A stretch of DNA of 64,000 bases from Solirubrobacter pauli (GTDB lineage Bacteria > Actinomycetota > Thermoleophilia > Solirubrobacterales > Solirubrobacteraceae), in NCBI RefSeq assembly GCF_003633755.1, contig NZ_RBIL01000001.1, positions 1,907,426-1,971,425 on the forward strand. The letters are read 5' to 3'. The notes beneath the pieces are model-generated. The model did not search any database. It was given only the letters and a program-made list of their open reading frames with translations, and was not told where the DNA came from. The position numbers were made by a program, and so were the translations under genes. Of the stretch, positions 1 through 64,000 are shown one piece after another; position 1 is the stretch's first letter; each line of letters opens with the position of its first letter.

Positions 1-166
1 TGTCCCAGTGCAGCGCTTCGGCGCGCTGGGCCCAGAACGCCTCGTAGTCCTCGGCCTGGTCGTAGATCGCAGGGTCTCCGGCGACGGCCTGCTCCTTGAA
101 GCCGTCCGGTGGCGAGAACGTCTCCTGGTCCAGCAGCTCCTCGAGTTGGTCCTCGAGCGTCGCCAT
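1..166 (-). CDS. acs: Acetyl-CoA synthetase, N-terminal fragment
   Basis: Activates acetate to acetyl-CoA via acetyl-AMP in the cytoplasm. Only the first 55 residues lie in the window; the gene runs off the left edge. The segment FKEQAVAGDPAIYDQA followed by EAFWAQRAEALHWD matches the N-terminal region typical of AMP-forming acetate-CoA ligases (the 'vsdpsvYeeA..dpeaFWae.A..ldW' pattern). The ATG at 166 is preceded by a strong GGGGAGGAG ribosome site, unlike most neighbours, which fits a well-translated housekeeping gene. It lies 20 bases downstream of the membrane-protein gene read in the same direction. The catalytic AMP-binding part is not visible, so another ligase of this family cannot be fully excluded. 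Confidence 0.8.
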   Translation of the reverse strand, partial: MATLEDQLEELLDQETFSPPDGFKEQAVAGDPAIYDQAEDYEAFWAQRAEALHWD

Positions 167-186
167 GCGATCTCCTCCCCTGAGTG

Positions 187-1068
187 TTAGTGACGCTTCT
201 TCCGCTTGCTGCGACCGCCGCTCGGCGCCGTCTTCGGCACCGCGGGCTGCGTCGCGGGTGCGGCACCGGTGCGCTCGGCGCGCGCCTGGGCGGCCGCGAC
301 CGCACTGGGCCACGGCTCCGCTTTACCCGTTCGCCAGGCCGGAGGATCGCCCCCCGGGAACCGGCCGATGAGCAGGAAGCCGATGCCGGCGAGCCAGAAC
401 ACCTGGACGACGGGCAGCGGGAAGACGACGAGCATGGCACCGGCGACGATGCCGAGGTAGCCGAACAGCTTCGTGAGCAGGCCGACGCGCATCGCGTTGA
501 GCGAGACGAAGACCAGGCCGACCGCGAGCAGCAGGCCGCCCAGCGCGTTGAGGATCTGCGCGAACTGCTGCGTGCCCGTCTGCAGCTGGGTCGCCTCGGC
601 GACGGTGCGCGGGCCGTCCATGAACTCGCCGGCCAGCACGACGATCGACACCCGGTAGATCAGCGTGCCGACGGCGAGCGTGACGCCGCCGATGATCGGG
701 ATGTAGATCAGGAACTTGCGGAACTCGGGCGTGCGCGCGCGGGTGGCGACCGCGAGGAAGCCGGCGGCCCACGCCATGCCGCAGTAGCCGATGAAGGCGC
801 CGACGCCGATCAGGATGATCGTCAGCTGGTTGTCCTGGAGGTACTGGAACTCCTCCAGGCGCAGCGACGGAAGCTTGGTGACGACGTTGCTGCCGTTGCC
901 GAGCCGCTCGAGCGAGTCCAGCCCGCTGATCGACGGGTAGCCGCTCCGGAGGCGCTCGAACGCGATGTAGTAGACGAGCAGGCCGACCGCGCCGATGATC
1001 GCCGCGATGGCGGCGCGGATGCGGTGCTGTCGCTCCCAAGCGAGCGTCTTCTCTGGATCCTGCGTCAC
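187..1068 (-). CDS. Conserved multi-pass membrane protein, unknown function
   Basis: A 293-residue integral membrane protein of unrecognised family. About six hydrophobic segments are visible (roughly residues 18-37, 82-105, 120-143, 172-195, 203-220 and 222-238), with a long hydrophilic loop between the first two and a strongly basic tail ending SGGRSKRKKRH. The GTG at 1068 (VTQDPEKTLAWE) was chosen because upstream codons read as Arg-rich shadow sequence. It lies 22 bases after a small same-strand ORF and 20 bases before acs, so the three may be co-transcribed. No motif suggests transport or enzyme activity. Confidence 0.75.
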   Translation of the reverse strand: MTQDPEKTLAWERQHRIRAAIAAIIGAVGLLVYYIAFERLRSGYPSISGLDSLERLGNGSNVVTKLPSLRLEEFQYLQDNQLTIILIGVGAFIGYCGMAWAAGFLAVATRARTPEFRKFLIYIPIIGGVTLAVGTLIYRVSIVVLAGEFMDGPRTVAEATQLQTGTQQFAQILNALGGLLLAVGLVFVSLNAMRVGLLTKLFGYLGIVAGAMLVVFPLPVVQVFWLAGIGFLLIGRFPGGDPPAWRTGKAEPWPSAVAAAQARAERTGAAPATQPAVPKTAPSGGRSKRKKRH

Positions 1069-1090
1069 GGCGGCCACGTCCGGGGACACT

Positions 1091-1276
1091 CTAGTGGCGC
1101 GTGCCCGGCGGAAGACCGGGACGGCGCGCGGGCTCCGGCCCGATCTGGTTGCGGCCGACCACGCGGGACGCCTTGTCACCGGCGTACAGGACGATGTCCA
1201 GCGCGGGCGCCGCGAGCCGGATCAGCGCCTCGAGCCGGCGGGTGTTGCGAACCTGTGCTGCGCTCCTGTAGGCCAC
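1091..1276 (-). CDS. Small 61-residue protein, unknown
   Basis: A short ORF from GTG 1276 with a plausible amphipathic segment (LEALIRLAAPALDIVLYAG) and a basic, proline-rich tail. I do not recognise it. Support comes from context: a TACCCT hexamer (1291 to 1286 on the minus strand) sits 9 bases before the GTG and shares its TA with the -10 of the divergent CBS gene, and the ORF ends 22 bases before the next same-strand gene. Without that promoter arrangement the call would be weak. Confidence 0.5.
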   Translation of the reverse strand: MAYRSAAQVRNTRRLEALIRLAAPALDIVLYAGDKASRVVGRNQIGPEPARRPGLPPGTRH

Positions 1277-1285
1277 GGTCGCGCA

Positions 1286-1295
1286 AGGGTACACT
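1286..1295. promoter_or_regulatory. Bidirectional -10 core (shared TA)
   Basis: The minus-strand hexamer TACCCT (1291-1286) and plus-strand hexamer TACACT (1290-1295) share the TA at 1290-1291. Start codons follow 9 bases away on the minus strand (GTG 1276) and 8 bases away on the plus strand (ATG 1304), consistent with two leaderless transcripts. Confidence 0.5.
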
Positions 1296-1303
1296 CGCGC
1301 TCG

Positions 1304-1723
1304 ATGCTGGTCGGCGAGGTCATGACAGAGGGCGCGGTCACCGCGAGCCCGGACACTTCGGTGCGCGAGGTCGCGGGCCTGATGCGCTCGCGCAACGTCG
1401 GCTCGGTGGTGCTGGTCGCCGTCGACGGCCGCCCGGTCGGCTTCATCACCGACCGCGACATCGTCCTGTCGGTCGTCGCGCAGGGTCGCCCGTGGGACGA
1501 CCGCGCCGCCGAGCACGCCTCCTCGCCCGTGATCCGGGCGGAGCCGGACATGGAGGTCGAGGAGGCGACGCAGCGGATGGTCCGCCACGGCGTCCGCCGG
1601 CTGGTCGTCGTCGAAGGCGGCGTCGTGCAGGGCGTCGTCACGCTCGACGACCTGTCCTCGCGCGGGCTCGAGCCGGAGCTGTCCGCACGCGTCACACGGG
1701 CTGCGCTGCCCGCGCTCGGCTGA
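1304..1723 (+). CDS. Tandem CBS-domain protein
   Basis: A 139-residue stand-alone CBS pair. CBS1 covers about residues 3-60 (VGEVMTEGAVTASPD, then GRPVGFITDRDIVLSVVAQG) and CBS2 about 70-125 (ending VVQGVVTLDDL). Such Bateman modules bind adenine nucleotides and usually regulate a partner; none is fused or adjacent here, so the target is unknown. The ATG at 1304 has no Shine-Dalgarno; TACACT at 1290-1295 suggests a leaderless transcript. The 3' end overlaps the convergent amidotransferase gene by 32 bases. Confidence 0.85.
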   Translation: MLVGEVMTEGAVTASPDTSVREVAGLMRSRNVGSVVLVAVDGRPVGFITDRDIVLSVVAQGRPWDDRAAEHASSPVIRAEPDMEVEEATQRMVRHGVRRLVVVEGGVVQGVVTLDDLSSRGLEPELSARVTRAALPALG

Positions 1724-2399
1724 CCACCGCCTCGGCGAACGCGCGGATCACCGGGTGCGCGCGCGTGCCGTCGCCCGCGAGCTCCGGCTGGAACAGCGTC
1801 CCCAGGAAGAACCTGTGCTCGGGGAGCTCGAGCGCGCGCGGGGCCCCGTCCTCGTCGTGCGCGCCGAAGACGACGCCGGCGGCCTCGAGCGCGGCGACGT
1901 ACTCGGGCGCGATGCCGTAGGAGCAGTGGTAGCGCTCGAGCCGCTGGTCGACGCCGGCGATGCGGGCGATCAGCGTGTCGGGCGTGTACCGGATCACGCC
2001 CTCGTGGCCGACGAGGCTGCACTCGAGTGGCACGATGACGTCGGTCGCGTGCTCCCCGTACTCCGCGTGGTCGGCGTCCTCGATCCCCGCCAGCTCGCGC
2101 GCGAGGTGCAGGATCGCGTGCTGGAAGCCACCGCAGGTGCCGAGGAACGGGATGCCCTGCTCGTGCGCGACGCCGACGGCCGCGATCACCTTCTCGCGGT
2201 CCTCGTAGGGGCTGCCGGGGACGACCCAGACGCCGTCGAAGCGCTCCAGGTCCTCCGCGTCGGTGGACGCGATCCAGTACGGGTCGAGCACCAGGCCGTC
2301 GCGGCGGCGGAGCGCGTCGATCACCAGCGGGATGCGCCCGTGGGCGCGGACGGTCGGCGAGCGGTCGCCGACCAGGGCGACTTTGGCGGAGGCGGTCAT
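1692..2399 (-). CDS. CTP synthase C-terminal-like class I amidotransferase homologue
   Basis: A 235-residue protein resembling only the glutaminase half of CTP synthase; NCBI names this family CTP synthase C-terminal region-related (seleno)protein. The nucleophile loop is FLGTCGGFQHA, with the Cys encoded by TGC; some relatives have selenocysteine here. The second catalytic region reads GTLFQPELAG where CTP synthase has FHPE, so the usual catalytic His is a Gln. With no synthetase domain it cannot make CTP, and glutaminase activity is doubtful; a redox or ligand-binding role is possible but unproven. ATG 2399 (MTASAKVALVGDRS) starts the Rossmann-like strand. It is divergent from the LysR gene. 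Confidence 0.8.
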   Translation of the reverse strand: MTASAKVALVGDRSPTVRAHGRIPLVIDALRRRDGLVLDPYWIASTDAEDLERFDGVWVVPGSPYEDREKVIAAVGVAHEQGIPFLGTCGGFQHAILHLARELAGIEDADHAEYGEHATDVIVPLECSLVGHEGVIRYTPDTLIARIAGVDQRLERYHCSYGIAPEYVAALEAAGVVFGAHDEDGAPRALELPEHRFFLGTLFQPELAGDGTRAHPVIRAFAEAVVSRARAAQPV

Positions 2400-2404
2400 G
2401 GGCC

Positions 2405-2462
2405 GTGATCGTCGCGCCTGCACGCGTTCACGTCCAACGATGATTTCGCGGGTTACGATCAC
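2405..2462. promoter_or_regulatory. Divergent intergenic region with split inverted repeat
   Basis: GTGATCGT (2405-2412) and its perfect complement ACGATCAC (2455-2462) flank the gap between the amidotransferase and LysR starts, 42 bases apart. LysR proteins often bind paired half-sites between themselves and a divergent target, so this is a candidate site. TACGAT (2454-2459) within the right arm could be the LysR gene's -10 (11 bases from ATG 2471). Eight-base arms at this distance could also be chance. Confidence 0.3.
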
Positions 2463-2470
2463 ATCCGCTG

Positions 2471-3277
2471 ATGGACCTTCGCTTCCTCCGGACCTTCGTG
2501 CGCGTTGTGCGGCTCGGCTCGTTCTCGGCCGCTGCGCGTGAGCTCGGCTACACGCAGTCGGGCGTGTCGCAGCACATCGCGGTGCTGGAGAGCGACGTCG
2601 GCGTGCCGCTGCTCACGCGCCGTCCGGTCGGCGTGACCGAGGCGGGCGCGCGGCTGCTCGAGCACGCGGAGCCGATCCTGCTGCGGCTCGACGCGGCGCG
2701 CGCCGACGTGGCCCGGGTGGCCGCCGGCCCACCGTCGCAGCTGCGGATCGGGGCGACGCCGCTGGCCGCCGGCTTCGCGGCGGAGCTGGTCGCGCCGGCC
2801 CTGGCGGTGACCGTGCGCGTGGGCGCGCGCGACGCGATCGCCCGTGCGGTCGCGGTGGGGGAGCTCGACGCGGGCGTCGTCGACGGCGTGGCGGCGCCCA
2901 ACGACCCGCTCCGACTGCCCGAGACGGGCGCACGCGTCGCCCGCTCGCAGGAGGAGCCGCTGGCGGTCGCGGCACCCCTCGACCACCCGCTCGCGGGCCA
3001 TGCTATACAAATGGAAGTATTGGTCGATGCACGCTGGATCGACGCTCCTGAGATCTGTGCCCCGCTTCCTGAACTCGCCTCCCTCGCCCGCGCCGAAGGC
3101 TTCCGCCCGGCGCTCACCTACGAGGGCTCGGACGTCGCCGGCCTGCTCGCCCTCGTCGCCGCCGGCCACGGGCTCGCACTGCTCCCGCAGCGAGCACTCG
3201 ACGGTGTCGCGGCGCTTCCGGTCGCTGGACCCGCGCTGGTCCATCGCACCGAGTGGCTGCAGGACAACTACGGATAA
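2471..3277 (+). CDS. LysR-family transcriptional regulator
   Basis: 268 residues. An N-terminal winged HTH (about 1-60: MDLRFLRTFVRVVRLGSFS, then ARELGYTQSGVSQHIAVLE) is followed by a periplasmic-binding-like effector domain (about 90-265). Length is slightly below the family norm of about 300. It likely controls itself and perhaps the divergent amidotransferase gene; its effector is unknown. An odd AT-rich patch at 3002-3027 uses codons rare in this genome, including ATA. Confidence 0.9.
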   Translation: MDLRFLRTFVRVVRLGSFSAAARELGYTQSGVSQHIAVLESDVGVPLLTRRPVGVTEAGARLLEHAEPILLRLDAARADVARVAAGPPSQLRIGATPLAAGFAAELVAPALAVTVRVGARDAIARAVAVGELDAGVVDGVAAPNDPLRLPETGARVARSQEEPLAVAAPLDHPLAGHAIQMEVLVDARWIDAPEICAPLPELASLARAEGFRPALTYEGSDVAGLLALVAAGHGLALLPQRALDGVAALPVAGPALVHRTEWLQDNYG

Positions 3278-3342
3278 CCCGACTTTAAAGGGGCGGGCCT
3301 CCCGTCTGGGAACCCGGTCGCGTTCCGACGACCATTCGGTAC

Positions 3343-4425
3343 ATGGCCGTAGTCGACACTGCTGAGCGCTCTCCCCTCGGGCGCGTCTCCCCACGGCAGA
3401 TCGTCGTGCTCGTCGTCGCGAGCGCGGTGATGGTCGCCGGCCTGGTCGTGATCGCTCCCGCGCTGGCCGATCTCCCCGATGTCTGGTCGAAGCTGACGAC
3501 CGGCCATCTCGGCTGGCTCTTGTTCGCGCTCGTGCTCGAGGCGCTCTCGTTCGTCGGGCACGCGATCCTGTTCCGCGCCGTCTCGATCGACGCCGACGGC
3601 GACTCCTCGCGGATCGGGCTCCGGGCGAGCACCGAGATCACCCTCGCCGGCCACGCCGCGACGCGCCTGTTCGCGTCGGCGGGCGCGGGCGGCATCGCGC
3701 TCACGGCCTGGGCGCTGAAGAAGTCGGGCATGGAGGCCCGCGACGTCGCCGCGCGCATGACCACGTTCATGGTGCTGCTCTACTCCGTCTACATGGGTTC
3801 GCTGCTGCTCGGCGGGCTCGGCCTCTACACCGGTGTGATCCCGGGGGGCGGCTCCTTCGCGTTGACGGTCGTCCCGGCGCTGTTCGGCGGCGCGGTGATC
3901 GCGCTCGTCGCGAGCGCGCAGCTCGTCCAGCCGGGCGAGGGCCGCGTGCGGCGTTGGCTCGCGCCGGTGGGCGCGGGCGTGCGCGGCGCGCGGCATCTGC
4001 TGCGCCGCGGCAACGCCGGCCTGGCCGGCGCGCTGATGTGGTGGGCGTTCGACATCGCCTGCCTGTGGGCGTGCTTCGAGGCCTTCGGCGACTCCCCGGC
4101 GGTCGGCGTCCTGGTGGTCGGGTACTTCGTCGGCACGCTCGCCAACACGCTCCCGCTCCCGGGCGGCGTCGGCGGCGTCGACGCGGGCATGATCGGCGCG
4201 TTCGTCGCCTTCGGGGCCGACCCGAGCACCGCGATCGTCGCCGTGCTCGCCTACCGCTTCTTCGCCTTCTGGCTGCCGATCGCGCCAGGTGCCGTGGCCT
4301 TCGCCACGCTACGCCGCACGGTCTCGCGCTGGGAGGCCGAGGACGCCGGCGAGCTCCCGCGCCCGTCCCGCTCGGCGCGCGAGCGCACCACCCGGACCAG
4401 CGGGCTCTGCCACCAGTACAGTTGA
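3343..4425 (+). CDS. UPF0104 / LPG-synthase-type flippase-like membrane protein (paralogue 1)
   Basis: 360 residues, about eight transmembrane segments, belonging to the family of the lysylphosphatidylglycerol synthase TM region (AglD/MprF-N flippase-like). The family hallmark near residues 265-285 is visible: NTLPLPGGVGGVDAGMIGAF. It has no C-terminal aminoacyl transferase, so it is unlikely to make Lys-PG and more likely moves a lipid or polyprenol-linked substrate; that is inference. Two paralogues lie at 7637-8671 and 12106-13098. It is followed 3 bases later by a small gene. Confidence 0.85.
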   Translation: MAVVDTAERSPLGRVSPRQIVVLVVASAVMVAGLVVIAPALADLPDVWSKLTTGHLGWLLFALVLEALSFVGHAILFRAVSIDADGDSSRIGLRASTEITLAGHAATRLFASAGAGGIALTAWALKKSGMEARDVAARMTTFMVLLYSVYMGSLLLGGLGLYTGVIPGGGSFALTVVPALFGGAVIALVASAQLVQPGEGRVRRWLAPVGAGVRGARHLLRRGNAGLAGALMWWAFDIACLWACFEAFGDSPAVGVLVVGYFVGTLANTLPLPGGVGGVDAGMIGAFVAFGADPSTAIVAVLAYRFFAFWLPIAPGAVAFATLRRTVSRWEAEDAGELPRPSRSARERTTRTSGLCHQYS

Positions 4426-4428
4426 GCC

Positions 4429-4692
4429 ATGGAAGGCTTTGGCGGGTTCTTCAACGACCCAGATTTTCAGCGTCGGATGCAAGAGATGGCCGAGCAGATG
4501 CAGTCGGCTCAGACGCTGCAGTGGGCCGACAACGCGATCAAGCTCGCGGTCGACATGACCGTCGCGGCCATCAACCGGGTGAACATCCAGGGCACGACGG
4601 AGCAGCAAGCGCAGCAGATCCGCTCGGTGATGGCGACGGTCTTCCCCGAAGCAGTCACGCTCGTGCGTGAAGCACGCCAGGGCCTGCAATAG
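4429..4692 (+). CDS. Small helical protein, unknown (87 aa)
   Basis: A soluble, Gln/Met-rich, probably all-helical protein (FNDPDFQRRMQEMAEQMQ near the start; later QGTTEQQAQQIRSVMATVF). No known domain is recognised. ATG 4429 lies 3 bases after the TGA of the flippase-like gene, so the two are almost certainly translated from one mRNA. Its composition is quite different from shadow ORFs here (few Arg/Pro), which supports it being real. Confidence 0.7.
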   Translation: MEGFGGFFNDPDFQRRMQEMAEQMQSAQTLQWADNAIKLAVDMTVAAINRVNIQGTTEQQAQQIRSVMATVFPEAVTLVREARQGLQ

Positions 4693-4699
4693 CGCCGCG

Positions 4700-4722
4700 C
4701 GCTCCCGTACTCTGCGGGAGCG
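4700..4722 (+). terminator. Hairpin abutting a TTG start
   Basis: CGCTCCCG (4700-4707), a 7-base loop and CGGGAGCG (4715-4722) form a perfect 8-bp stem that ends exactly one base before the TTG at 4723. No T-run follows, so it may be a weak terminator for the 3343-4692 operon, or a structure affecting initiation. The loop holds TACTCT (4708-4713), a possible -10 for a leaderless transcript. Confidence 0.35.
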
Positions 4723-5643
4723 TTGATCAAGCCACTGCTCCTGTTGGCCGTGCTCGCGGCGTTCGCGGTGCCGAGCACGGCGAATGCCGCGCCCAAGTGC
4801 TTCGGCGCCGCGGCGCGGGACCCCGAGCAGGCGTGCACGAACCCGAAGCTCAAGCTCACGGTCGTGCCGTCGGTGCGCGCCGCGCCGCTCGTGCGCGGCA
4901 CGCCGTGCGCGCGGCTGCCGGTCCAAGGGCTGGTGGCGCCGTGCGGCTTCGGCGTGGCCGACGCGAGCGCGCAGAGCTTCTTCGCCCTCCTCGGTGACAG
5001 CCACGCCGCGCACTGGCGGCCGGCGCTCCAAGGGATCGCGCGCGCCGAGCACTGGCGCGGCTTCCAGCTGTCGCTCAACAGCTGCGCGCTGACCACGGTG
5101 GCGTACGCGCTGCCCGAGCCGAACCGGTCCAACTGCGCGACGTGGAAGGCGCAGGTCGTGCAGTGGCTGGCCCGGCACCCGGAGGTCACGACGGTCTTCC
5201 TCGCCCAGAAGACGCCCGACCGCGACGACTTCGCGCCCGATCCCGAGCCGGCGTTCAGCGCGCAGGTGGCGGGTTTCCGGGAGGCGTGGACGTGGCTGCC
5301 CCCGTCCGTGCAGCAGGTGTACGTGATCCGCGACACGCCGTCGATGCGGACGACCACGATGAGCTGCGTGAGCCGCGCGCTGGCACGTCGACGCGCCCCC
5401 GGGCGGACGTGCGCCGTGCCGCGCTCGGGCGCGCTGCCGCCCGATCCCGCCGCGGCCGCGGTCGCGCAGCAGGACCCGACGCGGTTCAAGCTGGTGGACC
5501 TGACGCCGTTCTTCTGCGACGCCAAGAGCTGCTATCCGGTCGTGGGTGGCGTACTCGTGCACAAGGACGTCAACCACGTCACGCGGCGGTTCGCTGAGAC
5601 GCTCAGCCCGTATCTGCGCCGCGCTCTGGGCGGCTTCGCTTAG
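4723..5643 (+). CDS. Secreted SGNH-domain protein (copy 1)
   Basis: 306 residues with a signal peptide ending near PSTANA. The domain is the SGNH hydrolase type usually found fused behind membrane acyltransferase-3 (OafA/YrhL) modules that O-acetylate cell-surface glycans. Block I is ALLGDSHAAHW and the C-terminal catalytic block is VHKDVNHVTRRF (Asp and His). Many Cys residues suggest disulfides outside the cell. Here it stands alone with no membrane acyltransferase, so it may be an esterase or a partner in trans. TTG 4723 is the only sensible start for the signal peptide. Its 3' end overlaps the next, paralogous gene. Confidence 0.8.
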   Translation: MIKPLLLLAVLAAFAVPSTANAAPKCFGAAARDPEQACTNPKLKLTVVPSVRAAPLVRGTPCARLPVQGLVAPCGFGVADASAQSFFALLGDSHAAHWRPALQGIARAEHWRGFQLSLNSCALTTVAYALPEPNRSNCATWKAQVVQWLARHPEVTTVFLAQKTPDRDDFAPDPEPAFSAQVAGFREAWTWLPPSVQQVYVIRDTPSMRTTTMSCVSRALARRRAPGRTCAVPRSGALPPDPAAAAVAQQDPTRFKLVDLTPFFCDAKSCYPVVGGVLVHKDVNHVTRRFAETLSPYLRRALGGFA

Positions 5644-6499
5644 CCTCGCGGGGTGCGGCGGGGACTCGCCGGCGCCGCCGCCGACCGCGACGGTCACCGC
5701 CACCGCCACCGCCCCCGGGTCCTGCGTCGGGGCGGCGGCCCGCGTGAACCGCGGATGCGAGGAGCCGCCGACCGTGCGCGAGGACGCCGGCGCCCGCAGC
5801 GCGCCGTGCGAGCGGACCGAGCCGCTCGGGCTCGTCGAGCCGTGCGCGTTCGGCCCGAGCGACGCCGCCACGACGTTCGCGCTCGTCGGCGACAGCCACG
5901 CGGGCCAGCTGCGCACGGCGTTCGCGGTCATGGCGGACCAGCTCGGCCGGCGCGGCTACGCGCTCACCCGCAACGGCTGCCCGTACGTGCGCGACGGCCG
6001 CCCGCTGCCCGAGCCGACCTTCGGCGAGTGCGCGCGGTTCAAGCGCGAGGTGCCCGAATGGCTCCGCCGCCACCCCGAGGTCAAGACCGTGTTCGTGATC
6101 GGGCTCCCGCGCAACGCGGCCACGCAGGACCCGGCGAACTGGTCCGCGGCCTGGGACCGCTTCCCCGCGTCGGTCGAGCGGCTGGTGGTGCTGCGCGACA
6201 CGCCCGAGCTGGCCGAGGACACGCTGGCGTGCGTGCAGGACGCGGGCGAGCGTCCCGGCACGCGCTGCGCCGTCCCGCGCGACCAGGCGCTGGTCCCGGA
6301 CCCCGCGATCGCCGCCGCCGGGCAGCGTGGCGCGGCGACGATCGACCTGACGCGCTTCTTCTGCGACGCCACGCGCTGCTTCCCCGTGATCGGCGGTCTG
6401 CTCGCGTATCAGGACATCACGCACGTGACGCCGGCGTTCGCCCGCACGCTCGGCCCGTTCCTGGCGGACGAGGTCCGGCGGCTACCCTCGCCGTCGTGA
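5546..6499 (+). CDS. SGNH-domain lipoprotein (copy 2)
   Basis: A paralogue of the preceding gene: the same layout of Cys-rich lead (PCERTEPLGLVEPCAFG), block I ALVGDSHAGQLR and terminal AYQDITHVTPAF with catalytic Asp/His. The N-terminus carries a lipobox (SLSLAGCGG), so it should be membrane-anchored where copy 1 is free. The start is uncertain: GTG 5546 gives a long overlap (98 bases) with copy 1, while an in-frame CTG at 5594 would begin just before the lipoprotein signal (LRRSARICAALWAA). It ends in a GTGA overlap with the glycosidase gene, so all three form one operon. Confidence 0.78.
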   Translation: MAYSCTRTSTTSRGGSLRRSARICAALWAASLSLAGCGGDSPAPPPTATVTATATAPGSCVGAAARVNRGCEEPPTVREDAGARSAPCERTEPLGLVEPCAFGPSDAATTFALVGDSHAGQLRTAFAVMADQLGRRGYALTRNGCPYVRDGRPLPEPTFGECARFKREVPEWLRRHPEVKTVFVIGLPRNAATQDPANWSAAWDRFPASVERLVVLRDTPELAEDTLACVQDAGERPGTRCAVPRDQALVPDPAIAAAGQRGAATIDLTRFFCDATRCFPVIGGLLAYQDITHVTPAFARTLGPFLADEVRRLPSPS

Positions 6500-7635
6500 C
6501 GATCCGCCGCCTCACTCCCATCCTGCTCGCCCTCTTCGCGCTCGTGGCCCCCGCCACGGCACACGCCTCGCGCACGATGGAGATCGGCATCCAGGACGAT
6601 GCCGTCTTCCTGCAGCAGATCGGCTACGGCCGCCAGGCGGCGTTCGACCGCGCGGCGGAGATCGGCGTCACCACGGTCCGCGCGAACATGATCTGGTCGC
6701 GCATCCTGCTGGGCAAGCAGGCCGAGCAGCGCACGCGCCCGAAGAAGCCGCGCTACGACTGGGTGCAGTTCGACCAGCTCGTCGACGAGGCCCGCGCTCG
6801 CGGCCTGCGCGTGGAGCTCACGCTCACCGGCCCGGTGCCGCGTTGGGCGAGCGCCGAGCGCAAGGTCGGCACACGCAACCCCTCCCCGCAGGCGTTCGCG
6901 CGCTTCGCGAGCGACGTCGCCAAGCGCTACAAGGGCAAGGTCGAGCGCTACAGCATCTGGAACGAGCCGAACTGGCACTCCTGGCTGAGCCCGGCCCGCA
7001 CGGCGGCGGCCCAGTACCGCAAGATCTACACCGCGTCGTACTCGGCGATCAAGCGGGCCGACCGCAAGGCCGAGGTCGTCCTCGGCGAGCTCGCGCCGCA
7101 GGCCCGCCCCGGCGCGTCGTTCGCGCCGCTGCGCTTCCTGCGCGACGTGCTGTGCGTCGACGGGCGCTGGCGCAAGCGCAGCGGCTGCGGCACCGTCCGC
7201 GCGGACGCCGTCTCGCTGCATCCGTACGACTACAAGAACCCGCCGACCTACAAGCGCGTCCCCACCGACGACGTGACCATCGGCACCGTCAGCCGCCTCA
7301 CCAACGCGCTCACCCGCCTGCGCCGCGCGAAGGCGCTGGCCACGGGGTCCGGCCGCGAGCCGGCCGTGCACCTGACCGAGTTCGCCTACTTCGCCAGTGG
7401 CTCGCTCGCCTTCCCGCGCGCCACCCGCGCCCGCTACATCACGCAGGCCTTCGAGCTGGCCCGCAAGAACCCGAAGATCTCGCAGCTCCTGTACTTCGGC
7501 CTGCTCCAGCAGCCGGACGTGCAGTGGAACACCGGGCTGCTGCGGCCCAACGGCACGCCGGACGCGCCGTTCACGGCCCTGCAGAACTGGGTCGCGCGCG
7601 AGAAGCGCGCCGGGCGCCTCGACCCCGCCGAATGA
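6496..7635 (+). CDS. Secreted (beta/alpha)8 glycoside hydrolase, GH39/GH5-like
   Basis: 379 residues with a signal peptide (MTIRRLTPILLALFALVAP, cleavage after AHA). Clan GH-A features: ELTLTGPVPRWA, acid/base Glu in YSIWNEPNWHSWL and candidate nucleophile Glu in VHLTEFAYF. It should cleave a glycan outside the cell; the substrate is unknown. GTG 6496 overlaps the SGNH stop (GTGA), linking it with the two SGNH genes, and TACCCT 7 bases upstream could add an internal promoter. It is paralogous to the protein at 38565-39956. A longer open frame extends upstream but is antisense-like noise. Confidence 0.82.
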   Translation: MTIRRLTPILLALFALVAPATAHASRTMEIGIQDDAVFLQQIGYGRQAAFDRAAEIGVTTVRANMIWSRILLGKQAEQRTRPKKPRYDWVQFDQLVDEARARGLRVELTLTGPVPRWASAERKVGTRNPSPQAFARFASDVAKRYKGKVERYSIWNEPNWHSWLSPARTAAAQYRKIYTASYSAIKRADRKAEVVLGELAPQARPGASFAPLRFLRDVLCVDGRWRKRSGCGTVRADAVSLHPYDYKNPPTYKRVPTDDVTIGTVSRLTNALTRLRRAKALATGSGREPAVHLTEFAYFASGSLAFPRATRARYITQAFELARKNPKISQLLYFGLLQQPDVQWNTGLLRPNGTPDAPFTALQNWVAREKRAGRLDPAE

Positions 7636-7636
7636 C

Positions 7637-8671
7637 TCAGTGCCAGTCGTGCGCCTCGAAGCGCGCGGCGACGACCTCCCGCGGCGGCGGGTGCGCGAGC
7701 ACGCGCTGGATGCGCACGAGCGCGACCGCGCCGAACAGCGCCGGCAGCCCGAGCTGGAAGACGCGGTAGCCGACCACCGCGGCCGCGGCGAGCGGGAGTG
7801 ACGTGCCGTAGGCGACGAACATGCCGATCAGCCCGCCCTCCGTGCCGCCGACGCCGCCCGGCGTCGGCAGGAGCGCGCCCGCGTGCCCGAGCGCGTAGGC
7901 GAGCACGAACAGCCCGAGCTCCGGCGCGCCGCCGCCGAACGCCTGGAACATGCAGGCGAGGCTGGCGACGTCGAACGCGAAGTACGTGATCGACCCGAAC
8001 AAGAGCAGCGGGTCGCCGTGGCTGAGCAGGTCGATCGACGTGCGCACACCGCCGTGGACGAAGTTCCAGACGCGCCACACGAGCCGGCGGATCTTGCCCG
8101 CGGACGGCTCGTGCGGCGGGTTCGTGCGCCCGAACAGCACCGCCAGCACGAACACGACCGCGATCGCGGCGGCGGGCAGCAGCGTCATCACGAGCGCCGC
8201 GTCGCCCGGCAGCAGCCCGATCGCGGTCAACGTGCCCGCGACCGTGATCGCCGCGAAGCTCACGGCGCTCGTGACGAGGAAGAGCGCGGCGTGGCGCTGC
8301 GCGGCGAGGTCGGCGGGCACGCCGAGGCGGGTCAACACGTACGCGCCGTACGCCGGACCGCCCGCGCCGCCCGCTGGGAGCAGCACGTTCGCGCCCTGCT
8401 CGGCCAGCCCGAGCACGAGCGCGCGCCGCCACGGCATCACGCGGTCGAACGCCGACCACAGCGCCCGCACGAACCCGAGCATCGACAGGATCCGGAACAG
8501 GCCCGCGGCGACGATCCAACCCGGCTCGGCCTGCGAGAACTCGTCGCGCACCTCCCCGACGCCGGGCAGCGCGGCGAACGCCACGACGGACAGCACGAGC
8601 ACGATGACGAAGAACGCGACGCGCTTCGCGACCCCTCTGAAGTCGATGCCTGCATCGTGCGCCCGCGCCAT
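7637..8671 (-). CDS. UPF0104 / LPG-synthase-type flippase-like membrane protein (paralogue 2)
   Basis: 344 residues with about eight transmembrane segments. Family hallmarks: EQGANVLLPAGGAGGPAYGA near residue 95 and GALLPTPGGVGGTEGGLIGM near residue 275. There is no catalytic domain; the likely role is lipid-linked substrate movement. It ends 1 base from the convergent glycosidase gene. The divergent MarR-GNAT gene and its palindrome lie 30-50 bases upstream, so this gene may be under MarR control. Confidence 0.85.
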   Translation of the reverse strand: MARAHDAGIDFRGVAKRVAFFVIVLVLSVVAFAALPGVGEVRDEFSQAEPGWIVAAGLFRILSMLGFVRALWSAFDRVMPWRRALVLGLAEQGANVLLPAGGAGGPAYGAYVLTRLGVPADLAAQRHAALFLVTSAVSFAAITVAGTLTAIGLLPGDAALVMTLLPAAAIAVVFVLAVLFGRTNPPHEPSAGKIRRLVWRVWNFVHGGVRTSIDLLSHGDPLLLFGSITYFAFDVASLACMFQAFGGGAPELGLFVLAYALGHAGALLPTPGGVGGTEGGLIGMFVAYGTSLPLAAAAVVGYRVFQLGLPALFGAVALVRIQRVLAHPPPREVVAARFEAHDWH

Positions 8672-8699
8672 TGCCGCCCTTCAGGTTGGCAGCGCATCG

Positions 8700-8721
8700 A
8701 TATCTGACTAGAGTCAGATAT
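8700..8721. promoter_or_regulatory. Perfect palindrome, probable MarR-family operator
   Basis: Arms ATATCTGACT (8700-8709) and AGTCAGATAT (8712-8721) are exact complements with a 2-base spacer. It is AT-rich within a GC-rich genome, ends one base before the ATG of the MarR-GNAT gene, and contains that gene's putative -10 TAGAGT (8709-8714). Size and symmetry fit a MarR dimer site; occupancy would block the regulator's own promoter and possibly that of the divergent flippase-like gene. Confidence 0.65.
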
Positions 8722-9600
8722 ATGGACGACGTCCAGCAGGTCCGTTCGTTCAGCCGCCTGGTGACCGAGCGCCTCGGCGTGCTGATGGACTCCTACCTCG
8801 ACCGCGGACGGCCGCTCGGCGCCTCGCGGCTGCTGTGGGAGGTCGACACGGCGGTCGACGTGCGCGAGCTGCGCGCGCGGCTCAGCCTCGACTCGGGCTA
8901 CCTCAGCCGGCTGCTGCGCACGCTCGAGGGCGAAGGGCTCATGACGGTGCAGGCGGAGGCCGCCGACCGCCGGCGCCGCACGGCGACGCTCACCGCGGCG
9001 GGCCGGGCGGAGCGCGCGCGGCTCGACGAGCGCAGCAACGCGCTCGCCCGCTCGCTCCTCGCTCCGCTCAGCGAGCGCCAGACGACCCAGCTCGTGGACG
9101 CGATGGCCACGGTCGAGCGGCTGCTGACCGCCGGGCTCGTCGACTTCTCACCCGAGGACCCGGCGGGCGAGGTCGCGCAAGCGTGCCTGCGCCGCTACTA
9201 CGCGGAGATCGACGAGCGCTTCGACGCGGGCTTCGACCTCGGCACCGCGCTGCCGTTCGACTCCGGCGTGTTCGTCGTCGCCCGCCTGCGCGGCGAGCCG
9301 ATCGGGTGCGGCGCCCTCAAGGAGGCCGATCCGCCCCAGATCAAGCGCATGTGGGTGGCGCCCGAGGCGCGCGGGCTGGGCGTCGGCCGGCGCCTGCTGG
9401 CGGAGCTCGAGCGCCACGCCGTCGAGCGCGGCGCGACCGCGATCCAGCTCGAGACGAACCGCGTCCTCACCGAGGCCCAGCAGCTGTACCGCTCAGCGGG
9501 CTACGTCGAGACCGAGCCGTTCAACGCCGAGCCGTACGCCCACTACTGGTTCACGAAGACGTTGAACCCCGGCACCTCGACGAAGCCGAGCCGCGCGTAG
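8722..9600 (+). CDS. MarR winged-HTH / GNAT acetyltransferase fusion
   Basis: 292 residues. Residues 1-145 form a MarR-like winged HTH (LGASRLLWEVD, LSLDSGYLSRLLRTLEGEGL, ADRRRRTATLTAAGRAE). Residues 150-285 form a GNAT domain with the acetyl-CoA loop KRMWVAPEARGLGVGRRLL and LYRSAGYVET. Such fusions are a known architecture; they may acetylate a small molecule and sense it. ATG 8722 is directly preceded by a palindrome and has no Shine-Dalgarno. The 3' end overlaps the convergent GNAT gene by 58 bases. Confidence 0.88.
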   Translation: MDDVQQVRSFSRLVTERLGVLMDSYLDRGRPLGASRLLWEVDTAVDVRELRARLSLDSGYLSRLLRTLEGEGLMTVQAEAADRRRRTATLTAAGRAERARLDERSNALARSLLAPLSERQTTQLVDAMATVERLLTAGLVDFSPEDPAGEVAQACLRRYYAEIDERFDAGFDLGTALPFDSGVFVVARLRGEPIGCGALKEADPPQIKRMWVAPEARGLGVGRRLLAELERHAVERGATAIQLETNRVLTEAQQLYRSAGYVETEPFNAEPYAHYWFTKTLNPGTSTKPSRA

Positions 9601-10244
9601 AGCCGCGCGGCGGTGTCGTCGTCCGGGTGCAGGTGGGCGAGCGTCGCGCCGCGCGCGAACCCGCGCGCGATCAGCCAGGACGTGAGCGCGGCGCCGAGGC
9701 CACGCCGTCGCGCGGTGGGGAGCACGGCGACGCCGGCGATGTAGAGGGAGGGTCCCGCGCGCCCGTCGCTGCGCACGGAGTAGCCGGTGCCGACGGGCTC
9801 CCCGTCGAGGTAGGCGAGCGCGGTCTCGTAGCGCGGCGCGCCCAGCTGCGGCGCCAGCCAGCCGTCGGCGGGCTCGCTGCCGAACGCCGCGGCGTCGATC
9901 GCCACCACCGCGTCGAGGTCGTCCGCCGGCCGGACGTCCGCGGGCGCGGCCGGGACGAACGCGTCCGGCTCGAGGCCCATCAGACGCTTGACGAACAGGT
10001 GCCGCCCGTGCGCCCACGGGAGCTCCAGCGGCACGCGCATCCCCCACGGGACGCCGCGTTCCGCGTACCACGCGGCGGCACCCGCGACGTCCGCGTCCGC
10101 CGCCGTCACGTCCGCGTCGTTCCACTGCGGGTGGTCGAGCCCGGACGCCATCAGCCGAAGGCCCCGTAGCTCGGCGACGCCGGCCCGCAACGCGCCGTGG
10201 ACCTGCCACGCGTCGCCGTGCGCCGTGCGCACCCGGTCGCGCAT
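9543..10244 (-). CDS. GNAT-family N-acetyltransferase
   Basis: 233 residues. The C-terminal half holds the GNAT core: AGVAVLPTARRRGLGAALTS binds acetyl-CoA and ARLYARLGFVEVPGF closes the fold. The N-terminal half is divergent, possibly a degenerate second GNAT repeat. The substrate is unknown. ATG 10244 shares its A with the TGA of the upstream gene (TGATG), so translation is coupled. Confidence 0.82.
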   Translation of the reverse strand: MRDRVRTAHGDAWQVHGALRAGVAELRGLRLMASGLDHPQWNDADVTAADADVAGAAAWYAERGVPWGMRVPLELPWAHGRHLFVKRLMGLEPDAFVPAAPADVRPADDLDAVVAIDAAAFGSEPADGWLAPQLGAPRYETALAYLDGEPVGTGYSVRSDGRAGPSLYIAGVAVLPTARRRGLGAALTSWLIARGFARGATLAHLHPDDDTAARLYARLGFVEVPGFNVFVNQ

Positions 10245-10675
10245 CAGCGGTGCCAGAAGCGGCGCAGCCCTTCGCGCCGCCCGTTGACGATCCGGCCGTC
10301 GAACCGCCGGCACAGCGGCGCGAACTCACCGCTGCCCTCCAGGTAGTCGACCAGCACCTCGCGATCGGCCACGCACACCGACGCCCTCGGGGCGTCGGCG
10401 AGCAGGTCGTCCTGCATCTGCAGGCCGGACGTGAACCGCGCGTAGCGCACACCCGGCCCGGTGTGCCCGCACTCGATGTACGCGTTGACGGCCGCGTGCG
10501 GGTACCCGGCGGCGTGCTCGTCCGCCGCGCAGGACTGGCGCCCGACCGCGTCGAGCACCATCCCGAGCCGCTCGTCCTCGTCGCGCCCGCGCACCACGAG
10601 CGCGATCTCCGCCGCGAGGACGAGCACGGCGAGCGCGGCGAGCAACCCGTACGCGAGCCGATACCGGGACCCCAT
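10244..10675 (-). CDS. Membrane-anchored protein, unknown (143 aa)
   Basis: One N-terminal membrane helix (about residues 8-28, LAYGLLAALAVLVLAAEIAL) followed by a roughly 110-residue extracytoplasmic domain with four Cys residues (at SCAA, IECGH, SVCVA and PLCRR), likely two disulfides. No family is recognised. It is translationally coupled to the GNAT gene downstream. Confidence 0.65.
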   Translation of the reverse strand: MGSRYRLAYGLLAALAVLVLAAEIALVVRGRDEDERLGMVLDAVGRQSCAADEHAAGYPHAAVNAYIECGHTGPGVRYARFTSGLQMQDDLLADAPRASVCVADREVLVDYLEGSGEFAPLCRRFDGRIVNGRREGLRRFWHR

Positions 10676-10749
10676 CCGCGCGACCCTACTGCGTCGCGCT
10701 CCGAGTAAACTCCCTAAAACCAGACCCCTTTTAGAGGAGTGAGCAGACG

Positions 10750-11415
10750 ATGGGCGTCACGATTGGCGATACGGCTCCAGATTTCGAAGCGGAGACCACC
10801 GAGGGCACGATCAACTTCCACGACTGGCTCGGTGACTCGTGGGGTGTGCTGTTCTCGCACCCGCGCGCGTTCACCCCGGTCTGCACGACCGAGCTCGGGT
10901 ATCTGGCCTCGATCAAGCCGGAGTTCGACAAGCGCGGCGTGAAGATCATCGGCATCTCCGTCGATCCGGCCGAGAACAACATCGGCTGGTCCAAGGACAT
11001 CGAGGAGACGCAGGGCACCGCCCCGAACTACCCGATCATCGGCGACAGCGACTTCAAGGTCGCCAAGGCCTACGGCATGCTGCCGGCCGACGTCGAGGGT
11101 GAGGCCACCGAGCGCACGCCGGCCCAGAACGCCACCGTCCGCAACGTCTACGTGATCGGCCCGGACAAGAAGATCAAGCTCGTCCTCATCTACCCGATGA
11201 CGACCGGCCGCAACTTCGACGAGGTCCTGCGCGTGATCGACTCGCTGCAGCTGACCGCCAACCACGCGGTCGCGACGCCGGCCCAGTGGCAGCCGGGCGA
11301 GGACGTCATCATCGCCGGCTCGGTCTCCAACGACGCCGCCAAGGAGAAGTACCCGGACGGCTGGAAGGAGCCCAAGCCCTACATCCGCATCGTCCCCGCG
11401 CCTACGGCAAGCTAG
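10750..11415 (+). CDS. 1-Cys peroxiredoxin (Prx6/AhpC-TSA family)
   Basis: Reduces peroxides in the cytoplasm. 221 residues, the normal Prx6 length. The peroxidatic motif is HPRAFTPVCTTELG near residue 45, and the C-terminal extension ends with WKEPKPYIRIVPAP, typical of the Prx6 group. No second conserved Cys is evident, so an external thiol (mycothiol in actinobacteria) would resolve it. It has a good AGAGGAG site before ATG 10750 and a plausible TAAACT -10 at 10706-10711. The 3' end overlaps the AlkA-like gene by 14 bases. Confidence 0.93.
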   Translation: MGVTIGDTAPDFEAETTEGTINFHDWLGDSWGVLFSHPRAFTPVCTTELGYLASIKPEFDKRGVKIIGISVDPAENNIGWSKDIEETQGTAPNYPIIGDSDFKVAKAYGMLPADVEGEATERTPAQNATVRNVYVIGPDKKIKLVLIYPMTTGRNFDEVLRVIDSLQLTANHAVATPAQWQPGEDVIIAGSVSNDAAKEKYPDGWKEPKPYIRIVPAPTAS

Positions 11416-12109
11416 CCCACAGCGCGATGACGGCGTAGGCCCGGAACGGACGCCACCGTTCCGGGTCGGCAGGCCCGCGCGCGGCCAGGCCGTGCCGCAC
11501 GCCGATGTCCGTCGGCAGCCACGCGTCGCGGTCGCCGAGCGCGCGCATGTTCACGTAGGTCTGCGTCCACGGACCGACCCCGCGCAGGTCGGAGAGCCGG
11601 TCGAGCGGCTGCCCGACGAGGGAGCGGAGCGTCGCGCGGCGTGAGGCCGGCATGGCGAAGACCGCGTCGGGCGCCTCGGCGATCGCCGCGAGCGTCGGGA
11701 AGCGGTGCGTCACTGCGCCCGACGGTTGCGCCAGCGGCTCGCCCGCGGCCTGCACGAGCCGCCCGGCGTGGGTCCGTGCGGCCTGCACCGTGATCTGCTG
11801 GCCGAGCACGGCACGCACCGCGAGCTCGTCGCCGTCGACGCAGCCCGGGACCCGCATTCCGGGCGGGTACAGCGGACCGAGGCGGCCCGCGATCTCCGCC
11901 ACCGGCGCGTCGAGGTCGAGCATGGTCGAGACGTCGTGGCTCGCCTCCATGCCCTCCGGATGCGGACGCAGCTCGAGGATCTCGCCGCTCGGCAGGCTGC
12001 GGCGGTAGACGCCGTCGACGTACTCCTCCACCCCGGGCACCATGCGCCGGACGAGGAAGGCGAGCAGCGCGGCCCCGTCGTACGGCTGCTCGGCCGCCCG
12101 CAGGATCAC
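11402..12109 (-). CDS. AlkA-type DNA-3-methyladenine glycosylase (HhH-GPD)
   Basis: Base-excision repair enzyme removing alkylated purines. 235 residues: an AlkA N-terminal-like beta domain (1-90) and an HhH-GPD fold (100-230). The helix-hairpin-helix is LSDLRGVGPWTQTYVNMRAL, and the catalytic Asp lies in WLPTDIGVRHG. VRAVLGQQITVQAARTHAGR is the conserved pre-HhH helix. It lacks the Ada methyltransferase part found in Ada-AlkA fusions. GTG 12109 overlaps the TGA of the upstream flippase-like gene (GTGA). Confidence 0.88.
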   Translation of the reverse strand: MILRAAEQPYDGAALLAFLVRRMVPGVEEYVDGVYRRSLPSGEILELRPHPEGMEASHDVSTMLDLDAPVAEIAGRLGPLYPPGMRVPGCVDGDELAVRAVLGQQITVQAARTHAGRLVQAAGEPLAQPSGAVTHRFPTLAAIAEAPDAVFAMPASRRATLRSLVGQPLDRLSDLRGVGPWTQTYVNMRALGDRDAWLPTDIGVRHGLAARGPADPERWRPFRAYAVIALWASLP

Positions 12110-13098
12110 ACGGACGCTTCCGCCGCCGCCTGCTTCTCCGCGTCGCGCTGCTGGCGGCCGGCCGCGATGACCTCCTTGAAGGACCGGAAGCGGAAGATCC
12201 GCACGACCGCGCCCAGGCCGATGCCGAACGTGAGCGCCGCGATCGCGATCTGCTGGCCGACCGAGTACGCGGCGACGGTCGCGCCCGAGCCGAACACCTT
12301 CACCAGCAGCGCCTGCTGCACGCCCGCGCCGCCGGGGGTGAACGGGACGAGCGCCGCGACGGCGTTGACCCCGAGCACCAGCAGCACGTTGCTCACCGAG
12401 CCACCGACGTGGAACGCCTCGAGCAGGCACCAGAACGCGGCGAACCGGCACAGCCAGCCCGCGAACTGCACGAGCCACACCTCGCGGAAGTAGCGCTTGC
12501 GGTCGAAGATGATCGTCAGGCCCTGGCGCACCCGCTCCCAGAACCGGCGCACGCGCGCCGACAGGAGCGCGAAGCCGACCATCACGCCGATCCCGATCGC
12601 CGTCAGCAGGAACAGCGTGAAGCGCGGGTTGGAGGCGAAGAACGCCAGGTCGAACGCCGGCAGCGACGAGAAGTCCGGCGGCTTGGGGAACACGCCCTGG
12701 CTGAACGCGTACGCCAGCACGGGCACCGCGATCGTCAGGTCGAAGATGAACTCGATGCTGAACGCGGCGCCGATCGCCGGATAGCTCGAGTTCGGGACCG
12801 ACGTCTTGGTCAGGAACAGCCGGATCACGTCGCCACCGCGGGCCGGGATGACCGAGTTGAAGCCGTACCCCGCGAAGTACGCGCCCCAGATGCGGCGGAA
12901 CTGGATCCGGGACTCGGGGTACGCGGCACGCAGGATGTGGAACGACGCGCGGGCGCGCAGCGTGAGGTAGGTCGTGAAGAAGATCAGCGCGAGGAACAGC
13001 GGGATCCACGACACGCCGGCGAGGTTCGAGAAGAACGAGCCGACGGCGTCGAAGAAGGAGGAGAACGAGTCGCCGATGCTTGCGAGTGGGGGGAGCAC
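12106..13098 (-). CDS. UPF0104 / LPG-synthase-type flippase-like membrane protein (paralogue 3)
   Basis: 330 residues with about eight transmembrane helices. Family hallmarks: FNSVIPARGGDVIRLFL near residue 80 and AALVPFTPGGAGVQQALLV near residue 250. It differs in sequence from paralogues 1 and 2. GTG 13098 lies 5 bases after the MFS gene stop, and its TGA overlaps the glycosylase start, making a three-gene operon (MFS, flippase-like, glycosylase). Confidence 0.85.
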   Translation of the reverse strand: MLPPLASIGDSFSSFFDAVGSFFSNLAGVSWIPLFLALIFFTTYLTLRARASFHILRAAYPESRIQFRRIWGAYFAGYGFNSVIPARGGDVIRLFLTKTSVPNSSYPAIGAAFSIEFIFDLTIAVPVLAYAFSQGVFPKPPDFSSLPAFDLAFFASNPRFTLFLLTAIGIGVMVGFALLSARVRRFWERVRQGLTIIFDRKRYFREVWLVQFAGWLCRFAAFWCLLEAFHVGGSVSNVLLVLGVNAVAALVPFTPGGAGVQQALLVKVFGSGATVAAYSVGQQIAIAALTFGIGLGAVVRIFRFRSFKEVIAAGRQQRDAEKQAAAEASV

Positions 13099-13103
13099 TG
13101 CCT

Positions 13104-14216
13104 CTAGCGTGCCATGCGCAGGGGAGCGATGAAGAGTCCGGCCACGGCGGCGAGGATGCCCGCCCCCAAGAATCCCAACCGTGGGTCCGCGTGGTAGAGC
13201 GGCAGCCACATCAGCGGCGCGGCCGCGTTGCCCGCGAACTTGAAGGCCGAGACGACCGACGTGCCGCCCGCCCGGTTGCCCGGCACGGCCTCGACCGCCA
13301 GCACGTTGATCCCCGCCCAGACCAGCGCGGAGCCGAGCCCGACGGCGAACCACAGCGCGCCGAGCGCGACCGCGGACGGCGCGATGCCGAGCGCGGTGAC
13401 GAGCACGGCGCAGATCGCGATCCCGGCGAGGCTCACCGGCGTACGGCCGAAGCGGTCGACGGCATCGCCGGCGGCCCGGCCCACGAGCATCCCCGCGACC
13501 CCGAAGCCCGCGAGCAGCACGCCGCGTGCGATCGACCCGAGCCCGAACTCGTCCGCGGCCTCGACCGCGACCAGGAAGCCGATGCCGGTGACGCCCGCGT
13601 AGCCCGCGAACGCGGCGCCGCTCAAGAGCCCCACGCGGCGGGTGAAGACGGCGCGCAGGCGCGGCGTGTCGCCGCGCTGCTCGGGGTCCGGGGGCGGGAA
13701 GCACGCCAGCGCGAGCGCGACGACCGTCTGGCTCAGGAACGCCAGCCGCCAGTCGATCGCCCCGAGCGCGCCGCCGCCGAGCGGGGCGAGCGCGACCGCC
13801 GCGGTCTGCACGGCCGCGAACGTGCCGATCGCGCGCCCGATCTGGCGCGGCGGGACGAGGTCGGCGAGGCCGGCCAGCAGGAGCGGCGTGAGGAACGCGT
13901 TCGCGCTGCCCTGGAGCGCGCGGATGCCGATGAACACCTCGAGGTTGGGCGCGAAGGCCGCCGCCAGCGAGAGCAGGGCGTAGACGATGTAGGCGGTGAG
14001 GACGACGCGCCTGCGGCCCAGCCGCTCGCCGATCGTCCCGCTCACGAGCTGCAGCAGCGCGAACGGCACGAGGTAGGCGGGGATCGTCGCGGCGACGCCG
14101 GCGGTGCTCGCGTCGAACGCGTCGCGCAGCTGCGGGACGAGCACCGCGACCACGCCGCCGCCGAACGGGCCGAGGAAGCCGCCGATGTAGAAGGGGAGCG
14201 TGTGGCGCGCGGGCAA
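13104..14216 (-). CDS. MFS transporter
   Basis: 370 residues, about 12 transmembrane segments, drug-efflux-like. The loop 2-3 motif GTIGERLGRRRVVLTAYIVY and its weaker repeat GRAAGDAVDRFGRTPVSLAG are visible. The substrate is unknown. TTG 14216 is the only start that keeps the first helix (LPFYIGGFLGPFGGG). The divergent gene starts 26 bases away; TAGGCC (14229-14224) 7 bases upstream is an imperfect -10. Confidence 0.87.
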   Translation of the reverse strand: MPARHTLPFYIGGFLGPFGGGVVAVLVPQLRDAFDASTAGVAATIPAYLVPFALLQLVSGTIGERLGRRRVVLTAYIVYALLSLAAAFAPNLEVFIGIRALQGSANAFLTPLLLAGLADLVPPRQIGRAIGTFAAVQTAAVALAPLGGGALGAIDWRLAFLSQTVVALALACFPPPDPEQRGDTPRLRAVFTRRVGLLSGAAFAGYAGVTGIGFLVAVEAADEFGLGSIARGVLLAGFGVAGMLVGRAAGDAVDRFGRTPVSLAGIAICAVLVTALGIAPSAVALGALWFAVGLGSALVWAGINVLAVEAVPGNRAGGTSVVSAFKFAGNAAAPLMWLPLYHADPRLGFLGAGILAAVAGLFIAPLRMAR

Positions 14217-14223
14217 GGGAGGT

Positions 14224-14233
14224 GGCCTACCCT
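14224..14233. promoter_or_regulatory. Probable bidirectional -10 core (imperfect)
   Basis: The plus-strand TACCCT (14228-14233) is 9 bases before ATG 14243. The minus-strand TAGGCC (14229-14224) shares its TA and is 7 bases before TTG 14216, but ends in C instead of T. Confidence 0.35.
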
Positions 14234-14242
14234 CGCACGCTC

Positions 14243-14671
14243 ATGTTCCGCCGCAAAGCGACAGCGCCCGACGGGTCGAGGTGGAAGCTCGGGCGTCGCT
14301 GGTTCCCGCGTCGCACGCTCGACGGGGGCTTCGACACGCCCGACCTCCCGTTCCCCGACCTCGGCGACGCCGACGACCTCTTCGGCGCGATCCTGCTCGT
14401 CGTGTTCGGCGTGATCGCGGCGGTCTTCCTCGCGCTGCTGCTGTTCAACGTCGTCGTGCTGGCGATCGAGATCACGATCGTCGTGCTCGGCCTGATCGTC
14501 GGCCTGTTCTCACGGGTCGTGCTGCGCAAGCCGTGGACGGTGTTCGCGAAGTCCGGCCCGCACGAGGTCGAGCGGCACGTCGTCGGCTGGCGCGGGAGCC
14601 GCCGGCTCATCGACGAGCTCGCCGGCGACGTCGAGTCAGGCCGGCTCCAGCGGACGCTGGAGCACCGGTGA
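14243..14671 (+). CDS. Membrane protein, unknown (142 aa)
   Basis: A basic N-terminus (MFRRKATAPDG...RWFPRRTLDGG) is followed by a long hydrophobic hairpin at about residues 48-92 (two helices) and a soluble C-terminal part containing EVERHVVGWRGSRRLIDELA. No family is recognised. A longer GTG start at 14222 is possible but would overlap the putative -10; ATG 14243 is preferred. The 3' end overlaps the Lrp gene by 36 bases. Confidence 0.68.
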   Translation: MFRRKATAPDGSRWKLGRRWFPRRTLDGGFDTPDLPFPDLGDADDLFGAILLVVFGVIAAVFLALLLFNVVVLAIEITIVVLGLIVGLFSRVVLRKPWTVFAKSGPHEVERHVVGWRGSRRLIDELAGDVESGRLQRTLEHR

Positions 14672-15091
14672 CGACTGGATGATCGACGTCGTCGTCTGCC
14701 CGTAGGGCGTGAAGCGGTCGATCACCTCCTCCAGGTGCTCGACGCTGCGCACGTGGACCTTCATGTAGAAGCAGTCCTCGCCGGTCACGCGGTGGCACTC
14801 GACGACCTCGATCGTGGCCTGCGCGACCTCGGCGACCTTCGGGATCTGGCGCGGTGCGGGGCGCATGCGGATGATCGCCGCGAGCGTGTAGCCGAGTGCC
14901 CGTGGGTCGACCTGCGCGTGGTAGCCGGCGAGCGTGCCGTCGCGCTCCAGGCGGGAGAGGCGCTCGGCGACCGCGGGCGGTGAGAGCCCGACGCGCCGGC
15001 CGAGCTCGGCCTGGCTGATCCGCGCGTCCAGCTGGAGCTCGGCGAGCAATCGAAGGTTCGTGGCGTCGAGCGCACCGTTCTCCGAAGGCAT
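14636..15091 (-). CDS. Lrp/AsnC-family transcriptional regulator
   Basis: 151 residues. N-terminal HTH (LDATNLRLLAELQLDARISQ, then ELGRRVGLSPPAVAERLSRL) and C-terminal RAM domain (HRVTGEDCFYMKVHVRSVEH). It probably senses an amino acid. It is divergent from the EamA exporter with 64 bases between starts; an Lrp regulator paired with an EamA exporter is a common amino-acid efflux arrangement, so the exporter is its likely target. Confidence 0.9.
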   Translation of the reverse strand: MPSENGALDATNLRLLAELQLDARISQAELGRRVGLSPPAVAERLSRLERDGTLAGYHAQVDPRALGYTLAAIIRMRPAPRQIPKVAEVAQATIEVVECHRVTGEDCFYMKVHVRSVEHLEEVIDRFTPYGQTTTSIIQSSPVLQRPLEPA

Positions 15092-15921
15092 GGTGTGCAG
15101 AATAGCTTCGATCACCCCTTCCGGTGGCAGCCTTCGCCGACGATCCTGTACGACCATGGCTGCTCGGCTCCCCTTCGTCGTCAGCGCGGTGTTCCACTAC
15201 CTCGGGCCCGCGTTCGCCGTGCTCCTGTTCGTGCGGGTGGACGTCCTGGGCGTGGCCTGGCTCCGGATCGCGGCCGCGGCCGTCGTGTTCGCGCTGTGGC
15301 GCCGGCCCTGGAGGCTGCTGCGCGACCGTGACGTGCTCGCGTGGGGAGCCGTGCTGGCGGCGATGAACTGCTGCTTCTACCTGGCGATCGACCGGCTCCC
15401 GTTGGCGACGGTGGCCGCGATCGAGTTCCTGCCGGTAATCGCGCTGGCGGCGCTGGGCGCGCGCACCCGCCGCAACGCGGCCGCGCTGGTGCTCGCGGTG
15501 CCGGGCGTCTACCTGCTCACCGGCGTGCACCTGTCGGGCGAGCCGCTCGGCGTCGTGCTGGCGCTCGCCAACGCGGTGTTGTTCGCGGCGTACATCGTGC
15601 TCGCCCACCGCGTGGCCTCACGCGGCGTCGGGGTGGACGGGTTGGCCGCGTCGATGCTGGTGGCGCTGGTGGTCGTCACGCCGGTCGCGGGGTGGGCGGC
15701 GCTGCCCGCGTTCGGCGATCCCGTCGCGCTGCTGGCCGGCATCGGCGTCGGGATCAGCTCGTCCGTGATCCCGTACGTCGCCGATCAGGTGGCGATGAAG
15801 CGCCTGAGCCGTGCGGGCTATGCGCTGATGGTGTCGCTCCTGCCCGCGACGGCGACCGTGATCGGGCTGCTCGTGCTCGCCCAGGTGCCGTCGCTGCAGG
15901 ACGCGCTCGGGATCGCGCTCG

Positions 15922-17172
<1,251 letters not shown>

Positions 17173-17278
17173 GATCGAGGCGATCCGCGCGGGTCTCATC
17201 GAGCGCGCCGCCCCCGGCCCGGGCGCCACACGAGCTAGCTCCCTTGAGCCGCCGGGAGGCGTTGAAGAACATCCGCGC

Positions 17279-17698
17279 ATGATCAGCGTGCATCGACCCA
17301 ACTTCATCCTCGGGCTGGTCTGCGGCATCACCGCGGCGACGTTCATCCCACTCGGCATCACCTTCCTGATCGTGTTCGGGACGATGGGCCTGGTCTTCTT
17401 GGCCATCGGCGTCGTCGACGCGGTGGTCGCGCTCGTCGTCTTCAGCCGCGGGCGCTCAGGAGCCGCGCGCGACGAGGCCGCGCGGATCTCGCACGGCAAC
17501 GCGCAGGTGGTGGACGCCCAGCACAGCTGGGGCACGCAGGTGGGCGCGCGCCATCCCGTCAAGCTGACGGTCGACCTCTCGGGCGCGCAGCGCACGCAAA
17601 CGCTGCTCGTCCCGGGCCACATCGACTGGCGGGCGGGCGAGACGATCGCCGTCCGGTTCGCGCCGAACGACCCCGACAACTGGGTGCCTGTGGGCTGA
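17279..17698 (+). CDS. Two-helix membrane protein with small beta domain, unknown
   Basis: 139 residues: two adjacent membrane helices (about 11-58: FILGLVCGITAATFIPLGIT and GLVFLAIGVVDAVVALVVF) then a cytoplasmic-type beta domain (VVDAQHSWGTQVGARHPVKL ... VRFAPNDPDNWVPVG) reminiscent of the DUF3592 type. GGGAGG lies about 20 bases before ATG 17279. No function is assigned. Confidence 0.65.
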   Translation: MISVHRPNFILGLVCGITAATFIPLGITFLIVFGTMGLVFLAIGVVDAVVALVVFSRGRSGAARDEAARISHGNAQVVDAQHSWGTQVGARHPVKLTVDLSGAQRTQTLLVPGHIDWRAGETIAVRFAPNDPDNWVPVG

Positions 17699-17741
17699 GA
17701 TGAGGGTTCGCTTCACGTACGCGCGGTAAGTCCTAGGGGAT

Positions 17742-18572
17742 ATGGCCAAGAGCTTGCAGATCCCTGAAATCACCCTTGCGGACGGCGAGCGCATTCCGCA
17801 GTTCGGCCTCGGCGTCTTCCAGGTGCCGCCGGCCGAGACCGTCGAGAACGTGCTGCACGCGTTCGACGTCGGCTACCGCCACATCGACACGGCGCGGGCG
17901 TACCAGAACGAGGCGCAGGTCGGACAGGCCGTGCGCGCCTCCGGCCTGAGCCGCGAAGAGGTCTACATCACCACGAAGCTGTGGAACGCGGACCAGGCCG
18001 ATCCGGTCGGCACGCTGAAGGAGAGCCTGCGGCTGCTCGAGATGGACCACGTGGACCTCTACCTGATCCACTGGCCCGCGCCCGGCAAGGGCCTCTACGT
18101 GCAGGCGTGGGAGGGCCTGGTGGAGGCGCAGAAGCAGGGGCTCGTGCGCTCGATCGGCGTCTCCAACTTCCAGGCCGAGCACCTGCGCAAGATCGTCGAC
18201 GCGACCGGCGTGACGCCGGCGGTGAACCAGATCGAGCTGCACCCGTACCTGACCCAGCAGGGCCTGCGGCGCGAGCACGCCGACCGCGGCATCGTCACCG
18301 AGGCCTGGAGCCCGCTCGCCCAGGGCGCGGTGCTCGACGACCCCGTGATCACCGAGATCGCCGCGGCGCACGACCGCACCCCGGGCCAGATCGTCCTGCG
18401 CTGGCACGTCCAGCTCGGCAACGTCGTCTTCCCGAAGTCCCTGACGCCGTCGCGGATCGAGGAGAACATCGACATCTTCGACTTCGAGCTGTCCGAGGAC
18501 GAGGTCGCACGCATCGAGGGCCTGGACCGGGGCCACCGCACCGGCCCGGACCCCGACACGTTCAACGGATAA
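17742..18572 (+). CDS. Aldo/keto reductase (2,5-DKG reductase-like)
   Basis: NADPH-dependent carbonyl reductase, 276 residues, (beta/alpha)8 fold. The catalytic tetrad is visible: Asp in YRHIDTARAYQNE (with Tyr), Lys in YITTKLWNADQ and His in YLIHWPAPGKG. The NADPH phosphate site is VVFPKSLTPSRIEENIDIFD. The substrate is unknown. It ends 8 bases before a strong palindromic terminator. Confidence 0.93.
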   Translation: MAKSLQIPEITLADGERIPQFGLGVFQVPPAETVENVLHAFDVGYRHIDTARAYQNEAQVGQAVRASGLSREEVYITTKLWNADQADPVGTLKESLRLLEMDHVDLYLIHWPAPGKGLYVQAWEGLVEAQKQGLVRSIGVSNFQAEHLRKIVDATGVTPAVNQIELHPYLTQQGLRREHADRGIVTEAWSPLAQGAVLDDPVITEIAAAHDRTPGQIVLRWHVQLGNVVFPKSLTPSRIEENIDIFDFELSEDEVARIEGLDRGHRTGPDPDTFNG

Positions 18573-18579
18573 AGAAACC

Positions 18580-18600
18580 TAAAGGGGTCTGACCCCTTTA
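18580..18600. terminator. Bidirectional palindromic terminator
   Basis: TAAAGGGGTC (18580-18589) and GACCCCTTTA (18591-18600) are perfect 10-base complements around a single T, lying in the 36-base gap between the convergent aldo/keto reductase and PKD protein genes. The A-rich side and T-rich side allow U-tract termination in both directions. It is one of only two convergent gaps in the window with such a structure. Confidence 0.7.
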
Positions 18601-18608
18601 CGACATCT

Positions 18609-21239
18609 TTAGCGTCCGACCATCCCGTTGCGGGCGACGGCGCGGACCGTCGCCTTCGCCCGCAGGCCGCGCACGACCTGGATGTCCAGGCGCGCGCGGC
18701 CGTCCACGCGGCGGACGATCCGGCGGCCGTCGCTGAGGGCGACGGTGACGACGTGCGCGGGCGCGCCGTCGCGCGTCCAGCTCACCCGCACGCGGCCGCC
18801 GTGGCGGGTCGTCTTGACGCCGCGCACCCGGCCCGGCCGCTTCGCCGCCGGCGCGCGGTAGCTCGCCACCGCGACCTGCGTGCTCGGCAGGCCGTCCTGC
18901 TCGACGATGGCGATGATGTGGCGCCGCTCGGCGCGGCCGTCCGCCGGGTCGAAGGCGAGCATGCCGCGCGCCCCCTTGGCGACGCCGAGGATCGACCCCG
19001 CGGTCCCGCCGCGCTCGGCGAACGTGATCCTCCCGCCGCCGGTGACGCGGTAGTCGAGCACGCGCCGGCCCCCGCGGCGGACGACCTTGGCGGTCACCTT
19101 CGGCGTCTCACGGCCCTCCGCGCTCTTGACCTCGATCACCGGCGAGGAGCCCGGCTCCGGCACGACCTGCCACCGGCCCGCCGACGGCCGGCCGACGAGG
19201 ATCTGCGTGGTCTTCGAGGCCGGGTCCTTGACGACGAAGAACGGGTTGCTCTGCGTGACGCCGGTGCCGGCGGGCGTCGTGAAGCGCTCGCCCTTGGGCC
19301 CGACCAGGGTGACCGTCGGTGGCGCGTCCCGCCCGACGACCGCGATCGCCGCGCCCGGCAGGCCCGACGGCAGCGTGACCGACGAGGGTCCGCCGGCCTG
19401 GGCCGCGCGCACCCGGGTCTTGTACGGGCCGAGCTCGCAGCCGCCGAAGTAGATCGTCGGGACCTCGCCCCACTTGAAGCCGATGCCCGGATGCCACGTG
19501 TCGACACCCAGGTCGATCTTCAGGCACACGGCCGCGCCCGCGTTCGAGACGACCGCACGGGCACCCGCGGCACACCAGTCGAGCACGCACGCCTCCACGC
19601 CGCCGTGGGCGTTGAACGTCGTGCCCAACAGCTCCACCGCGAGGTGGCCCTCCATCAGCGCAACGCCGGGCCAGACCCACTTGGCGCGTCCCTTGGCCTC
19701 GATGTAGCCGTCGCCGTGCAGCTCGAACGCGGCCTCGTACAGCGCAATGCCGGCGAGCTTGACCTCGCCGAACGCGCGCAGCAGCGCCGGGCGGTCGTCG
19801 AAGATCGCGAAGCCGAGGCCGGCGTCGAGGCCGATCGCGGGCACGCCGAGGACGGTCGGCCCGGCCGCGAGGCCCACCTCGCCGCAGAGCGCGAACGTCG
19901 GCACGCCGTAGTCGATCGTCTTCGGCGGCTCCGGCAGGCCGGGCGCGGGCGGGATGCTGAACGGCCCGGCGGCCGGGACCGGCTTGACGCCGATGTTGGG
20001 CACGCACTCGCTCTCCTGCGGCGTCACCTCGACGCGGAACTTGATCCGCTTCAGGAACACCGGGCCGATGATGCTCAGGCCCTGGCCGAGGAACCGGGCC
20101 TCGGCCTCGGCGTAGTCGAAGCCGCCGTCGCGGATGCCCGCGCCCGCCTTCACGCGCGCCTTGGCCGGTGACGGCAGCGTGGCGTCGGCGGCGATCTTCC
20201 AGGAGTCGTCGCCGTCGTAGTCGATCGACAGCTTGTGCAGTGCGATCGGCCCGAGCGCCGCGTCCTCCACCTCGAAGTGGAAGCCCTCGTCGGCGGCGGC
20301 CGACGCGCGGATGCCGCCGACCGTGACGCGGACGGGCTTGTCGGAGGTCGGCGCGCCGAACTGCTGCGGCATCTTGACCATGAAGCCGAGCTCCGTCCCG
20401 CCGAGGATCAGCTTCGGCGACTCGGTCAGCTTGACGATCGGCAGGCCGCCGAGGGTCGCGCCGGCGGGCAGCTCGACGCCTTCGAAGCGGCCGCCCTTGA
20501 CCAGCCACCAGATCCGGCCGCTGTCGAGCGTGATCGTCTCCCCCTGCTTGACGAACGTCGCGGTGCCGGACTTCGTGCCGGCGCCGATCTCGACGCCGCG
20601 CTTCCCGTAGTCGATGACCTTGACGAGCACCTCCTCGCCGGCCGCGGGCGTGACCGTGATGCCGTTGACGCGGACCGGCTTCGTCGAGCGGTACTGCGTG
20701 CCCTTCCCCGCGATCCGGGAGAGCTTCTCCGGGAGCAGGCAGTCGCCCTGCGCCGTGAACGAGCCGCTGCGGACGAGCGTCTCGCAGCCGATCGGGCCCT
20801 GCAGCGCCTGCGGCAGGGGCGCGGACGGTGTGGGCTCGGGCGTCGCGACCGGGGTCGGCTCGGGCGTGGTCGCCGGGGAGGGCGTCGGCGTCGCCGTGGC
20901 CGCGACGGTGAACGTCCTGGTCGCGACCTCCGTGCGCGGCGTGGGCCCGGCGATCCGCGCCTCCAGGCGCACGGTGTGCGTGCCGGCTCCGAACGCGTGC
21001 GTGACCGTCGGCTTGCGGCCGTCGTCGAACGCGCCGTCGCCGTCGAGGTCCCACTCGGTGGCGATCGGCCCGCCGCCCGGCGCGAAGCTCGTGCTGGTGA
21101 ACGTCACGGGCTCGTCCGGCGCAGGCGCCTCGGGGGTCATCGTGAACGCGGCCGTGAGCGGCGGCGGCGCCGCGCGGGCGAGCGGGGCGAGCACCAGCGC
21201 GGTCAGCGTGAGGATCAGGAGCGTGGGGAGGAATCGCAT
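18609..21239 (-). CDS. Large secreted PKD-domain protein, unknown function
   Basis: 876 residues. Signal peptide MRFLPTLLILTLTALVLAP (cleavage after ARA); one PKD domain at about 28-118 (EWDLDGDGAFDDGRKPTVTH is its hallmark); a Thr/Pro linker with TPEP repeats at about 120-150; then a long beta-rich region with many Gly and at least ten Cys, and a C-terminal fibronectin-like segment rich in Arg/Lys. It is presumably displayed on or released from the cell. No catalytic motif was seen. ATG 21239 has GGGAG about 9 bases upstream. Convergent to the aldo/keto reductase with a terminator between. Confidence 0.8.
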   Translation of the reverse strand: MRFLPTLLILTLTALVLAPLARAAPPPLTAAFTMTPEAPAPDEPVTFTSTSFAPGGGPIATEWDLDGDGAFDDGRKPTVTHAFGAGTHTVRLEARIAGPTPRTEVATRTFTVAATATPTPSPATTPEPTPVATPEPTPSAPLPQALQGPIGCETLVRSGSFTAQGDCLLPEKLSRIAGKGTQYRSTKPVRVNGITVTPAAGEEVLVKVIDYGKRGVEIGAGTKSGTATFVKQGETITLDSGRIWWLVKGGRFEGVELPAGATLGGLPIVKLTESPKLILGGTELGFMVKMPQQFGAPTSDKPVRVTVGGIRASAAADEGFHFEVEDAALGPIALHKLSIDYDGDDSWKIAADATLPSPAKARVKAGAGIRDGGFDYAEAEARFLGQGLSIIGPVFLKRIKFRVEVTPQESECVPNIGVKPVPAAGPFSIPPAPGLPEPPKTIDYGVPTFALCGEVGLAAGPTVLGVPAIGLDAGLGFAIFDDRPALLRAFGEVKLAGIALYEAAFELHGDGYIEAKGRAKWVWPGVALMEGHLAVELLGTTFNAHGGVEACVLDWCAAGARAVVSNAGAAVCLKIDLGVDTWHPGIGFKWGEVPTIYFGGCELGPYKTRVRAAQAGGPSSVTLPSGLPGAAIAVVGRDAPPTVTLVGPKGERFTTPAGTGVTQSNPFFVVKDPASKTTQILVGRPSAGRWQVVPEPGSSPVIEVKSAEGRETPKVTAKVVRRGGRRVLDYRVTGGGRITFAERGGTAGSILGVAKGARGMLAFDPADGRAERRHIIAIVEQDGLPSTQVAVASYRAPAAKRPGRVRGVKTTRHGGRVRVSWTRDGAPAHVVTVALSDGRRIVRRVDGRARLDIQVVRGLRAKATVRAVARNGMVGR

Positions 21240-21324
21240 GGCCCACAAGCTCCCGTGGGGCGACCCTGACGTCATCCGGGCCGACCCTGATCCGTGACCC
21301 GCAAATCGGGGATGATGCTCGACC

Positions 21325-24102
21325 GTGCTGCTCGGCCGGGACACAGAGCTTTCAGCGATCGCACGCGCCCTGGACGGGCTCGACGCGGGCCACGGTGGGT
21401 TCCTCGCCTTCGGCGGTGAGCCCGGCATCGGCAAGTCCGCGGTGCTCGACGTGCTCGCCGAGCAGGCGCGTGTGCGCGAGCACCGGGTGCTGCGCGGTCG
21501 CGCGACCGAGTTCGAGCGGCTGCTGCCGTTCGGCGCGCTGGTCGACGCGCTCGACCCGTTCCTGGAGGCGCTCGAGCCCGGTCGCCTGGAGCGGATGGGC
21601 GTCACCCGCAGAGACGAGCTGGCGGCCGTCTTCCCCGCGCTCGACGGGTCGCTCGACGCCGTGCCCGAGGCCTACCGCCTGCACCGCGCGCTGCGTGCCC
21701 TGCTCGACGGGATCGCCGGCTCGCGGCCGCTCGTGCTCGTCCTGGACGACCTGCAATGGGCCGACGACAGCACGCGCGAGGCGCTCTCGGCGCTCGTCCG
21801 GCGGCCACCCGCCGGGCGGGTGCTGATCGCGGTCGCGCACCGCCCGGACGCCGGCCTGGACGACCTCGGCCACCAGCTCGACCGCCACGGCCACCCACGG
21901 CTGCGGCTCGGGCCGCTGAGCGCCGACGACGCGCAGACGCTCGTCGCGGGGCGGGTGAGCGGCGCGACGCTGCGCGCCGTGCTCGAGCAGGCCGACGGCA
22001 ACCCGTTCTACCTCGAGCAGCTCGCCCGCTCCCCCGCGCGCGGGCCGCTGCCGTCGGCGGTGGCGAGCTCGATCCAAGCCGAGATCGAGCAGCTCTCCTA
22101 CCCCGCCCAGGCGCTCCTGCGGGGCGCGGCGGTGGCCGGCGAGCCCGCCGACCTGCGGCTGGCGCGCATCGCGGCCGGGCTGGACGAGCGTGCCGCGCTG
22201 GACGCCGTCGACGAGGCGCAGCGCGCGGAGCTGCTGCGGCCCGTCGAGGGCGCGGCGGCGTTCACGTTCCGGCACCCGATCGTGCGCCGCGCGGCCTACG
22301 AGTCCGCGGGGCCGGGCTGGCGCATCAACGCGCACGGCCGACTGCGCACCGCGCTGATCGAGCTCGGCGCGGACGTCACCGTCGTCGCCCAGCACGTGCG
22401 GCACGGCGCGACGCTGGGGGACGAGCAGGGGATCGCGATCCTCACGGCGGCCGCCGAGCGCGTGGTCGACCGCGCGCCCGCCGACGCCGCCGCCTGGCTC
22501 GAGGCCGCGCTCCGGCTGCTTCCGGAGCAGGCCGGGGAGCGCTTCGCGGAGTTGCAGGCGCGCCGCGGCACGGCGCTGCTGCTCGCCGGCGAGCTGGCCG
22601 CGGCGCGCGAGGCGCTGCTCGCGGCCGGCACCGACACGGCCGAGAAGTGCTGGCGGCTCGCGGAGGTCGAGCGCTGGCTCGGGCACGAGCAGGAGGCGGT
22701 GCGGCGGCTGGCACGGGCGCGCGAGCTCGCGTCCGACGACCCGCGGGTGCAGGTCAAGGTGGAGATCGAGCTCGTGCTCGTGCACGAGTGGAACCTGCGC
22801 TACGACGCCGCCCGCCGCGCCGCGCAGGCCGGCGCGGCGCGGGCCGCGAGCAGTGGCGATCCGGTCCTGATCGCCGAGGTCGAGGGCGTGATCGCCACGA
22901 CGCTCGTCCAGACCGACCCGCGCGCCGCGGCCGGGCCGTACGCGCACGCGGCGACGGCGATCGCCGGCTACGACGACCACGACTTTCCGGCGCACCCGAT
23001 GAGCCTGTGGGACCTCGGCTGGGCCGCGACGCACCTGGAGCGCTACGACGAGGCGATCGCGCACTTCGAGCGCGGGCTGCGGATCGCCCGCGCACGACGC
23101 GCGCACGGCAACGTGGCCATGTTCCTCACCGACCGGGTCGAGCCGCGGTTCCGTGCCGGGCGGCTCCGCGAGGCGCTCGAGCTGGCGGAGGAGGCCGTGG
23201 AGGCCGCGCGCGTCACCCCGAGCGTCCGCTACGAGTGGTGGGCGCTCGCGCGGCTCGGGCTGCTGCTCGGGCGCTCCGGTGACGGCCCGCGCGCCGCCGA
23301 GGTGGTGCGCGACTGCGAGCGCGCGGCCACCGGGCTCCCGCAGAGCCCGCTGGTGGACCTGTGGACGGCGCAGGCGTCCGCGACGGCCACGTTCGCGCTG
23401 GGCGACCGCTCGGCCGCGGCCGCGCGACTGCTCGCGGCCGCCGGATCGGAGCTGCAGCGCATGGCGCCGGTCGATCGCTCCCGCTCGCGGCTGGTGGTGC
23501 TCGAGGCGGCGCTGGAGCGCGGCGATCGGGACGACGCCGAGCGCTGGGCCGACGACGCGGACGCGTGGGCGCTGTTCTCGGGGCTGTCGACGGCGTCCGC
23601 GTGGGCGCTGGTCGGCCGCTCGCACCTCGCCGCGACCGGCGGCCGGCTCACCGACGCCGCGCGCACGGCCGAGGCCGCGATCGACGCCTACGCGCGCGTC
23701 GGCGCGCGGCTCGAGGCCGAGCGGGCGCGGACGCTCTACGGACGCTGGCTGGGCGAGGCGGGCGTGAAAGCCGACGCGCTCGCGGCGCTCGAGCGGGCGG
23801 AGGAGCGCCTGCACGCGCTGGGCGCCGACCAGGAGCGTGCCGTGGCCGTGCGCGAGCTGCGCAAGCTCGGTCGGCGGGCGCCGCGCCGCGACGCCGCTCC
23901 CGCCGGTGGCCGGCTAGCGGGGCTCAGCGCGCGCGAGTCGGAGGTCGCCGCGCTCGTGGCCGACGGCGCCACCAACCAGGCGGTCGCCGACGCGCTCTTC
24001 CTCAGCGTCAAGACCGTCGAGAGCCACCTGCGCAACATCTTCGCCAAGACCGGCGTGTCCAGCCGCGAGGCGCTCGCCGCGACCGTCCGCGAGCAGGGCT
24101 AG
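21325..24102 (+). CDS. LAL-type LuxR regulator with AAA/STAND ATPase
   Basis: 925 residues, the MalT-like large ATP-binding LuxR architecture. Walker A AFGGEPGIGKSAVLDV near residue 33, Walker B LVLVLDDLQWADDS near residue 140, a long TPR-like helical middle, and a C-terminal LuxR HTH (LSARESEVAALVADGATNQA, then SVKTVESHLRNIF). It is probably an inducer-gated activator; the effector and targets are not evident. GTG 21325 starts MLLGRDTEL, the family's usual beginning. The last 189 bases overlap the convergent XRE gene. Confidence 0.92.
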   Translation: MLLGRDTELSAIARALDGLDAGHGGFLAFGGEPGIGKSAVLDVLAEQARVREHRVLRGRATEFERLLPFGALVDALDPFLEALEPGRLERMGVTRRDELAAVFPALDGSLDAVPEAYRLHRALRALLDGIAGSRPLVLVLDDLQWADDSTREALSALVRRPPAGRVLIAVAHRPDAGLDDLGHQLDRHGHPRLRLGPLSADDAQTLVAGRVSGATLRAVLEQADGNPFYLEQLARSPARGPLPSAVASSIQAEIEQLSYPAQALLRGAAVAGEPADLRLARIAAGLDERAALDAVDEAQRAELLRPVEGAAAFTFRHPIVRRAAYESAGPGWRINAHGRLRTALIELGADVTVVAQHVRHGATLGDEQGIAILTAAAERVVDRAPADAAAWLEAALRLLPEQAGERFAELQARRGTALLLAGELAAAREALLAAGTDTAEKCWRLAEVERWLGHEQEAVRRLARARELASDDPRVQVKVEIELVLVHEWNLRYDAARRAAQAGAARAASSGDPVLIAEVEGVIATTLVQTDPRAAAGPYAHAATAIAGYDDHDFPAHPMSLWDLGWAATHLERYDEAIAHFERGLRIARARRAHGNVAMFLTDRVEPRFRAGRLREALELAEEAVEAARVTPSVRYEWWALARLGLLLGRSGDGPRAAEVVRDCERAATGLPQSPLVDLWTAQASATATFALGDRSAAAARLLAAAGSELQRMAPVDRSRSRLVVLEAALERGDRDDAERWADDADAWALFSGLSTASAWALVGRSHLAATGGRLTDAARTAEAAIDAYARVGARLEAERARTLYGRWLGEAGVKADALAALERAEERLHALGADQERAVAVRELRKLGRRAPRRDAAPAGGRLAGLSARESEVAALVADGATNQAVADALFLSVKTVESHLRNIFAKTGVSSREALAATVREQG

Positions 24103-24858
24103 GGCCTCGGCGTCGGGCGTTCCCGGCGCGGCGCTGTAGACCACGAGCCGCAGGTCGGAGCCCTCGACGCGCAGGACGTCGCACTCCAGCGTCAGCCGGC
24201 CGACCCGCGGGTGGTCGATCAGCTTCGTCGCCGACGCGTGCACCGCGGCGGGGCGCTCCTCCCACAGCTGCGCGAAGTGCGGGCTCCGCCCGCGCAGCTC
24301 GTCGACGATCGCGTGCAGGCGCTCGTCGGCCGGGAACTGGGCGAGCGCGGCGTGCAGGTCGGACACGATCGTCGCGCTCATCGCCTCGCGCTGCTCGGGC
24401 GTGTGGCAGATGTACGTGCCGGGGCCGACGAAGTGCGAGCGTGCGATGTTCCCGCGCACCGGGCCGATCAGCGCCGCGCCGCGCTCGTTCTTGGCGACGA
24501 CCTCCCAGGCGGGGTCGTAGACCATCACGGGCAGGTCGGCGAAGCGGTCGAGCAGGCGCTGGGCGGCGGGCGTGATCGTGCGGCTGAAGCGCTGCTCGGC
24601 GGGCGGCGCATGGCCCGCGAGCCGGTACAGCAGCTCGGTCTCCTCCGGGCGCAGCTCGAGCGCACGCGCGAGCGCGCCGCACACGAGCGGCGAGGGATGG
24701 CTGGCGTGGCCCTGCTCGAGCCGCGTGAGGTAGCCGACCGACACGTCCGCCCGCGCGGCGATCTCGTCGCGACGCAGGCCGGGCGCGCGCCGCCGGCCGG
24801 GATCCGCGGGCTGAAGCCGGTCGCGCCAGCTGCGCAGGTGGGCGGCGAGGTCCGTCAC
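23914..24858 (-). CDS. XRE regulator with MmyB-type ligand-binding domain
   Basis: 314 residues. HTH at about 20-80 (GLRRDEIAARADVSVGYLTR, then LEQGHASHPSP) and an MmyB-like PAS ligand domain at about 105-250 (PVMVYDPAWEVVAKNERGAA, RSPHFAQLWEER, DLRLVVYSAAPGTP). Relatives end soon after the last motif; here about 60 extra residues run antisense through the LuxR HTH. GTG 24858 has TACCTT (24871-24866) 7 bases upstream. It is divergent from the SDR gene, its likely target, a very common pairing. Confidence 0.87.
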   Translation of the reverse strand: MTDLAAHLRSWRDRLQPADPGRRRAPGLRRDEIAARADVSVGYLTRLEQGHASHPSPLVCGALARALELRPEETELLYRLAGHAPPAEQRFSRTITPAAQRLLDRFADLPVMVYDPAWEVVAKNERGAALIGPVRGNIARSHFVGPGTYICHTPEQREAMSATIVSDLHAALAQFPADERLHAIVDELRGRSPHFAQLWEERPAAVHASATKLIDHPRVGRLTLECDVLRVEGSDLRLVVYSAAPGTPDAEALALLADGRGERLAAGHAGLGEDVAQVALDGLDAEEERVGDRLVGGAVGHERGDLRLARAEPR

Positions 24859-24921
24859 CGCACCCAAGGTATCCCTTTCAGGGGCATGGTCTTTCCGTCT
24901 CGGCGCGCCCAAGCTGGTGCC

Positions 24922-25605
24922 ATGTCGACGATCTTGATCACCGGAGCCAACCGCAGCCTCGGCTATGAAGCCGCCCGCCGCCTGATCGAAGCGGGCCACG
25001 ACGTGTGGATCGGCGCGCGCTCCGTCGAGCGCGGCCAGGAGGCGGCGGAGGCGCTCGGCGCGCGCTTCGTCCAGCTGGACGTGACCGACGACGCGTCGGT
25101 CGCCGCGGCCGCCGAGACCGTGGGAGCCCTCGACGTGCTCGTCAACAACGCGGGCATCGCGGGCGAGTTCAAGCCGGTGGCCGAGACGACCGTCGACGAC
25201 GTGCGGCCGGTGTTCGAGGTCAACGTCTTCGCCCCCTTGCGCGTCTTCCAGGCGTTCCTCCCGGCGCTCGAGCGGTCGGCGAACCCGGTCGTCGTCAACG
25301 TGTCCAGCGGGATGGGCTCGCTCGCGCGGACCACCGAGCCCGGCACCGACGAGAACGGCTTCACCAACGTGCACTACTCGCCCTCCAAGGCGGCCCTGAA
25401 CATGCTCACGAGCCAGCTCGCACGCAGCTACCCGGGCATCCGCATCAACGCCGCCGACCCGGGCTACACCGCGACCGACTTCAACCACCACTCCGGCCAC
25501 CAGACCGTCGAGGAGGGCACGGACGTGATCGTCGAGCTGGCCCAGATCGGCCCGGACGGCCCGACCGGCGAGCTCCGCGACCGCCACGGCGTCGTGCCGT
25601 GGTGA
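24922..25605 (+). CDS. Short-chain dehydrogenase/reductase
   Basis: 227 residues, classical SDR. The cofactor loop is ITGANRSLGYEAARRL, NNAGIAG follows at about residue 75, the catalytic Ser lies in VNVSSGMGSLA and the YxxxK in HYSPSKAALNML. It is an NAD(P)-dependent oxidoreductase of unknown substrate; SDR genes next to MmyB-type regulators are usually induced by a small electrophile or ligand. It ends 1 base before the convergent ABC permease gene. Confidence 0.92.
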   Translation: MSTILITGANRSLGYEAARRLIEAGHDVWIGARSVERGQEAAEALGARFVQLDVTDDASVAAAAETVGALDVLVNNAGIAGEFKPVAETTVDDVRPVFEVNVFAPLRVFQAFLPALERSANPVVVNVSSGMGSLARTTEPGTDENGFTNVHYSPSKAALNMLTSQLARSYPGIRINAADPGYTATDFNHHSGHQTVEEGTDVIVELAQIGPDGPTGELRDRHGVVPW

Positions 25606-25606
25606 G

Positions 25607-26362
25607 CTAGGCCGACAGTCGGCGCACGCGCTCGCCCGGGGCGATGGCCGCGCGCTGGACGAACTCGGCCAGCAACGCGGCCGCGGCCAGCTCGACCGCC
25701 AGCAGCGAGAGCAGCACGACGAGCTGCGTGCTCGCCGCCTCCTCCGGCTTCGCGCCGCCGAGGAGCAGGCCGACGAACGCGCCGGGGAGCGTGACCAGGC
25801 CGACGCTGCGGGTCTGGTCGATCGCCGGCGTGAGGGCGGTGTGGATCGCGCGGCGGATGCTCGGGCGGAGCGCTTCGCGGGCGCTGTCGCCGAGGCACAG
25901 GCGCGCTTCGATCTCCGCGTGCGCGGCGTCGAGCTCCTCGGTGAGCCGGCGGCCCGTGAGGCTGGTCGCGGCCATCGCGCCCCCGATCAGGATGCCTGCG
26001 GTCGGCACGGCGGCGCGCGGCGTGACGTCGAACGCCCCGACCCCGAGCAGGAACCCGGTCGCGAGGAGCGCCGGGATAGCGATCGCCGTGAACGCGCCCA
26101 CCCGCGCGTTCGGGAGCCGCTTGATCCGGCGGCCGGCCGTGAACGCGGCCGTCGTGAGCATCACCGCGACGAACGCGAAGGCGAGGGCGGGCACCTCGAA
26201 GATGACGACGATCACCGCGCCCACCACCGTCAGCTGGACCACGGCGCGGATGGCCGCGACGGCGAGCTCCTTCGAGAGGCCGAGCCCCAGCCGCCACGCG
26301 AGGACGACGGCGACCGCGGCGAGGAAGATCCCCGCGCCGCCTTGGACGAGGACGTCGCTCAC
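25607..26362 (-). CDS. FetB-type ABC transporter permease (UPF0014)
   Basis: 251 residues, about seven transmembrane segments. Family hallmarks: LSKELAVAAIRAVVQLTVVG, GILIGGAMAATSLTGRRLTE and VGLVTLPGAFVGLLLGGA. In E. coli FetAB exports iron and gives peroxide resistance; the same role is inferred here. GTG 26362 overlaps the ATPase stop (GTGA), so the two are coupled. Confidence 0.9.
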   Translation of the reverse strand: MSDVLVQGGAGIFLAAVAVVLAWRLGLGLSKELAVAAIRAVVQLTVVGAVIVVIFEVPALAFAFVAVMLTTAAFTAGRRIKRLPNARVGAFTAIAIPALLATGFLLGVGAFDVTPRAAVPTAGILIGGAMAATSLTGRRLTEELDAAHAEIEARLCLGDSAREALRPSIRRAIHTALTPAIDQTRSVGLVTLPGAFVGLLLGGAKPEEAASTQLVVLLSLLAVELAAAALLAEFVQRAAIAPGERVRRLSA

Positions 26363-26955
26363 AGCTCCACCTCGCGGTCGGCCCAGGAGCTGACGACGGC
26401 GCGGTCGTGCGACGTCAGGCACACCGCGAGGCCGTTGTGCGCGAGTCCGCGCACGTGGTGGCCGATCGCTTCGGCCAGCGGCGCGTCCAGGCCCGTCGTC
26501 GGCTCGTCGAGCAGCAGCACCTCCGGCGTACGCGTCAGCGCCCGGGCGATGGCCACGCGGGCCTGCTCACCACCCGACAGCCGCGACGCGTCGCGGTTCG
26601 CGAACTCCGCGTCGAGCCCGGCCGCGTCGAGCGCCGCGGCCAAGTCGGGGGACGCGTCCAGCCCGTACGCCAGGTTGTCCGCGACCGTCCCCGGCAGCAT
26701 CACCGGCCGCTGCGCGACGAGCCCGACGCGCCGGCGCAGCACGCGCGGATCGAGCGTCGCGACGTCCACCCCGTCCAGCGACACCATGCCCCCGTCGAGC
26801 GCGACGAGGCGGACGATCGCGCGCAGGAGCGTCGACTTGCCCGCCCCGCTCGGCGCGGTCAGGGCGACCACCTCGCCGGGCGCGACGGTCAGCCCGACGC
26901 CCCGGAGGACCTCGCCGACCCGCACCCCGTCGCATTCCAGCCCGCGTGACAGCAA
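26359..26955 (-). CDS. FetA-type ABC transporter ATPase
   Basis: 198 residues, the short ATPase typical of FetA. Walker A LTAPSGAGKSTLLRA, Q-loop VGLVAQRPVM, signature LSGGEQARVAIARAL, Walker B EVLLLDEPTTGLD, H-loop LTSHDR. It powers the FetB-like permease, with which it overlaps by 4 bases. The start is TTG 26955 with no clear ribosome site; a slightly different start is possible. Confidence 0.9.
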   Translation of the reverse strand: MLSRGLECDGVRVGEVLRGVGLTVAPGEVVALTAPSGAGKSTLLRAIVRLVALDGGMVSLDGVDVATLDPRVLRRRVGLVAQRPVMLPGTVADNLAYGLDASPDLAAALDAAGLDAEFANRDASRLSGGEQARVAIARALTRTPEVLLLDEPTTGLDAPLAEAIGHHVRGLAHNGLAVCLTSHDRAVVSSWADREVEL

Positions 26956-27013
26956 CCTGCCCGATCATCGCAACCGTTTCGGACACGCGATGGCGTGGGA
27001 CAACCGGTGGCAC

Positions 27014-28045
27014 ATGCCTCACCGGATCGTCGTCGCCCTCGTGGTTCTGCTGGTCGTCGGGTGCGGCGAGGCCAAGCCGGTCCGCCACGTCACCGCTCCG
27101 GCGAAGGACCCGGACCTCTTCCTCGACGACCCGCAGGGCCAGGTGGAGCGGATCGCGGCCGGCGGCCGGCTCGTCGCGTGGAGCGTGCGGACCCCGGCCG
27201 ACCGCGTCGCGATCAACCGTGACGAGGTCGGCGAGCTGCCGCCGCTGACGATGCCGAAGACCTCGCAGGTCATGGTCGCCGACGAGCGCGGCGGGGCACG
27301 GCTCACGGTCGAGCTCGGGCACCGCTGGGTGTCGCGGCTGCGGATGCTGCGCGGTCCCGGAGGTCCGGCCGAACCGCAGCTCGCGATCACGAGCTGCCCC
27401 GAGCGGGACGTGTCGAGCTGCCGCGACGAGCTCCTCACGCTCACCCCGGGCGCGCCGCTGAAGGTCACGCGGCGCACCCGTGGCGCGCAGGCGGCCGCGG
27501 CGGCGGCCGGCACCGTCGACCGCGGGCGGCGCGTCCGTCCCGTGGGCAAGACGCGCGGCCGCTGCGCCGTGCGGCTCCGCGTCGACCAGCCTGACGGCCG
27601 GTCCCGGACGCTCCCGCGACTGCCCGCCCGCGACCGCCGCTACGAGCGCTGCGGTGGCCTGGTCGGTTGGGCCATCGCCGGCGACCACGTCTACGCGACG
27701 GTCGACCGCGAGGATCCCGAGTACGACTTCACGGCCGACTTCGTGTACGCGATCGACTTCACGGCTCCCGCGACGGCACGCTGGCGCGAGATCGCCCGCC
27801 CGTACCGCTACACGCCCGGCTCCTATGCCCTCGCGCTCGGCCCGGCCATCACCGACGAGGGCCAGTACTGGCTGGACCTCGACACCGAGCGCGAGCGGCC
27901 GGAGAACGCGTGCGCCATCGCCGCCACCGACACGCGGGTGTACCGGCTCGACAACACCCGCTGCGCCACCTTCTACGGCGACGCGCCCGGCGGCGCCATC
28001 CGCATCAGCCGCGGCGAGGCCTCGTTCTTCCCCGCGCGGCCCTGA
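27014..28045 (+). CDS. Secreted lipoprotein, unknown
   Basis: 343 residues. The lipoprotein signal IVVALVVLLVVGCGEAKPV places it on the outer face of the membrane. The remainder reads as a beta-rich, perhaps propeller-like domain with paired Cys residues (TSCPERDVSSCRDE, YERCGG, ENACA, NTRCA). No family is recognised. ATG 27014 is chosen to begin the signal; ATG 26990 is a possible alternative. It ends 1 base before the convergent bcp gene. Confidence 0.72.
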   Translation: MPHRIVVALVVLLVVGCGEAKPVRHVTAPAKDPDLFLDDPQGQVERIAAGGRLVAWSVRTPADRVAINRDEVGELPPLTMPKTSQVMVADERGGARLTVELGHRWVSRLRMLRGPGGPAEPQLAITSCPERDVSSCRDELLTLTPGAPLKVTRRTRGAQAAAAAAGTVDRGRRVRPVGKTRGRCAVRLRVDQPDGRSRTLPRLPARDRRYERCGGLVGWAIAGDHVYATVDREDPEYDFTADFVYAIDFTAPATARWREIARPYRYTPGSYALALGPAITDEGQYWLDLDTERERPENACAIAATDTRVYRLDNTRCATFYGDAPGGAIRISRGEASFFPARP

Positions 28046-28046
28046 C

Positions 28047-28517
28047 TCAGGCGGCGGACAGCTCGCCGAGGGCCTTGAGCACCTCGTCGTCGTGCGTCTT
28101 CGGCGACACCTTCGGGATCACGTGCGCGATCACGCCGTCGCCGTCGATGATGAACGTGGCGCGGTTGGCGCCGAAGTAGGTCTTGCCGTACATCGACTTC
28201 TCGCCCCAGACGCCGTAGGCCTCGCACACCGCATGGTCCTCGTCGGCGAGCAGCGTGAAGTTCAGCGACTGCTTGTCGTGGAACTTCTTGACGGCCTTGA
28301 CCGGGTCGGGCGAGACGCCGAGCACGCGCACGCCGGCGGCCGTGTAGTCGGGCAGGTGGTCACGGATGCCGCAGGCCTGCGTGGTGCAGCCGGGCGTGTC
28401 CGCCTTGGGGTAGAAGTACAGGACGACGGTGGTCCCGCTCAGCGCGGACAGCGAGACGTCCTCGCCGTTCTCGTCGGGCAGCGTGAAGTCGGGCGCCTTG
28501 GTACCGGTCTCGAGCAT
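28047..28517 (-). CDS. bcp: Thiol peroxidase Bcp (PrxQ)
   Basis: 156 residues, thioredoxin-fold peroxiredoxin reducing H2O2 and organic peroxides in the cytoplasm. Peroxidatic and resolving Cys are five residues apart in TPGCTTQACGIRD, as in the PrxQ alpha2 type; YFYPKADTPG precedes. It is the last gene of a same-strand block with the histidine kinase, BI-1-like protein, response regulator, katG and furA, which fits oxidative defence. Confidence 0.94.
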   Translation of the reverse strand: MLETGTKAPDFTLPDENGEDVSLSALSGTTVVLYFYPKADTPGCTTQACGIRDHLPDYTAAGVRVLGVSPDPVKAVKKFHDKQSLNFTLLADEDHAVCEAYGVWGEKSMYGKTYFGANRATFIIDGDGVIAHVIPKVSPKTHDDEVLKALGELSAA

Positions 28518-28540
28518 GACGCCATCGTTGCACGCCGCCG

Positions 28541-29515
28541 TCAGCTCGTCGGCGCGTCCACCGGGAGCTCGATCGAGATCGTCGTCCCGTCCCCGGGCGG
28601 GCTGACGACCTTCAGCGTCCCGTGCGCGGCCGCGAGCCGGTCCTCGAGCCCGAGCAGACCCGAGCCGCCGGCGAACGCGCCGCCGACGCCGTCGTCGCGG
28701 ATCTCGACGCGGAGGACGCCGTCGGCGGGCGCGATGGTCACGTACGCCTCCTCGGCCTGGGCGTGCTTGGCGACGTTCGTGAGCGCCTCGGCGACGGCGA
28801 AGTAGGCGGTCGACTCGACCTCGGCGGGGAAGCGCTCGTCGGTGACGTCCTCGACGACCGGCATCGGCATGCGGGAGGTGAGCGTCTGGACCGCGGCCCG
28901 GAGGCCGCCGCGCGTGAGCACCGACGGCATGATCCCGTGGGCGAGCTCGCGCAGCTCGTCCGTGCCGGCCTGCGCGTTCTGCAGCGCTTCGGCGACGAGC
29001 GGGCGCGCCGCTTCCGGGTCGTCGCGATCGAGCTGGCGGACCGCGAGCTTGAGGTTGACGACGGTGTGCACGAGGCGCTGTTGCGCGCCGTCGTGGATGT
29101 CGCGCACGACGCGCTGGCGCTCGCGGTCGGCGGCGGCGAGCACGCGGGCGCGCGACTCGCGCACCTCGTCCAGGCGCACGCGCCGCTCCTCGGACTCGAC
29201 GGCGCGCCGGCGGGCGGTGTCGGCGATGACCGCGCCGACCACCGCGGTGAGCGTGACGGTGAAGATCGCCACGAGGTCACCGGCGCTCTTGCCGGAGATC
29301 AGGTCGCCGGTCGGGTCGGTGTGGAAGTAGTCGAGCGCGAACAGGCTCAGGGCGGCGGAGAAGAGGCCCATCCGCAGCCCGCGGGTCGTGGTGACCACGA
29401 GCACGCCCAGGACGTACAGGACGCCGCTCGACACGCCCGGGTCGATCTCGGAGATCGGATACAGGACGAGCGTGACGGCGGCGACGACGGCGACGGCGAG
29501 GAGCACGAGCGCCAT
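28541..29515 (-). CDS. NarL-type sensor histidine kinase
   Basis: 324 residues: about four membrane helices in the first ~100 (DUF4118-like sensor), a coiled linker, a HisKA_3 dimerisation domain with phospho-accepting His in RVVRDIHDGAQQRLVHTVV, and a HATPase (N-box EALTNVAKHAQAEEA, G-box IRDDGVGGAF). The matching response regulator is at 30261-30920, separated by the BI-1-like gene. The signal is unknown. Confidence 0.92.
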   Translation of the reverse strand: MALVLLAVAVVAAVTLVLYPISEIDPGVSSGVLYVLGVLVVTTTRGLRMGLFSAALSLFALDYFHTDPTGDLISGKSAGDLVAIFTVTLTAVVGAVIADTARRRAVESEERRVRLDEVRESRARVLAAADRERQRVVRDIHDGAQQRLVHTVVNLKLAVRQLDRDDPEAARPLVAEALQNAQAGTDELRELAHGIMPSVLTRGGLRAAVQTLTSRMPMPVVEDVTDERFPAEVESTAYFAVAEALTNVAKHAQAEEAYVTIAPADGVLRVEIRDDGVGGAFAGGSGLLGLEDRLAAAHGTLKVVSPPGDGTTISIELPVDAPTS

Positions 29516-29530
29516 TTTGGCGCTCCGGGC

Positions 29531-30172
29531 TCAGCGACGGCCGAACAGGTTCAAGAACGAGATGAAGAGGTTCAGGATCGAGACGAAGATCCCCGTGGCG
29601 AGCCAGATCGCGTCGTCGTCGGTCGCGCGGTTGCGGACGAAGTTGAAGTCGATCACCAGCAGCGCGGCGGAGACGACGATCACGGCCAGGCTGAAGAGCG
29701 GGTTGCCGGCGGCGCCGAAGAGCAGGAGCAGCAGGCCGATCACGAACAGGCCGAGCATCGCGAAGCTCAGCGGGCGCAGCCAGCGGCTCAGGTCGGCGCT
29801 CGTGGCGAGGCCCCACGCGCCCATCGCGAGCGTGGTCAGCGCGGTGGCGCCGGCCGCCTGCACGACCACGTCCGGCTCGGCGTTCGCGTAGACCTGCAGC
29901 ACCGGGCCCAGGCTGAGGCCGAGGATCAGCGCGAGCGCGAACAGCCACGTGAGGCCGGCTCCGCCGCGTCGCAGGCCGGCCGCGAACGACTGGGCGAACA
30001 GCATCCCGATCGCGACGAAGCCGAGGACCTGGGCCGTCCCGAGCGCGAGGTCGCGCCCGAGGTAGGCACCGGCCACGGTGAACGCGATGGCGACGCCGAC
30101 GAGGGACATGACGCGTCCGAAGACGCTGCTGGAGGCGCGGGCGAGAGGCGCTGAGGGGGCGTACGTGCTCAT
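29531..30172 (-). CDS. Bax inhibitor-1/YccA-family membrane protein
   Basis: 213 residues with seven transmembrane helices. The C-terminal segment (VIDFNFVRNRATDDDAIWLA, then SILNLFISFLNLFGRR) is the family hallmark, containing the Asp pair linked to pH-sensitive calcium leak in BsYetJ. Its role here is inferred only. ATG 30172 was chosen over an upstream start that reads as shadow. It lies between kinase and regulator genes of a two-component system. Confidence 0.9.
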   Translation of the reverse strand: MSTYAPSAPLARASSSVFGRVMSLVGVAIAFTVAGAYLGRDLALGTAQVLGFVAIGMLFAQSFAAGLRRGGAGLTWLFALALILGLSLGPVLQVYANAEPDVVVQAAGATALTTLAMGAWGLATSADLSRWLRPLSFAMLGLFVIGLLLLLFGAAGNPLFSLAVIVVSAALLVIDFNFVRNRATDDDAIWLATGIFVSILNLFISFLNLFGRR

Positions 30173-30229
30173 GGTCAGCACTCTCCCGCCGACCGCCCCG
30201 CGCGGCCATAAGGGCGCGCCTGACAACCG

Positions 30230-30247
30230 TGTCCGGCTGCCCGGACA
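30230..30247 (-). promoter_or_regulatory. Perfect 7-bp stem between regulator and BI-1-like gene
   Basis: TGTCCGG (30230-30236), loop CTGC, CCGGACA (30241-30247). It lies in the 88-base gap after the response regulator stop and before the BI-1-like start. There is no T-run, so it may be a weak terminator or an inverted-repeat binding site. On the minus strand GGTTGTC occurs twice across it. Confidence 0.3.
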
Positions 30248-30260
30248 ACCGCCGGTACGG

Positions 30261-30920
30261 TCAGCGCGCCGTGCGCAGGTACTCGAGCACCGCGAGCACG
30301 CGGCGATGGTCCGTCGGCAGCGAGTCCGACAGCTCGAGCTTGCGGAAGATCCGGCTGACGTGCTTCTCGACCGCGTTCTCGGTCACGACCAGCTGCTCCG
30401 CGATGCCCAGGTTCGAACGGCCCTCGGCCATCGCGCCGAGCACGTCGAGCTCGCGCGGCGTGAGCTCGTGGATCGGCCCCTTCTTCCGGCTGCGGCCCAG
30501 CATCAGCCGCACCACCTCGGGGTCCAGCGCCGTGCCGCCCGCGGCCACGCGCCGCACGGCGTCCACGAACGCGTCGACGTCACCGACGCGCTCCTTGAGC
30601 AGGTAGCCGACCCCCTGCGGGTCGTCCCCGAGCAGGTCGTTGGCGTAGGACTCCTCCAGGTGCCCCGACAGCACGAGCACGCCGAGCCCGGGCAGCTCCG
30701 CCCGCAGCGCGGTCGCGGCCCGCAGCCCGTCGTCCGTGCGGTCGGGCGGCATCTGCACGTCCACAATCGCGACGTCGGGCTTGTGCGCCCGTACCTTGCG
30801 CGAGAAGTCCTCGGCGTCGCCGGCGCGCGCGACGATGTCGAAGCCCGCGTCCTCCAGCAGCCGCGCGATCCCCTCGCGCATCAGCACGTCGTCCTCGCCC
30901 ATGACGATCCGCAGCGTCAT
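30261..30920 (-). CDS. NarL/FixJ-type response regulator
   Basis: 219 residues. Receiver domain: IVMGEDDVLMREGIARLLED acidic pair, phospho-acceptor Asp in VAIVDVQMPPDRTDDG, Lys in GYLLKERVGDV. LuxR HTH at about 150-205 (LTPRELDVLGAMAEGRSNLG, then TENAVEKHVSRIF). ATG 30920 is chosen because TATGTT (30933-30928) sits 7 bases upstream; the earlier in-frame ATG at 30932 overlaps that hexamer. Its partner kinase lies two genes downstream. Confidence 0.92.
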   Translation of the reverse strand: MTLRIVMGEDDVLMREGIARLLEDAGFDIVARAGDAEDFSRKVRAHKPDVAIVDVQMPPDRTDDGLRAATALRAELPGLGVLVLSGHLEESYANDLLGDDPQGVGYLLKERVGDVDAFVDAVRRVAAGGTALDPEVVRLMLGRSRKKGPIHELTPRELDVLGAMAEGRSNLGIAEQLVVTENAVEKHVSRIFRKLELSDSLPTDHRRVLAVLEYLRTAR

Positions 30921-30944
30921 GGGCGAGAACATATCGACGGCGGC

Positions 30945-33164
<2,220 letters not shown>

Positions 33165-33596
33165 CTACGAATTGCGAGCGGTTGAACAGGTGGGGCACTG
33201 GCCCCAGAAGACGACCTCGGCCTCGTCGATGACGAAGCCGTGGTCGTCGGAAGCGGTCAAGCAGGGCGCTTCGCCGACCGCGCAGTCGACGTCGGCGATG
33301 GCCCCACAGGATCGGCACACGACGTGGTGATGGTTGTCACCGACCCGTGACTCGTAGCGCGCGACCGAGCCCTGCGGCTGGATCCGGCGCACGAGCCGCG
33401 CGCCGTGCAGCGCGTCGAGCACGTCATAGACGGCCTGCGTCGACACGTTCCCGAGCTCGACGCGCACCTGATCGATGATCGAGTGCGTGTCGGCGTGAGG
33501 ACGGCCGTAGACCGTGGCCAGCACTGCGACTCGAGGCCGCGTGATGCGCAGACCAGCATCGCGCAGCAGGCGCTCGAGCTCCGAAGTCGTCGGCAC
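33165..33596 (-). CDS. furA: FurA-type redox/metal repressor
   Basis: 143 residues, Fur family. Winged HTH at about 15-80 (LRITRPRVAVLATVYGRPHA, QAVYDVLDALHGARLVRRI), metal/dimer domain with HHHVVCRSCGAIADVDC and the second CxxC in WGQCPTCSTA. In mycobacteria FurA represses furA-katG and is relieved by peroxide; the same is inferred from the position. GTG 33596 is 7 bases after TACGGT (33609-33604), so furA is probably leaderless, with a palindrome just upstream. Confidence 0.94.
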   Translation of the reverse strand: MPTTSELERLLRDAGLRITRPRVAVLATVYGRPHADTHSIIDQVRVELGNVSTQAVYDVLDALHGARLVRRIQPQGSVARYESRVGDNHHHVVCRSCGAIADVDCAVGEAPCLTASDDHGFVIDEAEVVFWGQCPTCSTARNS

Positions 33597-33612
33597 GGCC
33601 GGAACCGTAGCG

Positions 33613-33637
33613 CTTTTCTGGATGGATTCCAGAAAAG
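33613..33637. promoter_or_regulatory. Probable FurA operator
   Basis: CTTTTCTGGA (33613-33622) and TCCAGAAAAG (33628-33637) are perfect complements around a 5-base spacer. It is AT-rich in a GC-rich region and lies just upstream of the furA -10, covering the spacer and -35 zone, the right place for autorepression of furA-katG. Confidence 0.65.
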
Positions 33638-33651
33638 GCCGGAGATTCCAG

Positions 33652-34272
33652 CTATGCGGCGATGCGGCGGCGCTTGAGCGCCCAGGTGATCAGGGCCAGC
33701 ACGAGGACGGCGCAGACCCCGACGACGATCGTGGCGACCGGTCCCACGTAGTCCGCGACGCGCTCGTAGTTGCTCCCGAGCGCCCAGCCCGCACCGATCA
33801 GCGCGCTGTTCCACAGCGCGGAGCCCGCCGCGGTGAGCAGCGTGAACCGCCAGACCGGCATCTCCGACAGCCCGGCGGGGATCGAGATGAGGCTGCGCAC
33901 GCCGGGCACGAGCCGGCCGAAGAACACGAACCAGCCGCCGCGCCTGTCGAACCAGGCGTCGGCCTTGTCGAGGTCGTCCTCGCGCACCCGGGCGAACTTG
34001 CCGAGCTTGAGGACCACGGCCCGTCCGCCGTACCGCGCGATCGCGTACAGGATCAGGGCGCCCACGACCGAGCCGACCGTCGCGGCGAGCACGGCGAAGA
34101 TGAAGCTCAACGTGCCCTCGCCGACGTAGTAGCCGGCGACGGGGAGGATGATCTCCGAGGGGATCGGCGGGAACAGGTTCTCCGCCAGGATGAGGCCGGC
34201 CAGCGCGGGATACCCGCCACTGGAGACCGCGTTACGCGCCCAGTCCCCAGGCGCAGCAAAAACCGTCAGCAT
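33652..34272 (-). CDS. DedA-family (SNARE-associated) membrane protein
   Basis: 206 residues, about five membrane segments. DedA signature ENLFPPIPSEIILPVAGY near residue 30 and FFGRLVPGVRSLISIPAG near residue 115. Members move polyprenyl or phospholipids across the membrane or support proton gradient and envelope integrity. ATG 34272 follows AGGGTA (TACCCT on the minus strand, 34288-34283) by 10 bases with no ribosome site. Confidence 0.92.
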   Translation of the reverse strand: MLTVFAAPGDWARNAVSSGGYPALAGLILAENLFPPIPSEIILPVAGYYVGEGTLSFIFAVLAATVGSVVGALILYAIARYGGRAVVLKLGKFARVREDDLDKADAWFDRRGGWFVFFGRLVPGVRSLISIPAGLSEMPVWRFTLLTAAGSALWNSALIGAGWALGSNYERVADYVGPVATIVVGVCAVLVLALITWALKRRRIAA

Positions 34273-34328
34273 TCGCCGATTCAGGGTACCCGGCGCGCGC
34301 GGCCTCATGCCTCGGCTACCTTGGGCGC

Positions 34329-35624
34329 GTGCTGAGGAAGCTGGTGGTGGCGCTGCTGCTCTACGCCGCCCTGTGTGGGTCGGCGTCGGCCGACGTGTTC
34401 GACGACAACCCCGCGGCCGTGTCGCTCGGCGCGGGCAACGTGCAGCTGTTCGCGCGCTCGGCCGACGGCCAGATCCTGCACCGGCAGCTGTCCGCCGGCG
34501 CCTGGAGCAGCTGGGCGGCCGTGCCCGGCCTGCAGGCCGAGTCCGGGCCCGCCGCGGCCGTCTTCGGCACCACGATCTACCTGTTCGCGCGCGGCGCCGA
34601 CGGCGCCGTGTGGCAGAACATCCTCCCGCTCGGCGGCGCGTGGTCGGGCTGGGAGTCGCTCGGCGGTCAGGCCACCTCGGCGCCCGGCGCCAGCACGCGC
34701 GTCGGCAACGGCACCGTCGACCTGTTCGTCCGCGGCACGGACAACGGCCTCTACCACCGCGCCCTCGTCCCCGGCCAGGGCTGGACGCCGTGGGAGGCGC
34801 TCGGCGGCAACCTCACGTCCGCGCCGACGGCGCTGGGATACAGCACGTCCGGCTCGATCGACGTCTTCGTCCGCGACACCGCCGGCGGCACCGCGTCGAT
34901 GTACTACGTCAACGGCGCCTGGAACGGCTGGTACGGGTACGGCGGCTCGATCAGGGGCGCCGTCGCCCTCGCCTCCCCCGCGACCGACGTGCTGCAGGCG
35001 TACGCGCGCGGCTCCGACGACGGGCTGTGGCTGCATCGGCACGCCCCGTCGAACACGGACTGGACGCGGATCGACACCACGGCGCTCAGCTCGTCCCCGG
35101 CCGGCGTCTCCGACACGACCGGCAGCGTCTGGCTGTTCGCCCGCATCGGCGACGAGCTGTTCACGCGCAACGTCAGCGCCGCCCACACGGCCACGCCGAG
35201 CTACGGCGGCTGGGTCTCCACCGGGCGGGTCGCGCTGCCCGCCGCCCCGACGCCGCCCGCGCCGCTGCCGCCGCCGGTCACGCTCACGCCCTCGCTCTCC
35301 TACACGTTCAAGGCCGCCAGGCGCAGCACGCGCCTGCGGACGCTGACGGTCAAGAACATCCCGGCCGGCGCGACCGTGAAGGTCACGTGCTCGCCGGGGT
35401 GCTCGACCAAGCGCTGGACGACGACGCCGAAGCGGTCCACGCTCTCGCTCAAGAAGTTCACCCGCAAGGCGCTGCGGGTCAACGCGAAGCTCACCGTCAC
35501 GGTCTGGAAGCCGGGCGCGATCGCGAGCGTGAAGACGTTGAAGATCCGCCGCTCGCGCTCGCCGCAGCTGATCTCGCGCTGCCTGCCGCCGGGCGCCAAG
35601 GCGCCGCAGCGCTGCGCTACTTGA
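34329..35624 (+). CDS. Secreted PLL/DUF346-type beta-propeller lectin-like protein
   Basis: 431 residues. Signal peptide MLRKLVVALLLYAALCGSAS, then about five to six repeats of ~45 residues in the style LFARGADGAVWQN ... WSGWESLGG, the WxxWxxLGG pattern of PLL-type fucose-binding propellers. Residues from ~300 form a Pro-rich linker and a Lys/Arg-rich beta domain with two Cys (VTCSPGCSTKRW) that may bind the envelope. No catalytic motif. GTG 34329 is 6 bases after TACCTT (34317-34322). Confidence 0.78.
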   Translation: MLRKLVVALLLYAALCGSASADVFDDNPAAVSLGAGNVQLFARSADGQILHRQLSAGAWSSWAAVPGLQAESGPAAAVFGTTIYLFARGADGAVWQNILPLGGAWSGWESLGGQATSAPGASTRVGNGTVDLFVRGTDNGLYHRALVPGQGWTPWEALGGNLTSAPTALGYSTSGSIDVFVRDTAGGTASMYYVNGAWNGWYGYGGSIRGAVALASPATDVLQAYARGSDDGLWLHRHAPSNTDWTRIDTTALSSSPAGVSDTTGSVWLFARIGDELFTRNVSAAHTATPSYGGWVSTGRVALPAAPTPPAPLPPPVTLTPSLSYTFKAARRSTRLRTLTVKNIPAGATVKVTCSPGCSTKRWTTTPKRSTLSLKKFTRKALRVNAKLTVTVWKPGAIASVKTLKIRRSRSPQLISRCLPPGAKAPQRCAT

Positions 35625-36474
35625 GCAGCCGGGAGAGCCGTCGGTCCTTGAGGATCCGGCCCTCGGTCTGGCAGTGCGGGCAGTACGTCATCACGTAGTC
35701 CTCGTAGAAGACGGCTTCCAGCACGGTCTCGCAGCGCGGGCACGGCTCGCCCTGGTGGGCGTGGACCCGCGTCGGCTTCGGGAACTTCTCGGGCAGCGGG
35801 AGGGCCACCTTCTCCTCATAGACGTCGAGGACGCGGCCCAGCTCGCCGACCATCGCCTCGCGCAGCGCCTTCGCCTCGCGCTCGGACAGGTCGTCGCCAC
35901 GCTTGAACGGTGAGAGCTTCGCGGCGTGCAGGATCTCGTCGACCCACGTGCGACCGATGCCGGCGATCACCTGCTGGTCGCGCAGCACCGAGTGCAGCGG
36001 GCGCGGCGTCGTGAGCAGCTCGCCGAGGTCCGGCGGATCGGGCCAGGCCTCCGGGCCGAGCGACTTGAGCGCCGGCTCGGCCTCCAGCCCGTCCAGCGTG
36101 AGCACCTTCATCCACGCCGCCTGCTTGGTGCCGAACTCGCGCAGCCGCAGCTCGCGGTCGTCCGGGAGCCGGATCAGCACGCGTGACGTCTTGTCGCGCA
36201 TCGAGCCGCGCTTGTCGTAGAGCATCAGCCGCCCGGCGCTCATCAGGTGCACGAGCAGCGTGAGCGGGCCGTGCGACTCCGTGGTCGCCTCCAGCAGCAG
36301 GAGCTTGCCGCGCCGGCGCACGTCGGCGAACGTCGCGCCGTCCAGCGCGCTGAGCGGCGGATCGAACGTCTTGAGGACGTTCAGTCCCGGCGTGAGGATC
36401 GACTCGATCGTCTTCCCCGGGAGCACCTCGGCCAGGCGGCGGGCGGTGATCTCCATCTCCGGCAGCTCGGGCAC
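35617..36474 (-). CDS. Fpg/Nei-family DNA glycosylase
   Basis: 285 residues, removes oxidised bases and nicks the abasic site. GTG 36474 gives VPELPEMEITARRL: after removal of the initiator, Pro-Glu becomes the catalytic N-terminus required by the family, which fixes the start. The conserved Lys lies in RRRGKLLLLE, and the C-terminal zinc finger is CPRC...CPHC. Closer to Fpg than Nei by feel, but substrate range is not decided by sequence alone. TAGTGT (36487-36482) is 7 bases upstream and shared with the divergent M20 gene. Confidence 0.9.
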   Translation of the reverse strand: MPELPEMEITARRLAEVLPGKTIESILTPGLNVLKTFDPPLSALDGATFADVRRRGKLLLLEATTESHGPLTLLVHLMSAGRLMLYDKRGSMRDKTSRVLIRLPDDRELRLREFGTKQAAWMKVLTLDGLEAEPALKSLGPEAWPDPPDLGELLTTPRPLHSVLRDQQVIAGIGRTWVDEILHAAKLSPFKRGDDLSEREAKALREAMVGELGRVLDVYEEKVALPLPEKFPKPTRVHAHQGEPCPRCETVLEAVFYEDYVMTYCPHCQTEGRILKDRRLSRLLK

Positions 36475-36481
36475 GAAGTGC

Positions 36482-36491
36482 ACACTAGCCT
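36482..36491. promoter_or_regulatory. Bidirectional -10 core (shared TA)
   Basis: Plus-strand TAGCCT (36486-36491) and minus-strand TAGTGT (36487-36482) share the TA at 36486-36487. Each lies exactly 7 bases from its start codon (ATG 36499 and GTG 36474), leaving a 24-base intergenic gap. Neither gene has a ribosome site. Confidence 0.6.
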
Positions 36492-36498
36492 GAACGGG

Positions 36499-37632
36499 AT
36501 GGACCAGTGGATCGAGCAGGCCGCGGCGGAGATCGCCCGCCGCGCGCCGCGGGAGCTCGAGGCGCTCGTCGCCGTCTCGTCCCCGTCCGGTGACGTGGGA
36601 GGCGCGAACGAGTGCGCGGCGGTCACCGCGGCGCTCGCACCCGACGAGGCGACGATCGAGCGCGTGCCGTGCTCGAGCCCCGAGCACGCCGAGGACCAGG
36701 TCATCCGCTTGAAGGGGACGGGCGCGCGCAAGGTGCTGCTGGTCGGCCACAACGACACGGTCGTGTCCCACGCCGAGCACAAGCCGCTGGCGCGCGTCGG
36801 TGAGCAGCTCGTGGGCTCCGGCGCGGTCGACATGAAGGGCGGCAACGTGCTCGCGCTCGGCGCGCTGCGCGCGTTCGCCAAGCGGCCGGAGCTCTACGAC
36901 GAGCTCGTGCTGCTGCTGGTCTGCGACGAGGAGTGGCGCACCGCCGACTTCGGCCATGTGCAGCGCTTCGCCGGCTTCGACGCCTGCCTGTGCTTCGAGG
37001 CGGGTGAGCTGGCGGGCGAGGACGAGGGTGTCGTCGTGCGCCGCAAGGCCGCCGGCACCATCCACGTCATCGCCCACGGGCGCACGGCCCACTCCGGCTC
37101 CGCGCCCGACCGCGGCCGCAACGCCCTGCTCGCGCTGGCCACCGCCGCCCAGGCCGTCGCCTCCCGCCACGCGCCGAACGGTCCCTCGCACCTGACGGCG
37201 GTGCCGACCGTCATGCGCTCGGGCGACGCGTTCAACGTCGTGCCCGGCTCGGGCGAGCTGTTCTGCGACGTCCGCGCCGACGACCTGGACGCGATCGAGG
37301 ACATCCTCACCCACATCCCCGCCGAGCACGAGGGCGTGCGGCTGGAGGCGGAGCTGATCCGCCGCTGGCCGGGCATGCGCGCCGAGGAGGCGACGGTCGG
37401 GCTGCTGGAGGCGGCGAGCGGGCTGCTCGGCCGCCGGATCGTCGGCGCGGCCCGCGGCGGCGCCTCGGACGCGAGCCACTTCGCCTCGACGATCCCGCTC
37501 ACGGTCGACGGCCTCGGCCCGCGCGGCGGCAAGGCGCACAACCCGGAGGAGTTCGTGCTGGAGGCGTCGCTTCAGCAGCGCGCCGAGGTGGCGCTCGCGC
37601 TCATCGCGGCGGCGTTAGCGCCGCAGCGATAG
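36499..37632 (+). CDS. M20-family metallopeptidase (succinyl-diaminopimelate desuccinylase-like)
   Basis: 377 residues, two-zinc hydrolase. Metal and catalytic motifs: LLVGHNDTVVSH, GSGAVDMKGGNVLALGAL, LVCDEEWRT and ARGGASDASHFAS near the end; the lid domain contains AHGRTAHSGSAPDRGRN. It hydrolyses an amide or peptide bond of a small substrate; members include DapE, ArgE and carboxypeptidase G2, and the exact substrate cannot be told. The 3' end overlaps sixA by 32 bases. Confidence 0.88.
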   Translation: MDQWIEQAAAEIARRAPRELEALVAVSSPSGDVGGANECAAVTAALAPDEATIERVPCSSPEHAEDQVIRLKGTGARKVLLVGHNDTVVSHAEHKPLARVGEQLVGSGAVDMKGGNVLALGALRAFAKRPELYDELVLLLVCDEEWRTADFGHVQRFAGFDACLCFEAGELAGEDEGVVVRRKAAGTIHVIAHGRTAHSGSAPDRGRNALLALATAAQAVASRHAPNGPSHLTAVPTVMRSGDAFNVVPGSGELFCDVRADDLDAIEDILTHIPAEHEGVRLEAELIRRWPGMRAEEATVGLLEAASGLLGRRIVGAARGGASDASHFASTIPLTVDGLGPRGGKAHNPEEFVLEASLQQRAEVALALIAAALAPQR

Positions 37633-38089
37633 CTTCGAGCTCACGCGGGCGCAGCAGCACGAGCAGCTGGCCGGAGGTGCGGCGCGCGTCGATCGCGGCG
37701 ACGCCGCCCTTCTTGAAGTCGATCCGCGCGCCGGTGAAGTCGTAGACCACCTGCTCGAACGACGGGTTGTGGCCGACGATCAGGACCTTCTCGTCCTCGG
37801 TGTGCGCCTCCAGGAGGGCGAGCGCGTCGACGCGGTTGAAGCCGTTCGAGAGGGCGTCCTCGCGGACCGGCCGCACGTTCAGCGCCGTGCAGGCCAGCGT
37901 GGCCGTCTCCCATGCGCGCACCTTCGGGCTGGCGTAGCAAGCGGCGAACTCCTCGTTGAGGGCCGCCAGGGCCTGCCCGGCCACCTCGGCCTGGGTGCGC
38001 CCGCGGGGCGTGAGCTCGCGCTCCGCGTCGGGCTTCGAGTCGTGCGGCACGGCCTCCCCGTGCCGCAGCATCCAGAGCTGCGCCGCCAT
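37601..38089 (-). CDS. sixA: Phosphohistidine phosphatase SixA-like
   Basis: 162 residues, histidine phosphatase superfamily. Catalytic His in LWMLRHGEAVPH, second His in VLIVGHNPSFEQVV, Arg in LTPRGRTQA, and YASPKVRAWETA. In E. coli SixA dephosphorylates His on phosphocarrier proteins; the target here is unknown. TACTCT (38105-38100) lies 10 bases before ATG 38089. Confidence 0.88.
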   Translation of the reverse strand: MAAQLWMLRHGEAVPHDSKPDAERELTPRGRTQAEVAGQALAALNEEFAACYASPKVRAWETATLACTALNVRPVREDALSNGFNRVDALALLEAHTEDEKVLIVGHNPSFEQVVYDFTGARIDFKKGGVAAIDARRTSGQLLVLLRPRELEAIAAALTPPR

Positions 38090-38106
38090 CTACGGCGCAA
38101 GAGTAC

Positions 38107-38442
38107 TCAGGCGGCCGCGTAAAGGGCCGTCGCGGGCTCCTCGAAGCGCCAGTGGCTCCGGGCGCGGTAGGGATCCTCGGCCGAGTGGCGGCCGTCGGTC
38201 AGCGCCGGCGAGTCCTCGACCTGCCAGCGCGCGAACGGCGTGCGCAGGCTGAACCCGTCGATCCAGAGATCCTCGACCGCGAGCATGCGCTTGCCGCCGA
38301 ACGTGCGGTCCAGCCGCACGATGACCATCTCGACGTCACCGCCGTCGAAGGGGTAGGTGTCCACGACCTCCCCGATCGGGACGCCGGTCCCGTCGCTGAC
38401 CTGCTGACCCAGAACGCTCCATCGGCTCCAACGCTTCCGCAT
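38107..38442 (-). CDS. PRC-barrel-like domain protein
   Basis: A 111-residue protein whose first half (SVLGQQVSDGTGVPIGEVVD, FGGKRMLAVEDLWIDG) resembles a PRC-barrel, a small beta barrel that binds RNA or photosystem/ribosome partners. The rest is unrecognised. An in-frame ATG at 38529 would add 29 residues of low-quality sequence; ATG 38442 just before the barrel is preferred. It reads in the same direction as sixA, 17 bases upstream of it. Confidence 0.6.
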   Translation of the reverse strand: MRKRWSRWSVLGQQVSDGTGVPIGEVVDTYPFDGGDVEMVIVRLDRTFGGKRMLAVEDLWIDGFSLRTPFARWQVEDSPALTDGRHSAEDPYRARSHWRFEEPATALYAAA

Positions 38443-38564
38443 GGGAGAGGTATCGGAGCGTTCCGGGCTCAGGCGTACCCGGTCGAGACCCCAGAAGATC
38501 CGCGAAGCGATCTTCAAGCGATCGCGCATGGCGCCGGCGAAGCCGGCTGCCGCGTTCGATCGCC

Positions 38565-39956
38565 CTAATACCCACGGACCGACGGCCCCGTGTAGGTCGT
38601 GCCGTCGGGCGCGGTCCACTTGACGCGGTAGTGCTGGCCCTTCTTGTTGCGCGGCGTCTTGAGCGCGTACACGCCCGAGGCGGTCGTGTCGATCGTCTTG
38701 AGCACGCGCCAGGTCTTGTAGCCCGTGACGCGGCGCTCGATCGTCACCTTGCTCACGTCGCGCTGCGGACGCACGAGCCCCCAGAGCACGTCCTGGGTGC
38801 CGTAGGGCTCGACCGCCAGCGGCAGCCGGAAGCCGTTGTAGGCCGGCTTCTCCTTGCCGTCGGCGTCGCGCAGGCCGCTCTCGAAGCCGCCGTACTTGTA
38901 GCCGCTCGAGCGCGGCGGGTCGTCGCTCATCAGGTACTGCGAGAAGGCGGCGACGCGCGGGTTGACGTAGGCGATGTGCTCGGAGACGGCCAGGTACGCG
39001 GCCTGGCGCTCGAGCGAGACCCCACTGATCTTGTCGGGCTCGGTCTGGATGCCGAACTCGGTCAGGTGCACCGGGAGGCCCTTGGGCAGCGCGCCCGCCT
39101 TCGCGGCCTTGTCGATCGCGGTGACCAGGCGCGGCAGCACGCCGATCGTGACGTCGTCGGCCTTCGGCGGCACCCAGCGCGGGCCGGCGGACGTGGTGTA
39201 CGCGTGGTGCGCGTACCCACCGGCGTCGAGCTTCGCGCACGCCTTCGCGCGCTTGTACTTGGAGTCCAGGCACAGCATCCCGCGCAGGAAGGCCAGCGGC
39301 GCGACGATGTTCGAGTTCCCGCGCGGCGACGTCTCCGCGATCAGGAGCGTGTCCCGCGCGTTGGACGGCGTCGAGCGGATCCCCTTGTACGCCGCCTGGT
39401 AGAGCCGGCGGTACAGCTTCGGCGAGTACGCCTTGCCCTTCTTGAACTGCGGGCGCAGGAACTGCGGCTGGTTGGGCTCGTTCCAGACCGACCACATGTT
39501 CACCGACTCGCCGTAGCGGCGGCCCATCGCGGTCGCGAACGCGCCGAACTCGGCGGGCAGCGGCTCCGTGTACGTGTCCTTCTTGCTCTTGGTCGCCCAC
39601 CGCGGCACCGGGCCGGTCAGCGTCAGCGTGACGTCGATCCCGCGTTCCTTGGCCGCCGCGACGAGCCCGTCCAGGTTGTCCCACTTGTCGGCGGGGTACG
39701 CCGCCGGGTCGGACGCGTCGAAGCCGGCGGGCTTCGTCTTGCTCTCCGGGTCGGGCGCGTAGTCGCGCCAGTACACGAGCTGACGCACGCGCTTGACGCC
39801 GAAGGACTGGATCTGGTCGAGCGTCTCGGCACGCGTCGAGGCCGACAGCAGCTCGCGCGGCGCCTCGAAGGTGACGGTCTGGCGCGCGGACGCGCCGGCG
39901 GTGGGGGCCCACGCGGCGAGCGCGATGAGCGGAAGGATCAGCAGGAGTCGTCTCAT
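38565..39956 (-). CDS. Secreted (beta/alpha)8 glycoside hydrolase, GH39/GH5-like (second copy)
   Basis: 463 residues with a signal peptide (MRRLLLILPLIALAAWAPTA). Clan GH-A motifs match the gene at 6496-7635: LTLTGPVPRWATKS, acid/base in MWSVWNEPNQPQFLRPQ, nucleophile Glu in VHLTEFGIQT. It is longer, with a C-terminal beta domain (about residues 365-463) absent from the other copy. The substrate is unknown. A 16-base tandem repeat lies in its leader. Confidence 0.82.
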   Translation of the reverse strand: MRRLLLILPLIALAAWAPTAGASARQTVTFEAPRELLSASTRAETLDQIQSFGVKRVRQLVYWRDYAPDPESKTKPAGFDASDPAAYPADKWDNLDGLVAAAKERGIDVTLTLTGPVPRWATKSKKDTYTEPLPAEFGAFATAMGRRYGESVNMWSVWNEPNQPQFLRPQFKKGKAYSPKLYRRLYQAAYKGIRSTPSNARDTLLIAETSPRGNSNIVAPLAFLRGMLCLDSKYKRAKACAKLDAGGYAHHAYTTSAGPRWVPPKADDVTIGVLPRLVTAIDKAAKAGALPKGLPVHLTEFGIQTEPDKISGVSLERQAAYLAVSEHIAYVNPRVAAFSQYLMSDDPPRSSGYKYGGFESGLRDADGKEKPAYNGFRLPLAVEPYGTQDVLWGLVRPQRDVSKVTIERRVTGYKTWRVLKTIDTTASGVYALKTPRNKKGQHYRVKWTAPDGTTYTGPSVRGY

Positions 39957-39960
39957 CAAG

Positions 39961-39995
39961 AAGGGGGAGCGCCGGCCGTAAGGGGGAACGCCGGC
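39961..39995. repeat. 16-base tandem direct repeat upstream of glycosidase
   Basis: AAGGGGGAGCGCCGGC (39961-39976) and AAGGGGGAACGCCGGC (39980-39995) differ at one base and are spaced 19 bases apart, immediately before the ATG of the glycosidase gene (minus strand). It could be a regulatory site or a short duplication. Confidence 0.5.
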
Positions 39996-40047
39996 ACGAT
40001 CTGCAACCCGCGGTAGATAACGAGGTTGCGGTTTACGCTGCATAAGC

Positions 40048-41088
40048 GTGACCGCCATCGTTGATACCCCGGAAGAGGGTGAAGCACTCGACCAACCGCC
40101 GCTGCTGGTGCTGCGGCCGCTCGAGCGCTTCTTCGACGAGCAAGGCCTCGGGGAGGGCAAGATCACTGCGGAGCCGGTCGGAGATGGCCACTCCAACGTG
40201 ACGTACTTGGTGCGCAGACATGGCGGAGTTTGGGTGCTGCGCCGCCCGCCGCGGCCCCCACTGCCGCCGTCGGCGCACGACGTGCTGCGCGAGGCGCGGC
40301 TGCTGCGCGCGCTCGCCACGACGACCGTGCGTGTGCCGAAGGTGCTCGCCACGTGCGACGACGAGCGCGTGATCGGCGCGCCGTTCTACGTGATGGAGCG
40401 CGTCGAGGGCACGGTCATCAACACGACGCTGCCCGACGGCCTCACGCCCACCCGCGCCGGCGACGAGCTGATCGACGCGCTGGTCGAGGTCCACGCCACC
40501 GACTGGCAGGCCTGTGGACTGGAGGGCTTCGGCAAGCCGACGGGCTACCTCGCGCGCCAGGTGCGCCGCTTCACCGGGCTGTGGGAGCACAACGCGACGC
40601 GGCGGATCCCCGCGCTCGACGAGGTGACGGCGTGGCTCGGAGCGAACCTCCCGGAGTCCGGGCCGGCCACGATCGTCCACGGCGACTACCGCCTCGGGAA
40701 CGTGATGTTCACGGGCGACCGGCTGAGCGCGATCTTCGACTGGGAGCTCGCGACGATCGGCGATCCGCTGGCCGACGTCGGCTACCTGCTCGCGACCTGG
40801 GCGCAAGCGGGGGACCCGGAAAGCACGATCGCCTCTTTGACCACCGTCACACGACAGCCCGGCTTCCCCACCCGCGACGACCTCGTGGCCCGCTACGAGG
40901 AGCGCTCCGGACGGTCCATGCAGGCCCTCGCCTGGTACACGACGCTGGCCCTGTGGAAGTCCGCGATCTTCCTGGAAGGCAGCTATAAGCGGCGCCTCGC
41001 CGGCACCACCGAGGATGCCTTCTTCGACCGCCTGAAGGAGGGCGTGCCGGAGATCGCCGAGCGGGCTCGCGCCACCGCCCTCGGTTGA
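40048..41088 (+). CDS. APH-family phosphotransferase (ACAD10/11 kinase-like)
   Basis: 346 residues with an aminoglycoside-phosphotransferase/choline-kinase fold. Catalytic loop TIVHGDYRLGNVMF, metal-binding IFDWELATIGDPLADVGYL, nucleotide end SNVTYLVRRHGG. The closest known type is the kinase domain of ACAD10/11, which phosphorylates 4-hydroxyacids, so acyl-CoA metabolism is more likely than drug resistance; that is inference. GTG 40048 follows TACGCT (40034-40039) by 8 bases. Confidence 0.87.
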   Translation: MTAIVDTPEEGEALDQPPLLVLRPLERFFDEQGLGEGKITAEPVGDGHSNVTYLVRRHGGVWVLRRPPRPPLPPSAHDVLREARLLRALATTTVRVPKVLATCDDERVIGAPFYVMERVEGTVINTTLPDGLTPTRAGDELIDALVEVHATDWQACGLEGFGKPTGYLARQVRRFTGLWEHNATRRIPALDEVTAWLGANLPESGPATIVHGDYRLGNVMFTGDRLSAIFDWELATIGDPLADVGYLLATWAQAGDPESTIASLTTVTRQPGFPTRDDLVARYEERSGRSMQALAWYTTLALWKSAIFLEGSYKRRLAGTTEDAFFDRLKEGVPEIAERARATALG

Positions 41089-41232
41089 GCTGGCCAGGCG
41101 TCCAGTGGACGCATGTTCGTCTTTCGCTCGCCCGTCCGCGGTGGGACATTCTGCGTCCACCGTCAAGGATGGCGGCGGAAATTTCGGACAAGGGCAAGGT
41201 TGCTCATCATCCAGGGAACGGGAGATGTCGCG

Positions 41233-41862
41233 ATGCGCCGTGCGGCGGATCGCTTGGAGGCGACGGCGGCGCGCACGGGTTACCGGCGCCGTCGTCACCT
41301 CGACCATCCGCTCCACGCGGAAGCGCTCGTCGCCGCCGCCACCGAGCGGGCCCGTGACGGCGAGGATGACGCGCTCCGCCTGATCTACCTGCTGTACGCC
41401 GACAACGTGTTCGGCTACGTCCTCGCGATCGTGCGCGACGAGCACGACGCCGAGGACATCACCAGCGAGGTCTTCGCCCGCCTGCCGCGGGCGCTCACCC
41501 ATTACCGGGCGGGCGCCACCCCCTTCGCGGCATGGCTGTTGCGGGTGGCCCGGAACGCTGCGCTCGACCACCTTCGAGCGCAGCGCTCGGTGCCTCTCGC
41601 GGAGGTCCACGCCACCGGCGCCGTCGCCGAGTCGCAGGCCGGCGAGCGCCTGGAGGCGCTCAAGGCCGCGCTGGCCGCGCTCCCGGAGGACCAGCGGCAC
41701 GTGATGCTGCTGCGGCTCGTCGCCGGGCACACGCCAGCGGAGGTCGCCGAGCAGCTCGGCCGCTCGGTCGACGCCGTCCACGCGCTCCAGCACCGCGCCC
41801 GCCGGCGACTGCGCGAGGAGCTCACGCAGTCCGGCTTCGCCCCGACCTCAGCGGCGGCGTGA
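41233..41862 (+). CDS. ECF-type sigma-70 factor
   Basis: 209 residues. Region 2 at about 45-115 (LLYADNVFGYVLAIVRDEHD, EDITSEVFARLPRAL, WLLRVARNAALDHLRAQ) and region 4 at about 145-200 (LPEDQRHVMLLRLVAGHTPA, EVAEQLGRSVDAVHALQHRA). No anti-sigma gene is adjacent. ATG 41233 is preceded by GGGAGA at a suitable distance; a longer start at 41113 reads as shadow. The 144 bases upstream (41089-41232) hold no clear gene. Confidence 0.88.
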   Translation: MRRAADRLEATAARTGYRRRRHLDHPLHAEALVAAATERARDGEDDALRLIYLLYADNVFGYVLAIVRDEHDAEDITSEVFARLPRALTHYRAGATPFAAWLLRVARNAALDHLRAQRSVPLAEVHATGAVAESQAGERLEALKAALAALPEDQRHVMLLRLVAGHTPAEVAEQLGRSVDAVHALQHRARRRLREELTQSGFAPTSAAA

Positions 41863-43341
41863 GCCGTAGAACAGCTTGACGCCGCGTGAGATCAGGTTCG
41901 TGACCCGTGCGTTGTAGGGGAAGAAGTGCACTTCGCGTCTGAGCGGCAGGCGGTAGGTCATGATCGCCTGCTGGCGCGTGTACTTCTTCAGGCCGGCCGG
42001 GCCGTGGCGCACGCCCAGGCCCGACGCCTTCCAGCCGCCCATCGGCAGTTCGAGCGCGAGGTAGTTGACCGCGGCGTCGTTGATGCAGACGGCACCCGCC
42101 TCGACGCGGCGGGCGAGCCGCTGGCCCTTCGCGAGGTCCTTGGTGAAGACCGCCGCACCGAGTCCGTACGGGGAGTCGTTGGCCTGGCGGATCGCCTCGT
42201 CCGCGTCCTTGACGCGCATGATCGGCAGGGTCGGGCCGAACGTCTCCTCGCGCATCGCGGTCATCGAGTGGTCGGCGTCGGCGATGATCGTGGGCTCGAA
42301 GAACCGGCCGGGGCCGGGCCCGCGATGGCCGCCGACGAGCACCCGCGCGCCCGCGTCCCGCGCCTGCTGGACGTGCTGCTCGACGATCTCCATCTGCGGT
42401 GGGAACGTCATCGCGCCCACGTCCACCGAGCCCGCACCGTCGGGTGGGCCCTGGCGCAGGGCCTTGGCCTTCTCCGTGACCTTGGCCACGAAGTCGTCGT
42501 AGACCGGAGCCTCGACGTAGACGCGCTCGATCGAGATGCACGTCTGGCCGCCGTTCTGCATCGAGTAGTAGACCGCCGCGTTGGCGGCCCGCTCGAGGTC
42601 CGCGTCGGCGAGGACGATCATGGGGTCCTTGCCGCCGAGCTCCAGCGAGACGGGCGTGAGGGTCTGGGCGGCGCGCTCCATGACCTTTCGTCCAGTGCGC
42701 GTGGAGCCCGTGAACATCACCATGTCGACGTGGTCGATCAGGACAGCCCCGGTCTCCCCGGTACCGACCGCGACCTGGAAGACCCCTTCAGGAAGGCCCG
42801 CCTCATGCAGCCCGCGCTGGAACAAGAGGGACGTCAGCGGCGTCACCTCGGATGGCTTGACGACGACGGCGTTCCCCGCGGCGAGCGCTGGGATGGCGTC
42901 CCCGACCGAGTTGACGAGGGGGTAGTTCCACGGCCCGATCACCCCGACGACGCCGACGGGCCGGTAGCGGACGACCATGGACCGGCCGAGGACGAACGGG
43001 TTGGTCGTCCGCACTCGTTCATCCGCAAGCCATTTCGGCGCTTTGCGCGGCCAAAACCCGAGGGCGTTGGCGCCGTAGGCGACCTCCACGAGCATCGCGT
43101 CCTCGCGCGCCTTGCCCGTCTCGGCCACGATCGTGTCCGCGATCTCGTCAGCGTGCTCGACCAGCCACTGCTGCGCCCGCTTTAGGATCCGCCCGCGCCC
43201 CGCGTAGCCCAGGGCCTCCCAGGCCGGCTGCGCCGCGCGGGCGCGCTCGACGACCGCGGCCACGTCCTCGGGGGACGTGACCGGCACCTCGCGGATGGTG
43301 GCGCCGGTCGCGGGGTTCTCGACTGCGATCGTCTCGGCCAT
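41848..43341 (-). CDS. Aldehyde dehydrogenase family protein
   Basis: 497 residues, NAD(P)-dependent oxidation of an aldehyde. Catalytic Cys in QNGGQTCISIERVYVE, Glu in SLELGGKDPMIV, cofactor loop FTGSTRTGRKVM and Asn in IGPWNYPLVN. A C-terminal tail (RREVHFFPYNARVTNLISRG) resembles the membrane-proximal tail of coniferyl/succinate-semialdehyde-type members. The substrate is unknown. It overlaps the sigma gene by 15 bases at the 3' end. Confidence 0.93.
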   Translation of the reverse strand: MAETIAVENPATGATIREVPVTSPEDVAAVVERARAAQPAWEALGYAGRGRILKRAQQWLVEHADEIADTIVAETGKAREDAMLVEVAYGANALGFWPRKAPKWLADERVRTTNPFVLGRSMVVRYRPVGVVGVIGPWNYPLVNSVGDAIPALAAGNAVVVKPSEVTPLTSLLFQRGLHEAGLPEGVFQVAVGTGETGAVLIDHVDMVMFTGSTRTGRKVMERAAQTLTPVSLELGGKDPMIVLADADLERAANAAVYYSMQNGGQTCISIERVYVEAPVYDDFVAKVTEKAKALRQGPPDGAGSVDVGAMTFPPQMEIVEQHVQQARDAGARVLVGGHRGPGPGRFFEPTIIADADHSMTAMREETFGPTLPIMRVKDADEAIRQANDSPYGLGAAVFTKDLAKGQRLARRVEAGAVCINDAAVNYLALELPMGGWKASGLGVRHGPAGLKKYTRQQAIMTYRLPLRREVHFFPYNARVTNLISRGVKLFYGSRRR

Positions 43342-43355
43342 GCGGCCGAGAGTAC

Positions 43356-43814
43356 CTACTCCGTGATCGTCAGCTTCTCGATCTTCGCGTCTTCGCGCGG
43401 CTTGTCGCGGCCGTCGGTCGGCAGGGCCTCGAGCTTGTCGACGATGTCCATGCCGCCCGTGACCTGGCCGAAGTTCGTGTGCTTGCCGTCGAGCCACGGG
43501 GTGGCGTCGAGCGTGACGATGAAGAACTGCGAGCCGTTCGTGTTCGGGCCGGCGTTGGCCATCGCGAGCGAGCCGCGGACCAGCTTGTGCTGGTTGATCT
43601 CGTCCTCGAACGTGTAGCCCGGGCCGCCGGTGCCGGTGCCCTGCGGGCAGCCGCCCTGGATCATGAAGTCCTTGATGATCCGGTGGAACGAGAGCCCGTC
43701 GTAGAAGCCCTTCGCGGCCAGATCCTTGAAGTTCTGCACGGTCTTGGGAGCGTCCTCGTCGAACAGCTCGATCGTGATGTCGCCCAGGTTCGTGGACATC
43801 GTCGCGACGGACAT
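43356..43814 (-). CDS. Peptidyl-prolyl cis-trans isomerase, cyclophilin type
   Basis: 152 residues, a single cyclophilin domain, cytoplasmic (no signal). Hallmarks [19 protein letters not shown] and [17 protein letters not shown]. Speeds prolyl isomerisation in protein folding. GAGGAG precedes ATG 43814 at good spacing. It lies between the helicase and aldehyde dehydrogenase genes on the same strand with 11- and 14-base gaps. Confidence 0.95.
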
Positions 43815-43825
43815 ATCGGTCTCCT

Positions 43826-45235
43826 CTAGTTTCGGATCGGTTCGAGCGCGACCTCGCGGCCACGGATCGAGACGACCTCCGGCGCGGAGCCGGCGGGCAC
43901 CTCGACGAGCGCGAAGCGCTCGAGGATGCGCACGTTGCGGATCGCCTCGCCGTCCAGGCCGCTGGCCGTGAGGCCGGCGATCAGGTCGGCGGCCTCGATG
44001 CCGTCGTGGCGCCCGGCGGTGGCGATCAGCTTCGTGTACACGGCGGCGTTGTCGGCCACTTCGGCGTCGCGCGGCTTCGTGTGGCGGCGCGGGCGCGGCT
44101 CGGACGCGGGCGTCGGCGCGACGCGCGCGCCCTCTGTCCAGGCCGCGATCTTCGTCGACGCGTGGTTCTCGATCGCCTCGAGCTCACGCCGCTGGCGCGG
44201 CTCGACGAACGTGATCGCGCGGCCCGAGCGGCCGACACGGCCCGTGCGGCCGATCCGGTGCACGTAGACGTCCGGGGACGTCGGCACGTCGAAGTTGACC
44301 ACGTGCGTGACGGTCGAGATGTCCAGGCCGCGGGCGGCGACGTCGGTGGCGACGAGGATCGGCACGCGGCCGCTCTTGAAGGCGATCATCACGCCGTCGC
44401 GCGAGCCCTGGCTCATGTCGCCGTGCAGCGCGCGCACGTTCATGCCGCGGTTCTTGAGCGTCTGGAACAGCTGCTCCGTGCGGATCTTGGTGCGCGCGAA
44501 GACGATCGCCTGGTCGGGCTTCTCGGACTCGAGGACCCGCGCGAGCGCGTCCGTCTTCTCCTGCGGCTTGGTCTCCAGGTAGAACTGCTCGACCGTGTCG
44601 ATCGTCAGCGTCGCGGCCTTGACCTTGACGAGCACCGGGTCGTACAGGTGGCGCTCGGCCAGGCGGCGGATCTCGTTCGGCATCGTCGCGCTGAACAGCG
44701 CGGTCTGGCGGCTGCCGGGCGCGAGGCTGAGGATCTTCTCGACGTCCTCGAGGAAGCCGAGGTCGAGCATCTCGTCGGCCTCGTCGAGCACGATGTAGCG
44801 CGCGGAGTGCAGGACGAGCGAGTGGCGGCTGATCAGGTCCAGCACGCGGCCGACGGTGCCCACGACGACCTGCCCGCCGGCACGCAGCTGCGCCTGCTGG
44901 GTGCGGATCGGCGCGCCGCCGAACACGGCCACGGGGTCGATCCCCTTCTTGGCGCCGTACGCCCGCAGGGCCTGCGTGACCTGGATGCAGAGCTCACGCG
45001 TCGGCGTGAGCACGATGGCCTGGACCTCGTTGTCGTCAGGGTCCACGGACTCCATCAGCGGGAGCCCGAACGCCGCCGTCTTGCCGGTGCCGGTCTGCGC
45101 CTGGCCGATCACGTCCCGCCCTTCGAGCAACGGGGGGATGGCCTGCTCCTGGATGGGGCTCGGGTTCTCGTACCCGACGTCTTGGAGGGCCTGGAGGATC
45201 GGCTCGGACAGCCCGAGCTCGGCAAAAGTCGTCAT
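43826..45235 (-). CDS. DEAD-box RNA helicase (CsdA/DbpA-like)
   Basis: 469 residues. Q motif [10 protein letters not shown], motif [18 protein letters not shown] box [12 protein letters not shown], motif III FSATMP, motif [19 protein letters not shown]-terminal DbpA-type RNA-binding domain (about 395-465) follows a basic linker. It likely works in ribosome assembly or RNA decay. ATG 45235 is 11 bases after TAGCCT (45252-45247). Confidence 0.95.
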
Positions 45236-45292
45236 TCCGACCGTGCAGGCTAGAAGATGCGGCCGTGCGGCACGTCTACCCTCATGCGCCTT

Positions 45293-46228
45293 ATGTCGCT
45301 CACCGTAGTCGGATCCATCGCCTTTGACGCCGTCGAGACCGAGTCGGGCAAGCGCGACCGCCTGCTGGGCGGCGCCGCCGTGCACTTCTCGCTCGCGTCC
45401 TCGTTCCTCGCCGAGACCCGCGTCGTCGGTCCTGTCGGCGACGACTTCACCGAGGAGGAGTACTCCGTCCTGCACAACCGCGGCGTCATCACCGACGACG
45501 TGGAGCACGTCCCCGGCGGCAAGACGTTCTTCTGGGCGGGCCGCTACGAGCGCGACGTCAACATCCGCCACACGCTGCAGACGGACCTCAACGTCTTCGA
45601 GACGTTCGAGCCCAAGCTCTCGCAGGCTTCCCAGGACGCCGACGTCCTGTTCCTCGCGAACATCCAGCCCGACCTGCAGCGCGCGGTGCGCGAGCAGTGC
45701 ACGGGCGCGCGCTTCGTCGCGCTGGACACCATGAACCTCTGGATCGACATCGCGCGCGACTCGCTCGTGAAGACGATCGCCGGCGTCGACTGCCTGATCG
45801 TCAACGACGGCGAGGCCAAGCAGCTCACCGACGAGCCGAACCTGGTCCGCGCGGCGCAGAACATCATGGAGATGGGCCCGCGGGTCGTCGTGATCAAGTT
45901 CGGCGAGTACGGCGCGAACATGTACACGAAGGACGGCGTGTTCGGGATTCCCGCGTACCCGACCGCCGACGTCGTCGACCCCACGGGCGCGGGCGACACG
46001 TTCGCCGGCGGCTTCGTGGGCTACGTCGCCGCGCACGCGGACGAGGAGATCACGGACGAGCTGCTGCGCCGCGCGATGGCGTACGGCACGGCGCTGGCCT
46101 CGTTCAACGTCGAGGCCTTCGGCACCGAGCGCATGCAGACGCTCACGGCCGACGAGGTCAACGAGCGCGTCGCCGAGCTGCAGCGGGTGACGGTGTTCGA
46201 CGCGTCACCCGTGCCGCTCCGCAGCTAG
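45293..46228 (+). CDS. PfkB-family sugar/nucleoside kinase
   Basis: 311 residues, ribokinase fold. N-terminal glycine pair RLLGGAAVHFSLASSFL and the C-terminal catalytic DPTGAGDTFAGGFVGYV with base Asp. The substrate is not evident. ATG 45293 follows TACCCT (45277-45282) by 10 bases; ATG 45284 is an alternative but touches that hexamer. A strong hairpin follows the stop. Confidence 0.9.
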   Translation: MSLTVVGSIAFDAVETESGKRDRLLGGAAVHFSLASSFLAETRVVGPVGDDFTEEEYSVLHNRGVITDDVEHVPGGKTFFWAGRYERDVNIRHTLQTDLNVFETFEPKLSQASQDADVLFLANIQPDLQRAVREQCTGARFVALDTMNLWIDIARDSLVKTIAGVDCLIVNDGEAKQLTDEPNLVRAAQNIMEMGPRVVVIKFGEYGANMYTKDGVFGIPAYPTADVVDPTGAGDTFAGGFVGYVAAHADEEITDELLRRAMAYGTALASFNVEAFGTERMQTLTADEVNERVAELQRVTVFDASPVPLRS

Positions 46229-46236
46229 TAATCCAC

Positions 46237-46256
46237 CGGGGGGCTGCCGCCCCCCG
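46237..46256. terminator. Strong GC hairpin between convergent genes
   Basis: CGGGGGGC (46237-46244), loop TGCC, GCCCCCCG (46249-46256): a perfect 8-bp stem in the 42-base gap between the PfkB kinase and ferritin-like genes. A second C-run at about 46262 could pair instead with the G-run. No clear T-tract, so termination may be intrinsic-weak or factor-aided, in both directions. Confidence 0.6.
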
Positions 46257-46270
46257 CGGACCCCCCGCCT

Positions 46271-46942
46271 TCAGCCTTTGATGAACCCGGTGCCCGCGAC
46301 GGCGCTGAGGACCTGCTTCTCGGTCTTCGGCTCGTCCACCACGGCGGGCGCCGGCTTCTGATTGGCGATCAGCCGGATCCAGGACGCGTGCCGGGCCTCG
46401 ACCGAGTGGATCGAGAGCGCGGCCTTTACGACCGGGCGCTGGAAGATGTTCGGGCCCTGGCCGGCGTACGCGGCCACGCCCGTGTCCTCCAGGATCTGCG
46501 CGGTGGCCACGAACTTCGCCTCGTTCGTGATCGCGTCGCCGAAGTCGAACGTCGGCTTCTTGACGGCGGCGCTGCCGAGCACGGCCTGCAGCAGGCGCAC
46601 GTGCGCGCCCTCATGGCCGGCGACCACCAGCGCGAAGTTCTTCACCTGCCACATCTGCAGCGCGTTCGCGGTGACGGCCTGGTTGTAGAACTCGGCCTCG
46701 AGGTACTCGAGCGTCAGCGCGTAGTTGAGGATCTTGACGTCGTTGGCCTTCGACGGCTTGGACGAGATGGCGGCGGCTGCCGGCGACAGCAGGCCGTCGA
46801 ACATCGTCCCGGCGGCCACCAGGCCGGCGGTCGCGATGCCCGTGCGCTTGAAGAAGTCCGCGCGCGTGGCGCCCGCGGCCTCGGCGGTCTCTTGGATCGC
46901 GCCGCTCTGGTCGAGCGCGGCGAGGTTCAGAAGGGAAGTCAT
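46271..46942 (-). CDS. Ferritin-like-domain protein (copy A)
   Basis: 223 residues. After a lead ending GATRADFFKRTGIATAGLVA (signal-like, with alanine-rich LLSPAAAA) comes a four-helix ferritin-like bundle (Ferritin_2 type). Putative metal ligands: LEYLEAEFYNQA, VVAGHEGAHVRLL, QILEDTGVAAYAGQG and HSVEARHASWIR. Role unknown; members are linked to stress and desiccation. AGAGGAGG gives a strong ribosome site. It is a tandem duplicate of copy B, 12 bases upstream. Confidence 0.85.
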   Translation of the reverse strand: MTSLLNLAALDQSGAIQETAEAAGATRADFFKRTGIATAGLVAAGTMFDGLLSPAAAAISSKPSKANDVKILNYALTLEYLEAEFYNQAVTANALQMWQVKNFALVVAGHEGAHVRLLQAVLGSAAVKKPTFDFGDAITNEAKFVATAQILEDTGVAAYAGQGPNIFQRPVVKAALSIHSVEARHASWIRLIANQKPAPAVVDEPKTEKQVLSAVAGTGFIKG

Positions 46943-46954
46943 CGGCAGCCTCCT

Positions 46955-47629
46955 CTAGGACTGGATGAAGCCGGTGTCGGCCACGGCGGACAGGACGGTC
47001 GCCTCGCGCTTGGGCGAGTCGGTGATCCCGGGCGCCGGCGAGTCGGCGTTCAGGAAGCGGATCCAGGCGGCGTGGCGGGCCTCGACGGAGTGGATGCCGA
47101 GCGCGGCCACGACGACCGCCTTCTGCGAGATGTTCGGACCCTGACCGGCGTACGCGGCCACGCCCGTGTCCTCGAGGACCTGGGCGGTCGCCATGAAGGT
47201 CTTCTCGTCGGTGAGCGCGGCGGAGAAGTCGAACGACGGCTTCTTGACCGCCGCCTTGCCGAGCACGCTCTTAAGCAGCTTCACGTGGTCGGCCTCGTGC
47301 TTGGCCACCGTCGTCGTGAAGTCCTTGAGCCACGCGTTGGCGCCGGCGATGAAGCTCGTGGCCAACGCCGCCTTGTAGAACTCGGCCTCGAGGTACTCGA
47401 GCGTGAGCGCGTAGTTGAGGATCTTGACGTCGTTCTTGGCGGACTTCTTGGTGGAGATCGCCGCGGCGGCGGGCGAGAGCAGGCTGTTGAACATCGCGCC
47501 CGCGGCGGTGAAGCCGACCGTCGCGATGCCCGCGCGCTTGATCAGATCCGCGCGTGTGGCTCCTGCGTCTTCCGCCGTCTCGAGGATCGCGCCGTCGCGA
47601 TCCAGCACTTCGAGGTTCAAGGCGTTCAT
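46955..47629 (-). CDS. Ferritin-like-domain protein (copy B)
   Basis: 224 residues, closely similar to copy A along its length: DVKILNYALTLEYLEAEFY, VLEDTGVAAYAGQGPNIS and HSVEARHAAWIRFLN are shared almost exactly. The signal-like lead is GATRADLIKRAGIATVGFTA. The first helix pair is the most diverged part. ATG 47629 (MNALNLEVLDRDGAI) aligns with the copy A start. First gene of the two-gene operon; TAGCTT at about 47694-47689 could be its -10. Confidence 0.85.
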   Translation of the reverse strand: MNALNLEVLDRDGAILETAEDAGATRADLIKRAGIATVGFTAAGAMFNSLLSPAAAAISTKKSAKNDVKILNYALTLEYLEAEFYKAALATSFIAGANAWLKDFTTTVAKHEADHVKLLKSVLGKAAVKKPSFDFSAALTDEKTFMATAQVLEDTGVAAYAGQGPNISQKAVVVAALGIHSVEARHAAWIRFLNADSPAPGITDSPKREATVLSAVADTGFIQS

Positions 47630-47712
47630 GGGATGGAAGCGCACCGCGGGCGGATGCGGATCACCACGTTGGCGCGCAAGCTACATCCGGCGGCGTAGCA
47701 TTCGTCGCAGCG

Positions 47713-47985
47713 ATGGGTTGGACGATGCTCTACCTCTTCGTGTTCCTGAAGCTGCCGATCGTCGCCGCTTGCTACATCCTGTGGTGGGCGGTCAAGCAGA
47801 CCACGGACACCGACGACGTCACCAATGACGGCGGCGCCCCCGTCCCGCGGCGGCCGCACCCGCGCCGGCCGCGTCGTCCGCGCCCGCCGCGCCGTGGCGG
47901 GCCCGGCTGTGGAGAGCGCCTGGCGCCCCCGCCGCGTGTCCGGTCGGTGACGGCCGTCGGCCGCGCGCGCACGCCGCACCACTAG
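47713..47985 (+). CDS. Small membrane protein with basic tail, unknown
   Basis: 90 residues: one N-terminal membrane helix (MGWTMLYLFVFLKLPIVAAC, then YILWWAVKQ) followed by a Pro/Arg-rich tail. No family is recognised. The helix has codon and residue composition unlike shadows, but the tail (PRRPHPRRPRRPRPPRR) is low complexity, so the true stop could be affected by a sequence error. TAGCAT lies 11 bases before the ATG. Confidence 0.5.
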   Translation: MGWTMLYLFVFLKLPIVAACYILWWAVKQTTDTDDVTNDGGAPVPRRPHPRRPRRPRPPRRGGPGCGERLAPPPRVRSVTAVGRARTPHH

Positions 47986-48027
47986 CCCTTCCGCGCGCTC
48001 GGGCGCACATGCGGTAGCTTCCCGCGC

Positions 48028-48264
48028 GTGCTCGCGTCCCTCGTGCTGTTCGCCCAGGAGACACTCCACGTGGAGGAGGAAGTCTCCAAGACGCCCTTCT
48101 ACATCGCCGCGAGCGCGCTCGTGGCGTTCGCGCTGCTGCTCTCGGCGGTCGGCATCGCCCGCCACGAGACGTTCCCGCCCTCTCGCGCGGTCGCGCGCGG
48201 GCTCTCGTTCGTGATGCTCATCCTCGTGGCGGCGGCGGCGTACACCGCCGTCATCACCGGGTAA
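48028..48264 (+). CDS. Small two-helix membrane protein, unknown (78 aa)
   Basis: VLASLVLFAQETLHVEEEVS leads into two hydrophobic helices (about 24-43 and 58-76) joined by a short HETFPPSRAVARG loop. No known family. GTG 48028 follows TAGCTT (48015-48020) by 7 bases without a ribosome site. It lies 71 bases upstream of citrate synthase in the same direction. Confidence 0.6.
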   Translation: MLASLVLFAQETLHVEEEVSKTPFYIAASALVAFALLLSAVGIARHETFPPSRAVARGLSFVMLILVAAAAYTAVITG

Positions 48265-48335
48265 AGACGCCCGAGCGGGCCACCCCGCCACAATGGGGGG
48301 TCAGAGACTTAACCCTCCCTCCAAGAGGAGCTGCA

Positions 48336-49661
<1,326 letters not shown>

Positions 49662-49713
49662 GGCACGTACGGCGGTTAGCCCCACTTGACGGGAGGAGGG
49701 GCTGAGTTGTTTG

Positions 49714-50247
49714 ATGCAACTCATGCTCCTCACCCTCCCCACCGGCACGACGGTCCGCCTCCGGCCGATCGAGCCCGAGGACAAGCGGCTGCTCTCCCTC
49801 GGCCTGAAGACACTCAGCCCGGAGACCGCGATGCGGCGCTTCCTCACGCTCAAGACGTCCTTCAGCGCGTCTGAGCTGCGCTACCTGACCGAGGTCGACC
49901 AGGTCGACCACATCGCGCTGGTGGCCGTCGACGCGCTTCTCGGATCGCTGATCGGCGTCGCCCGCTGCGTGCGCGTGTCGCCCGACACGGCCGAGCTCGC
50001 GGTCGTGATCGGCGATCCATGGCAGCGGATGGGGCTCGGCCGGCGGCTGATAGACGAGCTGGCGGAGCGCGCGGCGGCGCACGGGATCGAGCGCTTCAGC
50101 GGCACGATGTTGGCGACGAATCGCGGCGCGGTGCGGTTGATGCGCGGCTTCGGGACGCACGTGGAGCGCGACTTGATCGCCGACGGCGTACGTGAGATCG
50201 TCGTCCAGCTGCCCTTAAGCACGCGGGTGCTCACGCCGATGCACTGA
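49714..50247 (+). CDS. GNAT-family N-acetyltransferase
   Basis: 177 residues. N-terminal VRLRPIEPEDKRLLSLGLKT; acetyl-CoA loop VVIGDPWQRMGLGRRLIDEL; MRRFLTLKTSFSASELRYLT resembles the GNAT domain of protein acetyltransferases of the Pat type, but no regulatory domain is fused. Substrate unknown. GGGAGGAGGGG lies upstream of ATG 49714, partly inside a weak hairpin (AGCCCC/GGGGCT). Confidence 0.87.
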   Translation: MQLMLLTLPTGTTVRLRPIEPEDKRLLSLGLKTLSPETAMRRFLTLKTSFSASELRYLTEVDQVDHIALVAVDALLGSLIGVARCVRVSPDTAELAVVIGDPWQRMGLGRRLIDELAERAAAHGIERFSGTMLATNRGAVRLMRGFGTHVERDLIADGVREIVVQLPLSTRVLTPMH

Positions 50248-50249
50248 CC

Positions 50250-51347
50250 GTGAGGTCTGTCACCGCGCTGCTCGTCGACGTCCCCGCGAGCCATGCCGCG
50301 TTGATCTCCCGGACGGGAGCGGTCCAGCGTGCCGTGCCGGTGCACGGCGAGGAAGCCTTCAACGCGGCGCTCGCGCGGCGTGGCTGGGACGCCGTCCTGT
50401 ACGGCGGCGACGGCGTGAACGCGGTTCCGAGCCAGAAGGCGCTCGCGCTCGTGCGGCTCGCCGACCCGCACCTGCCGTTCATCTCCGTGTCGCCGCTCGG
50501 CGAGGGCACGCTGCCCCACGGCGTGCCGCGCGTGTCCACCCTCAACCAGCTCGGCGCGGTGCTCCAGCGCGAGCTCGAGCAGGCGCGCATGCGCCGCCGC
50601 GTGGGCGGCGCGCACCGGCTGCTCGGCGCGCAGCAGGCGATCGGCGACCACCTGGCGGCCGGGCTCGAGCCGGCGGTGCTGTGCGAGCGCGTGCTCGCGA
50701 CGCTCGGGGAGTCGCTCGGCTGGGCCGCGGGCGCCGTCTGGCGCGCGGACGGCGCGCGGCTGGCGTGCGCGACCACCTGGCACGCCGCGAGCTCACGCGC
50801 GAGCATCGCCGCGCTGATGAACACCACGCGGGACCGCTCGTTCGCGGCCGGGCAGGGCTTGGCCGGCCGCGTCTGGGGGTTCCGGCGTCCGATCTGGAGC
50901 GGCGCGTCCGACGAGGCGCTGCGGGCCGGCCTGGTAACCGCCGCCGCCTTCCCGATCACGTCCGACGAGCAGTGCGTCGGCGTCATCGAGCTGTACGCGA
51001 CCGACGCCCGCGAGCCGAACGCGGAGGTCTCGGCGCTGTTCGCCACGATCGGCGCGCAGCTCGGCTCCTACCTGGCCCGGCGCCGCAAGCGCGCCCGGGC
51101 GCGGCGCGCGTTCGACGGCGCGGCCGCGCTGATCGTCGCCCTGGACGCGGACGACCGGGTCGAGATCGCCAACGGCACCGCCTGCGCCGCGCTCGGCCGG
51201 TCCGAGCACGAGCTGCTCGGCCGCCCGCTGCCCGACACGCCGTTCATCGCGTGGCGCTGGTCGCCGAGCCACGACGACGACGGCGCGTGCGTCGGCAAGG
51301 TCGGCTGGGGCGAGCCCGTCCGCTTGGTCGCCGCCTCACTACGCTAG
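50250..51347 (+). CDS. Degenerate receiver-GAF-PAS sensory protein without output domain
   Basis: 365 residues. Residues 1-110 look receiver-like (RRGWDAVLYGGDGVNAVPSQ, LPFISVSP), but the position of the phospho-accepting Asp reads Gly. Residues ~125-270 form a GAF domain (GLAGRVWGFRRPIWSG, AAAFPITSDEQCVGVIELYA). Residues ~280-365 resemble a PAS fold that stops early. No kinase, cyclase or HTH follows. GTG 50250 is 2 bases after the GNAT stop, so the two are coupled. Confidence 0.72.
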   Translation: MRSVTALLVDVPASHAALISRTGAVQRAVPVHGEEAFNAALARRGWDAVLYGGDGVNAVPSQKALALVRLADPHLPFISVSPLGEGTLPHGVPRVSTLNQLGAVLQRELEQARMRRRVGGAHRLLGAQQAIGDHLAAGLEPAVLCERVLATLGESLGWAAGAVWRADGARLACATTWHAASSRASIAALMNTTRDRSFAAGQGLAGRVWGFRRPIWSGASDEALRAGLVTAAAFPITSDEQCVGVIELYATDAREPNAEVSALFATIGAQLGSYLARRRKRARARRAFDGAAALIVALDADDRVEIANGTACAALGRSEHELLGRPLPDTPFIAWRWSPSHDDDGACVGKVGWGEPVRLVAASLR

Positions 51348-51351
51348 GCCC

Positions 51352-51762
51352 ATGTACCGCTTCGCGTCGGTCGTGGCCGCCACCGCTCTGCTTGCGCTCT
51401 CGGCGTGCGGCTCCGACGAGGCCACGACGCCGGCCACCGGCGGTGGGAGCGACGAGCTCGCGAACTTCGTCGTCACCGTCGACGCCGACGGGGACGGCGG
51501 CGAGGCCGCGAAGGAGCTGCAGGTCACCTGCAAGGCGCCGACGGACGGCGACGCGTGCGGCGCCGCCGCGGGCGTGTCCGCGGCCGACCTCGCCGAGCCC
51601 AAGGGCGACGTCGCGTGCACGCAGATGTTCGGCGGCCCGGAGACCGCGACGATCAAGGGCACGCTGCGCGGCGAGCCCGTGGACGCACGCTTCTCGCGGA
51701 CCGACGGGTGCGAGATCGCCCGCTGGGACAAGGTCAAGCCGCTGCTCGACCAGGTGCAGTGA
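51352..51762 (+). CDS. SSI-like protease-inhibitor lipoprotein
   Basis: 136 residues. Lipoprotein signal ending ALLALSACGSDE. The mature part has four Cys in the arrangement of Streptomyces subtilisin inhibitor: VTCKAPTDGDACGAA, then VACTQMFGGPETATIKG and SRTDGCEIARWD, with 31 residues between the last two (30 in SSI). The loop after the third Cys would carry the reactive bond. A membrane-tethered inhibitor of secreted serine proteases is inferred. TACGCT lies 6 bases before ATG 51352. Confidence 0.7.
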   Translation: MYRFASVVAATALLALSACGSDEATTPATGGGSDELANFVVTVDADGDGGEAAKELQVTCKAPTDGDACGAAAGVSAADLAEPKGDVACTQMFGGPETATIKGTLRGEPVDARFSRTDGCEIARWDKVKPLLDQVQ

Positions 51763-52073
51763 AGGGCTACCGCGTGACCGTGCGGCGTGGGCCGCAGGTG
51801 TCGCATGAGGACTACGAGACCCTCAACCAGGCGCTCGCCGCGGTCGAGCGCGAGGCGCGCGGCGACCTCCAGGCCGTGAACGCGCTCGGGCGCACGTACG
51901 AGCCGGAGGAGCTGGTGGCGGCGCGCATCGAGCTCAAGGGCGCCGGGCAGCGCGCGGGCGTCGACGTCCGCGGCGACGGGTCGCTCGTCGCCTGGACGGG
52001 CCGGATCCGCCGCACGCCGCTCGAGGGCGACGCGCTGCAGGCGCTGCGTCAGAGCGTCAGCGTCGAGCCGTAG
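51759..52073 (+). CDS. Small soluble protein, unknown (104 aa)
   Basis: Begins at GTG 51759 overlapping the TGA of the inhibitor lipoprotein (GTGA), so translation is coupled. Alternating charged beta-like sequence (GYRVTVRRGPQVSHEDYETL, ELVAARIELKG, RRTPLEGDALQAL). No domain is recognised. The 3' end overlaps the metallopeptidase-like gene by 25 bases. Confidence 0.65.
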   Translation: MKGYRVTVRRGPQVSHEDYETLNQALAAVEREARGDLQAVNALGRTYEPEELVAARIELKGAGQRAGVDVRGDGSLVAWTGRIRRTPLEGDALQALRQSVSVEP

Positions 52074-52705
52074 CGCTTCAGCCACGCGGAGTGCTCGCGC
52101 CAGCGCGGCGAGCGCGACGCGAGCAGGCGCCAGAAGCGCGGCGAGTGGTCCATCACCTCGAGGTGGGCGACCTCGTGCTCGACGACGTAGTCGAGGATCT
52201 CCGGCGGCGCGAGCAGCAGCCGCCAGTTGAAGGACATCCCGCCCGAGGACGAGCAGGACGCCCAGCGCGTCTTCTGCCCGCGGATCGTCAGGCCGGTGTA
52301 GGTCGAGCCGGCCCGCGCGCAGGCCGCGTCCAGCCGCGGCGCCACCTCGAGCTTGGCCTGGCGCCGGTACCAGCGCTCGATCGCCGCGCGCGCGTCGCCG
52401 GTGTCCGGGATCAGCAGCCGGTCCCCGCTGCGGTGCACGCGCGTGCGCCCGCGCTCGGGAACCAGCGTCAGCGTCTCGCCCAGGTACGGCACCGTTCCCG
52501 GCGCGCGGCCGATCTCCAGCTGCGCGGCGGCGACCGCGCGCCGGCGGCGCTCGATCCACGGCGCGAGCTCCTTCACCGCCTGCTCGGCGTGCCGCTCGGG
52601 CGACCGGCGGGGGAGCACGACCTCGATCTCGCCGTTGTTGTCCACGCTGACCCGGATGCGACGCGCGCGGTCGCTACGACGGATGCGGTACGGCTGCGCG
52701 GACAC
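52049..52705 (-). CDS. YgjP/WLM-type zinc metallohydrolase (DUF45)
   Basis: 218 residues. Zinc-protease-like motif VVEHEVAHLEVMDHSPRFWRLL (two His and Glu plus third His) and the family segment QKTRWASCSSSGGMSFNWRL. E. coli YgjP-type proteins are predicted metal-dependent hydrolases; substrate unknown. GTG 52705 follows TACGCT (52720-52715) by 9 bases. Confidence 0.87.
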   Translation of the reverse strand: MSAQPYRIRRSDRARRIRVSVDNNGEIEVVLPRRSPERHAEQAVKELAPWIERRRRAVAAAQLEIGRAPGTVPYLGETLTLVPERGRTRVHRSGDRLLIPDTGDARAAIERWYRRQAKLEVAPRLDAACARAGSTYTGLTIRGQKTRWASCSSSGGMSFNWRLLLAPPEILDYVVEHEVAHLEVMDHSPRFWRLLASRSPRWREHSAWLKRYGSTLTL

Positions 52706-52750
52706 GGCGGGAAGAGCGTAGAGGCGGGCTCGGCGTACTCTCTCACGCTC

Positions 52751-53047
52751 ATGGCCGAGACACGAGTCCGTCTGCCCGCCGGCGTGCGCGAGCCGTTCAG
52801 CGTCTACCTGAATGGGGTGCGTCAGGAGCTGGGGCGCGATTACCGCGTGTCCGACGGCGAGCTCGTCTTCACCAAGGAGCTGGTGAAGGAGGGCAACCTG
52901 GGATTTTGGCGATGGTTCTTGGGCGCTTGGGGTATTGGGACCTACAAGCGCAATGATCAGGTCGACGTGACCTGGGACGTGGATGGTCAGCCACGAGTTG
53001 CGCATGCCCTGAACATCGAGCCCAGTGCTCCAGAAACCGGCCCCTGA
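52751..53047 (+). CDS. Small protein, unknown (98 aa)
   Basis: Soluble, beta-rich: RVRLPAGVREPFSVYLNGVR, GRDYRVSDGELVFTKELVKE, YKRNDQVDVTWDVDGQP. The YLNG ... DYRV ... LVFT pattern is reminiscent of small phage-tail or surface beta repeats, but no family is assigned. TACTCT (52736-52741) lies 9 bases before ATG 52751. Confidence 0.65.
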   Translation: MAETRVRLPAGVREPFSVYLNGVRQELGRDYRVSDGELVFTKELVKEGNLGFWRWFLGAWGIGTYKRNDQVDVTWDVDGQPRVAHALNIEPSAPETGP

Positions 53048-53092
53048 GATGCCCCTCATGCTGCCTGCAGGTGCCGCCGATGACGTCTTCGG

Positions 53093-54427
53093 ATGGCCCG
53101 CTACGACAAGCCCGACACCCGCGTACACGACGCGCTGAGGCGCATCGGCCCGCTGCCCGTGCTGAGCGGGACGGTGTCCCGGATCCGCACGCTGGCCAAC
53201 GATCCCGACGGGACGACGACCGACCTCGTGCAGGTCATCGAGTCCGACGAGGCGTTCAGCGCGAACCTCCTGCGCTACGCGAACTCCGCCGCGAACGCCC
53301 GGCCGATCCGGGCGCGCACGATCCGCCAGGCGGTGACGCTGCTCGGCCGCCGCGCGCTCGTGCGGATCGCGCTCGAGGCTGAGACCTACCGCTTCCTGGA
53401 GCGCTTCCCGGGCGGCGCGCACCTGAGCCGCGGGCAGCTGCACGTGCACGCGGTGACCGTCGCCGGATACGCCTCGACCACCGCTGACCTGCGCGGCGCG
53501 CACACCGACACCGCGCACCTGGCCGGGCTGCTGCACGACGTCGGCAAGCTGTTGATGCCGGCGGCGTTCGGGGTCCAGCCGCTGGAGGACATCGCGGCCG
53601 AGGCGCCGTTCGGCTCCCCCCGCGCGCAGCTCGAGCGCAAGCTCCTCGGGCTCGACCACGCCCAGGCCGGCGCGCTGCTCGTCGGGCTGAGCGAGCCCGC
53701 CGACGACGTCACGCGCGCGATCGCCTATCACCACGGCGGCCCGACCGGCCTCGCCGTGCCGTCGGACGAGACGGCCTGCGTGGTCGTCGCCGACGTGCTG
53801 GCGCACATGGTCACCGGCGGCGACCCGGACCGCGAGCTGCTCGCGATCGCCCTCGACCGGCTGGGCGCGACGCCGGACCTGCTCGACGAGGTGGCCGAGA
53901 AGGCCGGCGTGATCGCCCCGGCGGGCGCCGCCGGGGACCTCGCCTCCGCCGTCGGCCGCCTGGAGGCCGCCGCCCATACCGACGACCTGACCGGCTTGCA
54001 CAACCGCCGCAGCTGGATCGACACGGTCCGGCGCGAGCTCGAGGCCGGCACCGGGGGCGCGCTGCTGCTGTGCGACGTCGACGGCTTCAAGACCGTCAAC
54101 GACGCCCACGGACACCGCGCCGGCGACCTCGTCCTGACCGAGGTCGCCCGCGTCCTCGCCCGCCACGGCGTCGCCGGCCGCCTCGGTGGCGACGAGTTCG
54201 GCCTCTGGGTCCGCGAGGGCGAGTCCGCCGGCCGTCAGACGGCCGAGGCGATCATGCAGGAGGTCTCCAACACCCTGCCGGTCGAGCTCGTGACGGGCGC
54301 GAGCCCGCTCGGCATCACCGTCGGCCTGGCGCAGACGCCCGGGGACGGCGCCGAGGTCATGGACCTGCTCGAGGCCGCCGACCGCGAGCTCTACGCCGCC
54401 CGCCCCGGCGGCCGCCGCGCCGGCTAG
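53093..54427 (+). CDS. HDOD-GGDEF diguanylate cyclase
   Basis: 444 residues. N-terminal HDOD domain (about 15-240; HD-like LAGLLHDVGKLLMPA) and C-terminal GGDEF domain (about 285-440; LCDVDGFKTVNDAHGHRAGD, GRLGGDEFGLWV). The intact GGDEF signature predicts c-di-GMP synthesis; no RxxD inhibitory site is seen before it. Fusing HDOD to GGDEF suggests signal-gated output. It ends on a CTAG shared with metF. The start at ATG 53093 has no clear ribosome site. Confidence 0.92.
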   Translation: MARYDKPDTRVHDALRRIGPLPVLSGTVSRIRTLANDPDGTTTDLVQVIESDEAFSANLLRYANSAANARPIRARTIRQAVTLLGRRALVRIALEAETYRFLERFPGGAHLSRGQLHVHAVTVAGYASTTADLRGAHTDTAHLAGLLHDVGKLLMPAAFGVQPLEDIAAEAPFGSPRAQLERKLLGLDHAQAGALLVGLSEPADDVTRAIAYHHGGPTGLAVPSDETACVVVADVLAHMVTGGDPDRELLAIALDRLGATPDLLDEVAEKAGVIAPAGAAGDLASAVGRLEAAAHTDDLTGLHNRRSWIDTVRRELEAGTGGALLLCDVDGFKTVNDAHGHRAGDLVLTEVARVLARHGVAGRLGGDEFGLWVREGESAGRQTAEAIMQEVSNTLPVELVTGASPLGITVGLAQTPGDGAEVMDLLEAADRELYAARPGGRRAG

Positions 54428-55332
54428 GCGCTGACGGCCTTCCGCCACGGCGCCAGGCAGCGCAGGGCGGAGAGGATCGCGCGCGTCGAGGGCGAGCGGT
54501 TGAGCGTGTAGAAGTGGATGCCGGGCGCGCCGTTGGCCAGCAGGTCGGCGCACTGCATCGTCGCGTAGGCGACGCCGAAGTCGGCGACCGCGTCGGGCTG
54601 GTCCGAGCGCAGCTCGAGCTCGCGCAGCAGGCCGGGCGGGATCGTGGCGCCGCACATCTCCGTGAAGCGCTTGACCTGCTTGACGTTGGTGATCGGCATG
54701 ATGCCCGGGATGATCGGGACGTCGATGCCGGCGTCGCGCGCGCGGGCGACGAAGTCGTAGTAGAGGTCGTTGTCGAAGAACAGCTGCGTGACGAGGAAGC
54801 GCGCGCCGGCGTCGACCTTCTCCCGCGTGTAGCGCAGGTCCGACTCGGCCGACTCGGCGGCCAGGTGCACCTCGGGGAAGCACGCCGCTCCGATCGCGAA
54901 GTCGTAGTCCGCGCGGATCAGCTCGATCAGCTCGCGGGAGTAGCGCAGGCCGCCGTCGGCCGCGACCCAGTTCTTGGCGTCCACGCCCGCCGGCGGGTCG
55001 CCGCGCAGGGCCAGGACGTTCTCGATGCCGGCGTCGCGCATCCGGTCCAGCACGGCGCGCAGCTCGTCGACCGACGCGCCGACGCAGGTGAAGTGCGCCA
55101 TCGCTTCCAGGCCGTGGGTGGCCTTGATCGAGCTGACGATGTCGATCGTCTTGCCGCGCTCGGCGGGCGTGCCGCCGGCGCCGTAGGTCACCGACACGAA
55201 CGTCGGCTCGAGACGCGCGAGCTCGTGCAGCGCCGTCTCGAGGTTCGCCTCGCCCTCATCGGTCTTGGGCGGGAAGAACTCGAACGAGAAGGCCGGCTCG
55301 GTCCCGCTCGCGATCCGTTCGTCGATGCGCAT
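54424..55332 (-). CDS. metF: 5,10-methylenetetrahydrofolate reductase
   Basis: 302 residues, FAD-dependent (beta/alpha)8 enzyme giving 5-methyl-THF for methionine synthesis. Catalytic Glu in FSFEFFPPKTDEG; FVSVTYGAGGTPAERG, LALRGDPPAGV, ITQLFFDN-like LVTQLFFDNDLYYDF and IIPGIMPITNVKQV are hallmarks. ATG 55332 (MRIDERIASG) is used; ATG 55341 is 3 residues earlier. Confidence 0.95.
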   Translation of the reverse strand: MRIDERIASGTEPAFSFEFFPPKTDEGEANLETALHELARLEPTFVSVTYGAGGTPAERGKTIDIVSSIKATHGLEAMAHFTCVGASVDELRAVLDRMRDAGIENVLALRGDPPAGVDAKNWVAADGGLRYSRELIELIRADYDFAIGAACFPEVHLAAESAESDLRYTREKVDAGARFLVTQLFFDNDLYYDFVARARDAGIDVPIIPGIMPITNVKQVKRFTEMCGATIPPGLLRELELRSDQPDAVADFGVAYATMQCADLLANGAPGIHFYTLNRSPSTRAILSALRCLAPWRKAVSA

Positions 55333-55342
55333 CGCGCCCATG

Positions 55343-56326
55343 CTACGAGGCGAGGCGCCAGTGCTCCACGGGATCTCCACCATCATTGAGGATCTCGCCC
55401 AACCGTGCCAGGTGCACGAGCCAGGCGCGCGTCAACGTGATCAGCCAGCTCGCCATGTCGGCGTTGAACGTCTCCCCGTAGACGACGCGGGCGACCTCGT
55501 AGGCCGACCGCGGACCGTCCGCCAACGCGGCGCGCGTGGCCTGCAATTTGCTCTCGACCTCGACGCGGTTGGCGTCGATGTGGGCCTGGATGTCCGTGAA
55601 CGGGCGGGCGTGACCGGCGAGCGCGAGGCGGGCGTCGAGGCCCTCCACGACCGTGAGGGACTCGAGGAACTCGCCGACGGGGTCGGGCGTGTAGCCGACG
55701 TCGAAGTACTGCGAGACGCGCCCGAGCAGATGATCCCCGGTGAGCAGGACGCGCTGCTCGGGCTGGTGCAGGCACACGTGCGAGGGCGCGTGGCCGGGTG
55801 TCTCGACCACCTGCCAGACGCCCGCGTCGGTCTCGAACGTCACCCCGGGGACGAGGTCCTTGTCGCTGTAGAGCTCGCCCGCCTGGCCGGTGCCCATCCC
55901 GCGCCGGGCGTCCGCCCACTGGCGCAGCGGCCCCTCCGGCACGCCGCTGAGCAGCGCGATGTCGATCGACTCGTCCAGGTCCTCGTGCGCGTGCAGCGCC
56001 CACCTGGGGTGCATCCACACCTCGCAGCCGGCGCGCTTGGCCAGCGGCGGCGCCTGGCCGCAGTGGTCGATGTGGGCGTGGGTGACGACGATCAGCTGGA
56101 TGTCCGACACGCGGTGGCCCGTCCGGTCGAGCGCCTGCTCGAGATGGGCCATCGTCCCGCGGTCGTGCATGCCGGTGTCGACCAGCACGATGCCGCTGCC
56201 GGCCTTCAGGGCCCAGGCGTTCACATGGGGGACGCCAGGGAGGTCGAGGGGGAGCCGCAGCCGCCACACGCCGGGCAGCACGCGCTCGCCCCGGCCCACC
56301 TCGCGTGGTCGGGTCGGCTTGCGCAC
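55343..56326 (-). CDS. MBL-fold metallohydrolase (LACTB2/glyoxalase II-like)
   Basis: 327 residues. Metal motif IVVTHAHIDHCGQAPPLAKR, further ligands in ETPGHAPSHVCLH and LLTGDHLLGR, and a winged C-terminal helix region as in LACTB2-like proteins. Hydrolyses an unknown ester, thioester or nucleic acid. GTG 56326 is preferred over GTG 56335 because TAGCGT (56339-56334) then lies 7 bases upstream, mirrored by the divergent gene. Confidence 0.88.
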   Translation of the reverse strand: MRKPTRPREVGRGERVLPGVWRLRLPLDLPGVPHVNAWALKAGSGIVLVDTGMHDRGTMAHLEQALDRTGHRVSDIQLIVVTHAHIDHCGQAPPLAKRAGCEVWMHPRWALHAHEDLDESIDIALLSGVPEGPLRQWADARRGMGTGQAGELYSDKDLVPGVTFETDAGVWQVVETPGHAPSHVCLHQPEQRVLLTGDHLLGRVSQYFDVGYTPDPVGEFLESLTVVEGLDARLALAGHARPFTDIQAHIDANRVEVESKLQATRAALADGPRSAYEVARVVYGETFNADMASWLITLTRAWLVHLARLGEILNDGGDPVEHWRLAS

Positions 56327-56333
56327 GCCCAGC

Positions 56334-56343
56334 ACGCTACCGT
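56334..56343. promoter_or_regulatory. Bidirectional -10 core (shared TA)
   Basis: Plus-strand TACCGT (56338-56343) and minus-strand TAGCGT (56339-56334) share the TA at 56338-56339. Both start codons (ATG 56351, GTG 56326) are 7 bases away and the intergenic gap is 24 bases, the same geometry as at 36482-36491. Confidence 0.6.
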
Positions 56344-56350
56344 CGTCGCG

Positions 56351-56692
56351 ATGGCGAAGAAGGAACGCCTGAAGGCGCCCGAGTTCGAGTACCGCTCCGA
56401 CGACGGCACGACGCTCGTCCTGCGGGGCTCGATGACGCCCGCCACGCGGCTCCAGTACGCCGAGGTCGCCGGCGGGAACATCCTCTCGCGCGAGGACGCC
56501 TGGCAGCGCTCGGTGGAGTTCCTGTTCGAGCGGCTCGCCGTGCGCTGGGAGGTGGCGGACACGCCGCCGATCCGCAAGCAGAAGGAGCTGCTCGCGCGCT
56601 ACCGCTTCGCCTCCCAGGCGGAGCGCGTCTGGATCCGCGGCGTGCTGCGCGAGCACCTGGCCGAGCACTTCCCGGAGATGACCGCACCGTGA
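56351..56692 (+). CDS. Small soluble protein, unknown (113 aa)
   Basis: Charged, mostly helical with a beta lead: KAPEFEYRSDDGTTLVLRGS, EDAWQRSVEFLFERLAVRWE, RYRFASQAERVWIRGVLREH. No family is recognised. The TGA overlaps the GTG of the M29 aminopeptidase (GTGA), so they are coupled; a role alongside it is possible but unproven. Confidence 0.7.
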   Translation: MAKKERLKAPEFEYRSDDGTTLVLRGSMTPATRLQYAEVAGGNILSREDAWQRSVEFLFERLAVRWEVADTPPIRKQKELLARYRFASQAERVWIRGVLREHLAEHFPEMTAP

Positions 56693-57771
56693 TCGACGAC
56701 GTCCGCTTCGCGCGGCTGCTGACCGACTACTGCCTCGACGTGCAGCCCGGCCAGCAGGTGCTGGTCGAGTCCTCGACCTTGGCCGCGCCGCTGCTGCTCG
56801 AGCTCCAGCGCGAGATCCTCGAGCGTGACGCGTGGCCGCTCATCCGCGCGTCCCTGCCCGGGCAGGCCGAGGGCTTCTGGCGCGCCGCGGGCGACCGGCA
56901 CCTGGACGGCTTCCCGTCCTCCGAGCTCGCGGAGGCGGAAGCGATCGACGCCTCGCTGCGCATCCAGGCCACCGAGAACGCGAACGCGCTCGCGGGCGTC
57001 GACCCGACGCGGCTGTCCCGCGCGCAGCGTGCCCGGTCGCCGCTGCGCGAGGTCGTCCTGGCCCGCCGCTGGGCGATCACGCTCTACCCGACCGCCGCCG
57101 CCGCGCAGCAGGCCGGCATGGGCACGCGCGAGTTCGCGGACTTCGTCACCCGCGCCCTGTTCCTGGACCGCGAGGACCCCGCCGCCGCGTGGGGCGAGCT
57201 GCGCACGTTCCAGGCGGGGTTGATCGAGCGGCTCGCGCCCAAGCGCGAGATCCACATCCAGGCCGAGGGCACGAACCTGCGGCTCACCGTCGACGGACGC
57301 ACGTGGATCAACTCCGACGGCAAGCGCAACATGCCGTCGGGCGAGGTCTTCACCGGCCCGCACGAGACCTCCGCCGAGGGCGTCATCCGCTTCACGATCC
57401 CGACCTCGCCGCGCGGCGTGGTCGTCGAGGACGTGACGCTGGAGTTCCGGCAGGGCCGCGTGGTCAGCGCCAAGGCCGAGCGCGGCGACGCGTACCTGCA
57501 GGCCACGCTCGACACCGACGAGGGCGCCCGCTATCTGGGCGAGCTCGGCATCGGCACCAACTTCGGCATCGACCGCCCGATCGGCGCGATCCTCTTCGAC
57601 GAGAAGATCGGCGGCACCGTGCACCTCGCGGTCGGCCGCTCCTATCCCGAGACCGGTGGCACCAACGAGTCGGTCGTGCATTGGGACATGATTTGCGACC
57701 TGCGCCAGGGCGGCACGCTCAGCGCCGACGGCGAGGTCATCCTGCGCGACGGCCGCTTCACGTCGTCGTGA
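56689..57771 (+). CDS. M29-family aminopeptidase (AmpS-like)
   Basis: 360 residues, slightly short for M29 (about 400). Metal-binding segments of the family are visible: MPSGEVFTGPHETSAEGVI, EGARYLGELGIGTNFGID and GGTNESVVHWDMICDLR. Cleaves N-terminal residues from peptides in the cytoplasm. The 3' end meets the HEAT-like gene, overlapping by 14 bases if that gene's frameshift is real. Confidence 0.92.
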   Translation: MIDDVRFARLLTDYCLDVQPGQQVLVESSTLAAPLLLELQREILERDAWPLIRASLPGQAEGFWRAAGDRHLDGFPSSELAEAEAIDASLRIQATENANALAGVDPTRLSRAQRARSPLREVVLARRWAITLYPTAAAAQQAGMGTREFADFVTRALFLDREDPAAAWGELRTFQAGLIERLAPKREIHIQAEGTNLRLTVDGRTWINSDGKRNMPSGEVFTGPHETSAEGVIRFTIPTSPRGVVVEDVTLEFRQGRVVSAKAERGDAYLQATLDTDEGARYLGELGIGTNFGIDRPIGAILFDEKIGGTVHLAVGRSYPETGGTNESVVHWDMICDLRQGGTLSADGEVILRDGRFTSS

Positions 57772-58821
57772 GCACGAACGCGAGCGCGTCACCCCGCGGG
57801 TAGCCGAGGCGCGGTTCGCGGGCCCGAACCGCAACGCGGCCAGCGCGTAGCCGCGCGCGGCCTCTCGGTCGTGCCGCGCGAGGGCGCGGAGGCCCGCAGA
57901 CCGCACTCGGCGCGAGCCGCTCTGGGCCATGGCGCGAAAGCGGTCGACGTCGCGAGCGTCGCCGACCTCCGCCAGCCCGAGGAGCTTGAGGTCATCGGCC
58001 GGGACGCGCGTCAGGTACACGTCGCGCGCGTCGACGGCACGTACGCGGGCCCAGTCGCGCGCGGCCCGTCGCAGGGTGGCGCTGCGCGCCGTGAGCGCGG
58101 GCACGATCGCGGTCGCCCCGTCGAGGGCGACCAGCACGGCGAGGGCGCGCGCGGCGATCCAGCCGACGCGGTCCTCAAGCAGTATCTCGGCGAGGGCGCG
58201 GCGCTCGTCCTCCGGGCGGAGCTCCAGCGCGCGCGCCGCGATCGCACGGACCAGCACGTCATCGTCCTCGGCCGCTCGCCTCAGGTCCGCCGGAGTGCGG
58301 CCGTCGCGGGCGAGGAGGCGGCGCCAGGCCGAGCGGCGCAGGTCGGCGCGCGTGGTCGTCAGCGTGCGCAGGTCGTCGTCGGTCAGGCGCTCGTCGAGCA
58401 GCGCCCGCAGCCGGTCACCGCGCGTCCACTCGTCCGCGATCCACTCGACGAGCGGAAGGGCCGCCAGGAGCAGGTCGCGGTCGCACGTGCGCAGGCGCGG
58501 GAACGCCGCCGAGCGGATCTCCGCCACCCAGTCGGCGCAGCGCAGCACGAGCGCCCGCGTCGTGAACGGCGTCAGCCGCACCGCCCGCATCGCCGCCTCG
58601 CGGACGTGGCCGCTCGGCGAGAAGAGCTGCAGCGTGTCCCGGAGCGCGCCGGGAGGCATCCGCGCGACGCCGCCCCACGGCAGGCCGGAGCGGGCCCGCT
58701 GGTCGAAGCGCACGAGCTCGCCGGCCGGCAGGGCGTCCAGCTCGGCCAGCAGAAGCGCTTCATCGCGGGCATCGCCGGTCAGGTGGGAGGAGACGCGATC
58801 GATCAGCTCGTCGGCGGGCAT
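57758..58821 (-). CDS. HEAT-like repeat protein, probable frameshift near its end
   Basis: From ATG 58821 the frame encodes about 330 residues of Arg/Ala/Leu-rich helical repeats (AAEDDDVLVRAIAARALELR, LEDRVGWIAARALAVLVAL, FRAMAQSGSRRVRSAGLRAL), as in HEAT/PBS-lyase-type scaffolds. After about 57825 the frame loses character and stays open as antisense of the M29 gene to 56599. At GGGCCC (57820-57825) one extra base would shift into a frame ending RLGYPRGDALAFVLTTT at the stop 57758, a natural end just overlapping the M29 stop. This is either a sequence error or a real lesion. Function unknown. Confidence 0.6.
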
Positions 58822-58933
58822 GCGCCTCCATCATCGCGTCGGCCCCGCCCGTCCCCCACCTCCGCGAACGGTTCGAGTCCTCGACATCCATTCGACGGAC
58901 GCACCGGTCCACTCTCAGTAGGCTGGCCGCTCA

Positions 58934-60769
58934 GTGCTCGCTCATCGGCTCGTCTTCAGCCTTGTCGTCCTGACCGCCCTTGCCGCGTCGCCCACGGTCG
59001 CGAACGCCGCGGTGCAGGTCTTCACGCCCCGGACCGTCCCTGCGGGCAAGGTCGCCGTCGCGCGTGTCGAAGCCGGCCCCGGCCAGAAGGTCTGCAGCCT
59101 GACCGCGCGCAGTGGCAAGACCGTCCAAGGACCGTTCCGCGCTGCGGCCAAGCCCGTGGCGACGTTCACCTGGCAGGTCCCGAGCCTCGCCCGCAACGCC
59201 TCCTGGACGCTGTCAGCCCGTTGCGCGAAGCGCGCGAACGGGCTGGCGAGGGCCAAGGCCGGGCAGGCCAAGGTGTCCGTCGCGGCGACCAGGTCCGGCG
59301 GTGTGCTCCGGCTGCTCGTGCCCGGCTCCGTGCGCACCGTCAGCTCGCGCATGGCCGACTTCGAGCCGTCCCCGGGCGGCCTCGACTGCGCCGCGCCGTG
59401 GAACGGCTACCGCAGCGGGATCGACCAGACGGGCTACTGCACGGGCTACGACGTCTGGTACGCGTCCAAGCGGCTCGGCCACCCGGCGACGTTCGGCCTC
59501 GGCGCCAACGCGGCGAGCTGGATGAAGCTCGCGCCGAGCCGCGGCCTCACCGTCCGCACGACGCCCGGGCCGGGGACGATCGCCTGGTGGCGGGGTACCT
59601 CCAGCGAGGCGTCGCACGTGGCGGTCGTCGAGAGCGTCGGCGCGGGGTCGATCACGGTCGCGGAGATGAACCGCAAGCGCTGGAACGTCGCCTCCACCCG
59701 GACCATCCGGCTCGGGACGAAGGCCGCCCCGGACCGGTATCTGGCGCTGCCCACGGGCGTGAACATCGACAACGGCGGCGTCTCGTTCCCGGTGACGCCC
59801 GGCCCGCTGCCGGTGATCCAGCCCGTTCCGCCCCGCGGCGGCTCCCGCACGGTCGAGATCATCAGCACGACGCAGTCGCCGATCAGCCGGCTCACGACGC
59901 TGTTCACGCTGGGTTACGGGGCGGACAACGTGTTCCGAGCGACGCCGCTCGCCACTGCGGACAACGTGCTCGGGATCGCCGGCGACGTGGACGGCGACGG
60001 TCGCGCGGAGCTGGTGTCGCTCAAGCCGTGGCCGCCGTCCAGCGGGACGTTCCAGTACGTCGTCGCGCGCCCGGGCGCCGACGGCCGGGTCACGGTCACG
60101 ACCGCTCCCGCGCCCGAGCGCCCGAGCGCCACCGCCGTGCTCGACGTCAACGGCGACGGCCGGGCCGACATCGTCAGCTTCGAGAGCCAGGGCTACGTGG
60201 TGGCGCTGGCCAACGGCGATGGGACGTTCACGCGCGGACCGGCCACCGCGATCCCGGCCCCGGGGTACTTCGGGACGCCGGTCGTGGGCGACTTCACCGG
60301 CGACGGTCGCGCCGACCTGCTGCTGAGCATCGACCTGCTGGTCAGCAACGGGGACGGCACGTTCACGCCCCGGCCGGCGTTCGACGGGAACGCGCCGTGG
60401 CCCGGGCCGATCGCAGCGGGCGACTTCGACGAGGACGGCAAGGCCGACGCCGTGACGCTCGTCCCGCCCGGCTCGGACAGCACGCCGTCGGGTTACTACC
60501 TGAGCCGCTCGAACGGCGACGGCACCTTCGCTCCCGTCGAGCGTTTCGCGGACACGGTGCCGCAGACCCACCAGGTCTGGCCCGGGGATGTCGACGGCGA
60601 CGGCCACGTGGACCTCGTCGCGGTCGAGCACGTCGCCGAGGCGCGCGAGGTCATCACCCGTTACGTCGCCTACCTCGGCCGCGGCGACGCCACCTTCACC
60701 AAGGTCGTGCTGGCCACGGGCCAGCACGTCGGCGCCGCGACCGCGGTCGGGGACTTCGACGGCCGCTAG
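58934..60769 (+). CDS. Secreted CHAP amidase with FG-GAP/VCBS repeats
   Basis: 611 residues. Signal peptide ending TVANA; Cys-rich beta region to ~130; CHAP (NlpC/P60-like) domain at about 140-275 with nucleophile Cys in QTGYCTGYDVWYASK, His in SSEASHVAVVESVG and Asn/Glu in VAEMNRKRW; then five FG-GAP-type calcium-binding repeats (DVDGDGRAELVSL, DVNGDGRADIVSF, DFTGDGRADLLLS, DFDEDGKADAVTL, DVDGDGHVDLVAV). It may cut peptidoglycan or protein crosslinks and bind a partner through the propeller. GTG 58934 follows TAGGCT by 9 bases. Confidence 0.85.
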   Translation: MLAHRLVFSLVVLTALAASPTVANAAVQVFTPRTVPAGKVAVARVEAGPGQKVCSLTARSGKTVQGPFRAAAKPVATFTWQVPSLARNASWTLSARCAKRANGLARAKAGQAKVSVAATRSGGVLRLLVPGSVRTVSSRMADFEPSPGGLDCAAPWNGYRSGIDQTGYCTGYDVWYASKRLGHPATFGLGANAASWMKLAPSRGLTVRTTPGPGTIAWWRGTSSEASHVAVVESVGAGSITVAEMNRKRWNVASTRTIRLGTKAAPDRYLALPTGVNIDNGGVSFPVTPGPLPVIQPVPPRGGSRTVEIISTTQSPISRLTTLFTLGYGADNVFRATPLATADNVLGIAGDVDGDGRAELVSLKPWPPSSGTFQYVVARPGADGRVTVTTAPAPERPSATAVLDVNGDGRADIVSFESQGYVVALANGDGTFTRGPATAIPAPGYFGTPVVGDFTGDGRADLLLSIDLLVSNGDGTFTPRPAFDGNAPWPGPIAAGDFDEDGKADAVTLVPPGSDSTPSGYYLSRSNGDGTFAPVERFADTVPQTHQVWPGDVDGDGHVDLVAVEHVAEAREVITRYVAYLGRGDATFTKVVLATGQHVGAATAVGDFDGR

Positions 60770-61758
60770 TCCTTGAGCTTGGTGTCGTCGCGCAGCGGCA
60801 GGTAGGGCTCCTTGTCCGGGGGGTGGCCTTCCTGGATGGCCTTGCTGCGCTCCATCTCGGAGTTGAACTCGGCGCCGAGCAGGATGATGATGTTCGAGAT
60901 CCACAGCCAGGTGAGGAACACGATCACGCCGCCGAGCGAGCCGTAGGTCTTGTTGTAGGAGCTGAAGTTCGCGACGTAGAGGGCGAACAGGGCGCTCGCG
61001 GCGATCCACAGGATCACGGCGAGCACGCCACCGGGGGTGATCCACGGGAAGCCGGGCTGCTTGACGTTCGGGCACGCCCAATAGAGCAGCGAGACCATGA
61101 AGCTCACGATCACCAGCAGCACGGGCCACTTGGCGATGTTCCAGACGTCGACGAACGTGCCGCCGAGGCCGATCAGGTCGCCGACCTCCTGCGCGACGGG
61201 ACCGGTGAAGACGATGGCCAGCGAGGTCACGGTCAGCAGGACGAGCATCACGACGGTCACGCCCAGGCGGATCGGGAGCTTCTTCCAGATCGGCCGGCCT
61301 TCCGGCACGTCCCACACGTTGTTGGACGCGTCCATGAAGGCGCTGATGTAGCCGGAAGCGGACCAGATCGCGGCGGCGAGGCCGATGATCAGGGCGACCG
61401 TCGAGCCGCCCTGGTTCTGCTCGAGGCTCGTGAGGACGTTGGTGAGGATGTCCTTGGCCGGGCCGGGGGCGACCGTGCCCAGCTGGTCGAGCAGCGGCTG
61501 CGTGGCGGACGGGCCGATCACGCCCAGCACCGAGACGAGCGCGAGGATCATCGGGAACAGCGACAGCACGCCGAAGTAGGTCAGCGCGGCCGCCCACGTG
61601 GTGAGCTGGTCCTCGCTGAACTGCTTGACGGTGCGCTTGAGGATCGCCGGCCAGGACTCCTTCGGAAGATCGGTCGGCTTGTCGTTGTCGTCGCTGGAGT
61701 CGCGGCCGAACCGGCCCGACGACGACTGGGGCTTGGACTCGCTTGCTGCTCGGGCCAT
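60766..61758 (-). CDS. YihY/BrkB-family membrane protein
   Basis: 330 residues with six membrane helices and charged ends. Family hallmarks TTWAAALTYFGVLSLFPMIL near residue 55 and FLTWLWISNIIILLGAEFNS near residue 280. Once annotated as ribonuclease BN in error; a transport role is more likely. It shares a CTAG stop with the CHAP gene. TAGCCC lies 6 bases before ATG 61758. Confidence 0.92.
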   Translation of the reverse strand: MARAASESKPQSSSGRFGRDSSDDNDKPTDLPKESWPAILKRTVKQFSEDQLTTWAAALTYFGVLSLFPMILALVSVLGVIGPSATQPLLDQLGTVAPGPAKDILTNVLTSLEQNQGGSTVALIIGLAAAIWSASGYISAFMDASNNVWDVPEGRPIWKKLPIRLGVTVVMLVLLTVTSLAIVFTGPVAQEVGDLIGLGGTFVDVWNIAKWPVLLVIVSFMVSLLYWACPNVKQPGFPWITPGGVLAVILWIAASALFALYVANFSSYNKTYGSLGGVIVFLTWLWISNIIILLGAEFNSEMERSKAIQEGHPPDKEPYLPLRDDTKLKD

Positions 61759-61819
61759 GGGAGCGGGCTACCCATCGGACACACCCCCGCATTCGCTGCC
61801 CGCTAAGTTCCGGGCACCC

Positions 61820-63232
61820 ATGGAGCGCCGCACGAAGATCGTCGCCACGATCGGGCCTGCATCCCGCGATCCCGAGGTCCTCGCCAGGATGGTCGAGGCC
61901 GGGATGGATGTGGCCCGCCTGAACTTCTCTCACGGCAGCGCCGACGAGCACGCGGAGACCGCGCGCCTCGTCCGCGAGGCCGCTGGTCGCGCCGGCCGCC
62001 AGGTCGCGATCCTGCAGGACCTACCGGGGCCCAAGCTCCGCATCGGCAAGTTGCGTGACGGCGTCGTCGAGTTCAAGCCGGGTGACAAGACGACCTTCGT
62101 CTGCGGTCCGGACGTCGGCGAGGGCGACGCGTCGAAGCTGTTCATCACCTACGCCGGCCTCGCCTCGACGGTCGACGCGGACGAGATCATGTACCTCGCC
62201 GACGGCTCCGTACGGCTACGGGTGACCGCGGTGCGCGCCGACGCCGGCGAGATCGACGCGACCGTCGAGGTCGGCGGCGCCGTCGCCTCCCGCCAGGGCC
62301 TGAACATCCCGGGCGAGACCGCGGCGCTCCCGTCCGTGCCCGAGGAGGACCTCGAGCACGTGCGCACCGGCGAGCGGATCGGCGTGGACATCGTCGCGCT
62401 GTCCTTCGTGCGCCGCGCCGAGGACGTCACCGAGCTGCGCAAGCACACCCGCCTGCCGCTCGTGGCCAAGATCGAGAAGCCGCAGGCCGTCACCCGGCTG
62501 GAGGAGATCGTCCGCGCCACCGACTGCGTGATGGTCGCCCGCGGCGACCTCGGCATCGAGATGGACATCCAGGACGTCCCGATCGTCCAGAAGCAGATCA
62601 TCGGCCTGTCCGGCGCGCTCGCCCGCCCGGTGATCACGGCGACCCAGATGCTCGACTCGATGGTCGCCTCCTCGCGCCCCACGCGCGCGGAGGTCACCGA
62701 CGTCGCCAACGCCATCCTCGACGGCACCGACGCCGTGATGCTCTCCCAGGAGAGCGCGGTCGGCCAGTTCCCGGTCGAGTCCGTGGCCATGCTCGCCTCG
62801 GTCGCCCGGCGCACGGAGTCGACGGCGCCCTACCGCGAGTGGAACGAGCGCCGCGTCCGCCGTGACCGGCGCGACCCCGCGTACACGCTTGCGTACACCG
62901 CGACCCGCGCCGCGCAGGAGCTGGGCCTGAAGGCGCTGGTGTGCCCGACCCTGTCCGGCCGCAGCGCCCGCTTGATCTCCGCCCACCGGCCGACCGTGCC
63001 GATCTACGCGCTCTCCCCGGGCCGCGAGACCGTCCGCCGCTGCGGGCTCATGTGGGGCGTCCAGGCCGCCTCGATGCGGCGCCTGGAAGTCACCGAGGAG
63101 CTGATCGCCGCCGCCGCGAAGCGCGTCGTCGAGCTCGGCTGGTGCCAGCCGGGCGACCGCGTCGGCATCACCGCCGGCCTGCCCTCCGGCAAGCCGGGCA
63201 CGACCTCGCTCCTGCAGATCCAAGAGGTCTGA
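61820..63232 (+). CDS. pyk: Pyruvate kinase
   Basis: 470 residues, last step of glycolysis (PEP + ADP to pyruvate + ATP). Start RRTKIVATIGPASRDPE; ARLNFSHG; catalytic Lys in VAKIEKPQAV, metal Glu/Asp in VARGDLGIEMD, ITATQMLDSM and DGTDAVMLSQESAVG. The C-terminal allosteric domain is complete. ATG 61820 follows TAAGTT (61804-61809) by 10 bases. Confidence 0.98.
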   Translation: MERRTKIVATIGPASRDPEVLARMVEAGMDVARLNFSHGSADEHAETARLVREAAGRAGRQVAILQDLPGPKLRIGKLRDGVVEFKPGDKTTFVCGPDVGEGDASKLFITYAGLASTVDADEIMYLADGSVRLRVTAVRADAGEIDATVEVGGAVASRQGLNIPGETAALPSVPEEDLEHVRTGERIGVDIVALSFVRRAEDVTELRKHTRLPLVAKIEKPQAVTRLEEIVRATDCVMVARGDLGIEMDIQDVPIVQKQIIGLSGALARPVITATQMLDSMVASSRPTRAEVTDVANAILDGTDAVMLSQESAVGQFPVESVAMLASVARRTESTAPYREWNERRVRRDRRDPAYTLAYTATRAAQELGLKALVCPTLSGRSARLISAHRPTVPIYALSPGRETVRRCGLMWGVQAASMRRLEVTEELIAAAAKRVVELGWCQPGDRVGITAGLPSGKPGTTSLLQIQEV

Positions 63233-63237
63233 GAGAC

Positions 63238-63774
63238 GTGCTGTTCCGGCCGCAGGATCTCGACGGGATCGCGGCCGGAACCATCACCCTCGCCTTCCGC
63301 CGATGGGACAAGCCGCGCGTGAAGGTCGGCTCGACGCAGAAGACCCGCGTCGGCGTAGTCGAGTTCACGTCGTGCGAGCCGGTGGCGTCGATCACGGAGG
63401 ACGACGCCCGCGCGGCGGGGTTCGCGTCGCCCGAGGACGTCGAGGCGCGGATGCGCAAGACGGGCCGCGTCTACCGCGTGGGGGTGCGGCTCGCCGGCCC
63501 CGATCCGCGCGTGGCGCTGCGGGAGACCCCGCCGGACGAGGCGGTGTTCGCGGCGCTCGAGCGCTACCCCTGGGCGCGCGACTACCTCCAGGCCATCGCC
63601 GACCGCCCGGCCGTACGCGCGCCTGACCTGGCCGAGTCGTTCGGGCGCGAGACGGCACCGTTCAAGCGCGACATCCGCAAGCTCAAGGAGCTCGGGCTCA
63701 CGATCTCGTTGGACGTGGGCTATCGGTTGTCGCCGCGGGGCGAGGCGGTCTTACGTGCCCTCACACCACGCTGA
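63238..63774 (+). CDS. ASCH-domain protein with C-terminal winged helix
   Basis: 178 residues. The N-terminal part (RPQDLDGIAAGTITLAFRRW ... GVVEFTSCEPVASITEDDAR) has the ASCH/PUA-like pattern of RNA-binding or tRNA-hypermodification proteins, and the C-terminal ~70 residues (DLAESFGRETAPFKRDIRKL, LSPRGEAVLRAL) look like a winged helix. GTG 63238 is 5 bases after the pyk stop, so they are likely co-transcribed. Confidence 0.75.
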   Translation: MLFRPQDLDGIAAGTITLAFRRWDKPRVKVGSTQKTRVGVVEFTSCEPVASITEDDARAAGFASPEDVEARMRKTGRVYRVGVRLAGPDPRVALRETPPDEAVFAALERYPWARDYLQAIADRPAVRAPDLAESFGRETAPFKRDIRKLKELGLTISLDVGYRLSPRGEAVLRALTPR

Positions 63775-64000
63775 GCTCGCGGTCGAACGCGCGCTTGAAC
63801 AGGTCACCCTGCCGCTGGGCCGCCCAGCGCGCGATCCGCGTGTCCCCTGACGCCCGCAGCCGCAGCTCGGCCGTCCCGTCCAACACGACCACCTCGCACG
63901 CGTGGACGGTCTGGTCGCGGGAGCGCTCGAGCTGCTCGGCCAGGCGCACGCACGCGGCCAAGCGGTTCAGGAGCGCCGCGTCGCCCCTGCGCATCTCCGG
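63761..64000 (-). CDS. C-terminal fragment of Ppx/GppA-like phosphatase
   Basis: The last ~79 residues of a gene running off the right edge. LLNRLAACVRLAEQLERSRD followed by QTVHACEVVVLDGTAELRLR and a final beta segment matches the end of the HD-like domain of exopolyphosphatase/GppA proteins. The catalytic N-terminal ASKHA part is outside the window, so the call is tentative. It overlaps the ASCH gene by 14 bases. Confidence 0.55.
   Translation of the reverse strand, partial: PEMRRGDAALLNRLAACVRLAEQLERSRDQTVHACEVVVLDGTAELRLRASGDTRIARWAAQRQGDLFKRAFDRELSVV

What the first reader, a model, noticed from the sequence alone, without database searches (positions are those of the whole stretch)
36482..36491. 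One 10-base core that may drive two leaderless genes: back-to-back -10 hexamers sharing their TA
In three divergent pairs the two -10 hexamers overlap at a shared TA: 1286-1295 (GTG 1276 / ATG 1304), 36482-36491 (GTG 36474 / ATG 36499) and 56334-56343 (GTG 56326 / ATG 56351); a fourth at 14224-14233 is imperfect. At 36.5 and 56.3 kb both starts are exactly 7 bases from their hexamer, giving identical 24-base intergenic gaps with no room for ribosome sites. Divergent transcription from symmetric -10 elements is known in general; a fixed-geometry, leaderless, gene-to-gene version would be unusually minimal and may be a recurring unit in this lineage.
Basis: partly seen in the sequence, partly recalled or inferred. 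Interest (0 to 1): 0.72.

Follow-up and report, generated by a model that had tools for sequence, protein, structure and literature searches.

The report
Shared ten-base promoter for two genes
In this high-GC actinobacterium two genes that point away from each other often seem to share one ten-base promoter core whose two halves overlap at a TA, each gene beginning right where its message should begin; the parts are known, but this very compact combination is frequent here and looks maintained by selection.

Summary
At 36482-36491, 56334-56343 and 1286-1295 a core ANNNTANNNT carries a -10 hexamer (TANNNT) on each strand, sharing TA, with protein starts 7/7, 7/7 and 9/8 bases away. It is not chance: in 1.66 of this genome's 7.14 Mb, 13 of 292 divergent pairs have it (11 of 276 outside the window), against shuffled means of 0.06-0.13. 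These are 13 of the 39 pairs with a TANNNT at leaderless distance on both sides; the next commonest offset has 2. At 36.5 kb the four fixed bases are kept in 7 of 7 genus genomes (own included) while 4 of 6 N positions vary, and one start is anchored by the Fpg/Nei N-terminus. Best reading: a bidirectional promoter of two overlapping -10 elements giving two leaderless mRNAs. By my arithmetic the offset is the 23-bp class of E. coli bidirectional promoters, so the principle is known. New as far as I searched: both mRNAs leaderless as a recurring unit, its frequency in this genus, and avoidance of the mirror base A at one-way promoters. Not upheld: a fixed 24-base gap (gaps run 23-27) and restriction to this lineage. 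No 5' ends were measured.

The parts
36482..36491 (.). shared core ACACTAGCCT (ANNNTANNNT)
   Evidence: fixed bases kept in 7 of 7 same-genus genomes (own included; two of them identical here) while 4 of 6 N positions vary
36486..36491 (+). -10 hexamer TAGCCT for the M20 gene, 7 bases before ATG 36499
   Evidence: spacing as in the genome-wide peak
36482..36487 (-). -10 hexamer TAGTGT for the Fpg/Nei gene, 7 bases before GTG 36474
   Evidence: a TANNNT 5-12 bases before the anchored Fpg start in 26 of 30 Fpg loci
35617..36474 (-). Fpg/Nei-type DNA glycosylase (285 aa, VPELPE start)
   Evidence: Pfam PF01149, PF06831; start anchored by PELPE, invariant in 15 aligned sequences
36499..37632 (+). 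M20 family peptidase (377 aa)
   Evidence: Pfam PF01546, PF07687; a start 7-11 bases from the mirror hexamer in 7 of 7 genus genomes
56334..56343 (.). shared core ACGCTACCGT
   Evidence: kept in 6 of 7 genus genomes without change at any position; in the seventh (G002) no partner ORF is seen and the mirror base is C
55343..56326 (-). metallo-beta-lactamase-fold hydrolase (327 aa)
   Evidence: Pfam PF00753
56351..56692 (+). 113-aa protein of unknown family
   Evidence: no Pfam match; ORF of 113-117 aa at the same place in 6 of 7 genus genomes; not called by my gene caller
1286..1295 (.). shared core AGGGTACACT
   Evidence: ANNNTANNNT kept in 7 of 7 genus genomes, as AGGGTACACT or ATTGTAGACT
1091..1276 (-). 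small 61-aa ORF, start GTG 1276, probably a real small gene
   Evidence: called with a weak score (16.2); 60-61 aa ORF in the same place in 7 of 7 genus genomes; no Pfam match
1304..1723 (+). CBS-domain protein (139 aa)
   Evidence: Pfam PF00571

Best explanation
The core ANNNTANNNT is a bidirectional promoter made of two housekeeping-type -10 elements (TANNNT), one per strand, overlapping at their self-complementary TA. RNA polymerase can bind in either orientation, without recognisable -35 boxes at the three window sites, and starts RNA about 7 bases beyond the hexamer, at or next to the start codon, so both mRNAs are leaderless. Because the TA is shared, one extra base (A four bases before T) turns a one-way leaderless promoter into a two-way one. 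Only one polymerase can occupy the core at a time, so the two genes should exclude each other when firing is strong. Shown here: the geometry, its enrichment, its conservation, the lack of SD and -35 motifs at the three sites. Inferred: the 5' ends, polymerase use in both directions, mutual exclusion.
For: Genome-wide TANNNT peak at 6-9 bases before starts. D=4 in 13 of 39 double-TANNNT divergent pairs; of 26 distinct offsets only D=-1 (2 pairs) and D=4 occur more than once. Given a forward TANNNT and a reverse start in the right place, the mirror base is A in 13 of 17; reciprocally the forward T is present in 13 of 16. Fixed bases invariant and N bases variable among genus genomes at 36.5 and 1.29 kb. 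Across 26 Fpg orthologue loci with a TANNNT, the mirror A is present in 9 of 12 that have a divergent ORF of 100 aa or more starting in mirror position and 0 of 14 that do not; the 9 use two partners (7 M20, all one genus; 2 a putative flavoprotein). A second Fpg-family gene elsewhere in the genome has the same arrangement with an HpcH/HpaI aldolase. At a 17-bp spacing the -35 place of M20 falls on the codons of PELPE of Fpg, and matches TTGACA in at most 1 of 6 at spacings 15-19. TANNNT promoters are reported with no conserved -35 in M. tuberculosis (26% of genes with a primary TSS leaderless; PMC3898074, passages) and with a less conserved -35 in S. coelicolor (21% leaderless; PMC4895711, passages).
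Against: No RNA data. In two relatives sampled at 400 kb the arrangement was absent (G044 0 of 11, G077 0 of 3), so TANNNT leaderless genes do not by themselves bring it about. The 26 Fpg loci are not independent: 7 are one genus and G001/G006 are identical there; some divergent ORFs counted may not be genes. At 56.3 kb the N positions do not vary among the six genomes that keep the core, so that site does not show selection on the fixed bases alone. At G002 the M20 start is 11 bases from its hexamer, so that mRNA may have a short leader. 31 of 237 one-way promoters (13%) have a match of 4 or more of 6 to TTGACA, against 4 in one shuffle, so -35 boxes exist in the genome. SD-like motifs precede 27% of called starts against 13% of internal ones, so the genome also uses leaders.
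Confidence: 0.85

Rival explanations
1. Only one of the two hexamers works at each site; the mirror base is a by-product of base composition and crowding.
For: TA is self-complementary, so the mirror needs one base only and would arise by chance at roughly 15% of sites (flanking A frequency); no transcripts were measured.
Against: Mirror A in 13 of 17 compatible cases, against 13 of 237 at one-way promoters of the same genome; both genes' starts sit at promoter distance; the fixed bases are conserved in a genus at 36.5 and 1.29 kb.
Confidence: 0.07
2. The core is a palindromic operator for a regulator rather than two promoters.
For: It is a partial inverted repeat between divergent genes, and two of the 13 pairs contain a regulator gene (TetR, WYL).
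Against: The N positions show no dyad symmetry: 12 of 42 complementary against 12.6 expected (14 cores); letters differ between sites; no regulator family was found in the other pairs scanned.
Confidence: 0.03
3. Both genes are transcribed with leaders from promoters inside the partner gene, and the TANNNT is incidental.
For: Not excluded by sequence alone.
Against: Sharp positional peak of TANNNT at 6-9 bases before starts; no SD-like motif in the three gaps.
Confidence: 0.04

Closest known systems
Bidirectional promoters of E. coli/Salmonella (Warman, Grainger and colleagues)
   Same: Divergent RNAs from one symmetric -10 region. TSS spacings of 18 bp are commonest, 10 and 23 bp also common (PMC12825309, abstract and Introduction read, one passage search). 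The shared-TA offset gives 23 bp by my arithmetic when each +1 is at the optimum; the 18-bp class (-7 and -11 reciprocal; PMC10268837, parts 1-2 of 3 read) is TANNNTA.
   Different: Here the shared-TA class outnumbers TANNNTA 13 to 2, both mRNAs are inferred leaderless, and the start codons lie at the inferred +1, so promoter and gene boundary coincide on both sides. The supplementary figure that draws the 23-bp class, and the founding 2021 paper, were not seen.
Leaderless genes with TANNNT about 10 bases before the start (Actinobacteria, Deinococcus-Thermus)
   Same: Same motif and similar spacing (PMC3160421, passages; PMC3898074, passages; PMC4895711, passages).
   Different: In the passages seen, those papers treat one gene at a time. 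The M. tuberculosis paper calls closely juxtaposed divergent promoters common and shows one divergent pair (prpD and its regulator) with both leaderless; no shared core is described in the passages seen.

Membership tests
Bidirectional promoter (sigma70 type, symmetric -10) | -10 elements on both strands within one short overlapping sequence | tested here: met
   ANNNTANNNT at three window sites and 13 counted pairs
Bidirectional promoter (sigma70 type, symmetric -10) | divergent 5' ends 7-25 bp apart on opposite strands | not testable with these tools
   no RNA data; start codons are 24-28 apart in the 13 pairs, so the wider ones fit only if the 5' end lies a base or more before the start codon
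Bidirectional promoter (sigma70 type, symmetric -10) | both orientations bind RNA polymerase and give RNA | not testable with these tools
   needs in vitro transcription
Leaderless gene (TA-led) | TANNNT about 6-9 bases before the start codon, above background | tested here: met
   (1084 called starts against 14083 internal in-frame start codons)
Leaderless gene (TA-led) | no Shine-Dalgarno in the upstream region | tested here: met
   three window gaps, both strands, three motifs
Leaderless gene (TA-led) | mRNA 5' end at the start codon | not testable with these tools
   no RNA data

The most novel reading that the evidence does not exclude
Promoter directionality in this lineage is set by a single base. 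At one-way leaderless promoters the base four before T (the one that would complete a mirror -10) is kept from being A, and head-to-head gene pairs arise and are lost by gaining or losing that A. The core is then a one-base switch between one-way and two-way transcription and a unit by which divergent gene pairs are built.
Probability: 0.4. Interest if true: 0.7.

Novelty: new variant of a known kind. Interest (0 to 1): 0.56.

Why it matters
It is about the smallest gene-to-gene promoter that can be drawn: some 24 bases hold two promoters, two transcription starts and two translation starts. It gives a natural system for asking how polymerase chooses a direction, whether two genes on one core exclude each other, and how selection prevents unwanted antisense transcription. 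The mirror-base avoidance can be tested directly in any TSS dataset from a high-GC actinobacterium.

Tried and rejected
The pair at 14224-14233 was rejected: its reverse hexamer is TAGGCC. An operator palindrome was considered and rejected on lack of dyad symmetry. Depletion of A just after the hexamer (+6) looked like avoidance of the 18-bp class, but non-promoter TANNNT show it too (7.8% of 129 and 5.5% of 165 in the own genome), so it is general TA avoidance and was dropped. A functional theme among partners was sought with Pfam for 20 of the 22 proteins of the 11 pairs outside the window (two crossed a stretch end and were left out): 7 of 20 without a family, the rest mixed enzymes and others, two regulators, no single theme. 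tRNA and Rfam scans of the window gave nothing. Generality in Nonomuraea was weak: 1 of 10 double-TANNNT pairs, and mirror-base depletion not significant (11 of 86 against 15.8 expected, p = 0.21). In G044 and G077 taken singly the depletion is not significant either (6 of 111 one-way promoters together; single p values 0.11-0.57); other Thermoleophilia loci (4 of 56 against 6.8) and other Actinobacteria loci (2 of 40 against 4.0) point the same way but are small and were not tested for significance. Literature searches for a leaderless two-way version. Searches found nothing; some searches listed 20 of 114, 39 and 38 papers; none of the titles and abstract starts listed describes it. The founding 2021 paper is not held.

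Rows dropped: 4 of 30 Fpg loci (one without an anchored start, three without TANNNT at 5-12). One search counts letters per pair, so a pair may give two letters. shuffle only pairs with called gaps between -60 and 60. The 33 of 105 counts promoters, so a two-way pair can count twice. In one search the two Nonomuraea hits are the same locus in two species, counted as two in the 5 of 46; L029 is not in the 5 because one search did not list that pair. In one search the offset used for L160 was wrong; its core was read.

Full report
What is there. The window (72.3% G+C) belongs to a 7.14-Mb genome in four contigs. Records that encode its closest Fpg relatives in the named collection are an Actinomycetota and a Thermoleophilaceae bacterium, among others. 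One relative of the same family, G044, has a single contig of 6,359,369 bases, which I recall as the size of Conexibacter woesei; so the host is most likely a member of Solirubrobacterales (placing partly recalled; lineage of the order). The 36.5 kb pair is an Fpg/Nei-type glycosylase and an M20 peptidase; the 56.3 kb pair a metallo-beta-lactamase-fold hydrolase and a 113-aa protein; the 1.29 kb pair a 61-aa small ORF and a CBS protein. The Fpg start is the best anchored: P2 E3 L4 P5 E6 are invariant in 15 aligned sequences, and Pro2 is, from established knowledge, the catalytic residue that must follow the initiator Met.

Leaderless starts are common in this genome. With a gene caller of my own that ignores upstream sequence (trained on 1.2 Mb, 1084 genes), TANNNT lies 6, 7, 8 and 9 bases before 4.2, 5.2, 3.4 and 2.2% of called starts, against 0-0.04% for 14,083 internal in-frame start codons. 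This is the actinobacterial leaderless signature (PMC3160421, passages). The caller can pick too early a start (it gave 36483 and 36478 for the 36.5 kb pair), so later tests allow candidate starts near the called one.

The shared-TA arrangement recurs. Let D be the offset between the two hexamers; D=4 is the shared TA. Among divergent pairs with a TANNNT 6-10 bases before a start on both sides, D=4 is found in 9 of 28 (1.2 Mb), 2 of 7 (0.4 Mb) and 2 of 4 (window). Of 26 distinct offsets, only D=-1 (TANNNTA, 2 pairs) and D=4 (13) occur more than once. In all that is 13 of 292 divergent pairs; the 113 pairs with called gaps of -60 to 60 hold all 13, and shuffling them gives a mean of 0.125, maximum 2 in 200 and 0.064, maximum 2 in 500. 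Scaled up, that is roughly 55 in the genome (inference). Because TA is its own complement, D=4 costs one extra base, so a higher rate than for separated hexamers is expected without selection. The selective part is shown by the mirror base: A in 13 of 17 compatible cases against 13 of 237 one-way promoters in the same genome.

Conservation. Counts of seven include the own genome. At 36.5 kb, 7 of 7 genus genomes (G001 and G006 identical there) keep A, TA and T, with cores AGGCTAGTGT, AGGCTAACGT and ACGTTAACGT on the strand of the Fpg gene: 4 of 6 N positions vary and 0 of 4 fixed ones. At 1.29 kb 7 of 7 keep them (AGGGTACACT or ATTGTAGACT; 3 of 6 N positions vary). At 56.3 kb 6 of 7 keep ACGGTAGCGT (strand of the minus gene) unchanged, which by itself says nothing on the fixed bases; in the seventh, G002, no divergent partner ORF is seen and the mirror A is C. 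Over 26 Fpg loci the mirror A goes with a divergent ORF start in mirror position, 9 of 12 against 0 of 14 (loci not independent, and ORFs not all proven genes). In L024 and L029, other genera, the partner is a different protein, which argues for repeated origin.

No -35 and no leader at these sites. Best TTGACA matches 15-19 bases upstream are at most 3 of 6 for the six promoters, and for M20 that stretch is the coding sequence of PELPE. Over 237 one-way promoters no position from -45 to -1 carries more than 0.04 bit except -4 with 0.09, although 31 of 237 have a match of 4 or more to TTGACA against 4 in one shuffle.

The mirror base is avoided at one-way promoters. Pooled over three genomes A stands at -4 in 19 of 348 against 52 expected from neighbouring positions (p = 4e-8); the own genome carries most of this (13 of 237 against about 37), and neither G044 nor G077 is significant alone. 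Against non-promoter TANNNT of the own genome, about 45 of 294, p = 0.00025 (counts rebuilt from the printed fractions). In close divergent pairs it rises to 33 of 105 promoters. An alternative is that A at that place simply weakens the forward promoter; the data do not separate the two. In Nonomuraea the depletion is not significant, and in other loci the samples are small.

Spread. D=4 among double-TANNNT pairs: G044 0 of 11, G077 0 of 3, other Thermoleophilia loci 2 of 15, other Actinobacteria loci 2 of 7 (one locus in two species), Nonomuraea 1 of 10: 5 of 46 against 13 of 39 here (p = 0.016). So it is a wider actinobacterial possibility that this genus, as sampled in one genome, uses more.

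Mechanism. RNA polymerase binds the core in either orientation, opens the shared TA and starts about seven bases on, at or next to the start codon. In E. coli, opposing polymerases cannot bind a bidirectional promoter together, but at the five promoters tested basal firing is too low for competition unless one side is activated (PMC12825309, abstract and Introduction). I expect the same here.

Known or new. The promoter principle and leaderless genes are both known. The combination on both sides as a recurring unit, its dominance over the 18-bp class, and the mirror-base avoidance were not found in the searches listed. I file it as a new variant of a known kind.

Noticed in passing
own genome stretches, G044, G077 (L035-L154): At one-way leaderless TANNNT promoters the base four before T is rarely A (19 of 348 against 52 expected, mostly from the own genome), and it is the most informative upstream position; non-promoter TANNNT do not show this.
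   Followed up: partly
window 1091-1276 (-): A 61-aa ORF without Pfam match is kept at the same place in 7 of 7 genus genomes beside the CBS gene, so it is probably a real small gene.
   Followed up: partly
L062:13678-15353: A second Fpg-family gene in the same genome also has the shared-TA core, with an HpcH/HpaI aldolase as partner.
   Followed up: yes
L024 and L029: In two other genera Fpg has the shared-TA core with a different divergent partner (448-aa putative flavoprotein, named from its first residues only).
   Followed up: partly
NZ_LT559118.1 (L275-L286): An 11.85-Mb Nonomuraea record in the plasmid collection is of chromosome size and has 10 annotated features in all.
   Followed up: no
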